A program made the position numbers and the translations under genes. A stretch of DNA of 60,008 bases from a virus, in IMG/VR virus record IMGVR_UViG_3300021090_000002, positions 1 through 60,008 of that record; one strand, given 5' to 3'. Every line of letters begins with the position of its first letter. Position 1 is the first letter of the stretch. Below, one piece after another: positions 1 through 60,008 of the stretch. The notes under the pieces are model-generated. The model had not been told where the DNA came from, searched no databases, and saw nothing but the letters and a program-made list of their open reading frames with translations.

Positions 1-794
1 CGTACCTATTAGGCAAGGCGATCGATACCGGATGGAATCATTCGGTCTATATGGTGACGGTTGTTCAGCCGAATGCCGATCACATTCAAGGCCGCATTCG
101 CTCTTGCGAGTACACCAAGGCCGATCTTCTCAAGTACCAAAAGCAATTGCGCGCCGGGATCAAGCGTAACGAAGATGCCGAACTCGACAGCGCTTGCCCG
201 GATCAAGGGTTCAAGACCGTTGATGAAGATTGGGCCGCGTCGTTCTTGGTCGCTGGCGATCACTGCATGTTCTGCGATGCGCAAGCGCGGTGCCCTGCCC
301 GTCAAGCGCTCGCGCAAGAGGCGGCGGGAATCGACTTCAACGATGAACCGGCGGAAATCGAATTCGAACGCAGCGAAGAGGAAATTGCGCGGATCATGCG
401 TTGGATTCCGATACTTGACCAGTTCAAGACGGCTGTTGTCGGCTACGCCCAACGCGCCCTTGAAAACGGATACGAAGTCGAAGGGCAGAAGCTTGTGCAG
501 CGCGGCGCGCATCGCAAATGGAAGAGCGAACCAACGCCGCTCACGGCGAAGGCCATCGCGAAGCGATTCAAGCTCGCCGTTGAAAAGCTCTTTGAGAAAC
601 CATCGCTCAAGAGCGGCCCGCAGATTGAGAAGATGATTCCGGCGAAGCGCCGCCAAGAGTTTTCCGACGCGTACCTCTTCAAGCCAGAAGGTGTGTTGAC
701 GATCGCCCCGGTTAGCGATCCGCGTCCGGCCGTGAACCGTAGCGCGGGCGACGACTTCGCCGACGATTTGGAAGACCCGGAGGATTTCGGATGA
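1..794 (+). CDS. DUF2800 RecB-like nuclease, C-terminal part (continues from 59465)
   Basis: This is the 3' part of a 438-residue protein whose first 523 bases lie at 59465-59987; the frame is continuous across the circular junction. DUF2800 proteins are phage relatives of RecB/Cas4 PD-(D/E)XK nucleases and normally sit next to DUF2815 and a family A polymerase, as here. A cysteine cluster (CMFCDAQARC) resembles the iron-sulphur ligands of Cas4/AddB-type nucleases. The tail is acidic and ends PEDFG, an ending also seen in three other proteins of this phage. Its stop overlaps the next start (ATGA). The nuclease activity is inferred from the family, not seen directly. Confidence 0.85.
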   Translation, partial: YLLGKAIDTGWNHSVYMVTVVQPNADHIQGRIRSCEYTKADLLKYQKQLRAGIKRNEDAELDSACPDQGFKTVDEDWAASFLVAGDHCMFCDAQARCPARQALAQEAAGIDFNDEPAEIEFERSEEEIARIMRWIPILDQFKTAVVGYAQRALENGYEVEGQKLVQRGAHRKWKSEPTPLTAKAIAKRFKLAVEKLFEKPSLKSGPQIEKMIPAKRRQEFSDAYLFKPEGVLTIAPVSDPRPAVNRSAGDDFADDLEDPEDFG

Positions 795-910
795 TTCTCA
801 TGTTCGAAGGGCTGCGAATTACCGCGACATGGCCTGAGCTTGGACTCGGCGCGTTCGTCGTGTTGCTTATGCTCGCGATTGTCACTGTTACCACGTACGG
901 ACTAAGATAG
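791..910 (+). CDS. 39-residue single-pass membrane peptide
   Basis: A short frame overlapping the DUF2800 stop by ATGA, with GGAGG eight bases before its ATG. It encodes MILMFEGLRITATWPELG followed by one hydrophobic helix (about residues 20-35). The coupled start and good ribosome site support translation. Function unknown. Confidence 0.55.
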   Translation: MILMFEGLRITATWPELGLGAFVVLLMLAIVTVTTYGLR

Positions 911-919
911 GACTCCCGA

Positions 920-1141
920 ATGCGCATCGCTACCGCCAAGATCAAAACGTTTTACATCACTGCGAAAGATGGGGATCGCACCGTTCATTTAACGGTCCGC
1001 GTCGGCCCCGGTAACGGGCTTATGAAAGACGAAGCCGACTCGATGAAGGCGACGCTTGCGGACGCATTGGTTCGCGCGCTCGACAGCAAGACGATCAAAT
1101 TCTTTCATCCATATCTTTCAAAGATCAAGGTCATCCGATGA
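920..1141 (+). CDS. hypothetical protein, 73 aa
   Basis: Small basic protein (MRIATAKIKTFYIT...) between the membrane peptide and the MazG-like gene, whose start it overlaps by four bases. No domain recognised. It belongs to the tightly packed early operon. Confidence 0.6.
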   Translation: MRIATAKIKTFYITAKDGDRTVHLTVRVGPGNGLMKDEADSMKATLADALVRALDSKTIKFFHPYLSKIKVIR

Positions 1142-1395
1142 CGGCCCCATTCGTCAAGACCAACACGCCTGATCTAGCAGCGATTGATCACGCATTGGCG
1201 CATGTCCGCGCCGAAATCCTCCGTTCGATCGATAAACACGGCTCGCCATTTCATTCGGCACATGAAGGTTTCGCGATCCTTGACGAAGAGCGTGACGAAC
1301 TTTGGGATGAAGTGAAAGCGAACGATCAATTTCGCGCACGCGAAGAGGCTATTCAGGTCGCAGCTATGGCGACGCGTTTCTTTATCGAGTGCTGA
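1138..1395 (+). CDS. MazG-like NTP pyrophosphatase-fold protein
   Basis: An 85-residue all-helical protein. EERDELWDEVK followed by EEAIQVAAMATRF fits the ExxE and ExxD metal-binding helices of small phage MazG-like proteins, which hydrolyse (d)NTPs to monophosphates and may act on damaged or host-signalling nucleotides. It overlaps the upstream stop by ATGA. The second acidic pair is less canonical, so the fold is likelier than the exact activity. Confidence 0.55.
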   Translation: MTAPFVKTNTPDLAAIDHALAHVRAEILRSIDKHGSPFHSAHEGFAILDEERDELWDEVKANDQFRAREEAIQVAAMATRFFIEC

Positions 1396-1418
1396 TTTTT
1401 ATAACGTGAGTAATTGCT

Positions 1419-2015
1419 ATGGCGAACAATGGTTACGCCGCGCTTGTCGCGGTGCGTGCGGACGCGTCGGGAAAAAAGCGTCGCAAGCTTGACGATTACG
1501 AAACACCGCAACCGCACACGGCCCAACTTCTCGCGCATGTGAAGTTCCAAGGTCCGACGATCACCGAACCGGCGTGTGGCGGCGGTCTTATGGTCCGCGC
1601 GCTGCGCTTCGGAACCGGCTTGAAAGTGCTTGCGTCCGATTTGAAGACTGGCGCGAACTTCCTCAAGCGTACGCAGAAGATCGCGGGCGATTGCATCACG
1701 AACCCGCCGTACGGCAACGGCAACGCCGACGCCTTCGTGACGCACGCCTTGAGCCTCACGGAAGGCCGAGTCGCGATGCTCATGGAAGCGAAGTACGTCT
1801 TCGGCTCGCGCCGCTATCAATGGCTGTTCAGCCAGACGAAGCCTGAAAAGGTCATCGTCATTCCCGAACGCATTTACTTCCTTGTCGCCGGGAAGCCGCT
1901 CAAGTCGCAATTCTTCAATCACATCTGGATCGTCTGGCCTGATCGCAAGACCCGACTCAAAGGCGGCTACGCCTGCGAAACGATTTGGGCCGAACCATCG
2001 GGGGATTCGATATGA
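1419..2015 (+). CDS. phage N6-adenine DNA methyltransferase
   Basis: A 198-residue class I methyltransferase. Motif X/I appears as DYETP then EPACGGG (about residues 28 and 51), and the catalytic motif IV is NPPY (about residue 93), diagnostic of adenine amino-methyltransferases. It carries no separate specificity domain. Such orphan enzymes protect phage DNA from host restriction or mimic host methylation. The stop overlaps the next start (ATGA). Confidence 0.85.
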   Translation: MANNGYAALVAVRADASGKKRRKLDDYETPQPHTAQLLAHVKFQGPTITEPACGGGLMVRALRFGTGLKVLASDLKTGANFLKRTQKIAGDCITNPPYGNGNADAFVTHALSLTEGRVAMLMEAKYVFGSRRYQWLFSQTKPEKVIVIPERIYFLVAGKPLKSQFFNHIWIVWPDRKTRLKGGYACETIWAEPSGDSI

Positions 2016-2383
2016 ACAACCTTGAAGCGTCGTTAAACACCATCGTTCGGGAATCGCAACGGCGGTCTAAACGTTTCGCTATTTACTACATCGCCGCCCT
2101 TGCGGTGATTCTGCTTGTGTTCATCGCTGGTCTTCGACTCGCATCCGCCCATGATTGGTACGATCGCGATTGCTGTCACAACGAAGACTGCGGCCCTGTG
2201 CCGACTGAGGAAGTCGAAGAGCTTTCGGACGGCGATTGGAAACACATTCCAACCGGAGCGGTATTCAAAAAGAGCGAAGGCCGCGTTCGTCCTAGCCATG
2301 ACAATCACTTTCACGTCTGCATAGGCAACGCCGAACACAACAAAGGGCGCGCGTACTGCATTTATATTTTGCAGGGGACGTGA
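2012..2383 (+). CDS. membrane-anchored or secreted Cys-rich protein
   Basis: The ATG overlapping the methyltransferase stop is chosen over an earlier in-frame start because GGGGA precedes it. A hydrophobic segment (residues about 22-45) is followed by an exported-looking domain with WYDRDCCHNEDC and further Cys/His residues. Similar small proteins are common in Bradyrhizobium-type genomes and their phages. Function unknown; periplasmic location inferred. Confidence 0.65.
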   Translation: MNNLEASLNTIVRESQRRSKRFAIYYIAALAVILLVFIAGLRLASAHDWYDRDCCHNEDCGPVPTEEVEELSDGDWKHIPTGAVFKKSEGRVRPSHDNHFHVCIGNAEHNKGRAYCIYILQGT

Positions 2384-2386
2384 GCC

Positions 2387-2641
2387 ATGATCGCTCTTTC
2401 AAAGATTGAGTGCGAAGGCATTTACGACGCGGCGCGAACCATCTTCAAGAATGATCTTCACGCTCACAGCGTGCCGGAAGCGATTCTTTCAGGCAACGCT
2501 AAGCGGATCGTCATCACGCAATCGATGTGGAAAGCGCTCGCGATCATGGACGTTTGCGAAACGATCATCGGTACGCAACTCGACAACCCGCGTCGTGAAT
2601 TCGACATTTCAAAACAGCGTGCCAAACACCCGCGCCGCTGA
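2387..2641 (+). CDS. hypothetical protein, 84 aa
   Basis: Soluble, mixed-charge protein beginning MIALSKIECEGIYDAARTIF. It starts three bases after the previous stop within the same operon. No family recognised. Confidence 0.6.
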   Translation: MIALSKIECEGIYDAARTIFKNDLHAHSVPEAILSGNAKRIVITQSMWKALAIMDVCETIIGTQLDNPRREFDISKQRAKHPRR

Positions 2642-2662
2642 TTTTCAAACGGAGTCATTGTC

Positions 2663-3190
2663 ATGCGTACGCGGCTCGATTGGGTCAAATACCACGCCGA
2701 TTTTTTCACCTTCCCGACTCTCGTTTCCGTCGTGCTGTATTGGCAAAGCGCGTTCATCGCGTCACACCCGATCGTCGCCGCGCTCGCGTTCGTCTGGGGT
2801 TTCGTCTTTTGGACGTTTGCCGAATATTGGATTCATCGCGTCGCGCTGCACGGCATGTTTTGGCACGGCACGCACGAACAGCATCACAAGAACCCAAGCG
2901 AGCATGTCCTGTTTCCGCTTTGGTATGTGCCCGGCAGCTTCGTCGCGATCTTCGGCGCGTTCTATCTGTTGAGCCTGATACACATCGCGGCGTTCGTCGC
3001 GTTTGCGGGCTTTGCGGCCGGATACGTTTGGTTCACGAACATGCACCATCTGCTGCACCATATCGATTTGGTGCCTCAGACATGGTTGCACCGCTTCGCG
3101 ATCTGGCACAACCGCCATCACCGTTTGAACGATCGCAATTACGGGATCACAACTAACGTCTGGGATCGCCTGTTCGGCACGTCGCGTTGA
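2663..3190 (+). CDS. fatty acid hydroxylase / sterol desaturase superfamily membrane enzyme
   Basis: A 175-residue integral membrane protein with the full set of histidine boxes of di-iron hydroxylases: HRVALH (about 58-63), HEQHH (about 70-74), MHHLLHH (about 130-136) and HNRHH (about 150-154), separated by hydrophobic helices. Known relatives hydroxylate or desaturate fatty acids, sterols, sphingolipids or carotenoids, using oxygen at the membrane. Its place inside a phage replication operon, between a small unknown gene and the ssDNA-binding protein, suggests lipid remodelling during infection or lysogeny. The substrate cannot be told from sequence. Confidence 0.88.
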   Translation: MRTRLDWVKYHADFFTFPTLVSVVLYWQSAFIASHPIVAALAFVWGFVFWTFAEYWIHRVALHGMFWHGTHEQHHKNPSEHVLFPLWYVPGSFVAIFGAFYLLSLIHIAAFVAFAGFAAGYVWFTNMHHLLHHIDLVPQTWLHRFAIWHNRHHRLNDRNYGITTNVWDRLFGTSR

Positions 3191-3202
3191 AACGTTAGTT
3201 GA
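3189..3202 (+). promoter_or_regulatory. oriented 14-mer, site 1
   Basis: GAAACGTTAGTTGA, overlapping the stop of the hydroxylase gene and pointing with transcription. Exact match to the consensus GAWWCGTTAGTTGA. Confidence 0.7.
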
Positions 3203-3278
3203 TCCGCGCGCCGTTTGTTTTCATTTTCGCGGCAGACAGTTTCAAAACCACCATATTTGATATTGGAGATTTGATATC

Positions 3279-3977
3279 ATGGCTACCATCACGAAACCAA
3301 AGCGCGAGTCCAAAAAGTTCACGACTCCCGTCTTCCGCGCATCGTTCCCCAACATCGCCGAAGCTCGCGAACCCGATGACGGCGGCAAGGCCAAATTCGG
3401 CGTTTCCGCGATCTGGACTCCATCGAAGTTCACGGACGGCGAGAAGACGCAATATCGCGCGATCCTCGCCGAACTCGACGCCGTGTCGCTTCGGGACTTC
3501 AAAAAGAATTGGAAGAAACTTCCGGACAACATCAAGCGCGGCTTGCGCGACGGCGCGGCGAAGGAACAGGAAGGCTACGGCGAGGGTACACGCTTCGCCA
3601 ACTTGACGACGCACAACCGGCCCGGCGTCGTCACCACGAAGCGACGGCTCAACAAGAAAACCGGCAAGCAGGAATGGGTTCCGATTCCCGAAGACAAGAT
3701 CGCTTCGGAGATTTATCCCGGCTGCTACTGCCGTGCGACCGTCAATGTCTATTCATACGGCCTCAAGGCGGGCAGCAAGGGCAAGGGCGTCGCGATCGGC
3801 CTGATCAACATTCAGAAGGTCAAGGACGGTGCGCGCCTCGACAACCGCGTCAATGCCGAAGACGACTTTGACGAAGAGTTGGACGCCGCTTGGATGGACG
3901 AAGCGGACGGGAACGAAGACTTTGACGACTTCGACGGCGACGACGCCGACGACGGCGACGAAGACGAAGCCTTTTGA
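3279..3977 (+). CDS. DUF2815 single-stranded DNA-binding protein
   Basis: A 232-residue protein with the DUF2815 pattern (FRASFPNIAEARE, then KFGVSAIW) and a very acidic C-terminal tail ending DGDEDEAF. The family resembles T7 gp2.5: an OB-fold ssDNA-binding core whose acidic tail recruits replication proteins. GGAG stands 13 bases before the ATG. The DUF2800-DUF2815-polA order is typical of phage replication modules. Confidence 0.85.
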   Translation: MATITKPKRESKKFTTPVFRASFPNIAEAREPDDGGKAKFGVSAIWTPSKFTDGEKTQYRAILAELDAVSLRDFKKNWKKLPDNIKRGLRDGAAKEQEGYGEGTRFANLTTHNRPGVVTTKRRLNKKTGKQEWVPIPEDKIASEIYPGCYCRATVNVYSYGLKAGSKGKGVAIGLINIQKVKDGARLDNRVNAEDDFDEELDAAWMDEADGNEDFDDFDGDDADDGDEDEAF

Positions 3978-3985
3978 TCGTTCGG

Positions 3986-4009
3986 CCCGGCGCGATCATC
4001 GCGCCGGGG
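3986..4009 (+). terminator. GC-rich hairpin after the ssDNA-binding gene
   Basis: An 11-bp stem CCCGGCGCGAT / ATCGCGCCGGG with a one-base loop starts 9 bases after the DUF2815 stop. There is no U-run, so it may stabilise the mRNA or attenuate rather than terminate. Confidence 0.45.
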
Positions 4010-4030
4010 CCACCACGAAAGAACTTCCCC

Positions 4031-4252
4031 ATGTACCATTTGATTCTCGTTATGCTTTTAGCGGGCGGCGAGCCGCAATTTTTGCAGCATCCGCAAAACC
4101 CGTTTCCCGACAAGACGGCGTGCGAAGCCGCAAGCGCGTCGGAAACAAAACGGCTGATCGATCGTGGCGCTGCCCATAGCATGACGCGCCCCGAAAATTT
4201 CGATTTCACTCTGACGTGCGTTCCGCTTCCGCTCGCGGGCGCTTCGATCTGA
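4031..4252 (+). CDS. small secreted protein, 73 aa
   Basis: The start at the internal ATG gives a hydrophobic leader, MYHLILVMLLAGG, followed by a short domain with two cysteines. An upstream in-frame start would overlap the DUF2815 gene and bury the leader. Function unknown; export inferred. Confidence 0.6.
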   Translation: MYHLILVMLLAGGEPQFLQHPQNPFPDKTACEAASASETKRLIDRGAAHSMTRPENFDFTLTCVPLPLAGASI

Positions 4253-4256
4253 AGTC

Positions 4257-6599
4257 ATGTCCGATCGCCGATCGCGGCAACCATACACTATCAAGCTCAA
4301 GCCGCTACGCGATCGGCTCGAACGCGCCACGGTTGACTTCGAGTCGCGGTCCGCCTGCGATCTGAAACGCCGGGGCGCGTGGCTTTACAGCAAGGATGAT
4401 TCGACCGAAATTCTGTGCCTTGCGTGGAAAATCCCCGGCATGCGCGAGCCGAAGCTATGGCACCGCGCACACCCTGATATCGGCATCGAAGAGTCCGAAC
4501 CGCCTTGGGCGCTGTTCCGCTGGATCGATAGCGGCGGGCTAGTCGAAGCTCATAACGCTTTCTTTGAAATGTGCATATGGGCCAACATCGCCGTTCCGGT
4601 GCATGGATGGCCCGTCATAGCCGAAGAGCAATGGCGCTGTTCGGCCGCGAAGGCAGCGGCGCATGCCCTGCCCCGCGATTTGAAGGGCGCTACGGACGCC
4701 CTTGAACTGCCCGTCCGCAAGGACGAACGCGGCAAAGCCTTGCTGAACAAGTACAGCAAGCCGAAGCGGCTCACAAAGAACGAAAAAGACCTTTGGGGTG
4801 ACGACGAAATCATTTTCAACGAAGACGTTGAGGGCCTTCGCGATCTTTGGGAATACTGCCGCCAAGACGTGCGCGCCGAAGAGCGGCTATCGGAAACCAT
4901 CGCCGATCTATCGCCAACGGAATTAAAGGTTTGGCAGATCACGAATCGGATGAACTTCCGGGGCGTGCTGATCGATATCGATCTGGCACGATCCGCGCTC
5001 GCGCTCGCCTCCAAGGCCAAGGCAAAGGCGAACGCCGAATTCTTCAAGCTGACCGGGATCAAGAGCGCGACACAACGCGCCGTCGTCAAGGCATGGCTCG
5101 CGGCCAATGAGGCGCTAGAGCTTCCGGACACCAAAGCTAAGACGCTGGAATTCTATCTTGATCGCAACCCGGTCAAGCTTTCGAAGCGCGCCCGGCGTGT
5201 TCTTGAAATCGTCAAGAACGTCAACCGTACTTCGACCAACAAATTTAAGCGGATGCTCGAATGCGTTGATGATGACGGCCGCGCCCGTGAGTTATTGGCG
5301 TATCACAGCGCCCATACCGGACGTTGGGCCGGTCGCGGCATTCAGGTTCAAAATCTCCCGAAGGGGAATTTCGCCAAGTATCTGCCGAAAGCGACGGCGA
5401 TGGATATCGCGTGCGAGGATGTGAAGTCGCAAGACCTTGCATGGTGCGAATCCATTCACGGCGACGTTATGAATATGATTGCGTCGTGTCTTCGCGGCGC
5501 AATCATCGCCCCGCCCGGCAAAGACCTGTTGATTGCGGACTATGCCGCGATTGAAGCGCGGGTTGTGCTTTGGGCGGCGGGCGCAACGAAAGCGCTCGAA
5601 GTCTTCAAAGGCGGCGGCGATATCTATTGCGACATGGCGTCCGGAATCTACGGATATCAGATCGTAAAGGATGAACGGGCGCTTGCGCTGAATCCCGGCG
5701 CAAAGATTGCGGCTGTCATTAATGCTATGGGCTCGACCCAAAGAGATTTTGGCAAAGTCGCGATTCTGGGATTGGGCTTTGGGATGGGATTCCTAAAGTT
5801 CCTGATCACTCTGCGGACGTATAAAATCTATCTGACGCGCGCCGAAGTGTTGCAGATGATGGGGCCGAAGCGCTTCAAGAAATACATAGCCGTTGTGCGG
5901 CGCAAGCTCTTCCCGACGCTCGAAGACTTGAAGGGCGACGAAAAACGACTGAAAGCCGCAGAGCGTGAGGCGCGGATTGGGCGTCGCATGCTCGCGGACG
6001 AACAGGAAGACCCGGCGAAAGTCCTGCATGAACTCGCGTTGTGCAAGTACACGGTTGACACCTATCGCCGCCGGTATCCTGAAGTCCCGCAGCAGATGTG
6101 GAAAGCACAAGAGACGGCGGCGATCAAGGCCGTCCGCACAGGCAAGGCCGTACGCTGTGGCGTTGTCGTCTGGAAGGTTGTCGGTCGCTTCCTCAAGTGT
6201 CGCTTGCCATCCGGCCGTTGCCTGCATTACGCGAATCCTGAAATCAAATTCGCCAAAACGTCATGGGGCGAGTCGCGGCCTTCGCTACGCTTCATGGGGC
6301 GTAATCAGAAAACAGGCCGCTGGCAACGCCAAGCCACATATGGGGGCCGCGTCACAGAAAATATCGTTCAAGCGATTGCTCGCGATATTATGGCTTTTGC
6401 GAAATGCACGCTCGAAGAGGCGTACGCCCTCGCCTATCTGCTTTTGCTTTCGGTGCATGACGAACTGATTACCGAAGTCGATTCAGATACGGGAAGCCCT
6501 GAAGAGCTTGAATTCGTCATGTCCGACTTGCCGCCTTGTTACGACGGTTGCCCCATCACGGCGGAAGGTCGCCGACTTCGCAGATATAGGAAGATATAG
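4257..6599 (+). CDS. family A DNA polymerase with 3'-5' exonuclease
   Basis: A 780-residue replicative polymerase. The exonuclease half shows DFE (about 26-28), HNAFFE (about 99) and the YxxxD box in YCRQD (about 199-203), so proofreading looks intact. The polymerase half shows motif A DYAAIEAR (about 427-434), motif B RDFGKVAILGLGFG (about 495-508) and motif C HDE (about 733-735). It ends in a basic stretch and has no 5' nuclease domain, as usual for phage enzymes. It should synthesise the phage genome with the DUF2815 protein and the helicases. Confidence 0.95.
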   Translation: MSDRRSRQPYTIKLKPLRDRLERATVDFESRSACDLKRRGAWLYSKDDSTEILCLAWKIPGMREPKLWHRAHPDIGIEESEPPWALFRWIDSGGLVEAHNAFFEMCIWANIAVPVHGWPVIAEEQWRCSAAKAAAHALPRDLKGATDALELPVRKDERGKALLNKYSKPKRLTKNEKDLWGDDEIIFNEDVEGLRDLWEYCRQDVRAEERLSETIADLSPTELKVWQITNRMNFRGVLIDIDLARSALALASKAKAKANAEFFKLTGIKSATQRAVVKAWLAANEALELPDTKAKTLEFYLDRNPVKLSKRARRVLEIVKNVNRTSTNKFKRMLECVDDDGRARELLAYHSAHTGRWAGRGIQVQNLPKGNFAKYLPKATAMDIACEDVKSQDLAWCESIHGDVMNMIASCLRGAIIAPPGKDLLIADYAAIEARVVLWAAGATKALEVFKGGGDIYCDMASGIYGYQIVKDERALALNPGAKIAAVINAMGSTQRDFGKVAILGLGFGMGFLKFLITLRTYKIYLTRAEVLQMMGPKRFKKYIAVVRRKLFPTLEDLKGDEKRLKAAEREARIGRRMLADEQEDPAKVLHELALCKYTVDTYRRRYPEVPQQMWKAQETAAIKAVRTGKAVRCGVVVWKVVGRFLKCRLPSGRCLHYANPEIKFAKTSWGESRPSLRFMGRNQKTGRWQRQATYGGRVTENIVQAIARDIMAFAKCTLEEAYALAYLLLLSVHDELITEVDSDTGSPEELEFVMSDLPPCYDGCPITAEGRRLRRYRKI

Positions 6600-6610
6600 G
6601 AAGTAGAATC

Positions 6611-7003
6611 ATGCTCGCGCTCGCGTTAACCGATGGCGACGCACAAGCCTTTGAAGAGGCGATCGGCGTTCGTCGCGTCTATCTCAACGAAGACTGTTCG
6701 GTTTGGTGCATTGTTGACGCCATCGATTACGAATGGGCAACCCGATGGCGTTGGCACTATGTCTATGATCGGCACGGCCGTAAACGATACGCCGCGCGCA
6801 ACACGCGGCGGCGCGGCGAGTCCCCGAAGCAAATCAAAGTCTTCATGCATAAGGATATCTTGCTGCGATCCGGCAAGCCACAACCGACGACGGCGCACCA
6901 TATCGGCGATCACGACGACGGCGACAGCCTGAACAACCGGCGCGGCAACCTTGATTGGGCGACGCCCGCGATGAACCGCGCGAGCGCGAGGGCGCGGCAA
7001 TGA
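6611..7003 (+). CDS. HNH endonuclease (probably free-standing homing enzyme)
   Basis: A 130-residue protein with an HNH core, AHHIGDHDDGDSLNNRRGNL and a following DW, near residues 97-118, and an upstream NUMOD4-like W/H region. HNH enzymes of this type nick phage DNA near their own insertion point. It lies between the polymerase and SLOG genes and overlaps the latter by ATGA. Confidence 0.85.
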   Translation: MLALALTDGDAQAFEEAIGVRRVYLNEDCSVWCIVDAIDYEWATRWRWHYVYDRHGRKRYAARNTRRRGESPKQIKVFMHKDILLRSGKPQPTTAHHIGDHDDGDSLNNRRGNLDWATPAMNRASARARQ

Positions 7004-7467
7004 TCATCACGGCAACCGGACATCGCCCCGACAAGTTAGGCGGCTACACCCTTGAGATACGCGAACGCCTGCGAACGACCGCGCGCGAATACCTTGCGTT
7101 TGAAGATGTTTCCCGTTGCGTCGTAGGCATGGCGCAAGGATGGGATCAAGCCTTTGCGTATGCGTGCTTTGACCTTGGCATCCCGTTTACGGCGGCCATT
7201 CCGTTCGTCGGTCAAGAGCGTGTTTGGCCCAAGGAATCACGTTGGCAATACCATCAACTTATAGACCGGGCGCAACACGTCGAAATCGTATCGCCGGGCG
7301 GCTACTCCCCCGACAAGATGCAAGTCCGTAATGAATGGATGGTTGATAACGCTGACAAGATCGCCGCGCTTTGGGACGGCACGAAGGGCGGCACGGCCAA
7401 CTGCCTTCAATACGCCCGCACGCTCCGCAAGCCAATAAACAATCTTTGGCGGGATTTCGCGCCATGA
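7000..7467 (+). CDS. SLOG-family (DUF1273/YpsA-like) protein
   Basis: A 155-residue Rossmann-like protein with TGHRPDKLGGY at the N-terminus, VVGMAQGWDQ in the middle and ALWDGTKGGT near the end, the nucleotide-binding landmarks of the SLOG superfamily. Relatives bind nucleotides or NAD derivatives in phage defence or nucleotide salvage. The internal ATG overlapping the HNH stop is preferred to an upstream start inside the HNH gene. Confidence 0.8.
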   Translation: MIITATGHRPDKLGGYTLEIRERLRTTAREYLAFEDVSRCVVGMAQGWDQAFAYACFDLGIPFTAAIPFVGQERVWPKESRWQYHQLIDRAQHVEIVSPGGYSPDKMQVRNEWMVDNADKIAALWDGTKGGTANCLQYARTLRKPINNLWRDFAP

Positions 7468-8981
7468 GATACACGGCCGAACTCATAGGCGCGAACTTCA
7501 AGACGCCGCCGTACGAACATCAACTTCGCGAGTTTGAAGAGCATGCCGAAGCGCCCGCGCGGGCTTTGGCGTGGTCGATGCGCACAGGTAAGAGTAAATC
7601 CTGCATCGATCGGGCATGCCATCTATACCAACGCGGTCTGATCGACGCCGTTCTGATCTTCGCGCCGAATGGCGTGCATCACAATTGGATCGCGAAGGAA
7701 TTCCCCGCGCACGCATGGGACGGCGTTCCGCTTGAATGTCTGGTCTGGCGATCCGCTGACAACAGCAAACGCGCGGCGAACAAAATCACATGGAATCGTC
7801 ATATCGCTTGGGAAGAGCAGCGGGAAGCGTGGTATGCGCGCCTAAAGCTCATGCGCAAATCGCGCAAACTTTTCGTGTTGTCTGTGAATACCGAAAGCAT
7901 GACTCGCAAAGACGTTCGCGCCGTTGTCGCGCGCTTCATCAAACATCGCCGCGTCTTGGTTGTCTTCGATGAATCGGACGATTGGGGTACGCCGGGTTCT
8001 AAACGAACCAAGATGGCTCGCGCGCTCGCGCGCAAGTGTCCTTTCCGAATCATCATGTCCGGGACAATCATCGGCTCTTCGCCGCTCGCCGCGTTCTCGC
8101 AATACGAACTGTTGAAGCCCGGTGCGCTTGGCTTCGAGAAGTACGCACCTTTCAAGGACCATATCGCGATCACTGAAGACGCCTATTTCGGCAACCGCAA
8201 GTTTCCGAAGATTATCGGCTTCAAGAACGAAGACGATTTGCGCGAGCGTATGGCGAAATGGACTAGCGTCGTTCTGCGTGATGATTGTCACGACATGCCC
8301 GATTTGATTCCGGGCGTTGTCAACATCGTTCCGACAGAAGAGCAATTTGCAGCGTATCGCGATCTGCACGAAGATTTCATCTTGTCGCTTGGCGATCAAA
8401 CGGTGTCAGTCGGCGAGCGTGCGCAGCGCTTCGGCAAGATGCAGCAAGTCTTTTCCGGCTTCGTGATTGACGAACGCAAAAAGGTTCGATTCATCCCCGG
8501 CGAAAATCCGCGACTCGATGCGTTGAGCGAACACGTTTATGCAGCGCCGGGTAAGGTGATTATCTGGTGCCAGTTTCAAGCCGACATAGATTTGGTGAAA
8601 GCCAGAATGTTAGCTGACGGTGTGAAATTCGTTGAATACCATGGGCGTGTGTCCAATGAGAGTAAGCTAAAGTCTCTACGCACCTTTGCAGAAAACAGAG
8701 AGTACAAAGCACTCATTGGACACGTTCAATCCGGCGGGCGCGGCGTCGATATGTCGGCCGCGTCGCACATCTTCAACTACTCGCATACGCAGAAAGCGCG
8801 CATGCGATTGCAAGCGCTAGAGCGCGCGACGGCAATCGGCGGCAAGAATATTCACTATTTCGATTTCATCGCGCCCGGTCCTGATCGGGCAATTCTGACG
8901 CGCACCAATTCGCGCATTGACATTGCAGACATCATCGCAGGCCGGGGTTTGCGAGATTTTTTGAGAGAGTTGGCAGTGTGA
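7464..8981 (+). CDS. SF2 (SNF2/DEAD-like) helicase
   Basis: The start overlapping the SLOG stop (ATGA) gives 505 residues. Motifs in order: Q-like YEHQ, Walker A MRTGKS (about 39-44), Walker B DESD (about 168-171), motif III SGT (about 196), motif IV VIIWCQF, motif V GGRGVDM and a motif VI region with QALERA (about 450). It should translocate on DNA in phage replication or recombination. It is compact, with no SNF2 insertions. Confidence 0.9.
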   Translation: MRYTAELIGANFKTPPYEHQLREFEEHAEAPARALAWSMRTGKSKSCIDRACHLYQRGLIDAVLIFAPNGVHHNWIAKEFPAHAWDGVPLECLVWRSADNSKRAANKITWNRHIAWEEQREAWYARLKLMRKSRKLFVLSVNTESMTRKDVRAVVARFIKHRRVLVVFDESDDWGTPGSKRTKMARALARKCPFRIIMSGTIIGSSPLAAFSQYELLKPGALGFEKYAPFKDHIAITEDAYFGNRKFPKIIGFKNEDDLRERMAKWTSVVLRDDCHDMPDLIPGVVNIVPTEEQFAAYRDLHEDFILSLGDQTVSVGERAQRFGKMQQVFSGFVIDERKKVRFIPGENPRLDALSEHVYAAPGKVIIWCQFQADIDLVKARMLADGVKFVEYHGRVSNESKLKSLRTFAENREYKALIGHVQSGGRGVDMSAASHIFNYSHTQKARMRLQALERATAIGGKNIHYFDFIAPGPDRAILTRTNSRIDIADIIAGRGLRDFLRELAV

Positions 8982-9430
8982 AAATAACGCAAGCCAAAGT
9001 GCGACGGCTATTCGATTATCGCGACGGGAACCTGATTTGGAAGGTTTCGCGCGGTCGCGCCGTCGCCGGAGCAATAGCGGGGAGTCTGAATCCCGGTAGC
9101 GACGGCTACGTTAGAGTCATGATTGATCGCCTAAGCTATAGAGCACACCGGCTGATCTATCTTTGGCATCACGGTCATTGTCCGCCGTTGGTGGATCATA
9201 AAGACACGAACCGCAGCAATAACCGGATCGAAAACCTTCGCCCGCGAACCAACAAACAGAATTGTCGAAACCGGGCGGGTGCAAATATTTCTAACGTTTC
9301 TACGGGCTTGCGCAATATCCATCGCAAGAAAGATCGTTATCACGTCAATGTTTTTGCTCGCTATCGAGGGTCATTTATCAACCTGTGTGACGCCTTGAAA
9401 TGCGCAAAGGAGTTGCGTCATGCCGTCTAG
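8978..9430 (+). CDS. HNH endonuclease with AP2-like C-terminus
   Basis: The GTG start overlaps the helicase stop (GTGA). The HNH_3 core runs HRLIYLW then VDHKDTNRSNNRIENLR (about 48-83). The C-terminus (TGLRNIHRKKDRYHV) resembles the AP2-type DNA-binding tail of many mobile HNH enzymes. The gene looks more AT-rich than its neighbours, consistent with recent arrival. Confidence 0.87.
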   Translation: MKITQAKVRRLFDYRDGNLIWKVSRGRAVAGAIAGSLNPGSDGYVRVMIDRLSYRAHRLIYLWHHGHCPPLVDHKDTNRSNNRIENLRPRTNKQNCRNRAGANISNVSTGLRNIHRKKDRYHVNVFARYRGSFINLCDALKCAKELRHAV

Positions 9431-9767
9431 AGTCTTTGTCGTTCAACAACCGGCTTACTTTAGCCGGGAGAAGCGCGAATTCGTCGCGAAGTACGATCTT
9501 TCCCCCGCCTCGATACACGGCAAGCTGATTTATCTGCTTGGCCCCGGCAACATCTTCAAGAACCGGATTGAGCAAGCGACGCGGCAAATTCGCGACGTGA
9601 TGGCGCAACATGATTTTGCGGAAGATGATTTCATTCTCGCGATCGGCGATCCGGTCGCCATCGCAGCGGCGGCGATGATCGCAGGCAACCGGACGAACGG
9701 CCGCATTCGAATATTGAAATGGGACCGCATCACCAACGGTTACGAACCTTTTGACGTTGGCGTGTGA
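9420..9767 (+). CDS. conserved phage hypothetical protein, 115 aa
   Basis: Begins MPSRVFVVQQPAYFSREKRE and contains DFILAIGDPVAIAAAAMIA, a pattern I associate with a widespread phage family of unknown role found near replication genes. Overlaps the HNH gene by 11 bases and the next gene by a few. Confidence 0.65.
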   Translation: MPSRVFVVQQPAYFSREKREFVAKYDLSPASIHGKLIYLLGPGNIFKNRIEQATRQIRDVMAQHDFAEDDFILAIGDPVAIAAAAMIAGNRTNGRIRILKWDRITNGYEPFDVGV

Positions 9768-9769
9768 CC

Positions 9770-9952
9770 ATGACAGTTCGTGAAATCATCATCGCGTCTA
9801 TCCGGCGCGGGAAGAGCAACGCCGCAGCGCTCGCCGCCGTGAAGCGCAAGCATCCCTATTCCAAGATCACGCTGCCAACGATCAATTGGCATCGCAACCA
9901 ACTGCGCAGAACAGACCGCGCGATAAAAAACGACAGAAGTTGCCGCCCCTAA
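9770..9952 (+). CDS. small basic protein, 60 aa
   Basis: Begins MTVREIIIASIRRGKSNAAALAAVK with a helical, possibly HTH-like region (SKITLPTINWHRNQLRR). A GTG six bases earlier overlaps the previous stop and could be the real start. Related short proteins occur in rhizobial phages; function unknown. Confidence 0.55.
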   Translation: MTVREIIIASIRRGKSNAAALAAVKRKHPYSKITLPTINWHRNQLRRTDRAIKNDRSCRP

Positions 9953-9968
9953 TCAGCTAACATTTCGC

Positions 9969-9997
9969 TTGACGCGTTTTTGAAAATCGCCTTATCT
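9969..9997 (+). promoter_or_regulatory. sigma70-like promoter with operator
   Basis: TTGACG, a 17-bp spacer and TTATCT stand upstream of the gene at 10027. The spacer holds GTTTTTGAAAAT (9976-9987), and CTGTTTTCGA (9996-10005) overlaps the -10 box and the likely start of transcription. Both match the operator-like palindrome seen at other promoters of this phage. Confidence 0.65.
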
Positions 9998-10026
9998 GTT
10001 TTCGATTTCAGAGTGCGATTTTATAA

Positions 10027-10353
10027 ATGATTTTGCTCCCGGTCGTCATCCGGGTACGTGACGAGTATCTAATCGTCCGGCCCGAAACGTCTCAAGCGCG
10101 CGTTGGCGGCAAGCCCGCGAGCGCGACGATTCTTCGGCCAATCAAGCCCAATACCAAGCGCGCGAACATCTTCGCTTGGTTCTGCGATTCGAAGAACTCC
10201 CGCAAAGTAGCTGACGCCTGCAAACACTTCCAAGTGTCGCGCCAAACCATATTCGCGCATTGGACTGTTCTCAATCGCGAGCATGGCATCGGCTACGCGC
10301 TCGATAGCGATTGCCTCACTCCAATTATCCCCGGTGAATATCATGGCGCTTGA
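10027..10353 (+). CDS. possible winged-helix DNA-binding protein, 108 aa
   Basis: First gene after the operator-bearing promoter. The middle (FAWFCDSKNSRKVADACKHFQVSRQTIFAHWTVLNR, about 49-84) reads like a helix-turn-helix with a recognition helix at VSRQTIFAHW. It may be a regulator, but the HTH assignment is by eye only. Its end overlaps the nuclease gene start. Confidence 0.5.
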   Translation: MILLPVVIRVRDEYLIVRPETSQARVGGKPASATILRPIKPNTKRANIFAWFCDSKNSRKVADACKHFQVSRQTIFAHWTVLNREHGIGYALDSDCLTPIIPGEYHGA

Positions 10354-10840
10354 AAAATCTTTGTGGGGTTGGCTCGCGAAAGCGCGTCCCGTTCTAGCCG
10401 ATCGTCTGCATATGCAGCGTGTTGAAAACAGCATCGAAGGCGGCGCGGGCGACGTTGAAGGTTTCTACACGGAAGCAATGCCCGAGCTCGCGCCCGGCGG
10501 CGATTTTGTATCGTTCTGGCTTGAACTCAAATCGGAAGAGCGTCCGGCGCGGCCGTCAACACCCGTCCGTTTCGATCTGCGCAAACGGGAAAAGCAAATC
10601 GAATTTATGCGCAAGCGCTACGTCATGGGCGGCGCGGCCTATTGGCTTCTGCAAGTCGGATCGTATTCCGAACGAATGATCTATCTCGCGCCCGGTGATT
10701 ACGGGGCAGCGCTTGCGAAGGGTGTATGTGAGGGACAATTAGCGGCCTCTTGCTGCAACTATGGAATTTTCAACAAAAACAGTTTGCCCGCCGATGTTTT
10801 CAAGCAGGTTTTGAAATGTCACCTAAAGAGATACCGCTAG
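10343..10840 (+). CDS. VRR-NUC-like PD-(D/E)XK nuclease
   Basis: The internal ATG (MALEKSLWGWLAKARPV), preceded by GGTGA, gives 165 residues. Core residues are VENS (E about 29), GDVEG (D about 37) and the catalytic WLELK (about 57-61), as in VRR-NUC Holliday-junction or flap nucleases of phages. Probably processes branched DNA. Confidence 0.7.
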   Translation: MALEKSLWGWLAKARPVLADRLHMQRVENSIEGGAGDVEGFYTEAMPELAPGGDFVSFWLELKSEERPARPSTPVRFDLRKREKQIEFMRKRYVMGGAAYWLLQVGSYSERMIYLAPGDYGAALAKGVCEGQLAASCCNYGIFNKNSLPADVFKQVLKCHLKRYR

Positions 10841-11349
10841 CGTTGCAGTCGATTCTGCAACTGCTCGAAACGCACAATGCCTTAGCGCTTGAGCGTGGCG
10901 AAGCGCAGTTGAAATCGTGGCACGCTTCGCATTGTACGTTGGCGCAACGCGTTGCGATTCTGCGTACGCGATCGATAGTGATCGGGCAACAGGCCCAAGG
11001 CGTGGCGGACACAAGCCTGACGCACGCGCGGGTGAAACGCAACATGCCAATCCGGCGCGCGATGCTCGCCGCTCTTTCCTACATCGATCATTACGAAGTT
11101 GCCGCGACGGGCAAGGCGTTGAGCAAGCGCGCTGCTAAGCGTCACGATCGGCGCACGCTGCTTTCGGTTGGCTTGCCGTACAGCGAAGTCATTACCCGGA
11201 TCAAGCAAAAGGTTCCGAACGCGCGAACGACGCCGCTTGCGCTTCGTGTAGCCGCCGCCGCGATCCGCGAAGGGCAACCCGGCTTTGAAACCACTCTGCC
11301 GCAGAAGCGGCCTCACGCAGCGAAAGGGCGAACCAAATGCAAGACGTGA
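10816..11349 (+). CDS. hypothetical basic helical protein, 177 aa
   Basis: Internal ATG at 10816 (MSPKEIPLALQSILQLLE) chosen because the upstream start lies deep in the nuclease gene. Rich in Arg/Lys and Ala, mostly helical, with an Arg-rich middle (SKRAAKRHDRR). No family recognised; could bind nucleic acid. Confidence 0.55.
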   Translation: MSPKEIPLALQSILQLLETHNALALERGEAQLKSWHASHCTLAQRVAILRTRSIVIGQQAQGVADTSLTHARVKRNMPIRRAMLAALSYIDHYEVAATGKALSKRAAKRHDRRTLLSVGLPYSEVITRIKQKVPNARTTPLALRVAAAAIREGQPGFETTLPQKRPHAAKGRTKCKT

Positions 11350-11744
11350 AACCATGCGGCACACCACAGCAATACGGCGACTCAATGGTGTGTGAAAATT
11401 GCGGAAGGCGCTGGGATTTGGACGAACCCAAACCGCCCTGCCCCATCCCGGCTGTTGACGATGGCGCGATGACTCACGAACAGCTAGGCCCCGGATCGAA
11501 AATGAATCGCGGTCTTCGCGCGCTCGATATCTCGCTATGTGCGATTTCGCCCCATCCGCATTTGCAGCTAGGTGTCGCGATTATGCTTTGCGTTCTTGCC
11601 GCTGGTCGCGTGCTGGACTCGCACGCCCCGGAGCGCGGCAAGCGGATGAAGCTGATCAAGACCATGATTGGCGAATTCGACTCGAAGCTCCGAACCTATG
11701 TCCGGATGCAGATCGAAAAGGGACAATCCGAATCAACAGGTTAA
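11337..11744 (+). CDS. zinc-ribbon-like hypothetical protein, 135 aa
   Basis: A CENCGRRW motif near residue 19 with a downstream PPC may form a small zinc site. The rest is helical (RGLRALDISL..., VAIMLCVLAAGRVLD). Last gene of this operon; overlaps its upstream neighbour by 13 bases. Confidence 0.5.
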   Translation: MQDVKPCGTPQQYGDSMVCENCGRRWDLDEPKPPCPIPAVDDGAMTHEQLGPGSKMNRGLRALDISLCAISPHPHLQLGVAIMLCVLAAGRVLDSHAPERGKRMKLIKTMIGEFDSKLRTYVRMQIEKGQSESTG

Positions 11745-11774
11745 CCGCCTGTTAACCGCCCCTCCTTTTGGATT

Positions 11775-11803
11775 TTGACTCCTGTTTTCGAAAACGCTAT
11801 GTT
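11775..11803 (+). promoter_or_regulatory. sigma70-like promoter with perfect palindromic operator in its spacer
   Basis: TTGACT, a 17-bp spacer and TATGTT. The spacer contains the perfect 12-bp palindrome GTTTTCGAAAAC (11784-11795), placed so that a bound protein would block RNA polymerase. It drives the gene at 11836 onward. Confidence 0.75.
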
Positions 11804-11835
11804 GCCTTTCGTAAATCAGACAGTCAGAATTCAAA

Positions 11836-11991
11836 ATGTGGCAAGACGATATCACCATAGAGCTAGCCCGAGTCACGCGTGAGGCATATGCAGCCATTCA
11901 CGCCAAGATGGCGGCGCAACAGTTGGGTGAAGCGTTTTGCGATCTGCCTGTTGAGACAGTAGAGGAAGACGACTATGCGCAAGCCGCGTGA
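11836..11991 (+). CDS. 51-residue acidic protein
   Basis: First frame after the operator-controlled promoter, MWQDDITIELARVTREAY..., ending EEDDYAQAA. It overlaps the next gene's start. No family recognised; position as promoter-proximal gene suggests a regulatory or early role. Confidence 0.5.
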   Translation: MWQDDITIELARVTREAYAAIHAKMAAQQLGEAFCDLPVETVEEDDYAQAA

Positions 11992-12316
11992 TTTCGTAAC
12001 AATATCCGTCATCATTCTTGCACAGTTGCTTGCCGTCGCCGGGACGAAGGTAGCGCGCGGCGATACGATCGCGACGGATTGCCAGCGATCGGCCGGGCGG
12101 CTGTCGTGTGTAACGACGTTGATCCCTTCCATGAGCAACAGCGCGCGGACCATTCCGGTTCGGCGCGATTTCCTTAGCGCCGACGAAGTAGCCGCCAAGG
12201 CCGAACGCGTCCGGGTCTGGGAAGTGTTCTGCAAGCCCGTTGCCGCCGTCGATTCCTTGGGCGTTTCGCGCTACACCTACGCACATCCCGGTTGCGAACA
12301 TGGGCGGACACAATGA
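11975..12316 (+). CDS. exported hypothetical protein, 113 aa
   Basis: N-terminal signal-like segment (TISVIILAQLLAVAGTKVARG, roughly residues 9-29) then a domain with four cysteines (TDCQRSAGRLSC..., FCKP, PGCEH). Likely secreted to the periplasm. Function unknown. Confidence 0.6.
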   Translation: MRKPRDFVTISVIILAQLLAVAGTKVARGDTIATDCQRSAGRLSCVTTLIPSMSNSARTIPVRRDFLSADEVAAKAERVRVWEVFCKPVAAVDSLGVSRYTYAHPGCEHGRTQ

Positions 12317-12546
12317 ACGCCGCGCGACGCAAGGCCATTGAAGCCGCTGTTGCCAAGCTCGAAGAGGCCAAGGGCGAATTGGAAACGCTCAAGGACGAAG
12401 AGCAAGATTATTTTGACAACATGCCTGAGTCGTTTCAGCAAGGCGACAAGGGCACGAAGGCCGAAGAGGCTGTTAGCAATCTTGAAGACGCGATCAACGA
12501 AATCGATTCCGCGATTGCGAGCGCACAGAACGCGGCGGAAGGGTAG
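12313..12546 (+). CDS. coiled-coil protein, 77 aa
   Basis: Starts at the ATG overlapping the previous stop. Almost wholly charged heptads (AARRKAIEAAVAKLEEA, then DNMPESFQQGDKG) with an acidic C-terminal helix. Similar short coiled coils are frequent in alphaproteobacterial phages; role unknown. Confidence 0.65.
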   Translation: MNAARRKAIEAAVAKLEEAKGELETLKDEEQDYFDNMPESFQQGDKGTKAEEAVSNLEDAINEIDSAIASAQNAAEG

Positions 12547-12550
12547 AGAC

Positions 12551-13117
12551 ATGACCCACGAAATCGAGCTTCGCCGGATCGTACCAAACCAAACGCGCAA
12601 GTATGTCACGCGCGGCGCGCGTGCGATCTTCGTTGGTGGCGAGCGATGGGGCGAACTTGTCCCCGAGCCGAACGGGACGCACGGCACGCACTATTCATTC
12701 ACGGACGCGCACGGTTCGCCCGTTGAACATAACGCGTGGAAATCGCGCGGCCGTAAGTCATGGGATCGTCGCCCCATCCGCGTGAAGTCCGACAAATCCG
12801 AAAAACGAGGCCACGCATTTAACGATCCCGTCAAGCCCGTCATGGTGCGCGTTGTTGAACGGATCGCGCAAGCCATCAAGGACGGCGATCTGAAAAGCCC
12901 GGCCGATTTGAAGCGCGATTCAGAAGCGGCGAACAAGCTTTTCCGTGAAATCCGGGAACAAGCCGCCGACGCCGATCAAGCGGCGTTCAATGCCAAGGCC
13001 GATGAAGTTCTTGCCGCGTTTGTGACAAGTCCTATTCGAATGTGCGAAGACCTGCCGGGTTCAGATCAAATGCGCGCGTTGGTAGTCGCGGCGCTGCGAT
13101 GGGCACAGACGCAATGA
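12551..13117 (+). CDS. hypothetical protein, 188 aa
   Basis: ATG just after GAGAC. An N-terminal beta-rich part (IELRRIVPNQTRKYVTRG) and a helical C-terminal part (SPADLKRDSEAANKLFREI). No family recognised. It overlaps the next gene by ATGA. Confidence 0.6.
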   Translation: MTHEIELRRIVPNQTRKYVTRGARAIFVGGERWGELVPEPNGTHGTHYSFTDAHGSPVEHNAWKSRGRKSWDRRPIRVKSDKSEKRGHAFNDPVKPVMVRVVERIAQAIKDGDLKSPADLKRDSEAANKLFREIREQAADADQAAFNAKADEVLAAFVTSPIRMCEDLPGSDQMRALVVAALRWAQTQ

Positions 13118-13344
13118 TGATCCGTTCAACATCCATCCACATGCACGCGCCCGGTCTTTACCGCGTTGGCGTCGGCGGATGGATTGAGCGGCGTTCCAAG
13201 AATGGCAGACGGTGCCTATGGGAAATCACCGTTCCCGGCTTCGGCGGCGCGAATATTCACGAAAGCTTTGATGCCTGCCAAGCCGCCTTGATCGTCGCGG
13301 GCGTGATAGCCGCCGACGTGCAAAAGAAAAGGCTTCCGCGATGA
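13114..13344 (+). CDS. hypothetical protein, 76 aa
   Basis: Coupled to the previous stop by ATGA. Contains HAPGLYRVGVGGWIERRS and a small alpha/beta tail. No family recognised. Confidence 0.55.
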   Translation: MMIRSTSIHMHAPGLYRVGVGGWIERRSKNGRRCLWEITVPGFGGANIHESFDACQAALIVAGVIAADVQKKRLPR

Positions 13345-13637
13345 CAACGCCGGTACACCGCAACACGGCTAACGAATACTTCGAAGCGATTCGCGTAGCG
13401 ATCCCGGCCGATGCAGTCGCCGTGCATATCTATTGTCGGTCTTCTGTGCATTGGACGGACAATAAAAAACGCGCTGAAGAAATCAGCTTCGCATTCCATC
13501 GCAACGTTGATGTTGCCTCGCGGGCGTTTCAGTCGGCCGCACAAACCAATGTGTATGATTGGGGTGTGCTGTTCTTTCGTGCGCCGGATCACGTACCGGC
13601 GGTTAGCGGTTGGCATATGTGGGACACCTTCACGTGA
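13341..13637 (+). CDS. hypothetical protein, 98 aa
   Basis: ATGA overlap with the previous gene. Begins MTTPVHRNTANEYFEAIRVAI; no domain recognised. Confidence 0.55.
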   Translation: MTTPVHRNTANEYFEAIRVAIPADAVAVHIYCRSSVHWTDNKKRAEEISFAFHRNVDVASRAFQSAAQTNVYDWGVLFFRAPDHVPAVSGWHMWDTFT

Positions 13638-13861
13638 GCGATTTCGAAGGGCAACCGTATTTCACCGCGCGGGATATCCGGGCGCGCTTCGGCGTGAAGG
13701 GTAAGAATTGGATCAAGACCAAGATCGCGAGCGCTGGATTCCCTTCGCCGAAGACCCGCTTCGGAAGCTCGCGCAATTTCTGGCTTGCGTCCGATGTGCT
13801 GGAATGGGAACGTGTGATGATCGCCAAAGGTATCGAGGCGACGAAGAGGCCGGGCAAATGA
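13634..13861 (+). CDS. AlpA/excisionase-like DNA-binding protein
   Basis: The GTG start overlapping the previous stop (GTGA) gives 75 residues. YFTARDIRARFGV, then GFPSPKTRFGSSRNFWLASDVLEWE is the winged-helix layout of MerR/AlpA-type excisionases, with a wing residue pattern followed by a helix naming the partner strand. Lying about 940 bp from the integrase on the same strand, it is the best candidate for the recombination directionality factor. Confidence 0.65.
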   Translation: MSDFEGQPYFTARDIRARFGVKGKNWIKTKIASAGFPSPKTRFGSSRNFWLASDVLEWERVMIAKGIEATKRPGK

Positions 13862-14292
13862 CCCGCTATCCTACCTTGACGAAACCGCAGCGCGCAATTC
13901 TGCAATTCATCGCGGACGGTCACGCGACATATCTCAAATATTTCGGCGGATCGCCCGGCAAGGAAGACATGCGCGATCCAGCGCGCGGATTCTATTGGGC
14001 GCAATACGATCGTACGCAAACAGCGCCGCCGTGCGACGGTCGCGCAATCAACGGTCTGATTAAGCGCGAATTGCTGCGGCCGGAAGATGACGGCGATTAT
14101 GCAATCACGGACGCCGGGCGCATTGCCCTTGGTCAAACTGTGATCGCCGAAACTAAATACCAATGGTTTGACGCGAACGATGATCCGATACCCGGTGCCA
14201 CCGGGCCAACGCTTGATACTATGAGCGGAAAAGAAACTTGCCGCATTACCATCAAGCGAACGTTAGTTGAGGCCCGGCGCGTTCGCGGCTAG
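13858..14292 (+). CDS. winged-helix-like hypothetical protein, 144 aa
   Basis: Starts MTRYPTLTKPQRAILQFIADG (ATGA overlap), a typical first helix of a winged-helix domain, and continues to YAITDAGRIALG, the usual end of a MarR/PadR-like wing. It could regulate lysogeny. Its last codons carry site 2 of the oriented 14-mer, using a rare TTA leucine codon. Confidence 0.5.
   Translation: MTRYPTLTKPQRAILQFIADGHATYLKYFGGSPGKEDMRDPARGFYWAQYDRTQTAPPCDGRAINGLIKRELLRPEDDGDYAITDAGRIALGQTVIAETKYQWFDANDDPIPGATGPTLDTMSGKETCRITIKRTLVEARRVRG
14257..14270 (+). promoter_or_regulatory. oriented 14-mer, site 2
   Basis: CGAACGTTAGTTGA, inside the end of the winged-helix gene, pointing with transcription. Two mismatches at the 5' end; the CGTTAGTTGA core is intact. 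Confidence 0.5.
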
Positions 14293-14553
14293 GCTACTCG
14301 GATTCCTGACTACCGGCGCGGCGGATGGAAGCTAGACAACACCCCGCAGCGCAGACGGCCGATGGAATGGGCCGGGGATTAAGAAGCGGTATCGGTCTAG
14401 CCCGCTTCCGACTCCGGCCCGCCCAATCCCTTCAATCCCAAGATCAAGGCACGCAGCGGGCCGCGCTTGTGCGTTATTCCCGGCCGGACGCACTTTGCAC
14501 CCGGCGCGATCGGGACGCCTGTACGGCCCTCTAATCGAGCCGCCCCGTTTGGT

Positions 14554-14571
14554 GTTACCCCGGCGCTACCC
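14554..14571 (+). repeat. 18-bp direct repeat, left arm
   Basis: GTTACCCCGGCGCTACCC, matching 17 of 18 bases of the repeat at 14787. In the right-hand copy TTACCC occurs twice, 11 bp apart (one helical turn), and here the second unit is CTACCC; this is the look of integrase arm-type sites flanking an attP core. Confidence 0.6.
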
Positions 14572-14610
14572 GCCGCTTGTTTTGCCGGTTCGTTGGGGAG
14601 CTAAGTGCTT

Positions 14611-14653
14611 GAGCGGGTGAAGGGAATCGAACCCTCGTATTCAGCTTGGAAGG
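14611..14653 (-). other. attP core: 3' half of tRNA-Gly(UCC)
   Basis: On the minus strand this reads anticodon loop CTTCCAAG, variable region, T-arm GGTTCGATTCC and acceptor CACCCGCTC of an alphaproteobacterial tRNA-Gly(UCC). The match stops at the acceptor end without CCA, and on the other side in the anticodon stem. The phage therefore probably integrates into that tRNA gene and restores its 3' half. No complete tRNA is present. Confidence 0.8.
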
Positions 14654-14786
14654 TCCGTACCTGCCTTCCCGCCCGGTCCCGCCCCTTCCCGCCTTTGGCC
14701 TGTTTTCCGTTTACCTTTCAAGGATATGATGCCAATAAGGGAACAATCGGGACGTTAGGGGATACCACTCCAAACCCCCGGAATCT

Positions 14787-14804
14787 GTTACCCCGGCGTT
14801 ACCC
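14787..14804 (+). repeat. 18-bp direct repeat, right arm
   Basis: GTTACCCCGGCGTTACCC, ending at the base before the integrase ATG. Second copy of the presumed integrase arm site; binding here could also repress the integrase gene. Confidence 0.6.
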
Positions 14805-16016
14805 ATGACAGTCTTGACGAAAATCAGCGTCGATAGCCTCAAGCCGCGCGCCGATCGCTTCGAAGTGCCAGACGGCCGCGTGCGGGGCCTCTACATCGTC
14901 GTTCAGCCGTCCGGGGCGAAGAGTTGGGCGGCGCGCTACAGGCACCACGGGCGCGCTCGCAAGCTCACGCTAGGCCCTTTCCCGACGTTAGGTCTAGAGC
15001 AAGCGCGGAAGCTCGCGGGCGACGCCATGTCCAACGTAGCGGCCGGGCGCGATCCGGCTGGGGAGAAGGTCAAGGCGCGCGAAGCCGCCCGATCGGATCA
15101 ACTGTTCGGCGTGCTGTACGATCGCTATTTCAACGAACACGTTGCGCAGACCTTCAAGCCAAGTTCCATTCGACTCTGCAAGGATATCTTCGGCCGTCTC
15201 ATTCTGCCGAAGCTGAAACGGATTCGCCTATCCGAAGTCACGGCTCAAGATTGCAAGGCGTGCTGGCGCGCTCCCGTGCGCAAAGGCCACCGGACGACGG
15301 CAAACAAGGTACACAAGCATTTGCGGCAGTTCTTTAACTGGCTGAACGCCGAACTGATTACGCAGATCAACCCTATGGAAAAGGTTCGCAAACCGGCCGA
15401 AGACAAGAGCCGCGACCGCAAGCTGACCGATCAAGAAATCATTTGGTTTTGGTGTGCGTGCGAGGAAATCGGATACCCCTTCGGTCCTGCGTTCCAACTG
15501 TTGCTGTTGACCGGCGGACGGCGCGGCGAAGTCCAAGGCATGACCGATCGCGAGATTGATTGGCCCGGCGACGTTTGGTTGATCCCCGGCGCGCGGACAA
15601 AGAACGGGATCGAACATACGGTTTATATGTCCGACTTGATGCAACAGATTCTTAGCGCGTTGCCTGTGATCGGCCGGGGCAAAAACTGGCGATATCTCTT
15701 CACCACATCGGGCACCAAACCGGCGAGCGGATTCGCCAACGGCAAGGCGCGGCTTGATCGGATCATGAAGCGGCTCGCGGGCGACGTGCCTATACCGCCT
15801 TGGGTTGTTCACGATCTGCGGCGATCGTTCGCCAGCGGTTGCAGCCGTCTGACGCCGCGTGTTCCGCTCGAAGTTGTTGAGCGCTGCTTAAATCATGTAT
15901 CGGGCAGCTATGGCGGGATCGTCGGCGTCTATCAGTTGGAACACTTAGCGCCGGAAAAGAAAGAGGCGTTCCAGCGTTGGGCGGATCATGTTAAAAGTTT
16001 AGTTAGCGAACATTGA
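14805..16016 (+). CDS. int: tyrosine integrase (DUF4102/P4-like)
   Basis: A 403-residue site-specific recombinase. An N-terminal DUF4102 arm-binding domain (GRARKLTLGPFPTLGLEQAR), a SAM-like core-binding domain and a catalytic domain with R in GGRRGE (about 238), K in TKNG (about 266), HDLRRS (H about 335, R about 338), NH (about 364) and nucleophile Y in GVYQ (about 376). All catalytic residues are present. It lies directly beside the tRNA-derived core. Its last 14 bases overlap the convergent gene. Confidence 0.96.
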   Translation: MTVLTKISVDSLKPRADRFEVPDGRVRGLYIVVQPSGAKSWAARYRHHGRARKLTLGPFPTLGLEQARKLAGDAMSNVAAGRDPAGEKVKAREAARSDQLFGVLYDRYFNEHVAQTFKPSSIRLCKDIFGRLILPKLKRIRLSEVTAQDCKACWRAPVRKGHRTTANKVHKHLRQFFNWLNAELITQINPMEKVRKPAEDKSRDRKLTDQEIIWFWCACEEIGYPFGPAFQLLLLTGGRRGEVQGMTDREIDWPGDVWLIPGARTKNGIEHTVYMSDLMQQILSALPVIGRGKNWRYLFTTSGTKPASGFANGKARLDRIMKRLAGDVPIPPWVVHDLRRSFASGCSRLTPRVPLEVVERCLNHVSGSYGGIVGVYQLEHLAPEKKEAFQRWADHVKSLVSEH

Positions 16017-16245
16017 AGTCCGACGAACATTCGAACCGATCTGTAACCGGGTTCATACGGCATTTCGATTCAGACGTGCTGACCGTGCTGCCCACCTTCG
16101 ACTCATAGCTGCATTTAGTTTCGCCGAAGTGATCCGTCTTGCAGCCGCCGGAACTCGTAAGCCAAGGCTCTTTGCCCGTTTTCGGATCGCCGAACGCGTA
16201 CGCGATCACAATGATTCCCAACACGATGAAAAGAAACTTTTTCAT
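16003..16245 (-). CDS. small secreted Cys-containing protein, 80 aa
   Basis: A signal peptide (MKKFLFIVLGIIVIAYAFG) precedes a short domain with four cysteines (GGCKTDHFGETKC, SKCRMN, FECSS), probably two disulphides. Last gene of the late operon, convergent with the integrase. Could act in the periplasm at lysis or as a lysogenic conversion factor; neither is shown. Confidence 0.65.
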   Translation of the reverse strand: MKKFLFIVLGIIVIAYAFGDPKTGKEPWLTSSGGCKTDHFGETKCSYESKVGSTVSTSESKCRMNPVTDRFECSSDFNVR

Positions 16246-16297
16246 AGCTCGCCTCGCGGGTAGGCAATCAACCTACGCGCGAACCGTTAATGAGGCG

Positions 16298-16525
16298 TTA
16301 CCGAAACCATTTCATCGCACACCACGTACCGGTGAACGCGCCAAGCGCGGCCGGGATCAACATATATGGATCGTGCGTGTAGCTGATCGCCGCTGTACCG
16401 CTCAACAGTATGAGCAAGGACGCGTACGCGCCCGCCCCTATAGCGTTCGCCCGGCCGATGGCGCGGGTATAGCCAACCCAAACGAAATCGAGTGCGAAGA
16501 GCGCGGCGAACGTGATCGCGATCAC
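16298..16525 (-). CDS. three-helix membrane protein, 75 aa
   Basis: The GTG at 16525 follows the methyltransferase stop closely; the longer frame would overlap that gene. Three hydrophobic helices are apparent (ITFAALFALDFVWVGYT, YASLLILLSGTAAISY, LIPAALGAFTGTWCAM). Similar proteins are common in rhizobial phages. A holin-like or transporter-like role is possible but unproved. Confidence 0.6.
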   Translation of the reverse strand: MIAITFAALFALDFVWVGYTRAIGRANAIGAGAYASLLILLSGTAAISYTHDPYMLIPAALGAFTGTWCAMKWFR

Positions 16526-16526
16526 G

Positions 16527-17039
16527 TTAAAATATCCAATAGGCTTTGCGCTCGATTGTCCCGGCGAACGGCCGAACCTTCGCGCGTTCATTGATCGCCC
16601 CGGCCGCTAGATAATCCTTCCCTTCAAACCAATCATCACAGACAAGAACGCCGCCGGGGAGCATGCGGCCCCAAAGCCAATCCAGCGCGGCTACAGTCGG
16701 CGTGTAGTGATCCAGATCGACATGAGCGAATGCGTATGGCCGGGCAAGCAACGTTTCCTGTAGCACGTCCGGAACCCATCCCTTGACCAAGCGAATTTTT
16801 GGGTTCGGAAACTTCGCGGCGATCTTTGCCAGCGGTTCGCGCAACCGCCCGCGCGGATAGGGGTTGCGTCCGTCCGGCATGATATCGCGCGGCGTCGGAT
16901 CGCCCATCCCCTCGAAAGAATCGACTCCGAAGGTCAAACCCGGATGCGCGGCGATGAACCGCAAAGAATCGCCCCGGCAAACACCAAGCTCGATACGATC
17001 CCCGGCCGGGGCCAGCGCGATTAGATCGTGAAAATTCAT
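16527..17039 (-). CDS. TylF/MycF-like SAM-dependent methyltransferase
   Basis: A 170-residue class I methyltransferase: ELGVCRGDSLRF is the SAM-binding motif I (about 17-28), GVDSFEGMGD the motif II acidic loop (about 38-47), and HVDLDHYTPT (about 106) and CDDW (about 134) match the metal site of TylF/macrocin O-methyltransferases. Relatives methylate sugar hydroxyls. Here it may modify a surface glycan of host or virion. Confidence 0.7.
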   Translation of the reverse strand: MNFHDLIALAPAGDRIELGVCRGDSLRFIAAHPGLTFGVDSFEGMGDPTPRDIMPDGRNPYPRGRLREPLAKIAAKFPNPKIRLVKGWVPDVLQETLLARPYAFAHVDLDHYTPTVAALDWLWGRMLPGGVLVCDDWFEGKDYLAAGAINERAKVRPFAGTIERKAYWIF

Positions 17040-17317
17040 GACTCAGACCACACATTGCGGACGCCGTACCATCGGCATTTGTAGCAATAGACGGCCATGT
17101 GAATCGCGCCCTCTATGAGCCAAGCGACGATGACTATCACGACGGCGAGGCAGCGCAACAGGAAGGCGATCGGCCACGCGAGCAGGTACGGCTTGCGAAT
17201 GCGATCCGGCCAATCGCGTGAGTTACTGAAAAGCGCAAGCGCCATCCGTTCCAACACGCTCATGGGACGGCCCAAGAATTCAGCTTCAAGCTCTTTTTGT
17301 TTGGCGTCCTTATCCAT
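17036..17317 (-). CDS. membrane protein, 93 aa
   Basis: A charged N-terminal half (KDAKQKELEAEFLG) followed by one long hydrophobic helix, roughly residues 50-75, and a CYKCRWYG tail. GGAG lies eight bases before the ATG, and it overlaps the methyltransferase by ATGA. Function unknown. Confidence 0.6.
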   Translation of the reverse strand: MDKDAKQKELEAEFLGRPMSVLERMALALFSNSRDWPDRIRKPYLLAWPIAFLLRCLAVVIVIVAWLIEGAIHMAVYCYKCRWYGVRNVWSES

Positions 17318-17327
17318 ATGCAGACTC

Positions 17328-17528
17328 CTACCCTAGCAGCGAATATGCCATGTCAAGATGCTCGTCCCGTTCGGCTTCAGTCTTCCATGTCCGGCTGCAA
17401 TGCGCCGGGTTGCAATAAAAGCGGCGCTTGTGAATGCGCGTGAAATCATCCGGGCAACAGCGTGTGCGCTTGTAATATTCAGGCGGGCTTTCGCCGCGTC
17501 GGCATTTTGGCTTTTCGAAGAATGTCAT
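17328..17528 (-). CDS. zinc-finger-like protein, 66 aa
   Basis: Cys/His-rich: KCRRG, RCCPDDFTRIH, YCNPAHC and a later H suggest a zinc-binding fold. Coupled to the phosphoesterase gene by ATGA overlap. No named family. Confidence 0.55.
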   Translation of the reverse strand: MTFFEKPKCRRGESPPEYYKRTRCCPDDFTRIHKRRFYCNPAHCSRTWKTEAERDEHLDMAYSLLG

Positions 17529-19237
17529 GCTCGAAACTTCTCATTCCAGAATGTGAGGATGGTTCGGGAAGCGTTTTCGTATGTTAAAATATGCGAGATT
17601 GAAGCGGCGTTCGGCCCCTTCGAATATGAAAAGGATCGCGCGCACGCGCCGCCGGACAAGACGCCATCATACCAAGTCGCCTTGTGATCGTGGGCTTTGT
17701 TGACGCGACGGCCTAGCTTCCGCAGTGAACGTGTTGACCCGCGCGCACCATTCGGCCCCAGATCGCCGTGCAGACCGCATTCAATGCCGCCGCCGTGTTT
17801 CTTGAGGATGATATAGGATTCATCCTCACCGTTGAATTTGACTCCGGCCGGGATTGGGTTCGCGCAATTGCGAAGCGCCCATTCAAGCACGTTGAAATCC
17901 TTGTCGCCGCCTTCGATGGCATCAAGCAACTTGTCTTGCAGGCGATAGAAGTACCGCGCGTTTGTCATGTCATGCGCGGGGTTGGCTTCGTTCAACCATC
18001 GGTTCAAATGCCGATCGTGGTTTGAACGAATCACGACGCTTTCGCACCATTCGCGATATGCTTCGGTCGCGAAGTCGGCTGTCACCTGAATTTCATCGTC
18101 AACGCTGCTTTCGCCGTTGACATGCTTTTCAAACGTCCGATGAAAATCCTTGATTTCATGATGCCCGGCCGCGCGCATTGAAAACAGATCATGCCAAAAC
18201 TGTTTGCGCGGGCGAAGCTGATTGAGCATGCCGCGCGGTCCCCATCCGAGTTCGCGAACCCATAATTCCATTTCGGATGCGTGGATATCGCCCCAAGTGA
18301 CGGCTTCGATGAACGATCGGCCGGGCGCATTCAAATCCTTGGGGAGCGGGATCGCGTCAACCTTGCCGTCTGCGATCCTCACGCCTCGATAGCCGCGCGG
18401 ACCGATATCGTACACCGCGCCGTCGTCGCCGATCTGTAGTTGTCGAACGTACCAATTGCCCTCGCAATCGACTTCAACAAGCACGCCGCCGAATGAGTGC
18501 TTGCGTTCCGCGACGATGCCCGCCCGCTTCTTGATGTAGTTGCGCATTGTGATCGCGCCGGTCGCATAGTTGAACTTCGTTGCTTCGTCGGCAAGCGACG
18601 CAATCGACTCCATTGCATGCTTTGCGTGCGGGATGATGTTTGACGATCGGCCGTTGTAATCATCAAGGCCGGTTAGCGGACTTGTCGCCGTTGGCAGGAT
18701 GTTCATTTCACCGCACCAGATCAGGCCCGGTGCAAGCTGAATGGATTCGTCTTTGATGTGCGGCACAAGTTCAGGCGCGAACCAAAGCTTCTCGCCTTTC
18801 TTGCTTTCGTCGTACGATCCGCGTTTGACCGCTTTCACGCCGTACGCGTCAATCGCGTAAGAGAATGAGCCGAAGATCATTTCAAAGGATGACTTCGGCT
18901 GTGTCGCGAACCAATCGCCATACGCCCGCACGTTCGCCAAGCCGGGATGGGGATAGGTATTGTTCTGACACGACGAGAGGAAATAGCGTGCAACGCCGCC
19001 CTTCGGCGGCAACGGGCGCTGTACCGCTTCGACGTAATCAATATGACCGTCAACGATCTTGCCGAGCTTCATGCGCAACTTCGTTTGCGCCATATCGAGT
19101 CGATCCCGAAACGTATTCCGTTTCATCTTACGCATACGCGCGGCTTCGGATTTGTTTCCGCCCGCGTCAATGTACGCCTGAATATCCTTGCGCAATTCCT
19201 CGATAGGAACTGGCAATGAACCCTTGCCGTTGTTCAT
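17525..19237 (-). CDS. A1-like HTH-metallophosphoesterase
   Basis: A 570-residue protein with an N-terminal helix-turn-helix (AYIDAGGNKSEAARMRKMKRNTFRDRL, about 22-48), a linker beginning PLPPKGGVARYFLSSCQNNT, and a calcineurin-type phosphoesterase domain: GDIH (about 332), GHHEIKDFH, SNHDRH (about 432) and a final AHDH (about 527). The layout matches the phage T5 A1 family, linked to host DNA degradation and DNA transfer. ATG at 19237 is preferred because GGAAG precedes it; an upstream TTG is also in frame. Its late-operon position differs from T5. Confidence 0.7.
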   Translation of the reverse strand: MNNGKGSLPVPIEELRKDIQAYIDAGGNKSEAARMRKMKRNTFRDRLDMAQTKLRMKLGKIVDGHIDYVEAVQRPLPPKGGVARYFLSSCQNNTYPHPGLANVRAYGDWFATQPKSSFEMIFGSFSYAIDAYGVKAVKRGSYDESKKGEKLWFAPELVPHIKDESIQLAPGLIWCGEMNILPTATSPLTGLDDYNGRSSNIIPHAKHAMESIASLADEATKFNYATGAITMRNYIKKRAGIVAERKHSFGGVLVEVDCEGNWYVRQLQIGDDGAVYDIGPRGYRGVRIADGKVDAIPLPKDLNAPGRSFIEAVTWGDIHASEMELWVRELGWGPRGMLNQLRPRKQFWHDLFSMRAAGHHEIKDFHRTFEKHVNGESSVDDEIQVTADFATEAYREWCESVVIRSNHDRHLNRWLNEANPAHDMTNARYFYRLQDKLLDAIEGGDKDFNVLEWALRNCANPIPAGVKFNGEDESYIILKKHGGGIECGLHGDLGPNGARGSTRSLRKLGRRVNKAHDHKATWYDGVLSGGACARSFSYSKGPNAASISHILTYENASRTILTFWNEKFRA

Positions 19238-19239
19238 CG

Positions 19240-19557
19240 TTACTTCCAATGGTGATCTATGAAATATCGAACCGCTAAAACAATGAGTCCGCCGATGACG
19301 GAAAGAAACGCCGCAAATGATGCAAGGCCAAGCTTCGCCGGAGTCGACTCGGCCGTGAGCCGAACGCGGCGGGTAAACGCCGCATCTTTCTGTTGCTCGA
19401 TAATGCCCGAAGGTGTTTCGGCCTGAATGCCTAGTTCAAGCAAGACGTGTTTGACGGCGCGGTTCGTCGCTCGCTTCGCTGCTTTCTCTGCGGCGGCTTC
19501 AATAGCCCTGATAATCGCCGGATCGATCTTCGGCGTTGTGGTTTTACGGACGTGCAT
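19240..19557 (-). CDS. tail-anchored membrane protein, 105 aa
   Basis: A helical Ala/Lys-rich domain (AIEAAAEKAAKRATNRAVKH) followed by one C-terminal transmembrane helix (LASFAAFLSVIGGLIVLAVRY). ATG chosen rather than a GTG nine bases upstream that overlaps the previous gene. In the lysis neighbourhood; possibly an accessory holin or spanin-like partner. Confidence 0.55.
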   Translation of the reverse strand: MHVRKTTTPKIDPAIIRAIEAAAEKAAKRATNRAVKHVLLELGIQAETPSGIIEQQKDAAFTRRVRLTAESTPAKLGLASFAAFLSVIGGLIVLAVRYFIDHHWK

Positions 19558-19558
19558 T

Positions 19559-20044
19559 TTATCCACGCCCCCGAAGCGATTTTATAAGCGCAATACCGCC
19601 AACGGCGACGCCCGCACCGATGAAGAGCGATTGAATAACGGCGTGTTCGGTTGTCTCGAAGAGGCCGGGGAGCGCGGCGACCCTCCATGACCCGACAGCG
19701 TGACGTTGAAACGTCGGCAAGAACCATTCGCCGATGACAATATGCCACGCCGACGAGTCAAGAACGACTTGCCAAGTATGGTATGAGAACGGAAGCATGA
19801 AGCCGAAAATCGTCACAACAACCCAAGGCGACCAAGGCCCTTCCTTGCTCCGTATCCCGGCGTTCAGTTCGTCGGCTTTGGACATGCCTTCGATGACTGT
19901 TGATCCGACCTTGGCGAGCGTTTCATTATCGCTCAAGTGAACGCGTACTTTCGCGTCAACGCGAGCGTTCAGCCAGTTGAACAACGGGCCGACGATCTTT
20001 GACAACGAACCCAAAGCCGCTTCGAATATCCATTTAAACAACAT
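19559..20044 (-). CDS. probable 3TM holin-like protein
   Basis: The internal ATG (MLFKWIFEAALGSLSKIV) gives 161 residues; upstream sequence overlaps another gene. An amphipathic N-terminal half (DNETLAKVGSTVIEGMSKADELN) is followed by hydrophobic segments at WVVVTIFGFMLPFS, WHIVIGEWFL and IQSLFIGAGVAVGGIALI. This layout resembles the 3TM holins of gene transfer agents and alphaproteobacterial phages and fits its place beside the endolysin. Confidence 0.55.
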   Translation of the reverse strand: MLFKWIFEAALGSLSKIVGPLFNWLNARVDAKVRVHLSDNETLAKVGSTVIEGMSKADELNAGIRSKEGPWSPWVVVTIFGFMLPFSYHTWQVVLDSSAWHIVIGEWFLPTFQRHAVGSWRVAALPGLFETTEHAVIQSLFIGAGVAVGGIALIKSLRGRG

Positions 20045-20049
20045 CGCCG

Positions 20050-20388
20050 TTACCCCGTGTCGCCATCGTCGCTTGGGTCGTTTTTCTTGCGGAAACCCGC
20101 CGGGCCTTTGGTCACAAGACGCAAGACGATGAAGATTGCAGCGACGGCAACAAGGATCGAACCAAGTCGCGCACTTTCGCCGAACAGCGTCTTCAGCGTC
20201 GTGAGAAGATCGACCAGATCGAATTGATCGGCGAAGCCCGCAAGCAGCACAACGATTCCGATGACTATCGTTCGTACGCCACGAATTGCCGCCATCGCGC
20301 ATTGATACGCGCGAACAAGGCAAGACGGCTCGCTTGACTCTTCGATCATATCCGAAATCCTATCGAGAAAGTTTTGCAACCAGTTCAT
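20050..20388 (-). CDS. two-helix membrane protein, possible second holin
   Basis: 112 residues with two hydrophobic helices (GVRTIVIGIVVLLAGFADQF and LGSILVAVAAIFIVLRLVT) and a charged tail ending DPSDDGDTG. Overlaps the endolysin end by 29 bases. Two helices plus a charged C-terminus is class II holin-like. Confidence 0.55.
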   Translation of the reverse strand: MNWLQNFLDRISDMIEESSEPSCLVRAYQCAMAAIRGVRTIVIGIVVLLAGFADQFDLVDLLTTLKTLFGESARLGSILVAVAAIFIVLRLVTKGPAGFRKKNDPSDDGDTG

Positions 20389-21271
20389 CACGGTACTTCC
20401 AAGCTACATACGCGAGCGCGCAGAACAGCGCCGCGCCAAGTGCGACCCAAAGCCAAAGCGGAAGATAACCGCCCGCAAGATGATCACCCGCGCCCGTGAT
20501 GACTTCGGTTGCTATCGTGCCGCCCGCACCTGTCGTCTGACGCACACCGTCGCGTTCCCGTTGGATCGCGGCGCGCGTCGCTGGTCCGGCAACACCGTCA
20601 ACACGCAATTGTTTGTGTGCTGTTTGAAATTTCAGAATCGCGTCTTGGGTAACGGCCGTGAAGTATTCGCCTTGAGTGCCGGTTTTGAAACCGATCTTCG
20701 CAAGTGCGGCGTTCAGGTCCGCGCATTCCGGCCCTTTGTCGCCAAGCCGAAGCATGCCGAATGATTGCGCACGCTTGGAATCCGTGTACGGGCGATTTCC
20801 TTCCGGGCCGTAATCGCCTGAAAGGATCATTGCGAGTTCGCGCTTGCGCCGCCGAGTCAGGCCCGCAAGAACCTTTCCGCCGCCCTTGTTCCAACTCAAC
20901 AGCGTTGGACCAATCTCGCCACGATCGCCGGAGCGGAAATATTTCACCCATGACGCGCGAGCGATTGCGCCCGTGTTAAAATGGAAATCGATTCCCGCAT
21001 CGAATTCAGCTTGCTTCGCGTTCGGCATCGCCGCGCGAACCGCCGGTTCATAGCTCTTGCGAATGCTTTCGACAAACAGGTACGCAGATTGCGCCGGGCT
21101 GATTGTGACGCCGGGACCAATGGGCTTCCCGAGATATTTCGCGGTGAAGCCGTCCGCGTTCGTGTTGCCCCGGCCGATCGTCCAAACGTCGGCCGGACAT
21201 TTATAGGCGCGAAGTGACTCGCCCTCGAAGTCCGCGCAAACGTTCAAGCCTTTGGATGAAGTGAGCATCAT
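20360..21271 (-). CDS. endolysin: GH24-like lysozyme with PGBD and C-terminal membrane anchor
   Basis: A 303-residue muramidase. The N-terminus has FEGESLRAYKCPADVWTIG with the catalytic Glu (about 16-17) and a downstream Thr (GRGNT). Residues about 175-235 form a peptidoglycan-binding repeat (LGDKGPECADLNAAL, GPATRAAI). A hydrophobic helix (LPLWLWVALGAALFCALAYVA, about 268-290) ends the protein, unusual because most such enzymes are soluble or carry an N-terminal anchor. It lacks an evident signal peptide. Confidence 0.88.
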   Translation of the reverse strand: MMLTSSKGLNVCADFEGESLRAYKCPADVWTIGRGNTNADGFTAKYLGKPIGPGVTISPAQSAYLFVESIRKSYEPAVRAAMPNAKQAEFDAGIDFHFNTGAIARASWVKYFRSGDRGEIGPTLLSWNKGGGKVLAGLTRRRKRELAMILSGDYGPEGNRPYTDSKRAQSFGMLRLGDKGPECADLNAALAKIGFKTGTQGEYFTAVTQDAILKFQTAHKQLRVDGVAGPATRAAIQRERDGVRQTTGAGGTIATEVITGAGDHLAGGYLPLWLWVALGAALFCALAYVAWKYRDELVAKLSR

Positions 21272-21272
21272 G

Positions 21273-21299
21273 GTCCGGCCCTGAAATCAGTGGCCGGAC
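21273..21299 (-). promoter_or_regulatory. hairpin touching the endolysin start
   Basis: GTCCGGCC / GGCCGGAC, 8-bp stem with an 11-base loop; the 3' arm ends one base before the ATG. It could delay endolysin translation by hiding the start region. A similar arm precedes the connector start. Confidence 0.45.
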
Positions 21300-21322
21300 T
21301 CTGCGGACGATTGCAAAAACGA

Positions 21323-21336
21323 TCAACTAACGATTC
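21323..21336 (-). promoter_or_regulatory. oriented 14-mer, site 3
   Basis: Minus strand GAATCGTTAGTTGA just after the stop of the structural gene at 21340, followed by a T-run and the endolysin leader hairpin. Exact consensus match. Confidence 0.7.
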
Positions 21337-21339
21337 AGA

Positions 21340-22185
21340 TTACGCGGACTCGGATTCCACTTCGAGAATTCCGGCGTAAGCGTAAAGCGTCAGAGTCAGG
21401 TCACGCGCGGTTGCGTCGATCATATCCGGAGTTCCGATGTAGAGCACATCGCCCGGCATGAACTGCACATCGTCGGCGAAGACGAACGAAATATCATCTT
21501 CGGAATCGGCGTCGCCGATGACTTCACCGATCTGAACGCTGCCTTTGAAGATCGGATATGACGCCGTTCCGGTCATGCCGATGCGGTAGCCACCAAGCGA
21601 ACCGGGAAGACTCGTCAATAGATAGAACGGTGAGACGGCGCGATATGCGAACATCGGCCGAATACCGCCTTCCGATTCGGAGTCCGAAGGGAAATCGGAT
21701 GATCCGTCAACGAGTCCGAAGCCCGGCGGACCGGCAAAGAAAAACCCGCCGCCGACAGCGAAGCGATTCGGCGAAGGAAACAGGAACGTATAATACGGGC
21801 CGCTTAGATTGCCCGCGTCCGGATCGAACGTTCCGGCCGCCGATGTGTGATCTTGGTTCACAAGATACACGCCTTCAAGTTCTGAAACGGTCGCGGTCAA
21901 GAGATTGCCGCGCTTGTACGCTGTTGAAGGCAACCAAGCGTCTTCCCATTTGAGTTCGGCGAGCGGTAGCGTGAACGGGCCGAATTCCGTTGAGTCGTCC
22001 ATGATGATAGTCATCTGGTCGTCAGTGACATCGATCGCGGCGATTTCGTTCGGTTGCGGCGGGTCCGCGATGATCGCCGCAATCTGCTGCGCAAGATCGT
22101 AAATATTTCCATCCGCTTCAACGGGAGTTAGATTCGTTCCCTTGCCCGCGCCCCAAGCGCCGGTTGTGCGATAAACTAAAGTCAT
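21340..22185 (-). CDS. putative tail/fibre structural protein, 281 aa
   Basis: Begins MTLVYRTTGAWGAGKGTNLTPVEADGNIYDL, a start often seen in phage fibre-base proteins, then beta-rich Gly/Ser/Asp sequence (WLPSTAYKRGNLLT) and a C-terminus ending VESESA. Located between tail hub genes and the lysis genes. Assignment as virion protein is by position and composition. Confidence 0.55.
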   Translation of the reverse strand: MTLVYRTTGAWGAGKGTNLTPVEADGNIYDLAQQIAAIIADPPQPNEIAAIDVTDDQMTIIMDDSTEFGPFTLPLAELKWEDAWLPSTAYKRGNLLTATVSELEGVYLVNQDHTSAAGTFDPDAGNLSGPYYTFLFPSPNRFAVGGGFFFAGPPGFGLVDGSSDFPSDSESEGGIRPMFAYRAVSPFYLLTSLPGSLGGYRIGMTGTASYPIFKGSVQIGEVIGDADSEDDISFVFADDVQFMPGDVLYIGTPDMIDATARDLTLTLYAYAGILEVESESA

Positions 22186-22207
22186 TGCAATAACTCCTAT
22201 TCCGTCG

Positions 22208-22705
22208 TTATCCCGCGCTTAGTACTGTTGAAAATTCGCCGTTGCCCGTGTTCACTGTGATGGAAGCCGTAACGGTAATGGAGCCGTTCACCAGTCCGTT
22301 CGGTTGATTGTATTCGGCTTCGTGCATCAACTCTAAGTCTGCATCATACGTTTCAACCGTCCCGTGAATTGTTGAATTCGTTTCGCTAGGTGCGGCAAAG
22401 CCCGGCGCAATCATGTTGATAACAACAGTTTCCGCCGGTTCAATTTCTAATTCAGTCATCAAGTCGGGGATATTTTCAACGAGAAAAGCCCATCCCGGCG
22501 TGCCGCTGAAAATTCCGAATTCGTAAGAACCAAACTCGGACGGAATCGAAATCCCGTTAATGGTGAATGACTCCAACGTCCCGTCACCTTCGTAAAACCC
22601 ATCCAATGAAAACCGAATATTTCCGGTGACCGCATATAATCTGCTACCCCATCCAACATTGACGACGTTTTGAAACGGATCGAGTCTTCTGATTTCTACA
22701 GCCAT
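22208..22705 (-). CDS. putative minor tail protein, 165 aa
   Basis: Acidic, beta-rich protein (LDGFYEGDGTLESFTINGI, VNGSITVTASITVNTGNGE) downstream of the hub gene. No family recognised; virion role inferred from position. Confidence 0.5.
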   Translation of the reverse strand: MAVEIRRLDPFQNVVNVGWGSRLYAVTGNIRFSLDGFYEGDGTLESFTINGISIPSEFGSYEFGIFSGTPGWAFLVENIPDLMTELEIEPAETVVINMIAPGFAAPSETNSTIHGTVETYDADLELMHEAEYNQPNGLVNGSITVTASITVNTGNGEFSTVLSAG

Positions 22706-22714
22706 GTATCAAAC

Positions 22715-23053
22715 TCAATCGAAATTCGGGCGAATCTTAATCCGCTCGCGAGAAATACTGTTCACAAGTTCCATGTTTCGAATGCGTTCAACTTCAACGA
22801 ACTGCGTAGGATCATCCGGATTTTCTATCCGCACTTTTTCTATTTTGCGTGCGGACGCATCTTCAGCCCATTCAACTTGAACGTTGAGCGTGTACGGCGG
22901 CGGGTCTTCCTGATAGTTTGCATCGGCCTTTCCAGCCCATTCCAGAACAGCCGTTTCCGGTTCGTCCGGAACAGCGGACGGCAAAGGCGGCAAGCGTCGC
23001 GCCGTGAATACGGCGTCGCTTTCAAACGGACGGATGATGCGCTCAACGCTCAT
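22715..23053 (-). CDS. hypothetical tail-region protein, 112 aa
   Basis: Starts MSVERIIRPFESDAVFTARRLPPLP, overlapping the hub stop by ATGA. Charged beta-type sequence without a recognised domain. Confidence 0.5.
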   Translation of the reverse strand: MSVERIIRPFESDAVFTARRLPPLPSAVPDEPETAVLEWAGKADANYQEDPPPYTLNVQVEWAEDASARKIEKVRIENPDDPTQFVEVERIRNMELVNSISRERIKIRPNFD

Positions 23054-24957
23054 GACGCGGCCTCAAGATCAATCGTCTTCGGCACTTTCAAAAGCGACGT
23101 GTTAAACGTGAATTCGTTATCATAAGGCCCGGTATTGAGCGGCTTCAGTTCGACTCGGAAAGATGTTTGAACAGTGTTGATCCGTTCGAACGCTTCGTTA
23201 GGATCGCGCGAATCCAAACCCAATGCCGCCCGTTGCTCTTCAACTGTTCCCGTTTTTGTAATATCGATCACAACCGCGCCGGGGTTGAGTCCGGCAATGA
23301 AATTCGTCCCGTCGTCGTTCGCGGGTGTTAAGCCTTCGATCGACTCATACGCGATCTGCCCCGCAATCGGCATAATGAACATGCCGTCATAGCGTTGATA
23401 TCCGACTTCAACGTACCCCTCTTCAACGTATGTCGGCGTTCCCGCATCTTCGGTCACCGTGCCGCCGTTGCCGATCGTGCAACCGATTCTGATATCGCAC
23501 ACGCTAGCGCCCGTCTCCCCATCAACGCCAAGATGATAAGAAACGATCTTCCCAGCCGCTTCGCCGCCGGGCAAACGCGGATCGTTAAGCCGCGCATTTT
23601 TCCGACAAGACAAATTCGCCGCAACGCCAAAAGTAAAAGGCGCTTCAAATTCCACTTCGACAGCGCGAGCGCGGGCTAATAGCTTGGCGCGGGCCATGCT
23701 AATCAACGCTTCGATAGTTTCCGTTCCGCGCGTCGTCGGAAAATAGCTGTTGCGCCGCAGATCATCCAACGGCAGCGATCCGTCAACATCGTTCGATATT
23801 TCCGCCGAATTCAAATCGATGCGCAAAATCTCTTCGTCGCCGGGATCGGTCAAGATCGCTTGCGTATCGGCCTCGATTGCGAAAGCGAGCGTCTCACTTC
23901 GCTTGCGATCCGCGTCGTACTGAACGACAAGTGTTGGCCGTATCCGTTGAATCGGAATATAAAGAGACTTCGCCGGGAATTGCGTCCCTAGCGAAACACT
24001 CGAAACGAATTCCGGCGGCATAACAACGCCAACCATTTCAGGCGTGCGTCCGAAGTTCGGCCCAAAGCCGACAGTTACGACGTAATCGAATTTCCAAATT
24101 GCGCCACCGACAGAATCGACGCGTTCGGCCGAACCGTCATAGACCGTCCAACCGCCGCCAAATGACGCGCCGGGTTTCGGCCAATTTGCAATAAGGCCAT
24201 CCCCGGTTAGGGTTTTGATTGTCGTCGGCGCACCAAATGCAAGCAGACTAGACAGATCAACGAAGCCGGTCGCGACCTGACTCCAGCCGACGCCCGCTGT
24301 CACTTCAACACGGCGTACAGGCGTCTGCGTGTAGGACACCTGAACGGAATCATAGAACGCGGTGTCTTCGTCAACGTCAATATTGCCGTCTTCACCGTTG
24401 ATCACATCCGAAGCCGTAACTACATGCGTCACACGATCGATGTGCCAAAGCGCCGGACGGAATTCCAACACGTTATCTGGATCGTCGCGATTTTCCGGAG
24501 CGAACCAAATCCCGTCCCAATACGGCGCGACTTTCATCGCCGCCGCGACCGTCGTTTTCTGTTCAGCAAAATCGATCGGCCGAGCGATGAAAGACAAACG
24601 TACTTGTTCGTCCGTTAGATTCTCGGGGACGCCGACAAGCCTGCCAAAGAACAGCGGCGTAACCTCGCCTTCACTTGTTGGGTCTGACACGTCGGACGGC
24701 AATTCGCTTTCGTCCGATTCATACTGCAACACGTCCGGCGGTTGCCAAGTCGTATCGATAGCAAACCACGCCCAAAGCTCGCGGCCGGGCGCGAGCAAGC
24801 CAACGTGCGGATTGATTACCGTCACGTCCAATTGCGGAAAATCGCCTTCGTCGTGAGTCAGATCGAACGACAATACCTGTTCGTCTTCGCGGATATGTTC
24901 GGCCCCGAAGACGGTTTCAGTTTCGTCAACCCAACAAAAATAGAAAGGGCCGCTCAT
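23050..24957 (-). CDS. large tail hub/baseplate-type protein, 635 aa
   Basis: A large acidic beta-rich protein encoded two genes after the tape measure, the usual place of the distal-tail hub. The N-terminus (FYFCWVDETETVF, LSFDLTHDEGDFPQLDVTVIN) resembles the domain-I beta barrel of hub proteins. Ser/Glu-rich loops (YESDESELPSDVSDPTSEGE) occur near residue 80. No lytic domain is visible. Confidence 0.6.
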   Translation of the reverse strand: MSGPFYFCWVDETETVFGAEHIREDEQVLSFDLTHDEGDFPQLDVTVINPHVGLLAPGRELWAWFAIDTTWQPPDVLQYESDESELPSDVSDPTSEGEVTPLFFGRLVGVPENLTDEQVRLSFIARPIDFAEQKTTVAAAMKVAPYWDGIWFAPENRDDPDNVLEFRPALWHIDRVTHVVTASDVINGEDGNIDVDEDTAFYDSVQVSYTQTPVRRVEVTAGVGWSQVATGFVDLSSLLAFGAPTTIKTLTGDGLIANWPKPGASFGGGWTVYDGSAERVDSVGGAIWKFDYVVTVGFGPNFGRTPEMVGVVMPPEFVSSVSLGTQFPAKSLYIPIQRIRPTLVVQYDADRKRSETLAFAIEADTQAILTDPGDEEILRIDLNSAEISNDVDGSLPLDDLRRNSYFPTTRGTETIEALISMARAKLLARARAVEVEFEAPFTFGVAANLSCRKNARLNDPRLPGGEAAGKIVSYHLGVDGETGASVCDIRIGCTIGNGGTVTEDAGTPTYVEEGYVEVGYQRYDGMFIMPIAGQIAYESIEGLTPANDDGTNFIAGLNPGAVVIDITKTGTVEEQRAALGLDSRDPNEAFERINTVQTSFRVELKPLNTGPYDNEFTFNTSLLKVPKTIDLEAAS

Positions 24958-25469
24958 GCCCGCCGCTCCTTACTATTCTCAAAAGCCGCACGACGCGCGA
25001 ACGACCACGGATTGCCTTTATTTGCCACAGACAGTTTGGCGCGAGTCTCTTTTGAAACTGGCGGCATAATTGCCGCTCGCCTTTTTTCCGACCACGTGCT
25101 GCCTGTTAGTGCTTTGGTATTTGCCGCTCCTATTTTAGCTCGCGTTTCGGCAGAAAGTTTACGACCGACCAAGCTTTTGATTATGTTCTTGCGATGCGAT
25201 TCTGAAACTTTGCGACCGCGCAGTGGCGACGGTCCGGAATTTCCTTCTGCTGAGTTCAATGTGCCGAGAACAATGGACACATTGCTAACAGCATATGGTC
25301 CTTCGTCACCGTGCCGCGCCATCACGTACTGCCCTTTACAACGTCCACGTTCGCGTGAGTGGCCCGACTCTTCCCATATTCTAAGCCACGTTTCGAACGT
25401 AAGTTCAAACGCGATACCGCGATATTTAGCATTGGCTTTTTGTTTTTGAAACGCTACTTTCAAAATCAT
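24954..25469 (-). CDS. NUMOD3-type homing endonuclease
   Basis: ATG at 25469 with AGGAG before it gives 171 residues. Basic protein with tandem NUMOD3 helices (GRKVSESHRKNII, GRKLSAETRAKIGAAN, PVSKETRAKLSVAN), which bind DNA beside HNH or GIY-YIG catalytic parts. The N-terminal 70 residues may be the catalytic half. It sits between two tail genes, overlaps both by four bases and is more AT-rich than they are. Confidence 0.75.
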   Translation of the reverse strand: MILKVAFQKQKANAKYRGIAFELTFETWLRIWEESGHSRERGRCKGQYVMARHGDEGPYAVSNVSIVLGTLNSAEGNSGPSPLRGRKVSESHRKNIIKSLVGRKLSAETRAKIGAANTKALTGSTWSEKRRAAIMPPVSKETRAKLSVANKGNPWSFARRAAFENSKERRA

Positions 25470-25894
25470 GACTCCTCGCACTCAAGACTCCAACTCTGTA
25501 GCGCGCCGTATTCGTCCTTGGTGACGGTGAAATTCGTCACCAGCATAAGCAACTGCGGCCGATAGAACGTAAAACTACCTTCCGTTCGCGTTGATCCCGC
25601 GACGGCTGTTCGTCCGGCCGTCCCGCCCGTCAAGAAACCAAGTTCGGCGATGCAAGACACGGTAAGCTGCAAGCCGGGCCAGATCGCATCGATGGCAGGC
25701 GGTTGCTGATCGTTGCCGCTGATCGTGCTACGATACTTGCGAAACTGTGCGCTCGATACGTCGATAAGCGCCCCGTTGATTGTGCGCCGCAAGTTCGCCG
25801 CCGCGCCGATCGGGTCAAGCGATTGCGTGAGGCCCCGCGCGCTATACGGCGGAACGCCCATCCCGGTAAGGATAAGTTGTGTTTCGTTGGCCAT
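25466..25894 (-). CDS. minor tail protein, 142 aa
   Basis: Contains PYSARGLTQSLDPI and FRKYRSTISGNDQQPPAID, a pattern I associate with a small tail protein placed directly after the tape measure in alphaproteobacterial siphophages. Probably part of the distal tail. Confidence 0.6.
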   Translation of the reverse strand: MANETQLILTGMGVPPYSARGLTQSLDPIGAAANLRRTINGALIDVSSAQFRKYRSTISGNDQQPPAIDAIWPGLQLTVSCIAELGFLTGGTAGRTAVAGSTRTEGSFTFYRPQLLMLVTNFTVTKDEYGALQSWSLECEES

Positions 25895-25896
25895 GG

Positions 25897-28272
25897 TCAG
25901 CCTCTATACCAAGTCGGCTTGCGGCCCGCGCTACGCAGGCTCTTGCGCGAGGCGTAGCGCTGCAACTGACCGACAACATCCGAACCGCCCATCATCGGGA
26001 ACGACTCGCCGCCTATGTTGACGTTGACGGGTCGTAGCGATCCGCTGCCCGCCTGTGCAGTCGCTAGCCCGCCGTCTGCGAAGCGGGAGACAGATGGCAT
26101 AAACGACGACGCTGCATGCGCCAAACCGCCCATGTTGAAGCCGCGCCCCTGCATGAGTGCGCGAACTTTCTCAATCGGGATTTGCATCCGGCGAATCGCT
26201 TCCATAAACGCGACGCCGTAGCCTTGGACGGATCGAGCCGGCTGAACGAACTCGCCATCTGACAGCCGCGCCGGAATGGAATCGCTTCGCGAGCTTCCCG
26301 GCCCTCGCACATGTCCGCCGCGTGCGAAGCCCGTCGTTTCCGTTCCGTCGCCGCTTCCGCCGGTAGCCGCTTTGACCGCGGCGATCACTCGCTTTGCGCC
26401 TGCGATGATTGAATCGAAGACACCCAAGATTTTATCGCGCCAATCTGTGAATATCCCGGTCACAAAACTTAGAGCGTCATTGAAGACACCCTTGACGCTA
26501 TCCAATGCGCCCGTAGCTTTGGAAACAATCCAATCCCAGACGCCAGTGACGAAATCACGGATCGCCGTCCATGCGTCAACGAATGGCTGAACAATTTTGC
26601 CGAGCCATGAAAGGATGACTTGGAAGCCCTCTGCCGTCTTGGCCTTGATCGCCTCCCATACGTCTGAGGCAATCTGTTTAAGATTTTTCCAGACTTCAGA
26701 CCAGCCGCCGCTAAAGAGACCAAGCTTTGCTAGTGCCGTCACCACTAAAAAGCCGATCGCCAAACCAAGCGCGATGATAATTCCAATCGGCGAGGCAAGT
26801 ATTGTGACAAGCAAACCAACGGCAGAAACAAGACCCGCAAAGGCGATCTGCGCAACAGCGATGATTCCCGGCACAGCCGCGAGACCAACACTGAAGAGCA
26901 ACACCAACCCGCGAACGGTAGTTGCGACAACGCCAATCGCAGCGCCCAAAAGCCGAAAGCCGCCAAGCAACTTCGTCACCAATAAAATAGTTGCGAGTTG
27001 CCCGCCCGTGAGTTCGGTCCCGAACAGTTTATTCATCGCTACGGCGACCTGATCAAGCACAGCCAAAAACGCAGTGAACGCGGGGACGACGATTCCGTTA
27101 AACGTCTTCTGAACGCCGATGCCAAACGCGATCACACCATCACGGGCCTTGATAAAGAAACCGTTTTTTACGTCCTTGTCGCGGCCATCCAGCAACGCAA
27201 TGAAATCAGCGATGATCGGTCGCGCCTTGGTCGCGATATCAAGTCCGAACTGAAGAATCGCGGCGCGGTTGCGAACGATTGCTTCAATGAACGAATTGAC
27301 AAGGCCAGTAACGGACGGCGCAAAAAGCAGAACGAACGAATCCTTCAAGCTCGCGGACGCACGCGACAGCTTATCAAACGAGTCGTTCAACGTTTGACCG
27401 ATCGATATTTCTAACGCCGTAAGAGGCGGCGCGATCCGCTTCGCTTCCTCTTGGAGCTTGCGAATCCCATCCGCGCCCTGCGCAAAGAAATTCACAGCCC
27501 GCGCATTCTTCGTGCCAACAACCTGCATCACGGTATTGACGCGCTCTAGCGGATTCTCGATATCCTTCACTGCGTCGGCGAAGTCTAGCAGAATGCCTTG
27601 GCCTTCACGAAGCGATCCGTCCACGTTGCGGATACTTACCCCGAGCTTTTGCAGCGGCGATGCGGAAGACGCCGCTTCGTCCCGCATGTCGCGAAGTCGC
27701 TTGTTGTATTGAAGATAGTCAATCTCCCCGCCTTGCAATTCGCGAAACAGCCTGCCCTGTTTCTTGCGAAGATCGTCTTGCTTATCTCCCGATTCGCGAA
27801 CGATGCCGTTCAACTTCGTCAGGGCGCGCGTGAATTTGTCTTCCCCCAAGCCGCTTTGTTCGGCCGCGAAGCGCAACGTTGAAAATTCTTCGGCCGCGAG
27901 TCCAACCGATGCGCCGACTTCCTCAAGCGTATCTGCGCTATCACCCGCGCCGCGAAGAGTCTTTTGAATCCCCGCGCCCGCGAGCGCGATTGACCCGGCG
28001 GCGATGCCAAGATTGCGCACGCTTCCAAGAACTGCCTGTTCAAGGTTGCCGAACTGTTGCCGAACTTTCTGCGCTTCGCCGCCGAACGCCTTAAGGCGCG
28101 CGGTTACAGCATCAATGGATGCGCCGAGTCTCTGAAAGCCGGACGACGCATTAGCGGCGGCGCTAAGTTGCGTAAAAGCCTTCGTGCCCGCATCGCCGAT
28201 CGCTTTCAGTTGCGCCTCGATAGCTTTGCCGCCTTCAAGGGCAATGCGTTGAGTAATCGTTTTACCGGCCAT
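25897..28272 (-). CDS. tape measure protein
   Basis: A 791-residue helical protein with long coiled-coil N-terminal parts, a run of hydrophobic helices near residues 405-510 (TILLVTKLLGG, GIIIALGLAIGFLVV) and a Gly-rich C-terminal part. Size, composition and place after the G/GT chaperone genes identify the tail tape measure, which sets tail length and enters the host membrane. At about 0.15 nm per residue the tail would be roughly 120 nm (rule of thumb). Confidence 0.9.
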   Translation of the reverse strand: MAGKTITQRIALEGGKAIEAQLKAIGDAGTKAFTQLSAAANASSGFQRLGASIDAVTARLKAFGGEAQKVRQQFGNLEQAVLGSVRNLGIAAGSIALAGAGIQKTLRGAGDSADTLEEVGASVGLAAEEFSTLRFAAEQSGLGEDKFTRALTKLNGIVRESGDKQDDLRKKQGRLFRELQGGEIDYLQYNKRLRDMRDEAASSASPLQKLGVSIRNVDGSLREGQGILLDFADAVKDIENPLERVNTVMQVVGTKNARAVNFFAQGADGIRKLQEEAKRIAPPLTALEISIGQTLNDSFDKLSRASASLKDSFVLLFAPSVTGLVNSFIEAIVRNRAAILQFGLDIATKARPIIADFIALLDGRDKDVKNGFFIKARDGVIAFGIGVQKTFNGIVVPAFTAFLAVLDQVAVAMNKLFGTELTGGQLATILLVTKLLGGFRLLGAAIGVVATTVRGLVLLFSVGLAAVPGIIAVAQIAFAGLVSAVGLLVTILASPIGIIIALGLAIGFLVVTALAKLGLFSGGWSEVWKNLKQIASDVWEAIKAKTAEGFQVILSWLGKIVQPFVDAWTAIRDFVTGVWDWIVSKATGALDSVKGVFNDALSFVTGIFTDWRDKILGVFDSIIAGAKRVIAAVKAATGGSGDGTETTGFARGGHVRGPGSSRSDSIPARLSDGEFVQPARSVQGYGVAFMEAIRRMQIPIEKVRALMQGRGFNMGGLAHAASSFMPSVSRFADGGLATAQAGSGSLRPVNVNIGGESFPMMGGSDVVGQLQRYASRKSLRSAGRKPTWYRG

Positions 28273-28918
28273 CGGTTTGAACCTTGCTGAAATAGAGCGA
28301 TGCGAGTTGCTTACTTACGTCCTGCGCAACCCCTGAGATATTAAACCGCTTCTGAATCGTAACCTGTTTCAAGCCAACGAAAAGCGGTACGGCGCTAACT
28401 TTGCCGCGCTTGCCTTCCGAACCCCGACGAAGTTTTGAAAGCGAAAGTTTCAATCCTGAATTGGATCGCTGCGCTTCGCTCAAGCGCACATTAGTCGCGA
28501 GCAAAGGAAGCTTGCCCGGACGATTGAGCGAAAACATTTTAATACCGCGCTCGATAAAGCCGCGAGCCGTTGCGCGGTTGCGCCCATTCTTTGGCGTGCT
28601 GCGCAACGGAATCCAAAGCAGGCCACTCTTACCGACAATCCGCGCGCCCTCTTCGAAGACCAACGAATATGAAATCCGATGAAAGCCAAACGCGGCGGCG
28701 TTGATCGATTCCTTTTTTGACGGATAGATGTTCACCCGCCATGCGTTTTGCCAACGCGATGAAAAACCCGCCGCTCCGATGTTCTGGCGACCTTTGAGCT
28801 TAAGCAAATCCCCAACGGTACGGATCGCTTCCGTTGCGGCATGCGCGATCGTATCGCGTGCGTCCTTGCTGAACGCAACGCGAACTTTGTCCGCGATGTT
28901 GTTTGCCACGATCGCCAT
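28262..28918 (-). CDS. DUF6441-like tail protein
   Basis: 218 residues with SRWQNAWRVNIYPSKKESI, GLLWIPLRSTP and the C-terminal SAVPLFVGLKQVTIQKRF, which I match to the DUF6441 family found beside the tape measure in phages and gene transfer agents. Overlaps the tape measure start by 11 bases. Confidence 0.65.
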   Translation of the reverse strand: MAIVANNIADKVRVAFSKDARDTIAHAATEAIRTVGDLLKLKGRQNIGAAGFSSRWQNAWRVNIYPSKKESINAAAFGFHRISYSLVFEEGARIVGKSGLLWIPLRSTPKNGRNRATARGFIERGIKMFSLNRPGKLPLLATNVRLSEAQRSNSGLKLSLSKLRRGSEGKRGKVSAVPLFVGLKQVTIQKRFNISGVAQDVSKQLASLYFSKVQTDGR

Positions 28919-29194
28919 TTAGTCCCGCGTCCATTCGCGAACTTGCTTTTTCAAATCCTTCGGATCGCCGCGCGATGCCATTGCGCCGATATTCAGCGCT
29001 TCGGCGTTCGCGAACGCCCGGCGCTTGGAAGCAATAAACAAAAACGCAGAAATCCGACGCGGCGTATAAGACCAAACGTCGCGCGGATCGTGACCGGCCG
29101 AAATTAGCTCTTCGACCGCTGCGGCGATTTCGTAACCGGAATGTTTGTAGGCCCTGCGTCCAACACGCCCGCGATTGCCGTGAGGGCCTCCACG
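28919..29194 (-). CDS. tail assembly chaperone GT extension (reached by -1 frameshift)
   Basis: An open -1 frame with no suitable start codon of its own runs from the slippery site in gene G to a stop just before the DUF6441 gene. It encodes 91 residues (YEIAAAVEELISAGHDP, RRISAFLFIASKRRAF, GDPKDLKKQVREWTRD). Fusion to the first 112 residues of G gives a 203-residue G-T protein, the two-product arrangement used by lambda-like tails to chaperone the tape measure. Confidence 0.75.
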   Translation of the reverse strand, partial: RGGPHGNRGRVGRRAYKHSGYEIAAAVEELISAGHDPRDVWSYTPRRISAFLFIASKRRAFANAEALNIGAMASRGDPKDLKKQVREWTRD

Positions 29195-29529
29195 AAAGGG
29201 GCAACACCTTTCGGCATCGTCGCTTCGATGATCTTCTGGATAAGCTCAAGCTGTTCATGCGCGGCGAGCGACGCGGCGACCGCTTCAACTTCGACGCTGC
29301 CCGGCATCCCCGTCCCGGCGGCGATGATCGCGGCGATTGCTTCCGGTGCCAGCTTGAAGATCGTTTCGGCGTCAAGCTTCGGCTCGCGCCCTGTCAAAAG
29401 CTCGCGGAAGACGGGGAAGCGTTGAAGCAACACGGCAAAGCCGGTTGCAGAAACTCCGGTGATGGGAATGGACGTGCCGCGTACGGGGACCGTGAGCGAA
29501 GACGGGGCGATATCAAGCAAGCCGGGCAT
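29104..29529 (-). CDS. tail assembly chaperone, G-type
   Basis: A 141-residue protein (MPGLLDIAPSSLTVPVRG, then helical Ala/Ile-rich sequence) directly after the major tail protein and before the tape measure, the position of gpG. Codons 110-112 read GCC CCT TTC and contain a canonical heptamer. The region after the slip is the usual short G C-terminus. Confidence 0.75.
   Translation of the reverse strand: MPGLLDIAPSSLTVPVRGTSIPITGVSATGFAVLLQRFPVFRELLTGREPKLDAETIFKLAPEAIAAIIAAGTGMPGSVEVEAVAASLAAHEQLELIQKIIEATMPKGVAPFVEALTAIAGVLDAGPTNIPVTKSPQRSKS
29194..29200 (-). promoter_or_regulatory. -1 frameshift slippery heptamer
   Basis: C CCT TTC in the G frame (X XXY YYZ). Slipping back one base continues in the GT frame without a stop for 91 codons. 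It is analogous to G GGA AAG of lambda. Confidence 0.72.
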
Positions 29530-29562
29530 GTTCTAAAATCCTCTTTCTAAAAGTCATCTTGG

Positions 29563-29587
29563 CCCGGCCGCAAAATACGCGGCCGGG
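29563..29587 (-). terminator. hairpin between major tail protein and G genes
   Basis: CCCGGCCGC / GCGGCCGGG, 9-bp stem and 7-base loop, no strong U-run on the minus strand. Likely attenuates or stabilises the abundant tail-tube mRNA. Confidence 0.5.
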
Positions 29588-29603
29588 GAAAATCTTCGAA
29601 CCG

Positions 29604-30161
29604 CTATACGGACTCGGACTCGGACTCGCTTGGATAGTCGCCGGACTCGCCGCCTTCGAGGGCAAGCAGCGTTGCGGTGCCGAAGCTTCCGTTGACAACC
29701 GCACACTCGCCGGTCACTTCAAGCTGGCCCCATTCGTCCGAAATCGGATTGAGCGACGACGACGGAAGAAAATCGACCTTGTTCAGGAGGATGATCCAGC
29801 GGGGACCAACTTCGTTCGTTCCGGTGAAACGCAGTTCGCCGGAAATCGCGTTCTCCGAGAAAATATCGATTTCCGTGTATCCATCCGAATTCGTCTCGGG
29901 ATCGCCAAGCAGCGCGAGGCCCAGATTGTGCGCGTTCCATTCTTCCATGAGAACGCGGACCGTCATCGATTTTTTGAGCACGATGGTTCGATCCTTCGAC
30001 CGAACGCCTTCCATCGAAGAGAAGTGCTCAAGAGATTCGGCGTTCGGCGTGAGTTCGAATTCGGGCACGTTGCCAAGATGCTTCCAGACGCTCGCGCCCG
30101 TGCGCTTGAATTCAACGATGCCTTTGCCGACGAAATAGTTGGTGATATTCGGGGCGGACAT
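29604..30161 (-). CDS. major tail (tube) protein
   Basis: A 185-residue protein (APNITNYFVGKGIVEFKRTG, KKSMTVRVLMEEW, GLALLGDP) matching the phage tail-tube pattern of lambda-like siphophages. AGGAG precedes the ATG. It ends in a Ser-Glu repeat, SESESESV, encoded by a hexameric DNA repeat and shared with the connector protein. Expected to be abundant in virions. Confidence 0.82.
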   Translation of the reverse strand: MSAPNITNYFVGKGIVEFKRTGASVWKHLGNVPEFELTPNAESLEHFSSMEGVRSKDRTIVLKKSMTVRVLMEEWNAHNLGLALLGDPETNSDGYTEIDIFSENAISGELRFTGTNEVGPRWIILLNKVDFLPSSSLNPISDEWGQLEVTGECAVVNGSFGTATLLALEGGESGDYPSESESESV

Positions 30162-30192
30162 GACAGACTCCTGACTCTGATTTGTGAGACTG

Positions 30193-30657
30193 TCAGGCCG
30201 GAATCAAATCCGGCCGCAAAACGTACCGAAAGGCAAAGCTAATTCCCGCGATACCTTCGATGGTGCGTCCGGCCGCAAATCCGGTTGCAAATCCGGCATA
30301 ACGTAAATCCCCGTCATGGCACAGGGCAACTAACGTTTCATCGTGCAAAACCGCCCGAATTACCTTGCGTCGAAGGGTGTTCAGGGCCGGGCCGATATCG
30401 TCCGCATTCTTCTGCACCAACAAATGCACTTCCGGAGTCATCACGACGATAACCGGCGTTGTCGCCGGACGTTTTCGCCCATACGCGGATTCCTCCGGCT
30501 CTTCGTCGGCGTCTAGAAGAATCAGCGCGCCGTCTTTTACTTTCTTTTCCGGCACGCTGATCTGATTACGGTACGCGTTATCCGCGCCCGCAACCGACTT
30601 CAAAACAGCAAGCAGGCGTGTAAGGATCGCTTCGCGATTATCGAATGCGGCGGCCAT
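30193..30657 (-). CDS. tail terminator / completion protein
   Basis: A 154-residue alpha/beta protein beginning NREAILTRLLAVLKSVAG and ending in a beta-rich part (ISFAFRYVLRPDL), as in gpU-type tail terminators. It lies just upstream of the tube gene in transcription order. Site 4 of the oriented motif lies inside it. Confidence 0.6.
   Translation of the reverse strand: MAAAFDNREAILTRLLAVLKSVAGADNAYRNQISVPEKKVKDGALILLDADEEPEESAYGRKRPATTPVIVVMTPEVHLLVQKNADDIGPALNTLRRKVIRAVLHDETLVALCHDGDLRYAGFATGFAAGRTIEGIAGISFAFRYVLRPDLIPA
30326..30339 (-). promoter_or_regulatory. oriented 14-mer, site 4
   Basis: Minus strand GAAACGTTAGTTGC within the tail terminator gene, codons GAA ACG TTA GTT; the rare leucine codon TTA is kept. 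Last base differs from consensus. Confidence 0.55.
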
Positions 30658-30672
30658 GACGTTTGACTCCGA

Positions 30673-32304
30673 TTAGGTTAGAACTGTGAAGCGAATACGG
30701 CCGTGCGCGCCGGGGCCGCTGTTTGCGAAAGTACCGACTGCCGCTACACCGGCTGCACCAACTGCAAAGCTAATACCTGATCCGACAGCCGGGCCGCCGC
30801 TTGCAAGCGTGACTATGTGTGAGACGTACGCGCCCGAACCGCCACCGGGAGCGCCTTTCGATACAGCGGTTGACGTTACACCACCGCCCGCGCCCGAACC
30901 GCCGCCTCCGGGTCCGCTGCCAGCATTACCAGCAATGAAGCCGTTGCTCGCCGGATGCGTCACACTCGCGCCGCCCACGCCGCCGCTACCGGGCGCATTA
31001 CCGCCAGCGCCAGACGTTGACGTGCCACCGTCGTTTCGCGTCTGCCCCGCCCCGGCTGTACCGCCGCTGGTGTTAACACTGTTGCCGCCGCTAGCTGTTG
31101 CCGCCGCGCCCGGAGTATGTTCACCGGATGCTGGATTGCCACCATTTGCAGTAAGGTTAAGCGTTGACACCGTTGACGCACCGGGGCCGGTCGGATGAAT
31201 GGAAGCACCGGCAAGGCTTGTCAGCGCCGAACCGCCGCAACCCGGTCCCCAGACCTCAATCTTCATCGTGTTGTAGTTAGGCGTTGTTTGCGATCCCGAA
31301 CCGGAGTCGAACGTCGCAAGAATGCCGGTCGTGACTCCTGCCACTGTGCCGGTCGCGCTACTCGTCACCGATTCACTAAAACCTTGCGCGTCCGTGTACG
31401 CGACACGACACTTAAGCGTGCTGCCAACATCGGACACGGTAGCAACATACGTTGACGCCGTTGCGCCTCCAATGTCAGTGCTTGCGCCGCGAACCCATTG
31501 ATATGTGATTCCGGTTGCCGCGCCGTCCGGGTCATTGTTGTTGAACGTCGCGGTGCATGTTTGACCTTGCTGCGCAGTAGTCGCAAACGCGACCGACACC
31601 GTGGCGTCGCCGTCGTCCGTGTAAACCGCCGCCGTCGAATTCGAGTCAATCGCTTCCGAGAAACCTTGCCCATCCGTGTAACTGACACGACACTTAAGCG
31701 TGCTGCCAACGTCGGACCCGGTAGCAACATACGTTGACGCCGTTGCGCCTCCAATGTCAGTGCTTGCGCCGCGAACCCATTGGTATGTGATTCCGGTTGC
31801 CGCGCCGTCCGGGTCATTGTTGTTGAACGTGCATGTGAGAGTTAGACCAACGCCGGGATTTCCTGTGACAGTTGCAGTTGCGTCGCCGCTGTCGATCCCG
31901 GCAACTGCCGCTGTGCTATTTGAATAGATTATCTCAAAGAAACTTTTTGCGTCCTTATAGATAACGCGGCATTTGATGGTGTGGCCGGGGTCTGTATTGG
32001 TTAATACATACGTTGACGAAGTTGCGCCGTTGATTACTGTTTCTGAATCACGAATCCATTGATACGTCGGACCTTCTATAGCCGCACCGTCCGGGTCGTC
32101 ATCGTTGAACGTGCAAGTTAGTGTTTGCCCTTCTGTTGCGGTTCCTGTAACGGTCGCGGTTGCGTCGCCCGTATCCGCGCTCGGATCAAACCAGCGTATC
32201 GCGCCCCAGACACTACCATCCCATTCAAATTGCGGCGAACCGGGAACCGCTGGGTCCGGATACTGATCGCCGATTGTTGGTGATGCTGGAAAATTCAAAG
32301 CCAT
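30673..32304 (-). CDS. Ig-like-repeat, glycine-rich tail adhesin
   Basis: A 543-residue virion protein. After an N-terminal attachment part it has three Ig/cadherin-like repeats of about 94 residues, each with TYQW, GATASTY and KCRVSYTD-type landmarks. The C-terminal 200 residues are a glycine-rich region (GGGGSGAGGG and similar) like the receptor-contacting polyglycine parts of adhesins. Two repeats are nearly identical in DNA. It lies next to the collagen-like fibre gene. Confidence 0.75.
   Translation of the reverse strand: MALNFPASPTIGDQYPDPAVPGSPQFEWDGSVWGAIRWFDPSADTGDATATVTGTATEGQTLTCTFNDDDPDGAAIEGPTYQWIRDSETVINGATSSTYVLTNTDPGHTIKCRVIYKDAKSFFEIIYSNSTAAVAGIDSGDATATVTGNPGVGLTLTCTFNNNDPDGAATGITYQWVRGASTDIGGATASTYVATGSDVGSTLKCRVSYTDGQGFSEAIDSNSTAAVYTDDGDATVSVAFATTAQQGQTCTATFNNNDPDGAATGITYQWVRGASTDIGGATASTYVATVSDVGSTLKCRVAYTDAQGFSESVTSSATGTVAGVTTGILATFDSGSGSQTTPNYNTMKIEVWGPGCGGSALTSLAGASIHPTGPGASTVSTLNLTANGGNPASGEHTPGAAATASGGNSVNTSGGTAGAGQTRNDGGTSTSGAGGNAPGSGGVGGASVTHPASNGFIAGNAGSGPGGGGSGAGGGVTSTAVSKGAPGGGSGAYVSHIVTLASGGPAVGSGISFAVGAAGVAAVGTFANSGPGAHGRIRFTVLT
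31402..31830 (-). repeat. 147-bp tandem repeat, 282-bp period, in the adhesin gene
   Basis: 31402-31548 and 31684-31830 are almost identical, with about three mismatches seen. They encode the same part of successive Ig-like domains, showing recent duplication or recombination between domains. Confidence 0.8.
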
Positions 32305-32321
32305 GATACTGCTGCTTTCTC

Positions 32322-34498
<2,177 letters not shown>

Positions 34499-34499
<1 letters not shown>

Positions 34500-34891
34500 T
34501 ACACTGACTCGGATTCGGACTCGGATTCCGACGCGGACGCGGATTCGGATTCGTCGTCCGTCTTGTCCGACAAAATCAAATACACTTCGCCGTCGCGCTC
34601 GCCTTTAGGGGACGGCTTCACGCGATAGCTTGTGACTTCCCAACTCAATCCGTTAAACGCGATCCGCGCGCCTTCGAGCGAGTCAACGGATACGCCGCGC
34701 GCCGTAAGTTCGGCGACGCGCAACACGCCAACCGGCCGGATCGTCTGAATGTTCACGTCTTCGCCGATATCGACTCCGGCGGTCTTATCGAGAATCGTCA
34801 GGTCTTCGTATTCGGAATCCGCGAGCGTGAGCACGGCCGGGACACCCTGAATCGCATAGATCGGGTTGTATAGAAGAGCCTGATAATCCAT
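34499..34891 (-). CDS. head-tail connector-type protein
   Basis: A 130-residue protein (MDYQALLYNPIYAIQGVPAVL, ITSYR-like end WEVTSYRVKPSP) resembling gpFII-type head-tail attachment proteins. The last 18 residues are a Ser-Glu/Ala repeat ending SESESESV. ATG directly follows a hairpin. Confidence 0.6.
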
Positions 34892-34935
34892 GGTCCGGCC
34901 GTCCTTGCGGCGGACAATTTAGACGGCCGGGGACC
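34892..34935 (-). promoter_or_regulatory. hairpin at the connector start
   Basis: GGTCCGGCCGTC pairs with GACGGCCGGGGACC across a loop of 18 bases; the 3' arm on the mRNA touches the start codon. It follows site 5 of the oriented motif, as at the endolysin leader. Confidence 0.5.
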
Positions 34936-34940
34936 TAGAA

Positions 34941-34954
34941 TCAGCTAACGTTTC
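34941..34954 (-). promoter_or_regulatory. oriented 14-mer, site 5
   Basis: Minus strand GAAACGTTAGCTGA, containing the TAG stop of the FkbM-like gene. One mismatch (C for T). Confidence 0.6.
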
Positions 34955-35583
34955 GGAGTCAGAACAACGTCTTTATGAACACGTTCGGCGACGACATAAC
35001 CAATACCGGCAAGCCATTTTTCGGCGTCGCCTTGCTGGCTTCCATACTTTTCGGAAAGCCCTTTGTCTTCAATGACGATTGTTGGACGGTGACGAATGAT
35101 CGTCTTCACCGCGCCCTGCAAGGCGTTGAGTTCGAATCCCTCGATATCGAGATAGAGCAAATCGCAAGCGGGATATTGAAAATCATCGATCCGGACGACG
35201 GGGATTTGCCCGCCGCTCGCGACGTAAAACGCGCCGCAGTTCGCAAGCTCATGCGATGCCAATTCGAGTCGGATCAAATCCGGCATAACACCTAGCGCCG
35301 CCTGCGTCCGAACGACGTTCGGCAGATGCGCCGTGTTCACCGTCAATGCGACGAAGTTCAGCGGATGCGGCTCGAAGGTATAGACCGTTTCGAATTCCTT
35401 CGCGAGCGCGATCGGCCACACGCCGCAATTGCCGCCCGCTTGAACACAAACGCCGCGCCCGCACGTATGCTTGAGTGCAACGGCTAGGTCTTTCGCCATG
35501 TTGAAGATGACTTTGTTGCAGGCAACATCCATTGCTGGAAACAGCAAGCCACGTACACGCTTAAAGCCCTTAATCTCAATCAT
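34945..35583 (-). CDS. FkbM-family SAM-dependent methyltransferase
   Basis: A 212-residue methyltransferase: VCVQAGGNCGVWPIAL is motif I (about 46-61), YTFEPHPLNFVALTVN (about 68-83) is the signature of the FkbM family, and LLYLDIEGFELNALQGA (about 140) is the family's conserved C-terminal block. Known relatives O-methylate sugars or fatty acids. It closes a four-gene cassette with glycosyltransferase-like genes, so a glycan is a likely substrate. Confidence 0.85.
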   Translation of the reverse strand: MIEIKGFKRVRGLLFPAMDVACNKVIFNMAKDLAVALKHTCGRGVCVQAGGNCGVWPIALAKEFETVYTFEPHPLNFVALTVNTAHLPNVVRTQAALGVMPDLIRLELASHELANCGAFYVASGGQIPVVRIDDFQYPACDLLYLDIEGFELNALQGAVKTIIRHRPTIVIEDKGLSEKYGSQQGDAEKWLAGIGYVVAERVHKDVVLTPKR

Positions 35584-36217
35584 TTTCCTTCATCCAATCG
35601 TTGACGTGTTGTTGCACTGTTTGAATGATTCCTTTACGCGTGCGAATTTGCGTCTGCATCGCCTCCTTACGATCCGCTTCGGGGAAGTGCGAGAACGGGA
35701 GAAGATTCGCGTACACGCTTCCGTCATGATTCCAAAACAGTTTGCGCGGCTGATCTGAAAACTTTGACCGAACCCCCGCGTCATCGCGCGTCGGCAATAA
35801 CTCGCCATCCGCGAAGACATTGCCGAAGTCATTGACGATCGCCGGAATCAGCAACCTATGTTTGGCGGCGACATACAGACGCGAGCCGCCGACGTACTCG
35901 CAAACGATATTTCGCGGCCGGTTGCGTAAGTGCGGCGGCAACTCGATTTCACTTCGACGCTGCAAGCGGCCGGTGACAAGCATCACCGGGTTAGTCACGC
36001 CGTCGCGCAAGATGCTTTCTTCAAGCAGGCGGTAATGCCCGGTCGCAGCATTGAAAAGTCGCACATACGATTCTTCCATGATATCGCGAACGGGATCGTA
36101 CTTCGCATTCCACCAAGTCTCTTTTCCTTTCCATCGCTTGGCAATTTCAGGAATGAGGCGCGGCGAAGCAAGATTGAAAATGCGTTCAGCACTTAACAGT
36201 ACAAAACGGACGTGCAT
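35576..36217 (-). CDS. ParB/sulfiredoxin-like domain protein (tentative)
   Basis: 213 residues from the ATG overlapping the upstream stop. The stretch RLLEESILRDGVTNPVMLVTG, then EYVGGSRLYVAAKHRLLIPAIV reads like the core of ParB/Srx-fold proteins (a loop offering a ligand site, then G-x-R and a helix). No HTH is evident. It may be an enzyme or nucleotide-binding partner of the flanking glycosyltransferase and methyltransferase. Confidence 0.45.
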   Translation of the reverse strand: MHVRFVLLSAERIFNLASPRLIPEIAKRWKGKETWWNAKYDPVRDIMEESYVRLFNAATGHYRLLEESILRDGVTNPVMLVTGRLQRRSEIELPPHLRNRPRNIVCEYVGGSRLYVAAKHRLLIPAIVNDFGNVFADGELLPTRDDAGVRSKFSDQPRKLFWNHDGSVYANLLPFSHFPEADRKEAMQTQIRTRKGIIQTVQQHVNDWMKEND

Positions 36218-36840
36218 CACACCAACTCCGTCGCAAGATTCCAAGGCTTTGGCTTTCCGTGAAATACCAAAATGCGAGTCCCTTCCGGCACTTTCCCGGA
36301 CGGCTGAACGTGAACCTTGTATGAGCAAATCGCGCCGGGGTGTGTGTCTTGCCAGCGCAAAACGGAAGACTCGACTCCTAGCACTTCCTCTAGGAAATTC
36401 TGATCGCCGTTATGGCCCGGCCGCTTCACGCTAAAACGCGAAATGATTTCTTGTTCTTTACCGCACCATGCCTGCCACACGCGGGCGCGATCTTCCATCG
36501 TCAGATACATAACGGACGATTGCAGACCGTCCGCGCGATAGAAGTCGCGAAGCATCGTCGTGTTTCCAACGCGAGCAAGGTTCGCGACGGGGCCAAGAAC
36601 CGTTGAGTCCAAATCCATATAGAAAAGATCGCCCTCGATATCCGGGCGAAACAATTCCATTTTTGACCACCATCCGGGATAGTCGTATTTGAGCAAGATA
36701 TTCTGCGGTGCCATGATCACCGGAATATCCGCGAGCGCGACAACATCGCAATCTGTGATCTGCGCAGCTAATCGGCGAACGTGCGTCGGCGTGTACTCTT
36801 TCGACCAGCGCATGACCAAATAGACTTTTGGTTTTGTCAT
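36217..36840 (-). CDS. GT-A-like glycosyltransferase
   Basis: 207 residues from the ATG coupled to the upstream stop. KVYLVMRWSKEYTPTHVRRLA opens a Rossmann-like fold; WWSKMELFRPDIEG and FYMDLDSTVLGPV carry a DxD-type metal/sugar-nucleotide motif (about 88-92); GHNGDQNFL and HGKPKPW near the C-terminus fit GT-A enzymes. Acceptor unknown. Confidence 0.7.
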   Translation of the reverse strand: MTKPKVYLVMRWSKEYTPTHVRRLAAQITDCDVVALADIPVIMAPQNILLKYDYPGWWSKMELFRPDIEGDLFYMDLDSTVLGPVANLARVGNTTMLRDFYRADGLQSSVMYLTMEDRARVWQAWCGKEQEIISRFSVKRPGHNGDQNFLEEVLGVESSVLRWQDTHPGAICSYKVHVQPSGKVPEGTRILVFHGKPKPWNLATELV

Positions 36841-37478
36841 AGGGTGCTTTCTAGCGTTGCCTTCGGCCACCATGTAAGGAGTGAAATCGGACTCGTATTG
36901 ATCACTTCGACTCGAAGCTTTTTCAGATGATCAACGATCAAACAGAGTTGCGTCTGCTGAACCTCCCAAGTCTTGTTGCCGGGTTTGTTTTTCCAAGGAT
37001 GCGCGGCGTGGTGATGCGACACGCCGTTTTCGTCGCGGCACATATCGGCCCCAAGCAAGACGATCTTTCCGCCGATCGCGCCGGGCAGAAGCGCGCCGAT
37101 CTTGTGAACCGCAAGGTTCATCGCGCCTTGAATGCTTGTGCGTTGCGAAGCCAGATGGGCGGGATTCGTGGCGAGGCCGGGCGGCGGGCGAACGCGCAAC
37201 ATGCGCTTGAGGCCGGGGCCGCGTGCCGCCTTGGCGACGGTAACTAGACGGCCCCGAAACGGCTGTAGCGCGGGCCGTGATTGGTGTTCTTTCCACCAAC
37301 GGCTATCCCCGAAGAAAACATAATCAGCGAACGGAACGGCTTCGTAACTCGAATTGACAGCGATCACGCGACGGCCGCGCAATAGCTCCAAATTCTGTTG
37401 CCGAACGCTTGTTCCGCCGCCGACAATGAATACGGTTTCGCCGCGCCAATCCGGCGACGCGGCCCAATAAATGGCCAT
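36837..37478 (-). CDS. MptE/DUF115-like protein
   Basis: The internal ATG (MAIYWAASPDWRGETV) gives 213 residues. VFIVGGGTSV, then VIAVNSSY and DYVFFGDSRWW match the DUF115/MptE-like fold shared with sialyltransferase-like enzymes and with proteins that attach sugars to flagellin. GADMCRDENG and a His-rich loop follow. First gene of the cassette after the capsid terminator. Confidence 0.65.
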   Translation of the reverse strand: MAIYWAASPDWRGETVFIVGGGTSVRQQNLELLRGRRVIAVNSSYEAVPFADYVFFGDSRWWKEHQSRPALQPFRGRLVTVAKAARGPGLKRMLRVRPPPGLATNPAHLASQRTSIQGAMNLAVHKIGALLPGAIGGKIVLLGADMCRDENGVSHHHAAHPWKNKPGNKTWEVQQTQLCLIVDHLKKLRVEVINTSPISLLTWWPKATLESTL

Positions 37479-37504
37479 GACAATAATTTCTAAAATGGAT
37501 AATG

Positions 37505-37538
37505 AAAAAGCCGTGACGGGGTAATCCCCCATCACGGC
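37505..37538 (-). terminator. Rho-independent terminator after the capsid gene
   Basis: On the minus strand GCCGTGATGGGG pairs with CCCCGTCACGGC (one mismatch), loop of about five, then TTTTT. It separates the capsid gene from the modification cassette. Confidence 0.8.
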
Positions 37539-37570
37539 CTGATTTCGTCAGTCGTACATCGCCGCGCGGC

Positions 37571-38638
37571 CTACATGATACCGGCGCAAAGCGTCTGCGG
37601 TCGCAGACACAAGGGCAGCGGATTCTGCTGCGTGTGCAATTCCACGAAGCGATTGAACCGCTGATCGGGCGCGATCTTGGCGTAGCGCGGAAGGCCCTTG
37701 GTGTTGGCCGTCTCCATGAAGTCGCCCGGCGCGAAATACTCGGCATAGAGGCCGGGGACGCCCGTCAGGAACAACACGGCTTCGTCCGGCGCAATGCCGA
37801 CCGTGCCGCCGTCCGACGCGTCGGCGTCGCCGCCGTCGTCCGTGCCCTGATAGTTCTCCCAGACGATGCCGCCGTACTCGAAGACACCGAAGGCGTAATT
37901 GCCGCCAAGGCGAACGGTCTGTTCGGCCGTCTGCAAGAACGTGCGCTTCACGTCTTCGCGCGAAATGAGTGCGTCGAAGAATGTATCACCGCAGAACGCC
38001 CAGACCTTCGCCGAACCCGGAAGCGTCATCTTCGCCTTGCGCTTGATGAAGCGCGAAACTTGCTGACACCGCACGCGAAGGTCTTCGCCGCCGGAGTCCG
38101 ACGCATCGAGTCCGAAATCGAACACTTCAGGCTCGTAAGCGGAGTCGCTGTTCTGCACTTCGAACAGCGTAAACAGATCGGTCAGAGTCGATCCGTCCGC
38201 GTCCAGAATCTTGCCGCGAAGCGCGCCGAGTCGGTGATGCTCAAGCGTCAGGTCATGACGCGCGGCCATCTTGTTCATGCGGCTGACGACGGTATTCGTG
38301 ACGGTCCGGAGTTGATCGGTCGTACCGAACTCGCGCACGCCGACGACTTCGGTTGCCTGAATGGTGTCTTCAAGCTGAATGTGCGGGATCGAAACCGAAC
38401 GCAGAGTCGCTTTGTCGGCCGTTTCCTTTGCGGACGGCGAACCGCGCGGCGAAGTCTGAATGAGCGTCAGGGCCATGCCCTTGCGTTCGATGCTGACGGT
38501 CGTAACCGCGACGCCCTCGCCGACGCCCGCAAACGCGAGCGCTCCCGCGCGACCCGGAACGTGATCGATTTCATTGATCGCGGCGGTCAGAGAAACGAGG
38601 CTGAATGCGTCGTCGTTGAAGATATCCATGTGTTCCAT
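37571..38638 (-). CDS. major capsid protein (gpE family)
   Basis: A 355-residue HK97-fold capsid protein of the lambda gpE type: MDIFNDDAFSLVSLTAAIN, RGSPSAKETADKATLR and the long E-loop region. The C-terminal block (KVWAFCGDTFFDAL, FMETANTKGLP) is characteristic. GGAGG precedes the ATG. No N-terminal delta domain; scaffold is supplied by the protease gene. Confidence 0.92.
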   Translation of the reverse strand: MEHMDIFNDDAFSLVSLTAAINEIDHVPGRAGALAFAGVGEGVAVTTVSIERKGMALTLIQTSPRGSPSAKETADKATLRSVSIPHIQLEDTIQATEVVGVREFGTTDQLRTVTNTVVSRMNKMAARHDLTLEHHRLGALRGKILDADGSTLTDLFTLFEVQNSDSAYEPEVFDFGLDASDSGGEDLRVRCQQVSRFIKRKAKMTLPGSAKVWAFCGDTFFDALISREDVKRTFLQTAEQTVRLGGNYAFGVFEYGGIVWENYQGTDDGGDADASDGGTVGIAPDEAVLFLTGVPGLYAEYFAPGDFMETANTKGLPRYAKIAPDQRFNRFVELHTQQNPLPLCLRPQTLCAGIM

Positions 38639-38694
38639 GACAGAAGCGCCTCCAAAGCGCGGATTAAATCGACTGTCATGGATTGTTCGAATCC

Positions 38695-38723
38695 TAGTTG
38701 ATCCGACAACGCCGGATCAACTA
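38695..38723 (-). promoter_or_regulatory. hairpin that includes half of motif site 6
   Basis: A perfect 11-bp stem TAGTTGATCCG / CGGATCAACTA with a 7-base loop. On the minus strand the 5' arm is the TAGTTGA half of the oriented motif, so motif and structure may compete or act together between the decoration and capsid genes. Confidence 0.65.
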
Positions 38724-38730
38724 ACGTTTC
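38717..38730 (-). promoter_or_regulatory. oriented 14-mer, site 6
   Basis: Minus strand GAAACGTTAGTTGA, overlapping the stop of the decoration gene. Exact consensus match. Confidence 0.7.
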
Positions 38731-39112
38731 AGCGCAGAACGATATTCTTGGCCGCGAGCGCGGCGATCACGGCGGCGTCTTCCGCATCCGAAGAGTCATC
38801 GTGCAGCTTCACGCTCGACGCCTTCACTTCCGCCAAACGTGCGATATACGCGAATTTCGTATCAGCCGTGAGCGTGACCGGCGACCCGCCGGGCACAATG
38901 AGAATGCCCGCGATAGCTTCATCGGACACGCCTTCCGAGTTGACTGAGCCTGTTGCGACAACGAATTCACTACCCGAGCCGTCGTCTGTAACCACTTGAC
39001 CGTCTTCGACGGTTTGGCCAGACGAAACAATGCAGCTTTCGCGTGAGAGTGTGCCCGGCGCTTCCGACAACAGGAATTCCCCGGCGTGCTTACCTTCGGT
39101 CTTGACGCTCAT
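38729..39112 (-). CDS. head decoration protein (gpD-like)
   Basis: A 127-residue protein with the gpD-family pattern HAGEFLLSEAPGTLSRE and IAGILIVPGGSPVTLTAD. It should bind capsid threefold axes and stabilise the expanded head. Directly before the capsid gene in transcription order. Confidence 0.85.
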   Translation of the reverse strand: MSVKTEGKHAGEFLLSEAPGTLSRESCIVSSGQTVEDGQVVTDDGSGSEFVVATGSVNSEGVSDEAIAGILIVPGGSPVTLTADTKFAYIARLAEVKASSVKLHDDSSDAEDAAVIAALAAKNIVLR

Positions 39113-39161
39113 GGCCTTGATCCTTCCTTGATCCGCGTTGAAATGTCATCCTTAAATGGCC

Positions 39162-39220
39162 TTGTCGGAAAACTGCGTACAGTTTTCGGACAAAGCCCGC
39201 GCCGACAAACGCGGCGCGGG
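39162..39220 (-). terminator. two tandem hairpins between protease/scaffold and decoration genes
   Basis: First stem TTGTCGGAAAACTG / CAGTTTTCGGACAA (39162-39193, one mismatch), second CCCGCGCC / GGCGCGGG (39196-39220). No U-run follows; probably mRNA processing or partial termination that lets head proteins be made in unequal amounts. Confidence 0.55.
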
Positions 39221-39237
39221 TGTTAGGCACGCAGCAA

Positions 39238-40242
39238 CTAGGCCGCGTACTTGCCTTTCTTGTTGAACCGATCGAAGATATCCTTCGCGTCGATTTCCTT
39301 ACCCGTGCCGCCTTCCGACGCGCCGGGTGTGTTGTGTGCGGAAATCTCGCCGGGTTTCTTTCCCTTGGCCTTCGCCGCTGCCGCCGCGTCGGCCGCATCC
39401 TGCGCCGCCTTCGCAAGCGCCTCGCGCACTTCGACCGGGGTCTTGTTGTCCGCGATGAACTTTTCGGCCGCTTCCGGCTTCCCGGCGATCAGGCAGAGCG
39501 AACGGATTTCGTTCTGCTCGGCAACAAGTTCGGCGCGAATCTGTTCAGGAGTCTTCGCCTCGATATCCTCGCCGTCGTTCTCGTTTTCGTCCTTTTGACC
39601 CTTGACCTGCTTGGTCATCTTCTGACTCCTCAATGTTCGGCCGAAGGCTTCCGGCGCGTTGTGGAATTTCGAAATGTCCAACTTGGCCGATGCCGCGAGT
39701 TGCACCGGGTCAATCACCTTGTCGGCAAAGCCGAAATCGACGGCCTCTTCCGCATCCAACCAAGTTTCCTTGTCCATCATCGCGGCGACTTCGGCACGCG
39801 GAAGTCCCGTACGCTTCACGTAAGCGTCCCGGATAATCGCGCCCATTTTCTTGAGCGCGCCCGCGAACGATTCGAGTTCGTCGGCGCGGCCAAGCATGCC
39901 GCCCCAAGGCTCATGAATCATCAACATTGCGTTTCTTGGCATTCGCACTTCGTCGCCTACCATCGCGATCACGGATGCCATGCTCGCCGCAAGGCCCATC
40001 ACCGTGACGATCTTTTGCGCGGGATGCGCCTCAAGTGAATTGAAGATCGCAATGCCGTGTGACACGTCGCCGCCGTCGCTGGAAATCAAAATGTTCAGGC
40101 GCTTCACGTCGCCGAGTCCACGCAACTCGCGATGAAAATCCCCGGCCGACACACCCCAAGCGCCAATGTCCGAATAGATGGCGATTTCAGCGGACTTGCC
40201 GTCGCGCGCCGCCCGCATCGAATACCAAGTTTGCTTTGACAT
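39238..40242 (-). CDS. ClpP-type prohead protease fused to scaffold
   Basis: The internal ATG (MSKQTWYSMRAARDG) gives 334 residues. ClpP/S14 fold with GLAASMAS (nucleophile Ser about 87) and MIHEPWGG (His about 110). The C-terminal half is charged and helical (EAKTPEQIRAELVAEQNEI, Ala/Lys runs), the scaffold part. It matures the prohead in lambda gpC/Nu3 fashion. Confidence 0.87.
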   Translation of the reverse strand: MSKQTWYSMRAARDGKSAEIAIYSDIGAWGVSAGDFHRELRGLGDVKRLNILISSDGGDVSHGIAIFNSLEAHPAQKIVTVMGLAASMASVIAMVGDEVRMPRNAMLMIHEPWGGMLGRADELESFAGALKKMGAIIRDAYVKRTGLPRAEVAAMMDKETWLDAEEAVDFGFADKVIDPVQLAASAKLDISKFHNAPEAFGRTLRSQKMTKQVKGQKDENENDGEDIEAKTPEQIRAELVAEQNEIRSLCLIAGKPEAAEKFIADNKTPVEVREALAKAAQDAADAAAAAKAKGKKPGEISAHNTPGASEGGTGKEIDAKDIFDRFNKKGKYAA

Positions 40243-40285
40243 TGGGTGACACCCTTTTTGATTTCGTCCACCGGGGTGGACGAAA

Positions 40286-41833
40286 TCACTCTGACGGTGG
40301 AATATCCACGGACGTATTCCCCGGATCAACTAACGATTCACCGTCGTCTGCGGTATCCGGCGCGACGATGACGGACGATGAAAGCCGGATAAAGCTGATA
40401 CCGGCCGCGTCCGCGCGCTCTTGATCCTGTGCAATTCGCGCATCGTTCTCTTCCGGATCAACCCCGAGCGCTTCGACAACATCGCTTCGCGCCTTGAACC
40501 CGGCGTCAACTGCAAGCTTTTCTGCAAGCAAGTCTTTGTACGGATCGACCCAATCCCATTTGGGCGTGACCCATTTCGCCGCGCGCTCGCGCTGCGGATT
40601 CGCGACATACGCCGTCGCCGTGATCGGGAGTTTCGCCGCCAAGACCGCAAGTTCGAACCACCGAATCCAGATCGCGCGGCAGAACTGGTAAACCATGACA
40701 TGGTGTTGATGCTGTTCGATCCGGCGGCGGAATTCGACAAGGCCCGCGCGAATCGAACTGTAGTTGACTGCCTTCATATCGCCGGTCATCGAAGCGTAAG
40801 GCACACCGAAGCCAGCCGCCGCGCGCAGCAAATTGCGATACTGAAACGCTTCGTACGAAGTACCAACGTCCGCCGGTTCGGAAAACACAACGCTCTGCCC
40901 GGCATCAAGATCGACAACCGCGCCCGGCTCAAGCGTGAAATCCGATGTTCCTGCATCGGACTCGCTTGTCGCGCCGGTCAACGGATTGTCTTCCGGCTTA
41001 TCGCCGGGATTGCGCGTGACGAACGCCGCGAACAGCGCTGCTGTGCGCTTGCGCTCTAGTTCTGCATCGTCGTACAGGTCAAGCAACGCGAGCGTTACAA
41101 TACCTGCGATCGTGTGCGGGATGCCACGAATCTGCCCGGCGCGAATCGGCCTGAACAAGTGCAGCACTTCGTCGGCTGGGACGCGTACTTTCTCGCCTTT
41201 GAAAGAATCAAAAGTGAAAAGCAGTTCGCCCGGATGGCGGCGATAAAACCAATACGCCGCGCGACGGCCGATCGCGTCAAACTCGATTCCACATTCGACG
41301 CGCCCGCCGTTCGGCAACGCTTCGTTGTGATCCGTTGGCAGCATTTCCGCCGGAAGCAACTGCAACTGAATCGGAACGCTCAAGCCATCCTTGGCGAAGC
41401 GCCGACGAACCCGAACGAAGCATTCGCCCGCTTCGAACATTTCGCCCGCGACAATCGTCTGCAAGCCAAAGAAATCGGTCAACCCATCGGCGTCGGCTTC
41501 GTCCGTCCAATCGAGAAAAAGCTTCTGGATTTCTTTCTTCGTATTCTTGTCTTCGTGCAGCGATGACGGCTTGATGCCCGAACCGACAAGCGCGGACACA
41601 TACGCCTCCCGCGCCGCCATCGCATACGAATTGTTCAGCGCGAGATAGCGCGAGCGCGCAAGCAGCGATCGGCCGTACGATCGAATCAGAGTGTTGATCG
41701 CCGTCGTCGTCGTCGGTATCGAGCGCAAGCGCCGTCCGGTGCGCCCGGCCTCGAAGCCGCGCGCCGTCGCGCGTTCGCCGCGCCCGCGCGCATCCTCAAC
41801 TTTCAAGCTGTGAACAACAGACAGACTCGCCAT
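40286..41833 (-). CDS. portal protein (lambda gpB family)
   Basis: A 515-residue portal with the family landmarks SYAMAAREAYVSALVGSGIKP, LQLLPAEMLPTDH, ADEVLHLFRPIRAGQIRG and YLAAGFGVPY-like AAAGFGVPYASMTGD. Forms the dodecameric DNA channel. Lies between gpW-like and protease genes. Near its C-terminus it carries motif site 7. Confidence 0.93.
   Translation of the reverse strand: MASLSVVHSLKVEDARGRGERATARGFEAGRTGRRLRSIPTTTTAINTLIRSYGRSLLARSRYLALNNSYAMAAREAYVSALVGSGIKPSSLHEDKNTKKEIQKLFLDWTDEADADGLTDFFGLQTIVAGEMFEAGECFVRVRRRFAKDGLSVPIQLQLLPAEMLPTDHNEALPNGGRVECGIEFDAIGRRAAYWFYRRHPGELLFTFDSFKGEKVRVPADEVLHLFRPIRAGQIRGIPHTIAGIVTLALLDLYDDAELERKRTAALFAAFVTRNPGDKPEDNPLTGATSESDAGTSDFTLEPGAVVDLDAGQSVVFSEPADVGTSYEAFQYRNLLRAAAGFGVPYASMTGDMKAVNYSSIRAGLVEFRRRIEQHQHHVMVYQFCRAIWIRWFELAVLAAKLPITATAYVANPQRERAAKWVTPKWDWVDPYKDLLAEKLAVDAGFKARSDVVEALGVDPEENDARIAQDQERADAAGISFIRLSSSVIVAPDTADDGESLVDPGNTSVDIPPSE
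40326..40339 (-). promoter_or_regulatory. oriented 14-mer, site 7
   Basis: Minus strand GAATCGTTAGTTGA within the portal gene near its 3' end (codons GAA TCG TTA GTT GAT). Exact consensus match with a rare TTA codon. Confidence 0.65.
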
Positions 41834-41836
41834 CGG

Positions 41837-42058
41837 TTAGAGTCCCTTGCAAATCTGCCGGACATAACGAATCTTCGCACGGCTCTTGCCTTGGATCGTG
41901 GCTAGATCGCCTTCAAGGTCTGCAAGGATTTCGTTCATTTCCTTGAGCGATCGGAACTGAGTTTGTTCTTCACCGTGCCGAACGATAAGCACGCCGGAAT
42001 CGCGAGCCGCACGAATGGCGACGATCCGGGCTTCAAGTTCTGATTCGGATGTTGCCAC
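41837..42058 (-). CDS. gpW-like head-tail joining protein
   Basis: A 73-residue protein (ELEARIVAIRAARDSGVLIVR, then EQTQFRSLKEMNEILADLE) matching gpW-family head completion proteins, between terminase and portal as in lambda. GTG start; the upstream GGCCGGACCC resembles leaders at two other late genes. Confidence 0.8.
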   Translation of the reverse strand: MATSESELEARIVAIRAARDSGVLIVRHGEEQTQFRSLKEMNEILADLEGDLATIQGKSRAKIRYVRQICKGL

Positions 42059-42117
42059 GGGTCCGGCCTTCCAAGAGCGGGCGATCTTCGGAACCTAGGC
42101 GAGCGGAAAGCACAACA

Positions 42118-42131
42118 TCAACTAACGATTC
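42118..42131 (-). promoter_or_regulatory. oriented 14-mer, site 8
   Basis: Minus strand GAATCGTTAGTTGA, overlapping the stop of the large terminase gene. Exact consensus match. Confidence 0.7.
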
Positions 42132-44196
42132 AACTCAGGAAGTTCGAATGCCGCACGCGCGAGCGCGGCGCGATTCGCCCGGCGGGCGTCGGTGCCTTCG
42201 GTTTCGGATCGTCGCCGCCGTCGTTTGGTCTGAAACTTTCAAGGTGCGCGGCGATGTTTTCGAGATTCAGTTTCCGCACGGCGTAGAGTCCGCTCAACGC
42301 TGCGAACGCGTACACGCGCAAGTCAAGCGCTTCATTCGCCCGGCCTCTTTGCAAAACCCATTTGCGCGCTTGGACGCCGCCTTTCTTTTCAAGGATCAAC
42401 GTCTCGGATGTAAGCTGATCAAAATACGCTGGCGTTCGTCCGGCCGGGAAATGGCAATAGCCCGGCCCCGCGTCAACAATCTTCAAGCGATCATAGATCG
42501 TCTGTTTCGCAGCGTTGACTCCGATGATCACAGGACGATAGCCCGTCTGACGAAACTTGCCCGGCTCAAGTTTCGGGATGGGCCACACGGGACTCCACTG
42601 CCCGCCAGAATCGTTCGCGCCTTTGATAGCCCAAAAATTGCGGCCCATGCGAGCGCGGCAAAAATTATAGACTTCGTTCGTGTTGTGCCCGCCGGAGTCA
42701 ACACACACGCCACGGATTGCCATCCGCCCGCCGCCTTCGTACTCGAAACCGCCGAGCAAATATTCGTCTAGCTCTTTCCACACTTGCGGTTGTGACGGAT
42801 CGCCTTGGAACATCTTGTGTTCGATCGACCAAGATTCCTCGCTGCCCGGCGTCAAACCGAAGCCAACAACTTCGCATTCAAGTCGGCCGACGTTTGCGCT
42901 ACCGCCCGCTTGCACGTCAACGCCCGCCGTCAAGATCACGACGCCTTTAGGTACTTGCGCCGGATAGATTTCGCAGCGTGAGATAAGGCTATGAGTCTCA
43001 ACTTTTTTCAAAGCCTTGAGTGCGAACGGGAGTCCTAATGCTGTATTATAGAACGTCTGTTTCGTTTCCGGATCGTCCTTCGCGTCAAGCCATTTATTCG
43101 CAAGCTCAACAACACTGCTGAACGGCGAGTGAAGTTTACTACAGTGAAAACCTGCATGCTCATTCGACACGGCGCGCTCGCCGCATTGTTTGCAGCACGC
43201 GAGTCCAACTTGATTCTTAGCATCCCACTCCCAACAATCTTGTTTCATCGGCTCTTGGCGTTCGCCACAGCACACAAACGGCCGCGTCTGTTTCCACTTG
43301 AAGCCGCCTTCGGTCGTACAGATCGCAAGCCGTTCGGCTTCGGACCAAGCCGCGCCGCAACTCTCGCAATAGATAGCCGCCGTCTCCGGTTCGTGTACGC
43401 CGTCCGATGCTTTCTCCCATTCGACGTGTCGGAAGAATTCCAGCGTTTGTTCAAAACCACAATGCGGACAAGCGCAGTACGCGCGCCGCTGGTCGGACGA
43501 CAGATACGATTTGTAAATGCGGGATGTTTCTTCCCACGTCGGCGAGCAAGTACGAATGCGCAGATGATTCCATTTGAACGTCGCTGTTCGCTCTTCGCCA
43601 AGCGTGATTGGATCGCCTTCCTTCGTCGTTTCGTATTTGTCGATTTCATCCATGAGCGTGATTCGGATCGCACGCATAGCAAGGTTCGCTGGCGATCCGG
43701 CAGACGCAAGCGCGAGAAATCCGCCGGGGAATTCTTTGTAATCGAGCGTATCGGAAGAGTTGCGCGTGTTCTCGTCGCCCAACAAGTTCTTGAGAACGGG
43801 CGTCGCTCGCGTCATCGGTGCGAGTCGTTCCTTCGAGAACGATCGAACTGAATCGTCTTTCGGTTGTGTCAAGAGCATCGGGCAAGGATCAAGATGCGCT
43901 TTGTATCCGATGACGTTTTCAAGCAATGCCGTCTTCATTACCTGCGTGCAAGACATCACCGTAATGATGGATACGCCGGACTCAGTGACGGCCATCATAG
44001 GGCCGCGCGCAATCTCAACGCGCGATGTGCGCCACGGCCCGCCGATCGCCGACGACATGGAAGACAGCACGCGATATTTATCAGCCCATTGCGGAAGTGT
44101 TAGCCGGGGTTGAGGGCGAAGGCCCTGTTCGTCTTCCTCATTGAAGACGACCCATAGATTGCGGGCGCTGTCGGTTTCAAGAATCGGAGTCGTCAT
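42130..44196 (-). CDS. terminase large subunit (GpA family)
   Basis: The ATG overlapping the small-subunit end (MTTPILETDSARNLW) gives 688 residues; upstream sequence in frame overlaps that gene. The ATPase half has a degenerate Walker A (SCTQVMKT) and Walker B LMDEID. The zinc-like pairs CPHC/CESC follow, then a nuclease half with TAGVDVQ and VCVDSGGHNT. The GpA family packages cos-ended DNA, so the virion DNA is probably linear with cohesive ends. Confidence 0.92.
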   Translation of the reverse strand: MTTPILETDSARNLWVVFNEEDEQGLRPQPRLTLPQWADKYRVLSSMSSAIGGPWRTSRVEIARGPMMAVTESGVSIITVMSCTQVMKTALLENVIGYKAHLDPCPMLLTQPKDDSVRSFSKERLAPMTRATPVLKNLLGDENTRNSSDTLDYKEFPGGFLALASAGSPANLAMRAIRITLMDEIDKYETTKEGDPITLGEERTATFKWNHLRIRTCSPTWEETSRIYKSYLSSDQRRAYCACPHCGFEQTLEFFRHVEWEKASDGVHEPETAAIYCESCGAAWSEAERLAICTTEGGFKWKQTRPFVCCGERQEPMKQDCWEWDAKNQVGLACCKQCGERAVSNEHAGFHCSKLHSPFSSVVELANKWLDAKDDPETKQTFYNTALGLPFALKALKKVETHSLISRCEIYPAQVPKGVVILTAGVDVQAGGSANVGRLECEVVGFGLTPGSEESWSIEHKMFQGDPSQPQVWKELDEYLLGGFEYEGGGRMAIRGVCVDSGGHNTNEVYNFCRARMGRNFWAIKGANDSGGQWSPVWPIPKLEPGKFRQTGYRPVIIGVNAAKQTIYDRLKIVDAGPGYCHFPAGRTPAYFDQLTSETLILEKKGGVQARKWVLQRGRANEALDLRVYAFAALSGLYAVRKLNLENIAAHLESFRPNDGGDDPKPKAPTPAGRIAPRSRVRHSNFLS

Positions 44197-44737
44197 CCTC
44201 GGACTCCCATTTGTGACCCGACAGTTCGGCAAGCGCTTCGTTGATTTCCGTCGCGATCTGTTTTTCAACTGCGGCCGGGTCTTTGAGCGCGGCGACCGCT
44301 TCGGCAACGCGGCCGGGGATCGTCAGGATTCGAGCGCGCAACCCGCCGATTTTTTCGCGGTACATCAACCGCACTTCCTCAACAGGAACCAACTCACCTT
44401 GACGCTTGCGAAGATCAAGTTCGCGAAGACTCGCTTGCGCGTCCTTGTCACGAACCTTGGCGCTATCCATTGCCGTCGCGCCTTCGTCGGCTTCGAGCAA
44501 TCCAGACTCACGACGGATAAACCAATTGATCGCGACGGCCGTATCTATCTTCGTCGCAACACCTTTGCGAAGTCCTACACTCACAACAGGCATGCCCGCG
44601 CCGATCATCTTCGTTATCGTCTTATCAGCCTTGCCGATGATCGCGGCAAAACGGGCCTTCGTCACAAGCTCCCCCAACACCGGAGTCGATTGCGCCTGTT
44701 CGTCGTCTTCGATTGCAAAAGGGTCGCGCGTTGTCAT
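44177..44737 (-). CDS. terminase small subunit
   Basis: ATG at 44737 gives 186 residues (MTTRDPFAIEDDEQAQS). An N-terminal winged-helix-like part (TKARFAAIIGKADKTITKMI) then a helical dimer region (ASLRELDLRKRQGELVP) and an acidic tail ESEDDDSDS fit Nu1-type small subunits, which recognise cos. First gene of the late operon. Confidence 0.78.
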   Translation of the reverse strand: MTTRDPFAIEDDEQAQSTPVLGELVTKARFAAIIGKADKTITKMIGAGMPVVSVGLRKGVATKIDTAVAINWFIRRESGLLEADEGATAMDSAKVRDKDAQASLRELDLRKRQGELVPVEEVRLMYREKIGGLRARILTIPGRVAEAVAALKDPAAVEKQIATEINEALAELSGHKWESEDDDSDS

Positions 44738-44769
44738 GCGCCACAAATAGGCGATGCAGCCGCCCGCGC

Positions 44770-44783
44770 TCAACTAACGAATC
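44770..44783 (-). promoter_or_regulatory. oriented 14-mer, site 9
   Basis: Minus strand GATTCGTTAGTTGA in the leader of the late operon, about 33 bases before the small terminase ATG. Confidence 0.65.
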
Positions 44784-44809
44784 GATTCGTGGGTTAGACC
44801 CTGAGTCAA
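44781..44809 (-). promoter_or_regulatory. possible late promoter
   Basis: A good -35 (TTGACT at 44804-44809 on the minus strand) with ATCGAT at 17 bp as a poor -10. A weak -10 could mean an activator is needed. Uncertain. Confidence 0.3.
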
Positions 44810-44830
44810 AAAATCTGAATCTATGTGGGA

Positions 44831-45056
44831 CCGAAAAAGTTTTTCAGGAGTCGCAAATCCAATTGCCTTGGCCCGAAAAAGTTTTTCGGGGGTTAGTCCT
44901 GAAAAACTTTTTTGGTAGCTGCGAATAGTTTGCACTACCGATCTGCCCGCTTAAAAAACTTTTTCAGCCAGTACCTTTTGAGCCTGAAAAACTTTTTCAG
45001 CCTCACATTCGATCCAATCGATTAGCCCTCAGAGTTCCTGAAAAACTTTTTCAAGG
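44831..45056. repeat. cluster of six palindromes, CCTGAAAAASTTTTTCAGG
   Basis: Copies at 44831-44848, 44872-44890 (perfect CCCGAAAAAGTTTTTCGGG), 44898-44915, 44950-44967, 44983-45002 and 45037-45056. The centre is G or C and the A5/T5 arms are constant. Two more lie at 45241 and 45322. They look like binding sites of a dimeric protein, most simply the ParB homologue encoded just downstream; small terminase or a repressor are alternatives. Confidence 0.85.
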
Positions 45057-45078
45057 AATATATGTGTTGTCTCATAAC

Positions 45079-45200
45079 GGGGGTCTATTCCCCAATAGAA
45101 AGTTGTCACCCTTAATCAATCCTATCTATATGATTAAATACTTACAAGGCCTATGAGGGATAGAGGAAGCTGACAACTTTGTATAGGCGAATAGAGCCCC
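45079..45200. repeat. 122-bp structure with 30-bp imperfect inverted repeats
   Basis: Arms 45079-45108 and 45171-45200 match at 26 of 30 positions, ending in the 10-bp perfect AAAGTTGTCA / TGACAACTTT. The 62-base interior has its own inverted repeat, TTAATCA / TGATTAA. No target duplication seen. Could be an origin hairpin, a structured RNA or a small transposable remnant. Confidence 0.7.
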
Positions 45201-45224
45201 AAAAAGACCGGGGAGGATTATTCA

Positions 45225-45260
45225 ATGATTTCAAGGCTATTTGAAAAAACTTTTAGTTAA
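45225..45260 (+). CDS. possible 11-codon leader peptide
   Basis: GGGGAGGA eight bases before ATG, then MISRLFEKTFS and a stop. The ribosome site is the strongest in this region and the frame contains palindrome copy seven. It may be a leader peptide or chance. Confidence 0.3.
   Translation: MISRLFEKTFS
45241..45257. repeat. degenerate palindrome copy seven
   Basis: TTGAAAAAACTTTTAGT, a weaker match to the array consensus, inside the short frame. Confidence 0.5.
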
Positions 45261-45273
45261 TTGTGTTTTTCGA

Positions 45274-45302
45274 TTGACTAAGCCTGTTTTCGAATTTAGA
45301 AA
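45274..45302 (+). promoter_or_regulatory. parB promoter with operator halves
   Basis: TTGACT, 17 bp, TAGAAA. CTGTTTTCGA (45284-45293) lies in the spacer and its reverse complement TCGAAAACAG at 45310-45319 just past the -10, so the operator family seen at 9.97 and 11.78 kb also controls this promoter. Confidence 0.65.
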
Positions 45303-45321
45303 CGCATTATCGAAAACAGAC

Positions 45322-45340
45322 AGTGAAAAAGTTTTTCAGG
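45322..45340. repeat. palindrome copy eight, next to the parB start
   Basis: AGTGAAAAAGTTTTTCAGG ends seven bases before the parB ATG and covers its ribosome site, suggesting autoregulation. Confidence 0.7.
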
Positions 45341-45347
45341 ATACCCC

Positions 45348-46811
45348 ATGCCCATTCAGACAGTTCGGCTTGCCGATCTTCAGACCAATCCCTACCGCGA
45401 TCTGCGGATTGACCCTATCGATCAGGATCAGGTCGCCACACTCGCGCGCTCCATCAAGGAGTTCGATTTCTGGGGTGGTGTTGTAGCCCGCAAGCATGGT
45501 GACGTTCTACAGATAGCCGCTGGCCACCATCGCGTACACGCCGCAATGAAGGCGGGTCTTGTCACAGCACAAATCCACGTTGGCACGAATATTGACGATG
45601 CCATGATGGCTCGCCTGCTTGCGCAAGAGAACGCGACACAACGCGGCGATTCATCCTCAACAGCCGCAACAGGGTCGGTCGCAGCTGCTATCCGCTACCT
45701 TGCCCCGGTCATCATGAGGGGCGATCTGGCGAAGCTGCCGGGCAAACATTGGGATCGACAAGACGGAAAGTCGTTGCAGGCGAAATCGCCTGCAACGGTG
45801 AAGGACCGCATTGCGGATGACCTTTCCAAACTTCAACACCACATCGGTTCGGATAACGGTATGGGTTGGCAAATCATCTGCGATTTCCTTTGGGGCGTTC
45901 CCGGCTTCACCGAACGATCGACGCGCGACTATCTCGCCACGGTGAAATCATCCGGCGCATATACACGCTACATCAAGGAAGCCGCGAAGCTTGTCGGTGA
46001 AGAGCGCGCCGAACAAGAGGCGAAGGCTAAGCAGCGCGAAGACGCGGCGCGTAAAAGGCGTGAACAGGCTGAACGTGAAGAGAAAGAGGGGCATGAACGA
46101 AAACGCAAAGCCGACGCCGACGCTAAGAGAGCTAAAGAGGCATCCGATAAAAAACGCGCGGCGGACGCGCTCAAGCGCGCAAAAGAAGAAACCAAAAAAG
46201 CACAACAGAACAAACGCGCAGCAAAAGAAGATGAAGAGCGCGCGGCTAAAGAGCGCAAGCCCTCGCGCGTCGCGTCAAAAGCCGACAAGGCCGCATCTTC
46301 CATCAAACGTGTTTTTGATGACGAAGGTGTTTCGCCTTTCTTCTCCAATGGAAATCAGAAGCAGGTGTTTCGAACCATTGTCGAAGACATCGGGCTTAAG
46401 ACGCTTGCTTTGAATCGGCAAGCGCCACTTGCAAAAAAGATTGCTGATCTCGCTAAAGAGCAAGGCCGCGAGCTTTCAGGCACATTCATCCGCGAGACGA
46501 TCAGCGCGATCGTATTTGCTGAAAAGAACGCAGCCCGCCGCGCTGACAACAACGCGCGCAAGGAAGCGTTTAAACGAAATGTCGATATGCGCATGAAAGA
46601 ATACATGCATCACATCGTTCGCGATTTTCAACGCATCGCGGCCGAAGGAAAAAAGCTGACGTTGTTAATTCGGGAGAATCCCGAAGTGCCTTTCACGATA
46701 TCCGTGAGCGTGCTGGGCAATCTAAAAGAAGCTCGCGAGTTCATCGATCAAATCATTAAGGAGCATGAAGGACATGGCCAATCCACTGTCAGGCTTATCG
46801 CGTCGCGGTAG
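45348..46811 (+). CDS. parB: ParB-family CTPase/DNA-binding protein
   Basis: A 487-residue protein. The ParB N-terminal domain (VRLADLQTNPYRDLRIDPID) has GHHRVHAAMKAG (box of the GxxR type, about 64) and QENATQRGD (ENxxR-type box II, about 92), the CTP-binding motifs. A central HTH-like region precedes a very long charged coiled coil (about 210-320, Lys/Glu/Ala/Arg) and a C-terminal domain. No parA is present. The palindrome array directly upstream is its likely DNA site. It may segregate or silence DNA, or act as a VirB-like transcription switch. Confidence 0.85.
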   Translation: MPIQTVRLADLQTNPYRDLRIDPIDQDQVATLARSIKEFDFWGGVVARKHGDVLQIAAGHHRVHAAMKAGLVTAQIHVGTNIDDAMMARLLAQENATQRGDSSSTAATGSVAAAIRYLAPVIMRGDLAKLPGKHWDRQDGKSLQAKSPATVKDRIADDLSKLQHHIGSDNGMGWQIICDFLWGVPGFTERSTRDYLATVKSSGAYTRYIKEAAKLVGEERAEQEAKAKQREDAARKRREQAEREEKEGHERKRKADADAKRAKEASDKKRAADALKRAKEETKKAQQNKRAAKEDEERAAKERKPSRVASKADKAASSIKRVFDDEGVSPFFSNGNQKQVFRTIVEDIGLKTLALNRQAPLAKKIADLAKEQGRELSGTFIRETISAIVFAEKNAARRADNNARKEAFKRNVDMRMKEYMHHIVRDFQRIAAEGKKLTLLIRENPEVPFTISVSVLGNLKEAREFIDQIIKEHEGHGQSTVRLIASR

Positions 46812-47298
46812 CATTATGGTGCCTGTTGCGCATCTTCTATTCAAAAAGTTCAAGGTTGGTCAGGAAATCACACCGGATCAATTTGAAGAATTACTTGTTA
46901 AAGCAGGCCGCTCCGCATCGGAGAATCCTGCGGTCTGGCTTCATCAAGAAAAATATCAACTGAATTTACTTGGGCGGAATATTCATATCCGCACCAAGGA
47001 AGGGCTGCCCGCGTTTCAGCTTGATATTATCGTTCCCGGTCTATGGAAAATTCGATCGGTCGAAGATTCGATGATCAACAAGGATCGTATCCGGGCGTGC
47101 GGGCGCAAGACCAGCGGGCAAGCGAAAGAAGCCATGGAGCTTCTGGACAATATCGATCTGGAAAAACTCGATGAGGCCCAGATTCGTTACGTGCGCAAAG
47201 CCGAGCACGAATTAGCGGAACTCGCTTCGGATATTAATCACAGGCAAGTTCGCATGGCGCATATCCGTTCGAAGCTTGCGAGCCTTCCGGCGGCTTAG
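46774..47298 (+). CDS. hypothetical protein, 174 aa
   Basis: ATG at 46774 (MANPLSGLSRRGSIMVPVAHL) has AAGGAG about ten bases upstream; another ATG nine bases earlier is possible. Overlaps the parB end by 38 bases. The C-terminal half is helical and charged (LEKLDEAQIRYVRKAEHELAEL). Its coupling to parB suggests a partner role. No family recognised. Confidence 0.6.
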   Translation: MANPLSGLSRRGSIMVPVAHLLFKKFKVGQEITPDQFEELLVKAGRSASENPAVWLHQEKYQLNLLGRNIHIRTKEGLPAFQLDIIVPGLWKIRSVEDSMINKDRIRACGRKTSGQAKEAMELLDNIDLEKLDEAQIRYVRKAEHELAELASDINHRQVRMAHIRSKLASLPAA

Positions 47299-47343
47299 CG
47301 GTCCCGTCCCATCTTGCGGCAGCACAAAATAGACGTGAGTCAT

Positions 47344-49761
47344 ATGCCCCTACCCCTTGTCAAAGCTTTCGAACAATACAGCGCCAAGGTCTTCACCTTG
47401 ATTCCGCTGTTCAGGTTCGATGCCACATCCCGCACCAAGAAAGGGATTGTACGCCGGGACGGCAAGCGCCCTCTTCACTTCAACTGGACTAAACGCCTGT
47501 ATGAGCGCGCCCGCGTTATAGCCCTCGCATCCAAGGGCCACAACGTCGGGGTACGCCTGAAAGCCTCACAACTGGTCATCGATGTTGATCCCCGCAATGG
47601 CGGCGATGTTGGTTTCAGAAACCTGTGCGCCGATCTGAAGCTTGACCCTTCCATCTATCCTACCGTGATCACCGGGAGCGGCGGCTTGCATGTCTATATG
47701 ACCAAGCCCGAAGACGTGCCCGTTGTTGACACCCTCGAATCCTATCCCGGTGTTGAATTCAAATCCAAGGGCAGACAGGTACTCGCCGCCGGTTGCATTC
47801 ACCCTGACACACTCAAGCCTTATGCGTTCGATGGGTTTTCACCGACCCTCGAAGATGGCTTGCCGCCCGTCCCGCCGAAATTGCTCAAGTTCATAAGACG
47901 CCCGCAGCGAAGCGGCGTGATGGGCGGCGGACAATACGACCAAGAGCAGATCGCGCGTGCGCTCGACAGACTCGACGCGACCGATTTTGCCGATCAAGAC
48001 AAATGGCTGCGTATCATGATGGCTGTGCATCACGCATCCGGCGGCGATGCGCGGCAAGAATTCATCGATTGGTCAACATCCGACCCGCACTACGCCGACG
48101 ATTCCGAAATCATCGGGAGACGTTGGGATTCTCTGCACAAGGAAAAAAGCGACGGCATCACATATCGCACGCTGAACAAATATCTTGCCGAAGCGGGCGC
48201 GGGCAGCGCGCAAGTCGCGCCAGAAGTCGAAGCCGACGAATTCGGCGACGTGCCCGAAGAGCAAGACGACGAAGACGATAGCGAAATCACACAACGCATT
48301 GCTGCCGGTGAAGACCCTTTTGCGCTAGGCGCAGACGACGGGATTCGTGAGGAAGGCAGATCGGATGCAGCGTTATCGCGGCTCGAAGCACTGAACGAAG
48401 AGTACGCCACTGTTCGCGATGCCGGGAAATTCAAAGTCATCTATCACAGTTATGATTTCGCTCTAAGGCGTAGGCATCTTGGCGCGCTTTCTCCATACGA
48501 TTTCGAGAAGATGTTTTCTAACGAGCGTATCGAGAACGACAAAACAGGTAAGAGCCGAAACGCATCGGACACTGTTCCGCTAGGCAAGGCTTGGATGGAA
48601 TGGCCGCAACGCCGCCACTACAACGGCGTTTGCTTCGAGCCTGAACACGAAGGCGAAGCGGACCAACTGAATCTCTTCGACGGCTTCGCATACGAAGCAT
48701 CGCGCACGGGTTCGTGGCAGCGCCTCGAAGAAATGATTTTCGAAATCTTGAGCGAATCGAATGACGACACGTTCAAATATGTTTTGAACTGGCTTGCCTT
48801 CCTGTTCCAGCATCCGGCCGAACGCGCTGAAGTCGCTCTTGTGTTCCAAGGCCCGCGCGGCGTCGGCAAAGGCACGCTAGGCAATCTTATCGTGAAGCTG
48901 ATTGGACGCCATGCGCTTAGCATCGGATCGTCTGAAGCAATCGCCGGGCGCTTCAATAGCCATCTGCAAGACTGCTTGTTCTTGTTCGCCGACGAAGCCG
49001 TGAAGCCTTTCGACAAGGTAGCGGAATCGCGGCTCAAGAATCTGATCACGGAACCGCTCATAGCCTCAGAGCGCAAGGGTTACGATATCGTTCAGGTGCG
49101 CAATTACGCGCATATCATGATGGCGACCAACGAAAAATGGGCAATCTCTGCGGCGATCGATGAACGTCGCTACATGGTCACGCAGGCCAATGCGAAATGG
49201 CGAGGGCGTCACGATCTTTGGCAGAAACTTCACGACGAACTAGACAAGGACAATTTCAGCGGCGGGCGTCGCTTCCTTCACGATCTGATCGAACGCGACA
49301 TAGAGGGCTTTCACCCCCGGCAATATCCCATCACGCGCGCCTTGATCATGCAAAAGGTGCGCACGTTGCAGCCCATGCAGCAGTTCTTTTTCAATTGCGT
49401 GTTCACAGCGCAACTGCCCTTCGAGATTCGACGCGGCCCGTGGGAGGAAGATCGCATTCGGTTCTTTGCCGAAGATTTCCGCCAAGGCTTCGCGATTTGG
49501 TGCCGTGAGAACGGAATCAATCCGGGATCGAACTCACGCAGCAATGCTTATTTCCTTGAACAGGATATTCGCGAGCTTTTCCCATCGGCGCATACGCGTC
49601 TTCGCGATCCGACGCCGGAAGATTGGTTCAACGCTTCCAACATGCGCGAGCCACGCGCCCGCGCGATCGAAATCCCTTCCCTGCCCCAATGCCGTGAAGA
49701 CTTCAACCGACTCTTGGGCGGCGATTGCGGTTGGACGGATGATGAAAAGGAGTTCGGGTGA
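47344..49761 (+). CDS. primase-polymerase / SF3-like helicase
   Basis: 805 residues from the first ATG (MPLPLVKAFEQYSAKVF). The N-terminal Prim-Pol domain has the DVDPR catalytic pair (about 83) and GSGGLHVYM; a PriCT-like linker follows (DKWLRIMMAVHHASGG). The DUF5906-type helicase has Walker A FQGPRGVGKGTLG (about 500) and Walker B LFLFADEA. It should prime and unwind the origin. The C-terminus ends DEKEFG, matching the EDFG-type tails of other proteins here. Confidence 0.9.
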   Translation: MPLPLVKAFEQYSAKVFTLIPLFRFDATSRTKKGIVRRDGKRPLHFNWTKRLYERARVIALASKGHNVGVRLKASQLVIDVDPRNGGDVGFRNLCADLKLDPSIYPTVITGSGGLHVYMTKPEDVPVVDTLESYPGVEFKSKGRQVLAAGCIHPDTLKPYAFDGFSPTLEDGLPPVPPKLLKFIRRPQRSGVMGGGQYDQEQIARALDRLDATDFADQDKWLRIMMAVHHASGGDARQEFIDWSTSDPHYADDSEIIGRRWDSLHKEKSDGITYRTLNKYLAEAGAGSAQVAPEVEADEFGDVPEEQDDEDDSEITQRIAAGEDPFALGADDGIREEGRSDAALSRLEALNEEYATVRDAGKFKVIYHSYDFALRRRHLGALSPYDFEKMFSNERIENDKTGKSRNASDTVPLGKAWMEWPQRRHYNGVCFEPEHEGEADQLNLFDGFAYEASRTGSWQRLEEMIFEILSESNDDTFKYVLNWLAFLFQHPAERAEVALVFQGPRGVGKGTLGNLIVKLIGRHALSIGSSEAIAGRFNSHLQDCLFLFADEAVKPFDKVAESRLKNLITEPLIASERKGYDIVQVRNYAHIMMATNEKWAISAAIDERRYMVTQANAKWRGRHDLWQKLHDELDKDNFSGGRRFLHDLIERDIEGFHPRQYPITRALIMQKVRTLQPMQQFFFNCVFTAQLPFEIRRGPWEEDRIRFFAEDFRQGFAIWCRENGINPGSNSRSNAYFLEQDIRELFPSAHTRLRDPTPEDWFNASNMREPRARAIEIPSLPQCREDFNRLLGGDCGWTDDEKEFG

Positions 49762-49952
49762 TGAATCAAATCAAACCAAGGTTTGTCGCGGCCGAATGCG
49801 TCGCAGATTGTCAGGATAGACGCTGCCCGTACAGCCATGTGAGCGGGTGGCGAGTGCCGCAAGTGTTATGTTTGTTCGTTTCTGAACGCGCCGCCAATGA
49901 CTTTCTAGAACAAATACGACCGTACGGCGCTGGCGACACACTAGGCGATTGA
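49761..49952 (+). CDS. hypothetical Cys-containing protein, 63 aa
   Basis: ATG one base after the helicase frame ends, with AAGGAG nine bases upstream. Contains AAECVADCQDRRCPYSH. No family recognised. Confidence 0.55.
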   Translation: MNQIKPRFVAAECVADCQDRRCPYSHVSGWRVPQVLCLFVSERAANDFLEQIRPYGAGDTLGD

Positions 49953-49970
49953 TTTGGAAGGAGTGAACAC

Positions 49971-50330
49971 ATGCGCGGATTCTCAGGACTAGGCCGACTC
50001 GCGGCAATGGCTGCAATGAGCCTTGGGGCTATGATTCCCCTGCAAACGATTACGATAACGCCGCCAACGATGCCCACGCCTAAGCGTCGGCCTCGCAATC
50101 CTACGCGCACCTATCCGTATCCGCGCGGGCGCACGTACACACGCATAGGCGATCGTGAGCGCGGGCGCTACGGCACAGACAAATCATTACACGGACTCGT
50201 CGGACATTGGTTGCAACGCGCATCACACCCTAACGGCTTGCCCAATCACTGCATTGGCGTCCCGTCTAACAGCGTCGTCGGCCCCGGAGGCATGGTCACC
50301 CGGCGCGCGGCCAACAAGGAGTCATGGTGA
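49971..50330 (+). CDS. Pro/Arg-rich hypothetical protein, 119 aa
   Basis: Strong AAGGAG before the ATG. A hydrophobic N-terminus (LAAMAAMSLGAMIPL) then a basic Pro/Arg/Tyr-rich stretch (PKRRPRNPTRTYPYPRG). Possibly exported. Unknown function. Confidence 0.55.
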   Translation: MRGFSGLGRLAAMAAMSLGAMIPLQTITITPPTMPTPKRRPRNPTRTYPYPRGRTYTRIGDRERGRYGTDKSLHGLVGHWLQRASHPNGLPNHCIGVPSNSVVGPGGMVTRRAANKESW

Positions 50331-50686
50331 TGATCTTCGACAGCAAAATTTTCGAGGCAGCACAAGCGTTGCTCGCGTCCGAAAAGTTCAGAGATCACGA
50401 AAGGCATAATTACGTCGCTCGCGATTTCCGCAGAGCTATCGAGGCGCTTGTTAGAAAAGATCGCGCACCGTATCAAGAACAGACGCACGAAGAGCAAAAA
50501 CGGAATGTCCGACTCGCGTTTCTTCGCGCCCATATCGCAAAGCTCGAATACTCCATTCAGCGATTTGGGCACGCTTACGTGCCGCTGCAGCGGAACGGCA
50601 TCGAAGCCGAACTCCTATATCGCCGTCTTCAGCTTAACGAACTTGAGCTTGAAAGCCGACGCCCGCCGCCAGCGAACAATCACTAG
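50330..50686 (+). CDS. hypothetical helical protein, 118 aa
   Basis: ATG at 50330 is favoured over one six bases upstream because AAGGAG is then at the usual distance. Highly charged helices (EEQKRNVRLAFLRAHIAKLEY). The same GGAGTCATGGTGATG start sequence precedes the next gene. Confidence 0.55.
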   Translation: MIFDSKIFEAAQALLASEKFRDHERHNYVARDFRRAIEALVRKDRAPYQEQTHEEQKRNVRLAFLRAHIAKLEYSIQRFGHAYVPLQRNGIEAELLYRRLQLNELELESRRPPPANNH

Positions 50687-50697
50687 GAGTCATGGTG

Positions 50698-51117
50698 ATG
50701 CGTAAAGTCACGCCGCGAATTTCAAGCGTCCCCTCCCGCGCCATCTATCAGGCATTGCGCGATCTTGAATGGGTTGAACGCTCGAAGCGCTTCACCGTCG
50801 AAATGGGTTTGTGGTTTGAACCCGAAGCGCATGGGCGTTGTTGCGTTTGCCTTGCCGGGGCCGTGTTGGCGCACGCGGGTAATTCAGCCAAGCTGGATTT
50901 GTGTCCTAGCAATTTTAACAAGCAGACGGCGCGCCGACTTTGCGGACTCGATTGCTTTCGATCCGGAGCATTGGCGGCCGGACTCGAAGAATTCGGCCGG
51001 GCTGTGCCGAACCATTTGCCGTCGTACATCGATATCGTTGAGTACGAAGACGATCCGTGGCTGTTCAAGCAACAGCTTCGCGCGCTCGCCGATCTTTTGA
51101 AGGCGAACAAGCTATGA
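50698..51117 (+). CDS. hypothetical protein, 139 aa
   Basis: Contains CCVCLAGAVLAHAGNSAK, similar to phage proteins annotated only as conserved hypothetical, and a C-terminal acidic helical part (YEDDPWLFKQQLRALADLLK). Overlaps the next short frame by ATGA. Confidence 0.6.
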   Translation: MRKVTPRISSVPSRAIYQALRDLEWVERSKRFTVEMGLWFEPEAHGRCCVCLAGAVLAHAGNSAKLDLCPSNFNKQTARRLCGLDCFRSGALAAGLEEFGRAVPNHLPSYIDIVEYEDDPWLFKQQLRALADLLKANKL

Positions 51118-51191
51118 GAGTTCCACTAGTTATCACCTTCATTCTGTTTGCGATCATCGTCGGCATGGTCGGAAGCGCGTTCGTTCAGTAG
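51114..51191 (+). CDS. 25-residue transmembrane peptide
   Basis: ATGA-coupled frame encoding MRVPLVITFILFAIIVGMVG and a short tail. One membrane helix. Coupling and hydrophobicity support a real peptide, though it is very short. Confidence 0.45.
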   Translation: MRVPLVITFILFAIIVGMVGSAFVQ

Positions 51192-51201
51192 GATTCGTAT
51201 C

Positions 51202-52065
51202 GTGCGTTGTATTGTCTGCCGAACATCGTTTGCCCCTCGCAACAACACGAAGACCTGTTCGCAGCTATGTTCGAAAGAGAATAAACAGAGCTATCGGAAA
51301 CGTTGGCGCGACGCAAATAGAGACCGCCTTGCGTTTCTTAATAAGCGCTGGAATCAGGCTAATAAAAAACGGCGCGCAAAGCTGGCAAGGCGTTGGCGTG
51401 AGGCAAATAAAGAGCGGAACGATTTGCTAGCTAAACGCTGGCGGCTAGCGAATAAGGAACGCGTATCCGCCAACCGTCGGCGTTGGAAACAAGCTAATAA
51501 AGAACGTAGCGCGCGGCTGGATAAGAAATGGCGCAAAGCCAACAAAGAACACATCGCCGCCCGTCAGAAGCGTTGGTATGAAGCGAACAAGGAACGTGTT
51601 GATTCTAATCGCAGACGTTACCGCGAAGCTAACAAGGAACGTATCAACGTTGGGATTAAACGTTGGGCGGAAGCCAACAGAGAACGCGTCGCCGCCAACC
51701 ATAAGCGTTGGTATGAAGCGAACAAGGAACGCGGCTCAATTTTAGCAAAGCAGCGCTATAGGAAAAACAAACACCTGTATGTTGCAAGAGCGAAACGTTA
51801 CCGCGAGTTGCATCACGATTCATTTAAAGCGTATCAGTTGCGGTGGTATGAAGCGAACAAGGAACGACTAGCGCCCATCCGAAAACGCTGGAACAGGAAT
51901 AATCCACAACGCACGAACGCGCTAAGCAAACGCAGTAATAAAGCTCGCTATTTGGCTTTCGCTATTGCGCGCAAGCTCGCGCCTCTGCTGTTCACCAATA
52001 GTCACGACACCAAGCAAATAACGGCCGCCTATCGTTTCTGCAAAGAATTCAACATCAAAATCTAG
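51202..52065 (+). CDS. zinc-knuckle protein with fourteen 15-residue repeats
   Basis: From the GTG at 51202: CIVC, then KTCSQLCS form a four-cysteine knuckle, followed by 14 repeats of about RWYEANKERVxxxxK (residues about 35-244) and a basic C-terminal domain (FAIARKLAPLLF). The repeats would make a long, regular, positively charged helix. Similar repeats occur near endonuclease VII-like proteins, but no nuclease motif is visible. The gene is AT-richer than its neighbours. Confidence 0.7.
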   Translation: MRCIVCRTSFAPRNNTKTCSQLCSKENKQSYRKRWRDANRDRLAFLNKRWNQANKKRRAKLARRWREANKERNDLLAKRWRLANKERVSANRRRWKQANKERSARLDKKWRKANKEHIAARQKRWYEANKERVDSNRRRYREANKERINVGIKRWAEANRERVAANHKRWYEANKERGSILAKQRYRKNKHLYVARAKRYRELHHDSFKAYQLRWYEANKERLAPIRKRWNRNNPQRTNALSKRSNKARYLAFAIARKLAPLLFTNSHDTKQITAAYRFCKEFNIKI

Positions 52066-52075
52066 GAGTGACATC

Positions 52076-52606
52076 ATGACTAAGCATCAAACATTTCCCT
52101 TTGATGAGTTGTTGCGGATCGCGAAAAACCTGACGGCCGAATTTGGCCGACAGCCAACCGATAAGGAGCTACGCGAAACGGCGTGGATTGAATTCAGCCT
52201 TACAGGCAAGCATGCCCGCGCATTGTTTGATTATTGGTTTGATCACAACGCGCACCGGATTGAATACGAACCGGAGAATGACGGTAACGGGCCGGTAGTG
52301 ACACCCAAACCGGCACGTTTGAATCCGGTTACGCGTCCGCCCAAGTCGGACGAACAGAAGAAAGACGACGAAGATAAAATCGCCGAAACCGTACAAAAAC
52401 TGAAAACGCTTGTTCTCATGGACCTGATCATGCCGAACGGCAAACGCCTTCGTGAGTGTACCGGGTCGGAGCTTGTTGGATTCGGCGGATGGCTTGCGGA
52501 CGTTGGCAAGATCGTTCTGAAGAAAGGGACTCGTACGAAAGCAGGCACTGCGGCGACGGAAAAAGACATTCAAGCAGTTCTCAAACGTTACGCTAAGAAA
52601 AAGTGA
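52076..52606 (+). CDS. hypothetical protein, 176 aa
   Basis: AGGAG precedes the ATG. An N-terminal alpha-helical part (DELLRIAKNLTAEFGRQPTDKEL) with a charged middle (PKSDEQKKDDEDKIAE) and helical end. No family recognised. Confidence 0.6.
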   Translation: MTKHQTFPFDELLRIAKNLTAEFGRQPTDKELRETAWIEFSLTGKHARALFDYWFDHNAHRIEYEPENDGNGPVVTPKPARLNPVTRPPKSDEQKKDDEDKIAETVQKLKTLVLMDLIMPNGKRLRECTGSELVGFGGWLADVGKIVLKKGTRTKAGTAATEKDIQAVLKRYAKKK

Positions 52607-52613
52607 GTCAGTC

Positions 52614-52970
52614 ATGGCCGCAAGATTTGGCTACAATTCCGAAGCGATGAAGAATCGCACTTCTGCGAATGACACAGAACGTGAAATCGTTCGTGCTCTT
52701 TCGGTTTATGCATACAATATCGATTCGTTGTTTGGGCGAGGCTTCGCCCGCGACAATCCGATGTTTCTCGCTGCGGTTCTACAGGCAGTAGAGTTCAATT
52801 CTATTGGCCGCAGACTTATCGGAATAGAAGACGGTCTTTCGGGCGTAGGCGCCGCGATCGATACCATCTTTCGTAATGGCCCCGTCCACATCGCATATTT
52901 AGAAACTCTCGCCAATGCGGTCGGAGCTATCGCAGAAGTATTAAACAAATCCGAGTCACCCGATGTCTGA
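52614..52970 (+). CDS. hypothetical protein, 118 aa
   Basis: Helical, starting MAARFGYNSEAMKNRTSAND, with hydrophobic pattern VHIAYLETLANAVGAIAEVL. Overlaps the next gene by eight bases. Confidence 0.55.
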   Translation: MAARFGYNSEAMKNRTSANDTEREIVRALSVYAYNIDSLFGRGFARDNPMFLAAVLQAVEFNSIGRRLIGIEDGLSGVGAAIDTIFRNGPVHIAYLETLANAVGAIAEVLNKSESPDV

Positions 52971-53238
52971 CAAACTCAAGACCGCTTGCGAGCAACCGAT
53001 TCCGCCTGAACGTTTAGCCCGCGTCGTCAACGCGGCTATTGCTTTCGTCAACGCGCCAGCGTTCCGACTGTTTCGTATGGCGATGCCGGAGGCTGAACGC
53101 CTCGCGCGTGAAGTCGAAGACGTTCTTACACCGACGATCAAACTCACGGAATGCACGGCCGGGCATTGCCTTGACCCGACGCGATGCGGGCGACACTCAC
53201 AATGCTTGCACGCCGACGCATGGCGGAATGAGCCGTGA
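52963..53238 (+). CDS. hypothetical protein with Cys/His tail, 91 aa
   Basis: A helical body then a C-terminal CTAGHCLDPTRCGRHSQCLH cluster, which could bind zinc. Coupled to the next gene by a GTGA overlap. Confidence 0.55.
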   Translation: MSDKLKTACEQPIPPERLARVVNAAIAFVNAPAFRLFRMAMPEAERLAREVEDVLTPTIKLTECTAGHCLDPTRCGRHSQCLHADAWRNEP

Positions 53239-53420
53239 GCTACGTTTGCCCTCACTGCGGTTCGATCGTCAAACAGTCGTTTGAATTGCGGGCGCGCGTG
53301 TTGGACACAAGCAAGGGCACGAAGAGAACAGCCAAGGAAACCGGAGTCGATCGGCGAACGATTCAGCGTCTTCGCAAGCGTGTTCGCCAAGCCAAGGAGT
53401 CGGGCCAATGCCTAGGATGA
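53235..53420 (+). CDS. zinc-ribbon plus HTH small DNA-binding protein
   Basis: GTG start. CPHCGS near the N-terminus, then a resolvase-like helix-turn-helix (RTAKETGVDRRTIQRLRKRV, about 31-50). A plausible small regulator of 61 residues. Confidence 0.6.
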   Translation: MSYVCPHCGSIVKQSFELRARVLDTSKGTKRTAKETGVDRRTIQRLRKRVRQAKESGQCLG

Positions 53421-53608
53421 TCTTTGCAGCGCAGACGGTTCGCATGGAGGGCGGCAAAGCTAACACCGCAGATTTAGGCGAGCTTCAAGCCCTCGCCGCC
53501 GAAGGCTTCACGATCGCTTGCGGCTTCACAGTCGCGAGCGGCGCGCAACAGCTTTGGTTGCAGCGGCCGGATGAATCGAATCGCTTTCACGATATGGATT
53601 TCGGATGA
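53408..53608 (+). CDS. hypothetical protein ending MDFG, 66 aa
   Basis: Overlaps the HTH gene. Short beta-type protein (FTIACGFTVASGAQQLWLQ) whose C-terminus HDMDFG matches the tails of DUF2800, primase and the gene at 53753. Confidence 0.55.
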   Translation: MPRMIFAAQTVRMEGGKANTADLGELQALAAEGFTIACGFTVASGAQQLWLQRPDESNRFHDMDFG

Positions 53609-53766
53609 GTCCGTTTTTCGCATTCTTCAAGGCTCTAGTCCGACAAGTACGCGGTGAATTTGGACGCCCGCCGGTCATTATGCTTTGTGGCGATCAAGTG
53701 AGTCTGCCCGGCGTGATCATAGAGCCGAAAGACGTGAAAGGAGATAACGACAATGAAGAGCCTTGA
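53605..53766 (+). CDS. hypothetical protein, 53 aa
   Basis: ATGA-coupled to the previous gene: MSPFFAFFKALVRQVRGEFG, then VIMLCGDQVSLPGVIIEP and an acidic end. Overlaps the next gene by 14 bases. No family recognised. Confidence 0.45.
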   Translation: MSPFFAFFKALVRQVRGEFGRPPVIMLCGDQVSLPGVIIEPKDVKGDNDNEEP

Positions 53767-54013
53767 AGACCTGATCAGCGAAGCGGCGAAGCGCGGCCAA
53801 CTGAATCACCTATCGCTGATTCAGACGACGAAGGGTTTCGCCGCCGCGTATCGCACGGCGAGCGCAAACGCTCATTCAATGGCGACACATGCGAACCCTG
53901 TTGAGGCTCTTCGCGCGGCGTTGCGCGACGGCGAAGGCGCAACGAAGCGCCGACGCGTGACAACCGCGAAGCCGGACGATCCGCACGCAACCGATGAAAT
54001 GGATTTCGGGTGA
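53753..54013 (+). CDS. hypothetical protein ending EMDFG, 86 aa
   Basis: AAAGGAG precedes the ATG. Helical protein (LEDLISEAAKRGQLNHLSL) with an unstructured basic stretch and the tail ATDEMDFG. Confidence 0.6.
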   Translation: MKSLEDLISEAAKRGQLNHLSLIQTTKGFAAAYRTASANAHSMATHANPVEALRAALRDGEGATKRRRVTTAKPDDPHATDEMDFG

Positions 54014-54019
54014 ATCCCC

Positions 54020-54256
54020 ATGTTCGGCAAGCCCAATCAGACTCTAATAAAGGAATGGTGTAAGGACGATCGCCGCGCCGTCCAATACCTGCGTGACCGT
54101 GGGTTCTTTTTGCTGCCCGGCGGATGTTGGATGACTCCGCCAGACAAGGATGTGAACGCCAAGGATCAAGCGGCGTTTCGCTTCCTGCATGAGAATTTCG
54201 ATTACAGCTATACGCTTTCCACCGACGAACCGCCGCACAAAAAATTCAGACACTAG
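54020..54256 (+). CDS. hypothetical protein, 78 aa
   Basis: Begins MFGKPNQTLIKEWCKDDRRAV; no known domain. Seven bases after the previous gene's stop. Confidence 0.5.
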   Translation: MFGKPNQTLIKEWCKDDRRAVQYLRDRGFFLLPGGCWMTPPDKDVNAKDQAAFRFLHENFDYSYTLSTDEPPHKKFRH

Positions 54257-54266
54257 GAGTCGAACC

Positions 54267-54788
54267 ATGAGTCACGACATTCTGACAAAACGTCTGATTA
54301 GTCACGACGAAGCGCGGGCTGCGTTGCAGCGATTCGTTCATTCGCATTTCAGAGACGGCCGTGAAGTCGCGCGCTTCGGTATCCCAGCCCGGCCGGATTA
54401 TGACGATGATTTGGTGTTAAGCGCGTACATCAAACAGCAAGAGGATCAACCGGAAACATCCGAATCAAGCAACGGCGGATGTGAGGATTGCAACAGGCCG
54501 TACGGTTATGAGCACGGTTTCCCAGACTTCGTTATCCCGTATGACGCATGGAAGCGAATATCAACAAGTGGCGACGATAGCGGGCTGCTTTGTCCAAGCT
54601 GTATTTGTCAACGCTTGCACGATAAAGGCATTCGCTGCGAAGGTGCATTCACGTCAGGGCCGATAATTTCTGTTTCCGAATCAACAATGTCTGCGTTGCG
54701 GCGTGTTGAAAATATTGAACTCGCTATTGACGGTCGCGACAACCGATGGTCGGGAATTCGCGAGCTAGTAAAAGACAATGAACCATGA
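54267..54788 (+). CDS. putative zinc-binding protein, 173 aa
   Basis: ATG after AGGAG. Two cysteine pairs, CEDC (about 71) and CPSC (about 112), bracket a segment (FVIPYDAWKRI) and may hold zinc. Function unknown. Confidence 0.55.
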   Translation: MSHDILTKRLISHDEARAALQRFVHSHFRDGREVARFGIPARPDYDDDLVLSAYIKQQEDQPETSESSNGGCEDCNRPYGYEHGFPDFVIPYDAWKRISTSGDDSGLLCPSCICQRLHDKGIRCEGAFTSGPIISVSESTMSALRRVENIELAIDGRDNRWSGIRELVKDNEP

Positions 54789-55021
54789 AGCTCTGCGACA
54801 TCTGTAGCGAACCTCTGATCAATAGACACGGCAACAGTAAAACATGTTCGCCGAAGTGCAGCGCCGCGTTGACGGCTAGGCGCTTACGGTATGATCAACT
54901 GGCGCACATTGAACGTAACCGCGAGTATGGCCGCAAATACAAACGCGATGTTCGGTTTATGATTACCGTTGAGAAGACGAAGATCATCGTTGAGCGCTAC
55001 TTGATGCGAAACGTTAGTTGA
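54785..55021 (+). CDS. zinc-knuckle basic protein, 78 aa
   Basis: CDIC, then KTCSPKCS repeat the N-terminal knuckle of the protein at 51202; a charged helix follows (NREYGRKYKRD). The two are probably related. The gene ends in motif site 10. Confidence 0.6.
   Translation: MKLCDICSEPLINRHGNSKTCSPKCSAALTARRLRYDQLAHIERNREYGRKYKRDVRFMITVEKTKIIVERYLMRNVS
55008..55021 (+). promoter_or_regulatory. oriented 14-mer, site 10
   Basis: GAAACGTTAGTTGA, containing the TGA stop of the zinc-knuckle gene; a palindrome (AGTCCGGACT) and T-run follow. Confidence 0.7.
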
Positions 55022-55066
55022 AGATGCTGCGGAGTCCGGACTAGTTTTTGCGCATTGGAGTTTCTC

Positions 55067-55687
55067 ATGCGTTCGATTTACCTGATCGGCTCGCTTCGCA
55101 ATCCCAACATTCCCGATATCGGCAACGCGCTACGCGCGGCCGGGTTCGAAGCCTTCGACGATTGGTTTTCAGCCGGGAAAATTGCCGATGATAGCTGGCT
55201 TGAGTATGAGAAACGGCGCGGCCGTACCATGCTCGAAGCCCTTGAAGGGCACGCCGCGAAGAATGTCTTCGCCTTCGATCACAAGCATATCGAGCGCTGC
55301 GATTGCGCCGTGTTGGTCACGCCCGCCGGGAAGTCCGGACACCTTGAACTCGGATATGCGCTAGGACGCGGCAAGCCCGGCTATGTGCTCTTTACTGAAG
55401 AGCCTTCAAGATGGGACGTAATGTATCAATTCGCGTCCGGCGTCTTCGTTGAGCTTCCTAAGCTAATCGATGCTTTGAATTTCGAAGCCGAAGCGGTCGA
55501 AGACCTGTTGCGCGGCAAAGTGCAGTTTCAATTTCAGCCGGGCCTTGTTGCCTCTTACCCTTTACGTGATACCCGCGACGCCGCCGAGACTGACGCCGTT
55601 TTCGACGGCTATGCCAAATACTCCAAAACATTAGGAAGCGGTTTAATTTGGCTCGCGCCCGGCAGAATCAGGGAAATCGTATCGTGA
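55067..55687 (+). CDS. nucleoside 2-deoxyribosyltransferase-like enzyme A
   Basis: ATG after TTGGAG gives 206 residues. IYLIGSLRNP opens the fold, DDWFSAG is the substrate loop, and SGHLELGYALGRGKP (about 96-110) carries the catalytic Glu of this family. Relatives exchange bases on deoxynucleosides or hydrolyse them. An extra C-terminal 60 residues follow. Confidence 0.75.
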   Translation: MRSIYLIGSLRNPNIPDIGNALRAAGFEAFDDWFSAGKIADDSWLEYEKRRGRTMLEALEGHAAKNVFAFDHKHIERCDCAVLVTPAGKSGHLELGYALGRGKPGYVLFTEEPSRWDVMYQFASGVFVELPKLIDALNFEAEAVEDLLRGKVQFQFQPGLVASYPLRDTRDAAETDAVFDGYAKYSKTLGSGLIWLAPGRIREIVS

Positions 55688-55908
55688 TCGCTCTTGCCTG
55701 CCAATGGATAGGCTTCGCCGCCGTCGTGTTCGGAATCTATCTCGCCGGACGTTGGCAGAATGCATCGGATTGTTTTCTGATCTCCGGCTCGTTCTGGCTG
55801 ATCATTTGGGCCGTGATGCAGCCGGAAATTCCTTGGGCGATCTTGGCTCTTCAGATCATTGTCGGATTCATTGCATTCAATCGATTGCGGAGTCTCCCAA
55901 ATGAGTAA
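55684..55908 (+). CDS. three-helix membrane protein, 74 aa
   Basis: GTG overlapping the previous stop. Hydrophobic helices at CQWIGFAAVVFGIYLAG, LISGSFWLIIWAVM and AILALQIIVGFIAF. It lies between the two deoxyribosyltransferase-like genes. Function unknown. Confidence 0.55.
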   Translation: MIALACQWIGFAAVVFGIYLAGRWQNASDCFLISGSFWLIIWAVMQPEIPWAILALQIIVGFIAFNRLRSLPNE

Positions 55909-56395
55909 GCCGCGTCTGTATCTCGCCGGGCCGATTTTGGGCCTTACCGAAGGCGACGCTAAGGATTGGCGCGACGACTTCACGAAGCGTCTTCAACCAA
56001 GCGGAATCGTCTGCGTATCGCCGCTGCGATGTGAACCGTCCGTTGATGGCGTGTACGCGTCAAGCTACGGCGATCTTTGTTTCGGAACGGCCGGGGCGAT
56101 TACGGCAAAAAACTACATGGACGTGCAATCGTGCGCGGCCGTGCTCTGCTATTTCCCATATCGGGGCGTAGGCAAGGATCGCAGCGCCGGGACTATCGCT
56201 GAACTCGCATGGTCATTCGCGCTTCAGAAGCCGCGAGTCGTAGTGTCCGATGATGACTTCATTCGCAATCATCCGGTCATCAAGACAATGGCGCAATGGA
56301 TGCTTCCCGATCTGGAAGCCGCCGAACGCCTCTTCAAAGGCATCCTGCCCGTGTACTGCGATCGTACATGGCAGGATCGCCCAACCGATACGTGA
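55901..56395 (+). CDS. nucleoside 2-deoxyribosyltransferase-like enzyme B
   Basis: ATG overlapping the upstream gene gives 164 residues. RLYLAGPILG, then DRSAGTIAELAWSFALQKP (catalytic Glu region, about 98-116) are family landmarks. It differs strongly from enzyme A. May supply or remove deoxynucleotide bases together with the next gene. Confidence 0.75.
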   Translation: MSKPRLYLAGPILGLTEGDAKDWRDDFTKRLQPSGIVCVSPLRCEPSVDGVYASSYGDLCFGTAGAITAKNYMDVQSCAAVLCYFPYRGVGKDRSAGTIAELAWSFALQKPRVVVSDDDFIRNHPVIKTMAQWMLPDLEAAERLFKGILPVYCDRTWQDRPTDT

Positions 56396-56475
56396 ACGCG
56401 GCGGAAGCTGTACGCAGCGCCGTTGATGATCGCATGCGACGACGTTTCCCGATTCTGAGGATTAAAGGCAAGGCT

Positions 56476-56979
56476 ATGCAACATCCCGGCAACACAGGCA
56501 ACGCGGGCAGCGAAGGCGTTGCCGGTATGGACGGCGTTTCGAAGCCATTGAACCCCAAGGACGCGCTAGGCATCCTCAAGGTATGTTGGTCCGTGATCCC
56601 GCTCGCCGTGCTTTGGGAAATCGGCGTCGGCATGCTCGAAGGCGCGCTTAAATACGGCCGTCATAATTACCTTGTGATCGGCGTCCGCGCGTCCGTGTAC
56701 TTTGACGCGACGGTTGCCCGGCACATGGCCGCATTCTGGGAAGGCGAAGACACAGACCCGGAGTCGGGAGTGTCTCATGTAACCAAGGCGATCTGTTCGC
56801 TGATCGTGTTACGCGCCGCGATGATCTTCGGGACATGGATCGATGACCGTCCGCCCAAGACTCCGGCCGGACATTTGGACGCGATGAACGTCAAGGTGAA
56901 AGCTTTGCTTGAGAAGTACCCCGAACCTGTCGCCGCCTATTGGGCAGACGGCAAGCGCGGGCCGGGGCGAATTCTCTAG
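56476..56979 (+). CDS. dATP/dGTP diphosphohydrolase-like (DUF5664) protein
   Basis: 167 residues from the internal ATG. LEGALKYGRHNYLVIGVRAS, then YFDATVARHMAAFWEGEDTD and SHVTKAICSLIVLRAAMI match the phage DUF5664/dATP-dGTP diphosphohydrolase N-terminal family. It probably lowers or remodels a purine deoxynucleotide pool. Convergent with the next gene and overlapping it by four bases. Confidence 0.72.
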   Translation: MQHPGNTGNAGSEGVAGMDGVSKPLNPKDALGILKVCWSVIPLAVLWEIGVGMLEGALKYGRHNYLVIGVRASVYFDATVARHMAAFWEGEDTDPESGVSHVTKAICSLIVLRAAMIFGTWIDDRPPKTPAGHLDAMNVKVKALLEKYPEPVAAYWADGKRGPGRIL

Positions 56980-57467
56980 GTCTTGACGTGCGTTTGTCGA
57001 ATACGATCGTTCGCCAAGCCTTCAAGATGCTTTTGAGTGTCGGAAAGGCCGAGTCCCTGAATCACCTGTTCGCCGTCGAAGTACCCTTCATGGGTGACCT
57101 TACCGCTAGGCTTCGTCCATAAAATTTCAAGATTGTGCGGGCCGCGCTTGAGCGTCCACCGGGCTTTGCGATGCCCGCCGTTCTTGACCTGTGCTTTGTG
57201 GATTTTCCAGATCGGCCGCTTCAGTTTCTTTAACGGTTCGGTGTTCGCGGTTGTGATCTGCATCGGCGACGGCGCTTCGCTCTTCGCCTGAACATAGACC
57301 GGGAACGCCGCCCTGAAATCAGGCGTTGCCCAAAAATCGGCCCATTCCTCTACAAAGGCTCTAGCATCGTTTGGATTCTTATGGTTCGCCAGCGATACCG
57401 CGAAGTCATAGAACGCGCGTACGGCCTCAGAAACGTCACGGCTGCCCTTCCGTGTAGCTTTGCCCAT
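56976..57467 (-). CDS. hypothetical minus-strand protein, 163 aa
   Basis: Basic protein (MGKATRKGSRDVSEAVRAFY...) with a C-terminal beta-type domain (RWTLKRGPHNLEILWTKPSG). One of only two minus-strand genes in the early half; operator-like sequence precedes its start. A lysogeny-related role is possible. No family recognised. Confidence 0.6.
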   Translation of the reverse strand: MGKATRKGSRDVSEAVRAFYDFAVSLANHKNPNDARAFVEEWADFWATPDFRAAFPVYVQAKSEAPSPMQITTANTEPLKKLKRPIWKIHKAQVKNGGHRKARWTLKRGPHNLEILWTKPSGKVTHEGYFDGEQVIQGLGLSDTQKHLEGLANDRIRQTHVKT

Positions 57468-57479
57468 AACCTTCCCTGT

Positions 57480-57546
57480 CTGTTTTCAAATGCGGGCACA
57501 TTTGCCGCGCCGCAGTATTCATAGCCGGACATTGAACTTTCGGCAA
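57480..57546 (-). promoter_or_regulatory. promoter of the 163-aa gene with operator half-site
   Basis: Minus strand TTGCCG (57541-57546), 17 bp, TATGAA (57518-57523). CTGTTTTCAAA (57480-57490) lies in the leader and resembles half of the operator. Confidence 0.5.
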
Positions 57547-57583
57547 TCGGTTCGGTTCCCTAGAATTTGAATATTGTTAATCG

Positions 57584-57596
57584 GTTTTCAGAAAAC
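57584..57596. promoter_or_regulatory. operator-like palindrome GTTTTCAGAAAAC
   Basis: A 13-bp palindrome (one extra base in the centre) just beyond the DUF932 terminator. A weaker minus-strand promoter could overlap it. Confidence 0.5.
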
Positions 57597-57601
57597 AAGG
57601 C

Positions 57602-57628
57602 AAAAAAGTGCCGGGCACAAGGCCCGGC
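57602..57628 (-). terminator. Rho-independent terminator of the DUF932-like gene
   Basis: Minus strand GCCGGGC, loop CTTGT, GCCCGGC, then a T6 run after two bases. It ends the gene at 57645. Confidence 0.8.
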
Positions 57629-57644
57629 CAGTTGGGGAGTACCG

Positions 57645-58718
57645 CTAATGGGCGATTTCGAGCACTTTCGATGACGCCATTTCGAGCGCAACGCGATCGT
57701 CGGCATTGGGCTTGTCGCGGGCGATTTCGGTCAGTGCGCCGGACATGCCCCAAGCTGACCGGGGATTGCCGTACCAGTTGACTCGCTGTTCCGCCAGATC
57801 GTACGCTTCGTTCAGCGTACGATAGGCGAGGCCCGGCACGCGAAGACCGAACAGACGATAAGAACGGCCGTCCTTGTCCGGGCCAAGGATGCATTTCATC
57901 GCCGCGCTGATCTTCAGTTCGTCGTCCGCCGCCGATGACTCCGCGTACGCGACCAGTTCGGCATGCAGGCCGCTGAACGCCTTTGCGTTCACATCCTTGC
58001 CGACGTGCCGAATACGGATTTCCTTGACCTGCGAAGCGCCCCAGACGCGATGATTGCCACAGACGTATTCGTACAGGAACGTCATCACCATGAACGATCG
58101 CGCGCCGACTTCCGAATTGGCGACGAAGAAACCGCGCGAGAGTCCGCCGCCCGGCGCGTGCTCGAAGATGCGGCGTCCGCTATCGACCATGAAAGCGAAC
58201 ATGTCGCGGTCGCCAAGATAGAGGCCGCGTGAGCCATCGAACGCCGCCGGGGCCGGTTGCCAAGGTCCGTCCGCTTCGAGTTCAAGCAGGCGGCTTGTGA
58301 TTTCGGCGTTCCAGATGCGCGAATACGAGTCGGACACCATCGCGCGGGCGACCGGCTTTGCATGATCGCCCGTGAAGAGGAATTGACGCTTTCCGATATC
58401 GTGCTTGGCAAGCCCTTCGTTGATGCAGTCGGCGGCGAGTGGCGGCGAAAGCCCTTGCAGATAGGACGCCGGGGCGGCGGGCTTCAGAGTCGAACAGAGT
58501 TGGCCAAACGACCAGTTCGTGAACGTGGCGATTTCGCCGCTCTTGGTGAACATTTTCACGTCGCCGTCTTCGGCGAGCGCGCAAGAGATTTCGGTTTCGG
58601 TTTCGACTCCGAAAGCTCGATCGTCAACCGCCTTGCGGTGCAGATCGCGAAGCGATGAAAACTTTTCATCGTCGCGGCGCGAAGCCCATTCGTTGTGTGC
58701 ATGTGTAAGTGTCGTCAT
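57645..58718 (-). CDS. DUF932-like protein
   Basis: 357 residues. RAMVSDSYSRIWNAEI, GGGLSRGFFVANSEVGARSF, YEYVCGNHRVWG and the long helical end match the DUF932 family common in phages and plasmids (function unknown). Single-gene minus-strand unit with its own promoter, operator and terminator between early plus-strand operons, like a gene expressed in the prophage. Confidence 0.75.
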   Translation of the reverse strand: MTTLTHAHNEWASRRDDEKFSSLRDLHRKAVDDRAFGVETETEISCALAEDGDVKMFTKSGEIATFTNWSFGQLCSTLKPAAPASYLQGLSPPLAADCINEGLAKHDIGKRQFLFTGDHAKPVARAMVSDSYSRIWNAEITSRLLELEADGPWQPAPAAFDGSRGLYLGDRDMFAFMVDSGRRIFEHAPGGGLSRGFFVANSEVGARSFMVMTFLYEYVCGNHRVWGASQVKEIRIRHVGKDVNAKAFSGLHAELVAYAESSAADDELKISAAMKCILGPDKDGRSYRLFGLRVPGLAYRTLNEAYDLAEQRVNWYGNPRSAWGMSGALTEIARDKPNADDRVALEMASSKVLEIAH

Positions 58719-58758
58719 ATGAAACTGTCCTTGATTGCGGATTTAACTAACACTCGGG

Positions 58759-58817
58759 ACACTAGAACCGCGTTTTTGAAAACACAAGTTGCGGTTTCCA
58801 ATTCGCCGCCACATATT
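58759..58817. promoter_or_regulatory. divergent promoters around one operator
   Basis: Minus promoter TTGTGT (58782-58787), 17 bp, TAGTGT (58759-58764) for the DUF932-like gene; plus promoter TTGCGG (58789-58794), 17 bp, CATATT (58812-58817) for the early operon. The palindrome GTTTTTGAAAAC (58772-58783) sits in the minus spacer. One bound repressor could affect both. Confidence 0.6.
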
Positions 58818-58847
58818 TAAGAAAGTGTTGCGACATAGTTAAAATCA

Positions 58848-58861
58848 GAAACGTTAGTTGG
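58848..58861 (+). promoter_or_regulatory. oriented 14-mer, site 11
   Basis: GAAACGTTAGTTGG in the early operon leader, about 30 bases after the plus -10 box. One mismatch at the end. Confidence 0.65.
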
Positions 58862-58931
58862 AATCCGCCCGATTCAAAGGTATTTCCGCAGACGTTGGAA
58901 CGTTCCCTATTGCCTCTATTTGGAGATTCAT

Positions 58932-59366
58932 ATGTCGAAATTCGAAATCGAAGCCGGACTCCCGGCCGATCAAGTCAAGCTGTTGAAGGGCCTCGCGACG
59001 AAGATCGATGCCCTTCTCGCCGCACTCGGCAAGAAACCCGGCAAGCCTGCCACCGAAGACGCTGCGGACGACGATCTTGCCGACGACTTGGGCGACGGCG
59101 AGGAAGAGGCCGAAGACGGCGACGGCGACGGCGAGGAAGAGGCCGAAGACGGCGACGGCGAGGAAGAGGCCGACGAAGAGGAAGCCAAGGCAACTCGCGC
59201 CGACGTGCAAGCCGCGCTTCGCGCTTACGCCGCCAAGACCAACAAGGCGACCGCCCTCGCCCTCATGAAGAAAATCGGCGGCACCGACGCCCTGACGAAG
59301 CTCAAGGAAGTCAAGTTCCAAGCCGTGATCGATGCGGCGAACAAGGCCGCGAAGGCGAAAAAGTAA
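58932..59366 (+). CDS. acidic early protein, 144 aa
   Basis: First gene of the early operon, TTGGAG before the ATG. An acid run (GDGEEEAEDGDGDGEEEAED, encoded by an imperfect DNA repeat) separates an N-terminal helix from a C-terminal domain (DVQAALRAYAAKTNKATALALMKKIGG) common upstream of DUF2800/DUF2815 genes in phages. It may be a replication accessory; role unproved. Confidence 0.65.
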   Translation: MSKFEIEAGLPADQVKLLKGLATKIDALLAALGKKPGKPATEDAADDDLADDLGDGEEEAEDGDGDGEEEAEDGDGEEEADEEEAKATRADVQAALRAYAAKTNKATALALMKKIGGTDALTKLKEVKFQAVIDAANKAAKAKK

Positions 59367-59386
59367 CCGGCGTGATCCGGTGACAA

Positions 59387-59439
59387 GCGGCGGGATGCGG
59401 TGAACAGACAGTTCGCCAGTAAATAAAACATCCCGCCGC
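59387..59439 (+). terminator. inverted repeat between the acidic-protein and DUF2800 genes
   Basis: GCGGCGGGATG (59387-59397) and CATCCCGCCGC (59429-59439), 11-bp perfect stem with a 31-base loop. Probably an attenuator or stabiliser since the next gene follows on the same strand. Confidence 0.5.
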
Positions 59440-59464
59440 CCATTCCCTCAGAGTCATTTGAACC

Positions 59465-60008
59465 ATGTCATTTCACACGGCCCGCTCCCCGTCTCAGACC
59501 AAGCGCTTTCTTTCATGCGCGGGCGCGCTCGCGTTGTGCGAGGCCCTTCCCGACCATCAAAAGAATATCAGCGGCTACGCCGCACAACTCGGAACGGCGA
59601 CGCACGGCCTTGTTGAGCGCTGTTTGTCCGAAGGGTCCGAACCGTCCGCGTATGAAGACCGGATCATTGAGCTTGTCGGCGAAGAGCAAAACGTTTCAAT
59701 CCTGAAGCCGAACGCCAAGACGCCCGGTCCCGGCCGAACCTTTTTCATCATTGACGCCGATGTTATCGACGCCGCAACGGCCATGACCGATTATGTGCGG
59801 TCGCGCTGCAAAGAGCTTGGCGTTGCAGAGTCCGAACTGCAACTTGAAACCCGGACGAATCCCCTTCCCGAACGCGACGATACGTCCGGCACGGCCGACG
59901 TAACTATTGACGCCTTCGACGTGTTGGAAGTCCCCGACTATAAGAATGGGTACAACGTTGTTGAAGCCGATAGCGAACAGCTTCGGTCGTACCTATTAGG
60001 CAAGGCGA
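59465..60008 (+). CDS. DUF2800 RecB-like nuclease, N-terminal part (continues at 1)
   Basis: Starts MSFHTARSPSQTKRFLSCAG. The PD-(D/E)XK core shows GTATHGLVERCL (about 40) and the catalytic TADVTIDAFDVLEVPDYKNG (about 142-161), with D before beta-2 and DYK as the E/DxK pair. The sequence continues in frame from position 3 of the window after removing the 21-base overlap. Confidence 0.87.
   Translation, partial: MSFHTARSPSQTKRFLSCAGALALCEALPDHQKNISGYAAQLGTATHGLVERCLSEGSEPSAYEDRIIELVGEEQNVSILKPNAKTPGPGRTFFIIDADVIDAATAMTDYVRSRCKELGVAESELQLETRTNPLPERDDTSGTADVTIDAFDVLEVPDYKNGYNVVEADSEQLRSYLLGKA
59988..60008 (+). repeat. terminal overlap identical to bases 1-21
   Basis: The last 21 bases equal the first 21. 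The DUF2800 frame runs through the join, so this marks circular closure of the assembly, not a biological terminal repeat. Confidence 0.9.

Follow-up and report, generated by a model that had tools for sequence, protein, structure and literature searches.

The window analysed here, a 60,008-nucleotide stretch of viral DNA (IMG/VR record IMGVR_UViG_3300021090_000002), carries on its minus strand a cassette of four intact open reading frames (37478 to 34945), with the capsid gene upstream and a small gene in the connector position downstream. The capsid gene is preceded by portal, ClpP-type protease and gpD genes, and the head genes are of the lambda type. The features of the locus, all on the minus strand, are as follows.

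37571–38638, minus strand: major capsid protein of the lambda gpE family (PF03864, 2.9e-77)
37508–37540, minus strand: intrinsic terminator in the gap between capsid gene and cassette (14-bp stem and T-run, −30.3 kcal/mol, z −4.98)
36837–37478, minus strand: gene 1, DUF115/MptE-like (sialyltransferase-type) protein, homologue of P1 PmgO (213 aa; phrog_4603, 7.8e-28)
36217–36840, minus strand: gene 2, GT8-like glycosyltransferase, homologue of P1 PmgQ (207 aa; phrog_1962, 1.9e-49)
35576–36217, minus strand: gene 3, putative ParB/Srx-like protein (213 aa; AF2 model and Foldseek, GGSR motif)
34945–35583, minus strand: gene 4, FkbM-family methyltransferase by sequence (212 aa; PF05050, 1.8e-12)
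34499–34891, minus strand: small gene in the head-tail connector position, encoding a Ser-Glu C-terminal tail (homologues in three relatives)

The cassette genes overlap end to start at each joint, by ATGA, by TGATG and by 8 bases. The reading frames, these overlaps and the hairpin bear out the initial annotation, which had placed four coupled genes between capsid and connector behind a strong terminator; decay of the genes, which it had raised as a possibility, is not seen in any of the four. The term 'moron', also used there, is not supported in its strict sense of a unit with its own promoter and terminator that is expressed in the lysogen: a scan for the sigma-70 consensus gave no minus-strand promoter-like site in 34400–38800. 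Read-through late transcription would thus be the simplest supply for the cassette, and the position and overlaps of its genes suggest late expression together with the virion genes.

By sequence, gene 4 clearly belongs with the FkbM methyltransferases, as first described, both curated profiles scoring above their cut-offs (PF05050, 48.1 bits against 22.7; TIGR01444, 4.6e-14, 53.1 bits against 37.7). The description of gene 2 as a GT-A glycosyltransferase is likewise supported, by its match to the PHROG glycosyltransferase family phrog_1962 and by its similarity to GT8 enzymes. Gene 2 is homologous to P1 PmgQ (5e-31) and carries DLD and HGxPxP motifs, in which D76, D78, H194 and G195 are invariant throughout the family. 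The family profile matches the solved GT8 structures of the Skp1 galactosyltransferase (5.1e-6) and glycogenin (8.5e-6), relatives that act on proteins or glycoproteins. None of 30 family members matches any Pfam model at 0.01, and we therefore use the name GT8-like.

Gene 1 matches the PHROG 'alpha-2,3-sialyltransferase' family, phrog_4603, and is homologous to P1 PmgO (2e-12); a single-sequence scan returned no close relatives. Its family profile gives weak PDB matches to GT42 sialyltransferases (E about 0.04 for the CstII entries) and to 5mu5, by our reading the flagellin glycosyltransferase Maf. The DUF115/MptE label holds at the level of the family, in which 21 of 31 aligned homologues match PF01973 (MptE-like/DUF115; best 8.9e-7), but not for gene 1 alone, which has no Pfam match, PF01973 included; we have therefore filed it as DUF115-like and not as a PF01973 member. 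The original idea of a set that builds a glycan and methylates it is supported as well.

Gene 3 has no match in Pfam, PHROGs or NCBIfam, and no relatives in 50,697 phage records or in the collection of genomes from bacteria and archaea. Five relatives, 41–46% identical, occur in viral contigs (L079, L093, L094/L097, L095 and L096), so that the family has six members including the window, all from viral contigs. All six share EY(L/V)GGSRL, in which GGSR (GxxR), at residues 110–113, is invariant. The AF2 model reached a pLDDT of 66 with four sequences and 87.5 with six; PadC, ParB-N, Noc and Osa already headed the matches to the earlier, weaker model. The top Foldseek match in the PDB is an RK2 repressor co-complex (probability 0.82, E 0.09), which we take to be that of KorB, a ParB-family protein, and named matches in BFVD are mostly ParB/Sulfiredoxin (best E 0.019). 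Foldseek probabilities rise to 0.96, with no E-value down to 1e-3 and with low TM-scores, and the ParB_N profile gives a weak 0.13 in one family member. In the model a helix (61–72), a loop and a strand (78–82) fit the C motif, and the GxxR at 110–113 fits the P motif, as these are defined for the ParB/Srx fold (PMC12704722).

From this modelling, gene 3 is likely to have the ParB/Srx fold. The ParB/Srx-like label given at the outset is supported by the AF2 model, which retrieves mostly ParB/sulfiredoxin proteins among named viral matches, but not by any significant sequence match. Proteins of the ParB-CTPase/Srx fold, such as KorB, PadC, SerK and Srx, have in common with gene 3 the predicted fold, a Box I-like helix-loop and the GxxR. 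Gene 3 differs from them in its extra N- and C-terminal elements, in having no significant sequence or Foldseek E-value, and in its glycosyltransferase-linked context. The window also encodes a separate ParB-N-like protein upstream of a primase (45348–46811, plus strand; PF02195 at 4.2e-5, below the Pfam cut-off; ParB-like in PHROGs).

How unusual is such a cassette among head genes? A scan of viral contigs with the glycosyltransferase alone gave 590 confirmed stretches, of which the best 80 are the loci counted here. A DUF115-like gene or fused domain is present in 73 of these best 80 loci with an iterated profile (45 with a strict one) and FkbM in 28. A head gene lies nearby in 50 and head genes lie on both sides in 34, while in 20 the glycosyltransferase sits between the capsid and the connector or head-closure genes. 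These capsid-connector loci, including the window and L093/L095, are spread over 10 of the 40 clusters into which the glycosyltransferases group at 60% identity, and the phages that have them carry capsid genes of both lambda and HK97 type. The search for the cassette gene order in other genomes, proposed in the initial annotation, has thus found a recurrent head-gene slot. The position of the cassette within the lambda head order stands as described, but the slot is not an odd one, being occupied in 20 of the best 80 loci and in two named phages, PMG1 (D3-like) and S20. We conclude that the cassette belongs to a widespread, little-studied phage cassette type and is no odd insertion. For two parts, the capsid-connector slot as a recurrent position and the ParB/Srx-like family, the literature searched holds no description, a result limited by the search and no proof of novelty. 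Related gene sets are located elsewhere in P1, phiNP, XacN1 and CcrBL9. Fused DUF115-glycosyltransferase proteins of about 410–480 aa, in both domain orders, were seen in L055, L013, L025 and other loci.

Several named phages offer comparisons. The pmgO-pmgP-ppp-pmgQ genes of P1 also form a compact overlapping cluster, in which PmgO corresponds to gene 1 and PmgQ to gene 2. Unlike the cassette, this cluster also encodes a Ser/Thr phosphatase and, in PmgP, a further DUF115-like protein; it shows no FkbM or ParB-like gene and does not adjoin the capsid gene. At the Orf7 locus of the Pseudomonas phages D3/PMG1, as in the window, a DUF115-like gene follows the capsid gene and a terminator and precedes the connector; the terminator annotated in PMG1 matches that at 37508–37540 in position. 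That slot differs in holding a single DUF115-like gene, with another methyltransferase, unmatched by the FkbM profile, further on. Tetraselmis viridis virus S20 has DUF115, GT and FkbM homologues between capsid and head closure, as in the window, but its cassette is larger and a ParB-like gene was not found in it. Mycobacteriophages such as Che8 and Rita encode glycosyltransferases, and their capsid proteins are reported to bear glycans (PMC11256854). The glycosylation genes of Maravista, unlike those of the window, are close to the genome end.

What does the cassette make? We favour a glycan that is O-linked to a virion protein and methylated, made by late-expressed enzymes, and give this proposal about an even chance of being correct. 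The timing, the acceptor, the sugar, the sequence of steps and whatever gene 3 does are inferences here: transcription past the terminator behind the capsid gene would yield the four enzymes late, below the level of the capsid protein, during particle assembly. The DUF115-like and GT8-like enzymes, acting in the cytoplasm on host nucleotide sugars, would assemble a short O-linked glycan on Ser/Thr residues of a protein from the head, the connector or the tail, and the FkbM enzyme would O-methylate this glycan. The ParB/Srx-like protein would bind a nucleotide and might be an accessory enzyme, such as a kinase, or a switch.

Virion glycosylation is the most likely function on several grounds. 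Besides the location of the cassette, no transmembrane-like segment was found in any of its four proteins, and no GtrA flippase, CMP-sugar synthetase or epimerase family was found in the record. The GT8 relatives of gene 2 point the same way, as do the weak resemblance of the gene 1 family to 5mu5 and the glycans reported on mycobacteriophage capsids (PMC11256854), and XacN1, which encodes a DUF115-DUF115-GT set, has at least two glycoproteins in its virions (PMC5852040). P1 does not need pmgO, pmgP or pmgQ to form plaques (PMC10695390), which would suit genes for a decoration. Against this reading, the authors of the XacN1 study attributed its glycoproteins to other glycosyltransferases (PMC5852040), and the sets of P1, CcrBL9 and XacN1, in the parts of those genomes examined, do not adjoin the capsid gene. 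Lipid A-core or nucleotide sugars are also possible substrates for glycosyltransferases of the cytoplasm. We know of no phage with exactly this slot on which a glycan has been shown.

The main rival, a real one although less likely, is modification of the host surface. Here the enzymes would alter cytoplasmic lipid A-core, O-antigen or capsule precursors, superinfecting phages would be excluded or the exit of progeny aided, and the late-gene position would be a convenient insertion site. Loci for LPS and capsule often contain members of the GT8 and FkbM families, and an integrase gene at 14805–16016 indicates a temperate phage; D3, moreover, alters its host's O-antigen, although by other genes (PMC12373910). 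The missing flippase and membrane-like segments nevertheless count against this explanation, as do the failure of the sigma-70 consensus scan to detect a promoter belonging to the cassette and the persistent location of such genes inside head operons. The glucosyltransferases of T4-like phages modify DNA, and hypermodification of phage bases against restriction by the glycosyltransferase, the ParB/Srx-like protein and the methyltransferase is another explanation, one that we regard as very improbable. GT8, DUF115 and FkbM are not, to our knowledge, base-modifying families, and the cassette sits among head genes. Links between ParB-fold proteins and DNA systems such as DndB (PMC12704722) favour DNA modification, but what makes it unlikely is that no member of the thymidylate synthase/hydroxymethylase family was found in the record, which may be incomplete, in a search that had positive controls. 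A TET/JBP search of the record was negative and, having no positive control, uninformative. Two further plus-strand genes were noted, encoding a nucleoside deoxyribosyltransferase-like protein (55055–55687; phrog_12607, 4.8e-14) and a fatty acid hydroxylase family match (2663–3190; PF04116, 4.5e-16).

Virion glycosylation is documented in few phages, and genes of the cassette type are common across tailed phages, often fixed among head genes. Should such cassettes act on virions, sugars with an influence on adsorption, stability and recognition by the immune system may be present on a large share of all phage particles. With homologues in P1, where they are nonessential, and in D3-like phages, the question is open to a direct test in laboratory strains.

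Gene 3 may be an unrelated passenger in the cassette, a regulator or anti-defence gene and no glycan enzyme, which we think somewhat doubtful. ParB folds are widespread in phages, where their roles are undefined (PMC12704722), and the gene is absent from most cassettes, both of which suit a passenger. All six family members, however, directly adjoin a glycosyltransferase among head genes, with a methyltransferase or DUF115 gene near each, and the partner glycosyltransferases sit on different branches of the tree, although a single origin is still possible. There is also a more speculative role, to which we attach a rather low probability: gene 3 might be a nucleotide-dependent enzyme of the virion glycan, for instance a sugar or serine kinase that primes the acceptor, and Ser-Glu tails could be such acceptors. 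If gene 3 did act in glycan synthesis, the ParB fold would gain a role outside DNA handling, and a nucleotide-switch fold would have entered a new pathway.

Finally, candidate acceptors were considered among the neighbouring genes. The sequence SESESESV ends both the connector-position protein and the major tail protein (29604–30161, minus strand), in partly different codons, and these serine-rich tails could be glycan acceptors in this phage. Homologues of the connector-position gene come after the cassette in L055, L036 and L048, and lack the tail SESASASESESESESV; close relatives of the connector-position and major tail proteins have no Ser-Glu tails. Ser-Glu tails were rejected as a general acceptor, since they are missing from relatives that carry the cassette, and a scan for SESESES-V tails gave just 5 contigs, with translated tails that were apparently spurious or uninformative. 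The acceptors first suggested, Ig-like and collagen-like fibres or the capsid, have lost the collagen-like fibre as a general partner: long collagen-like reading frames occur in just 3 other loci, and a general link between collagen and glycan was rejected. In the window, two genes that are direct neighbours in L055, L036 and L048 are separated by an insertion (30673–34499, minus strand) encoding a collagen-like, tail-fibre-like protein and a protein with Ig-like repeats.
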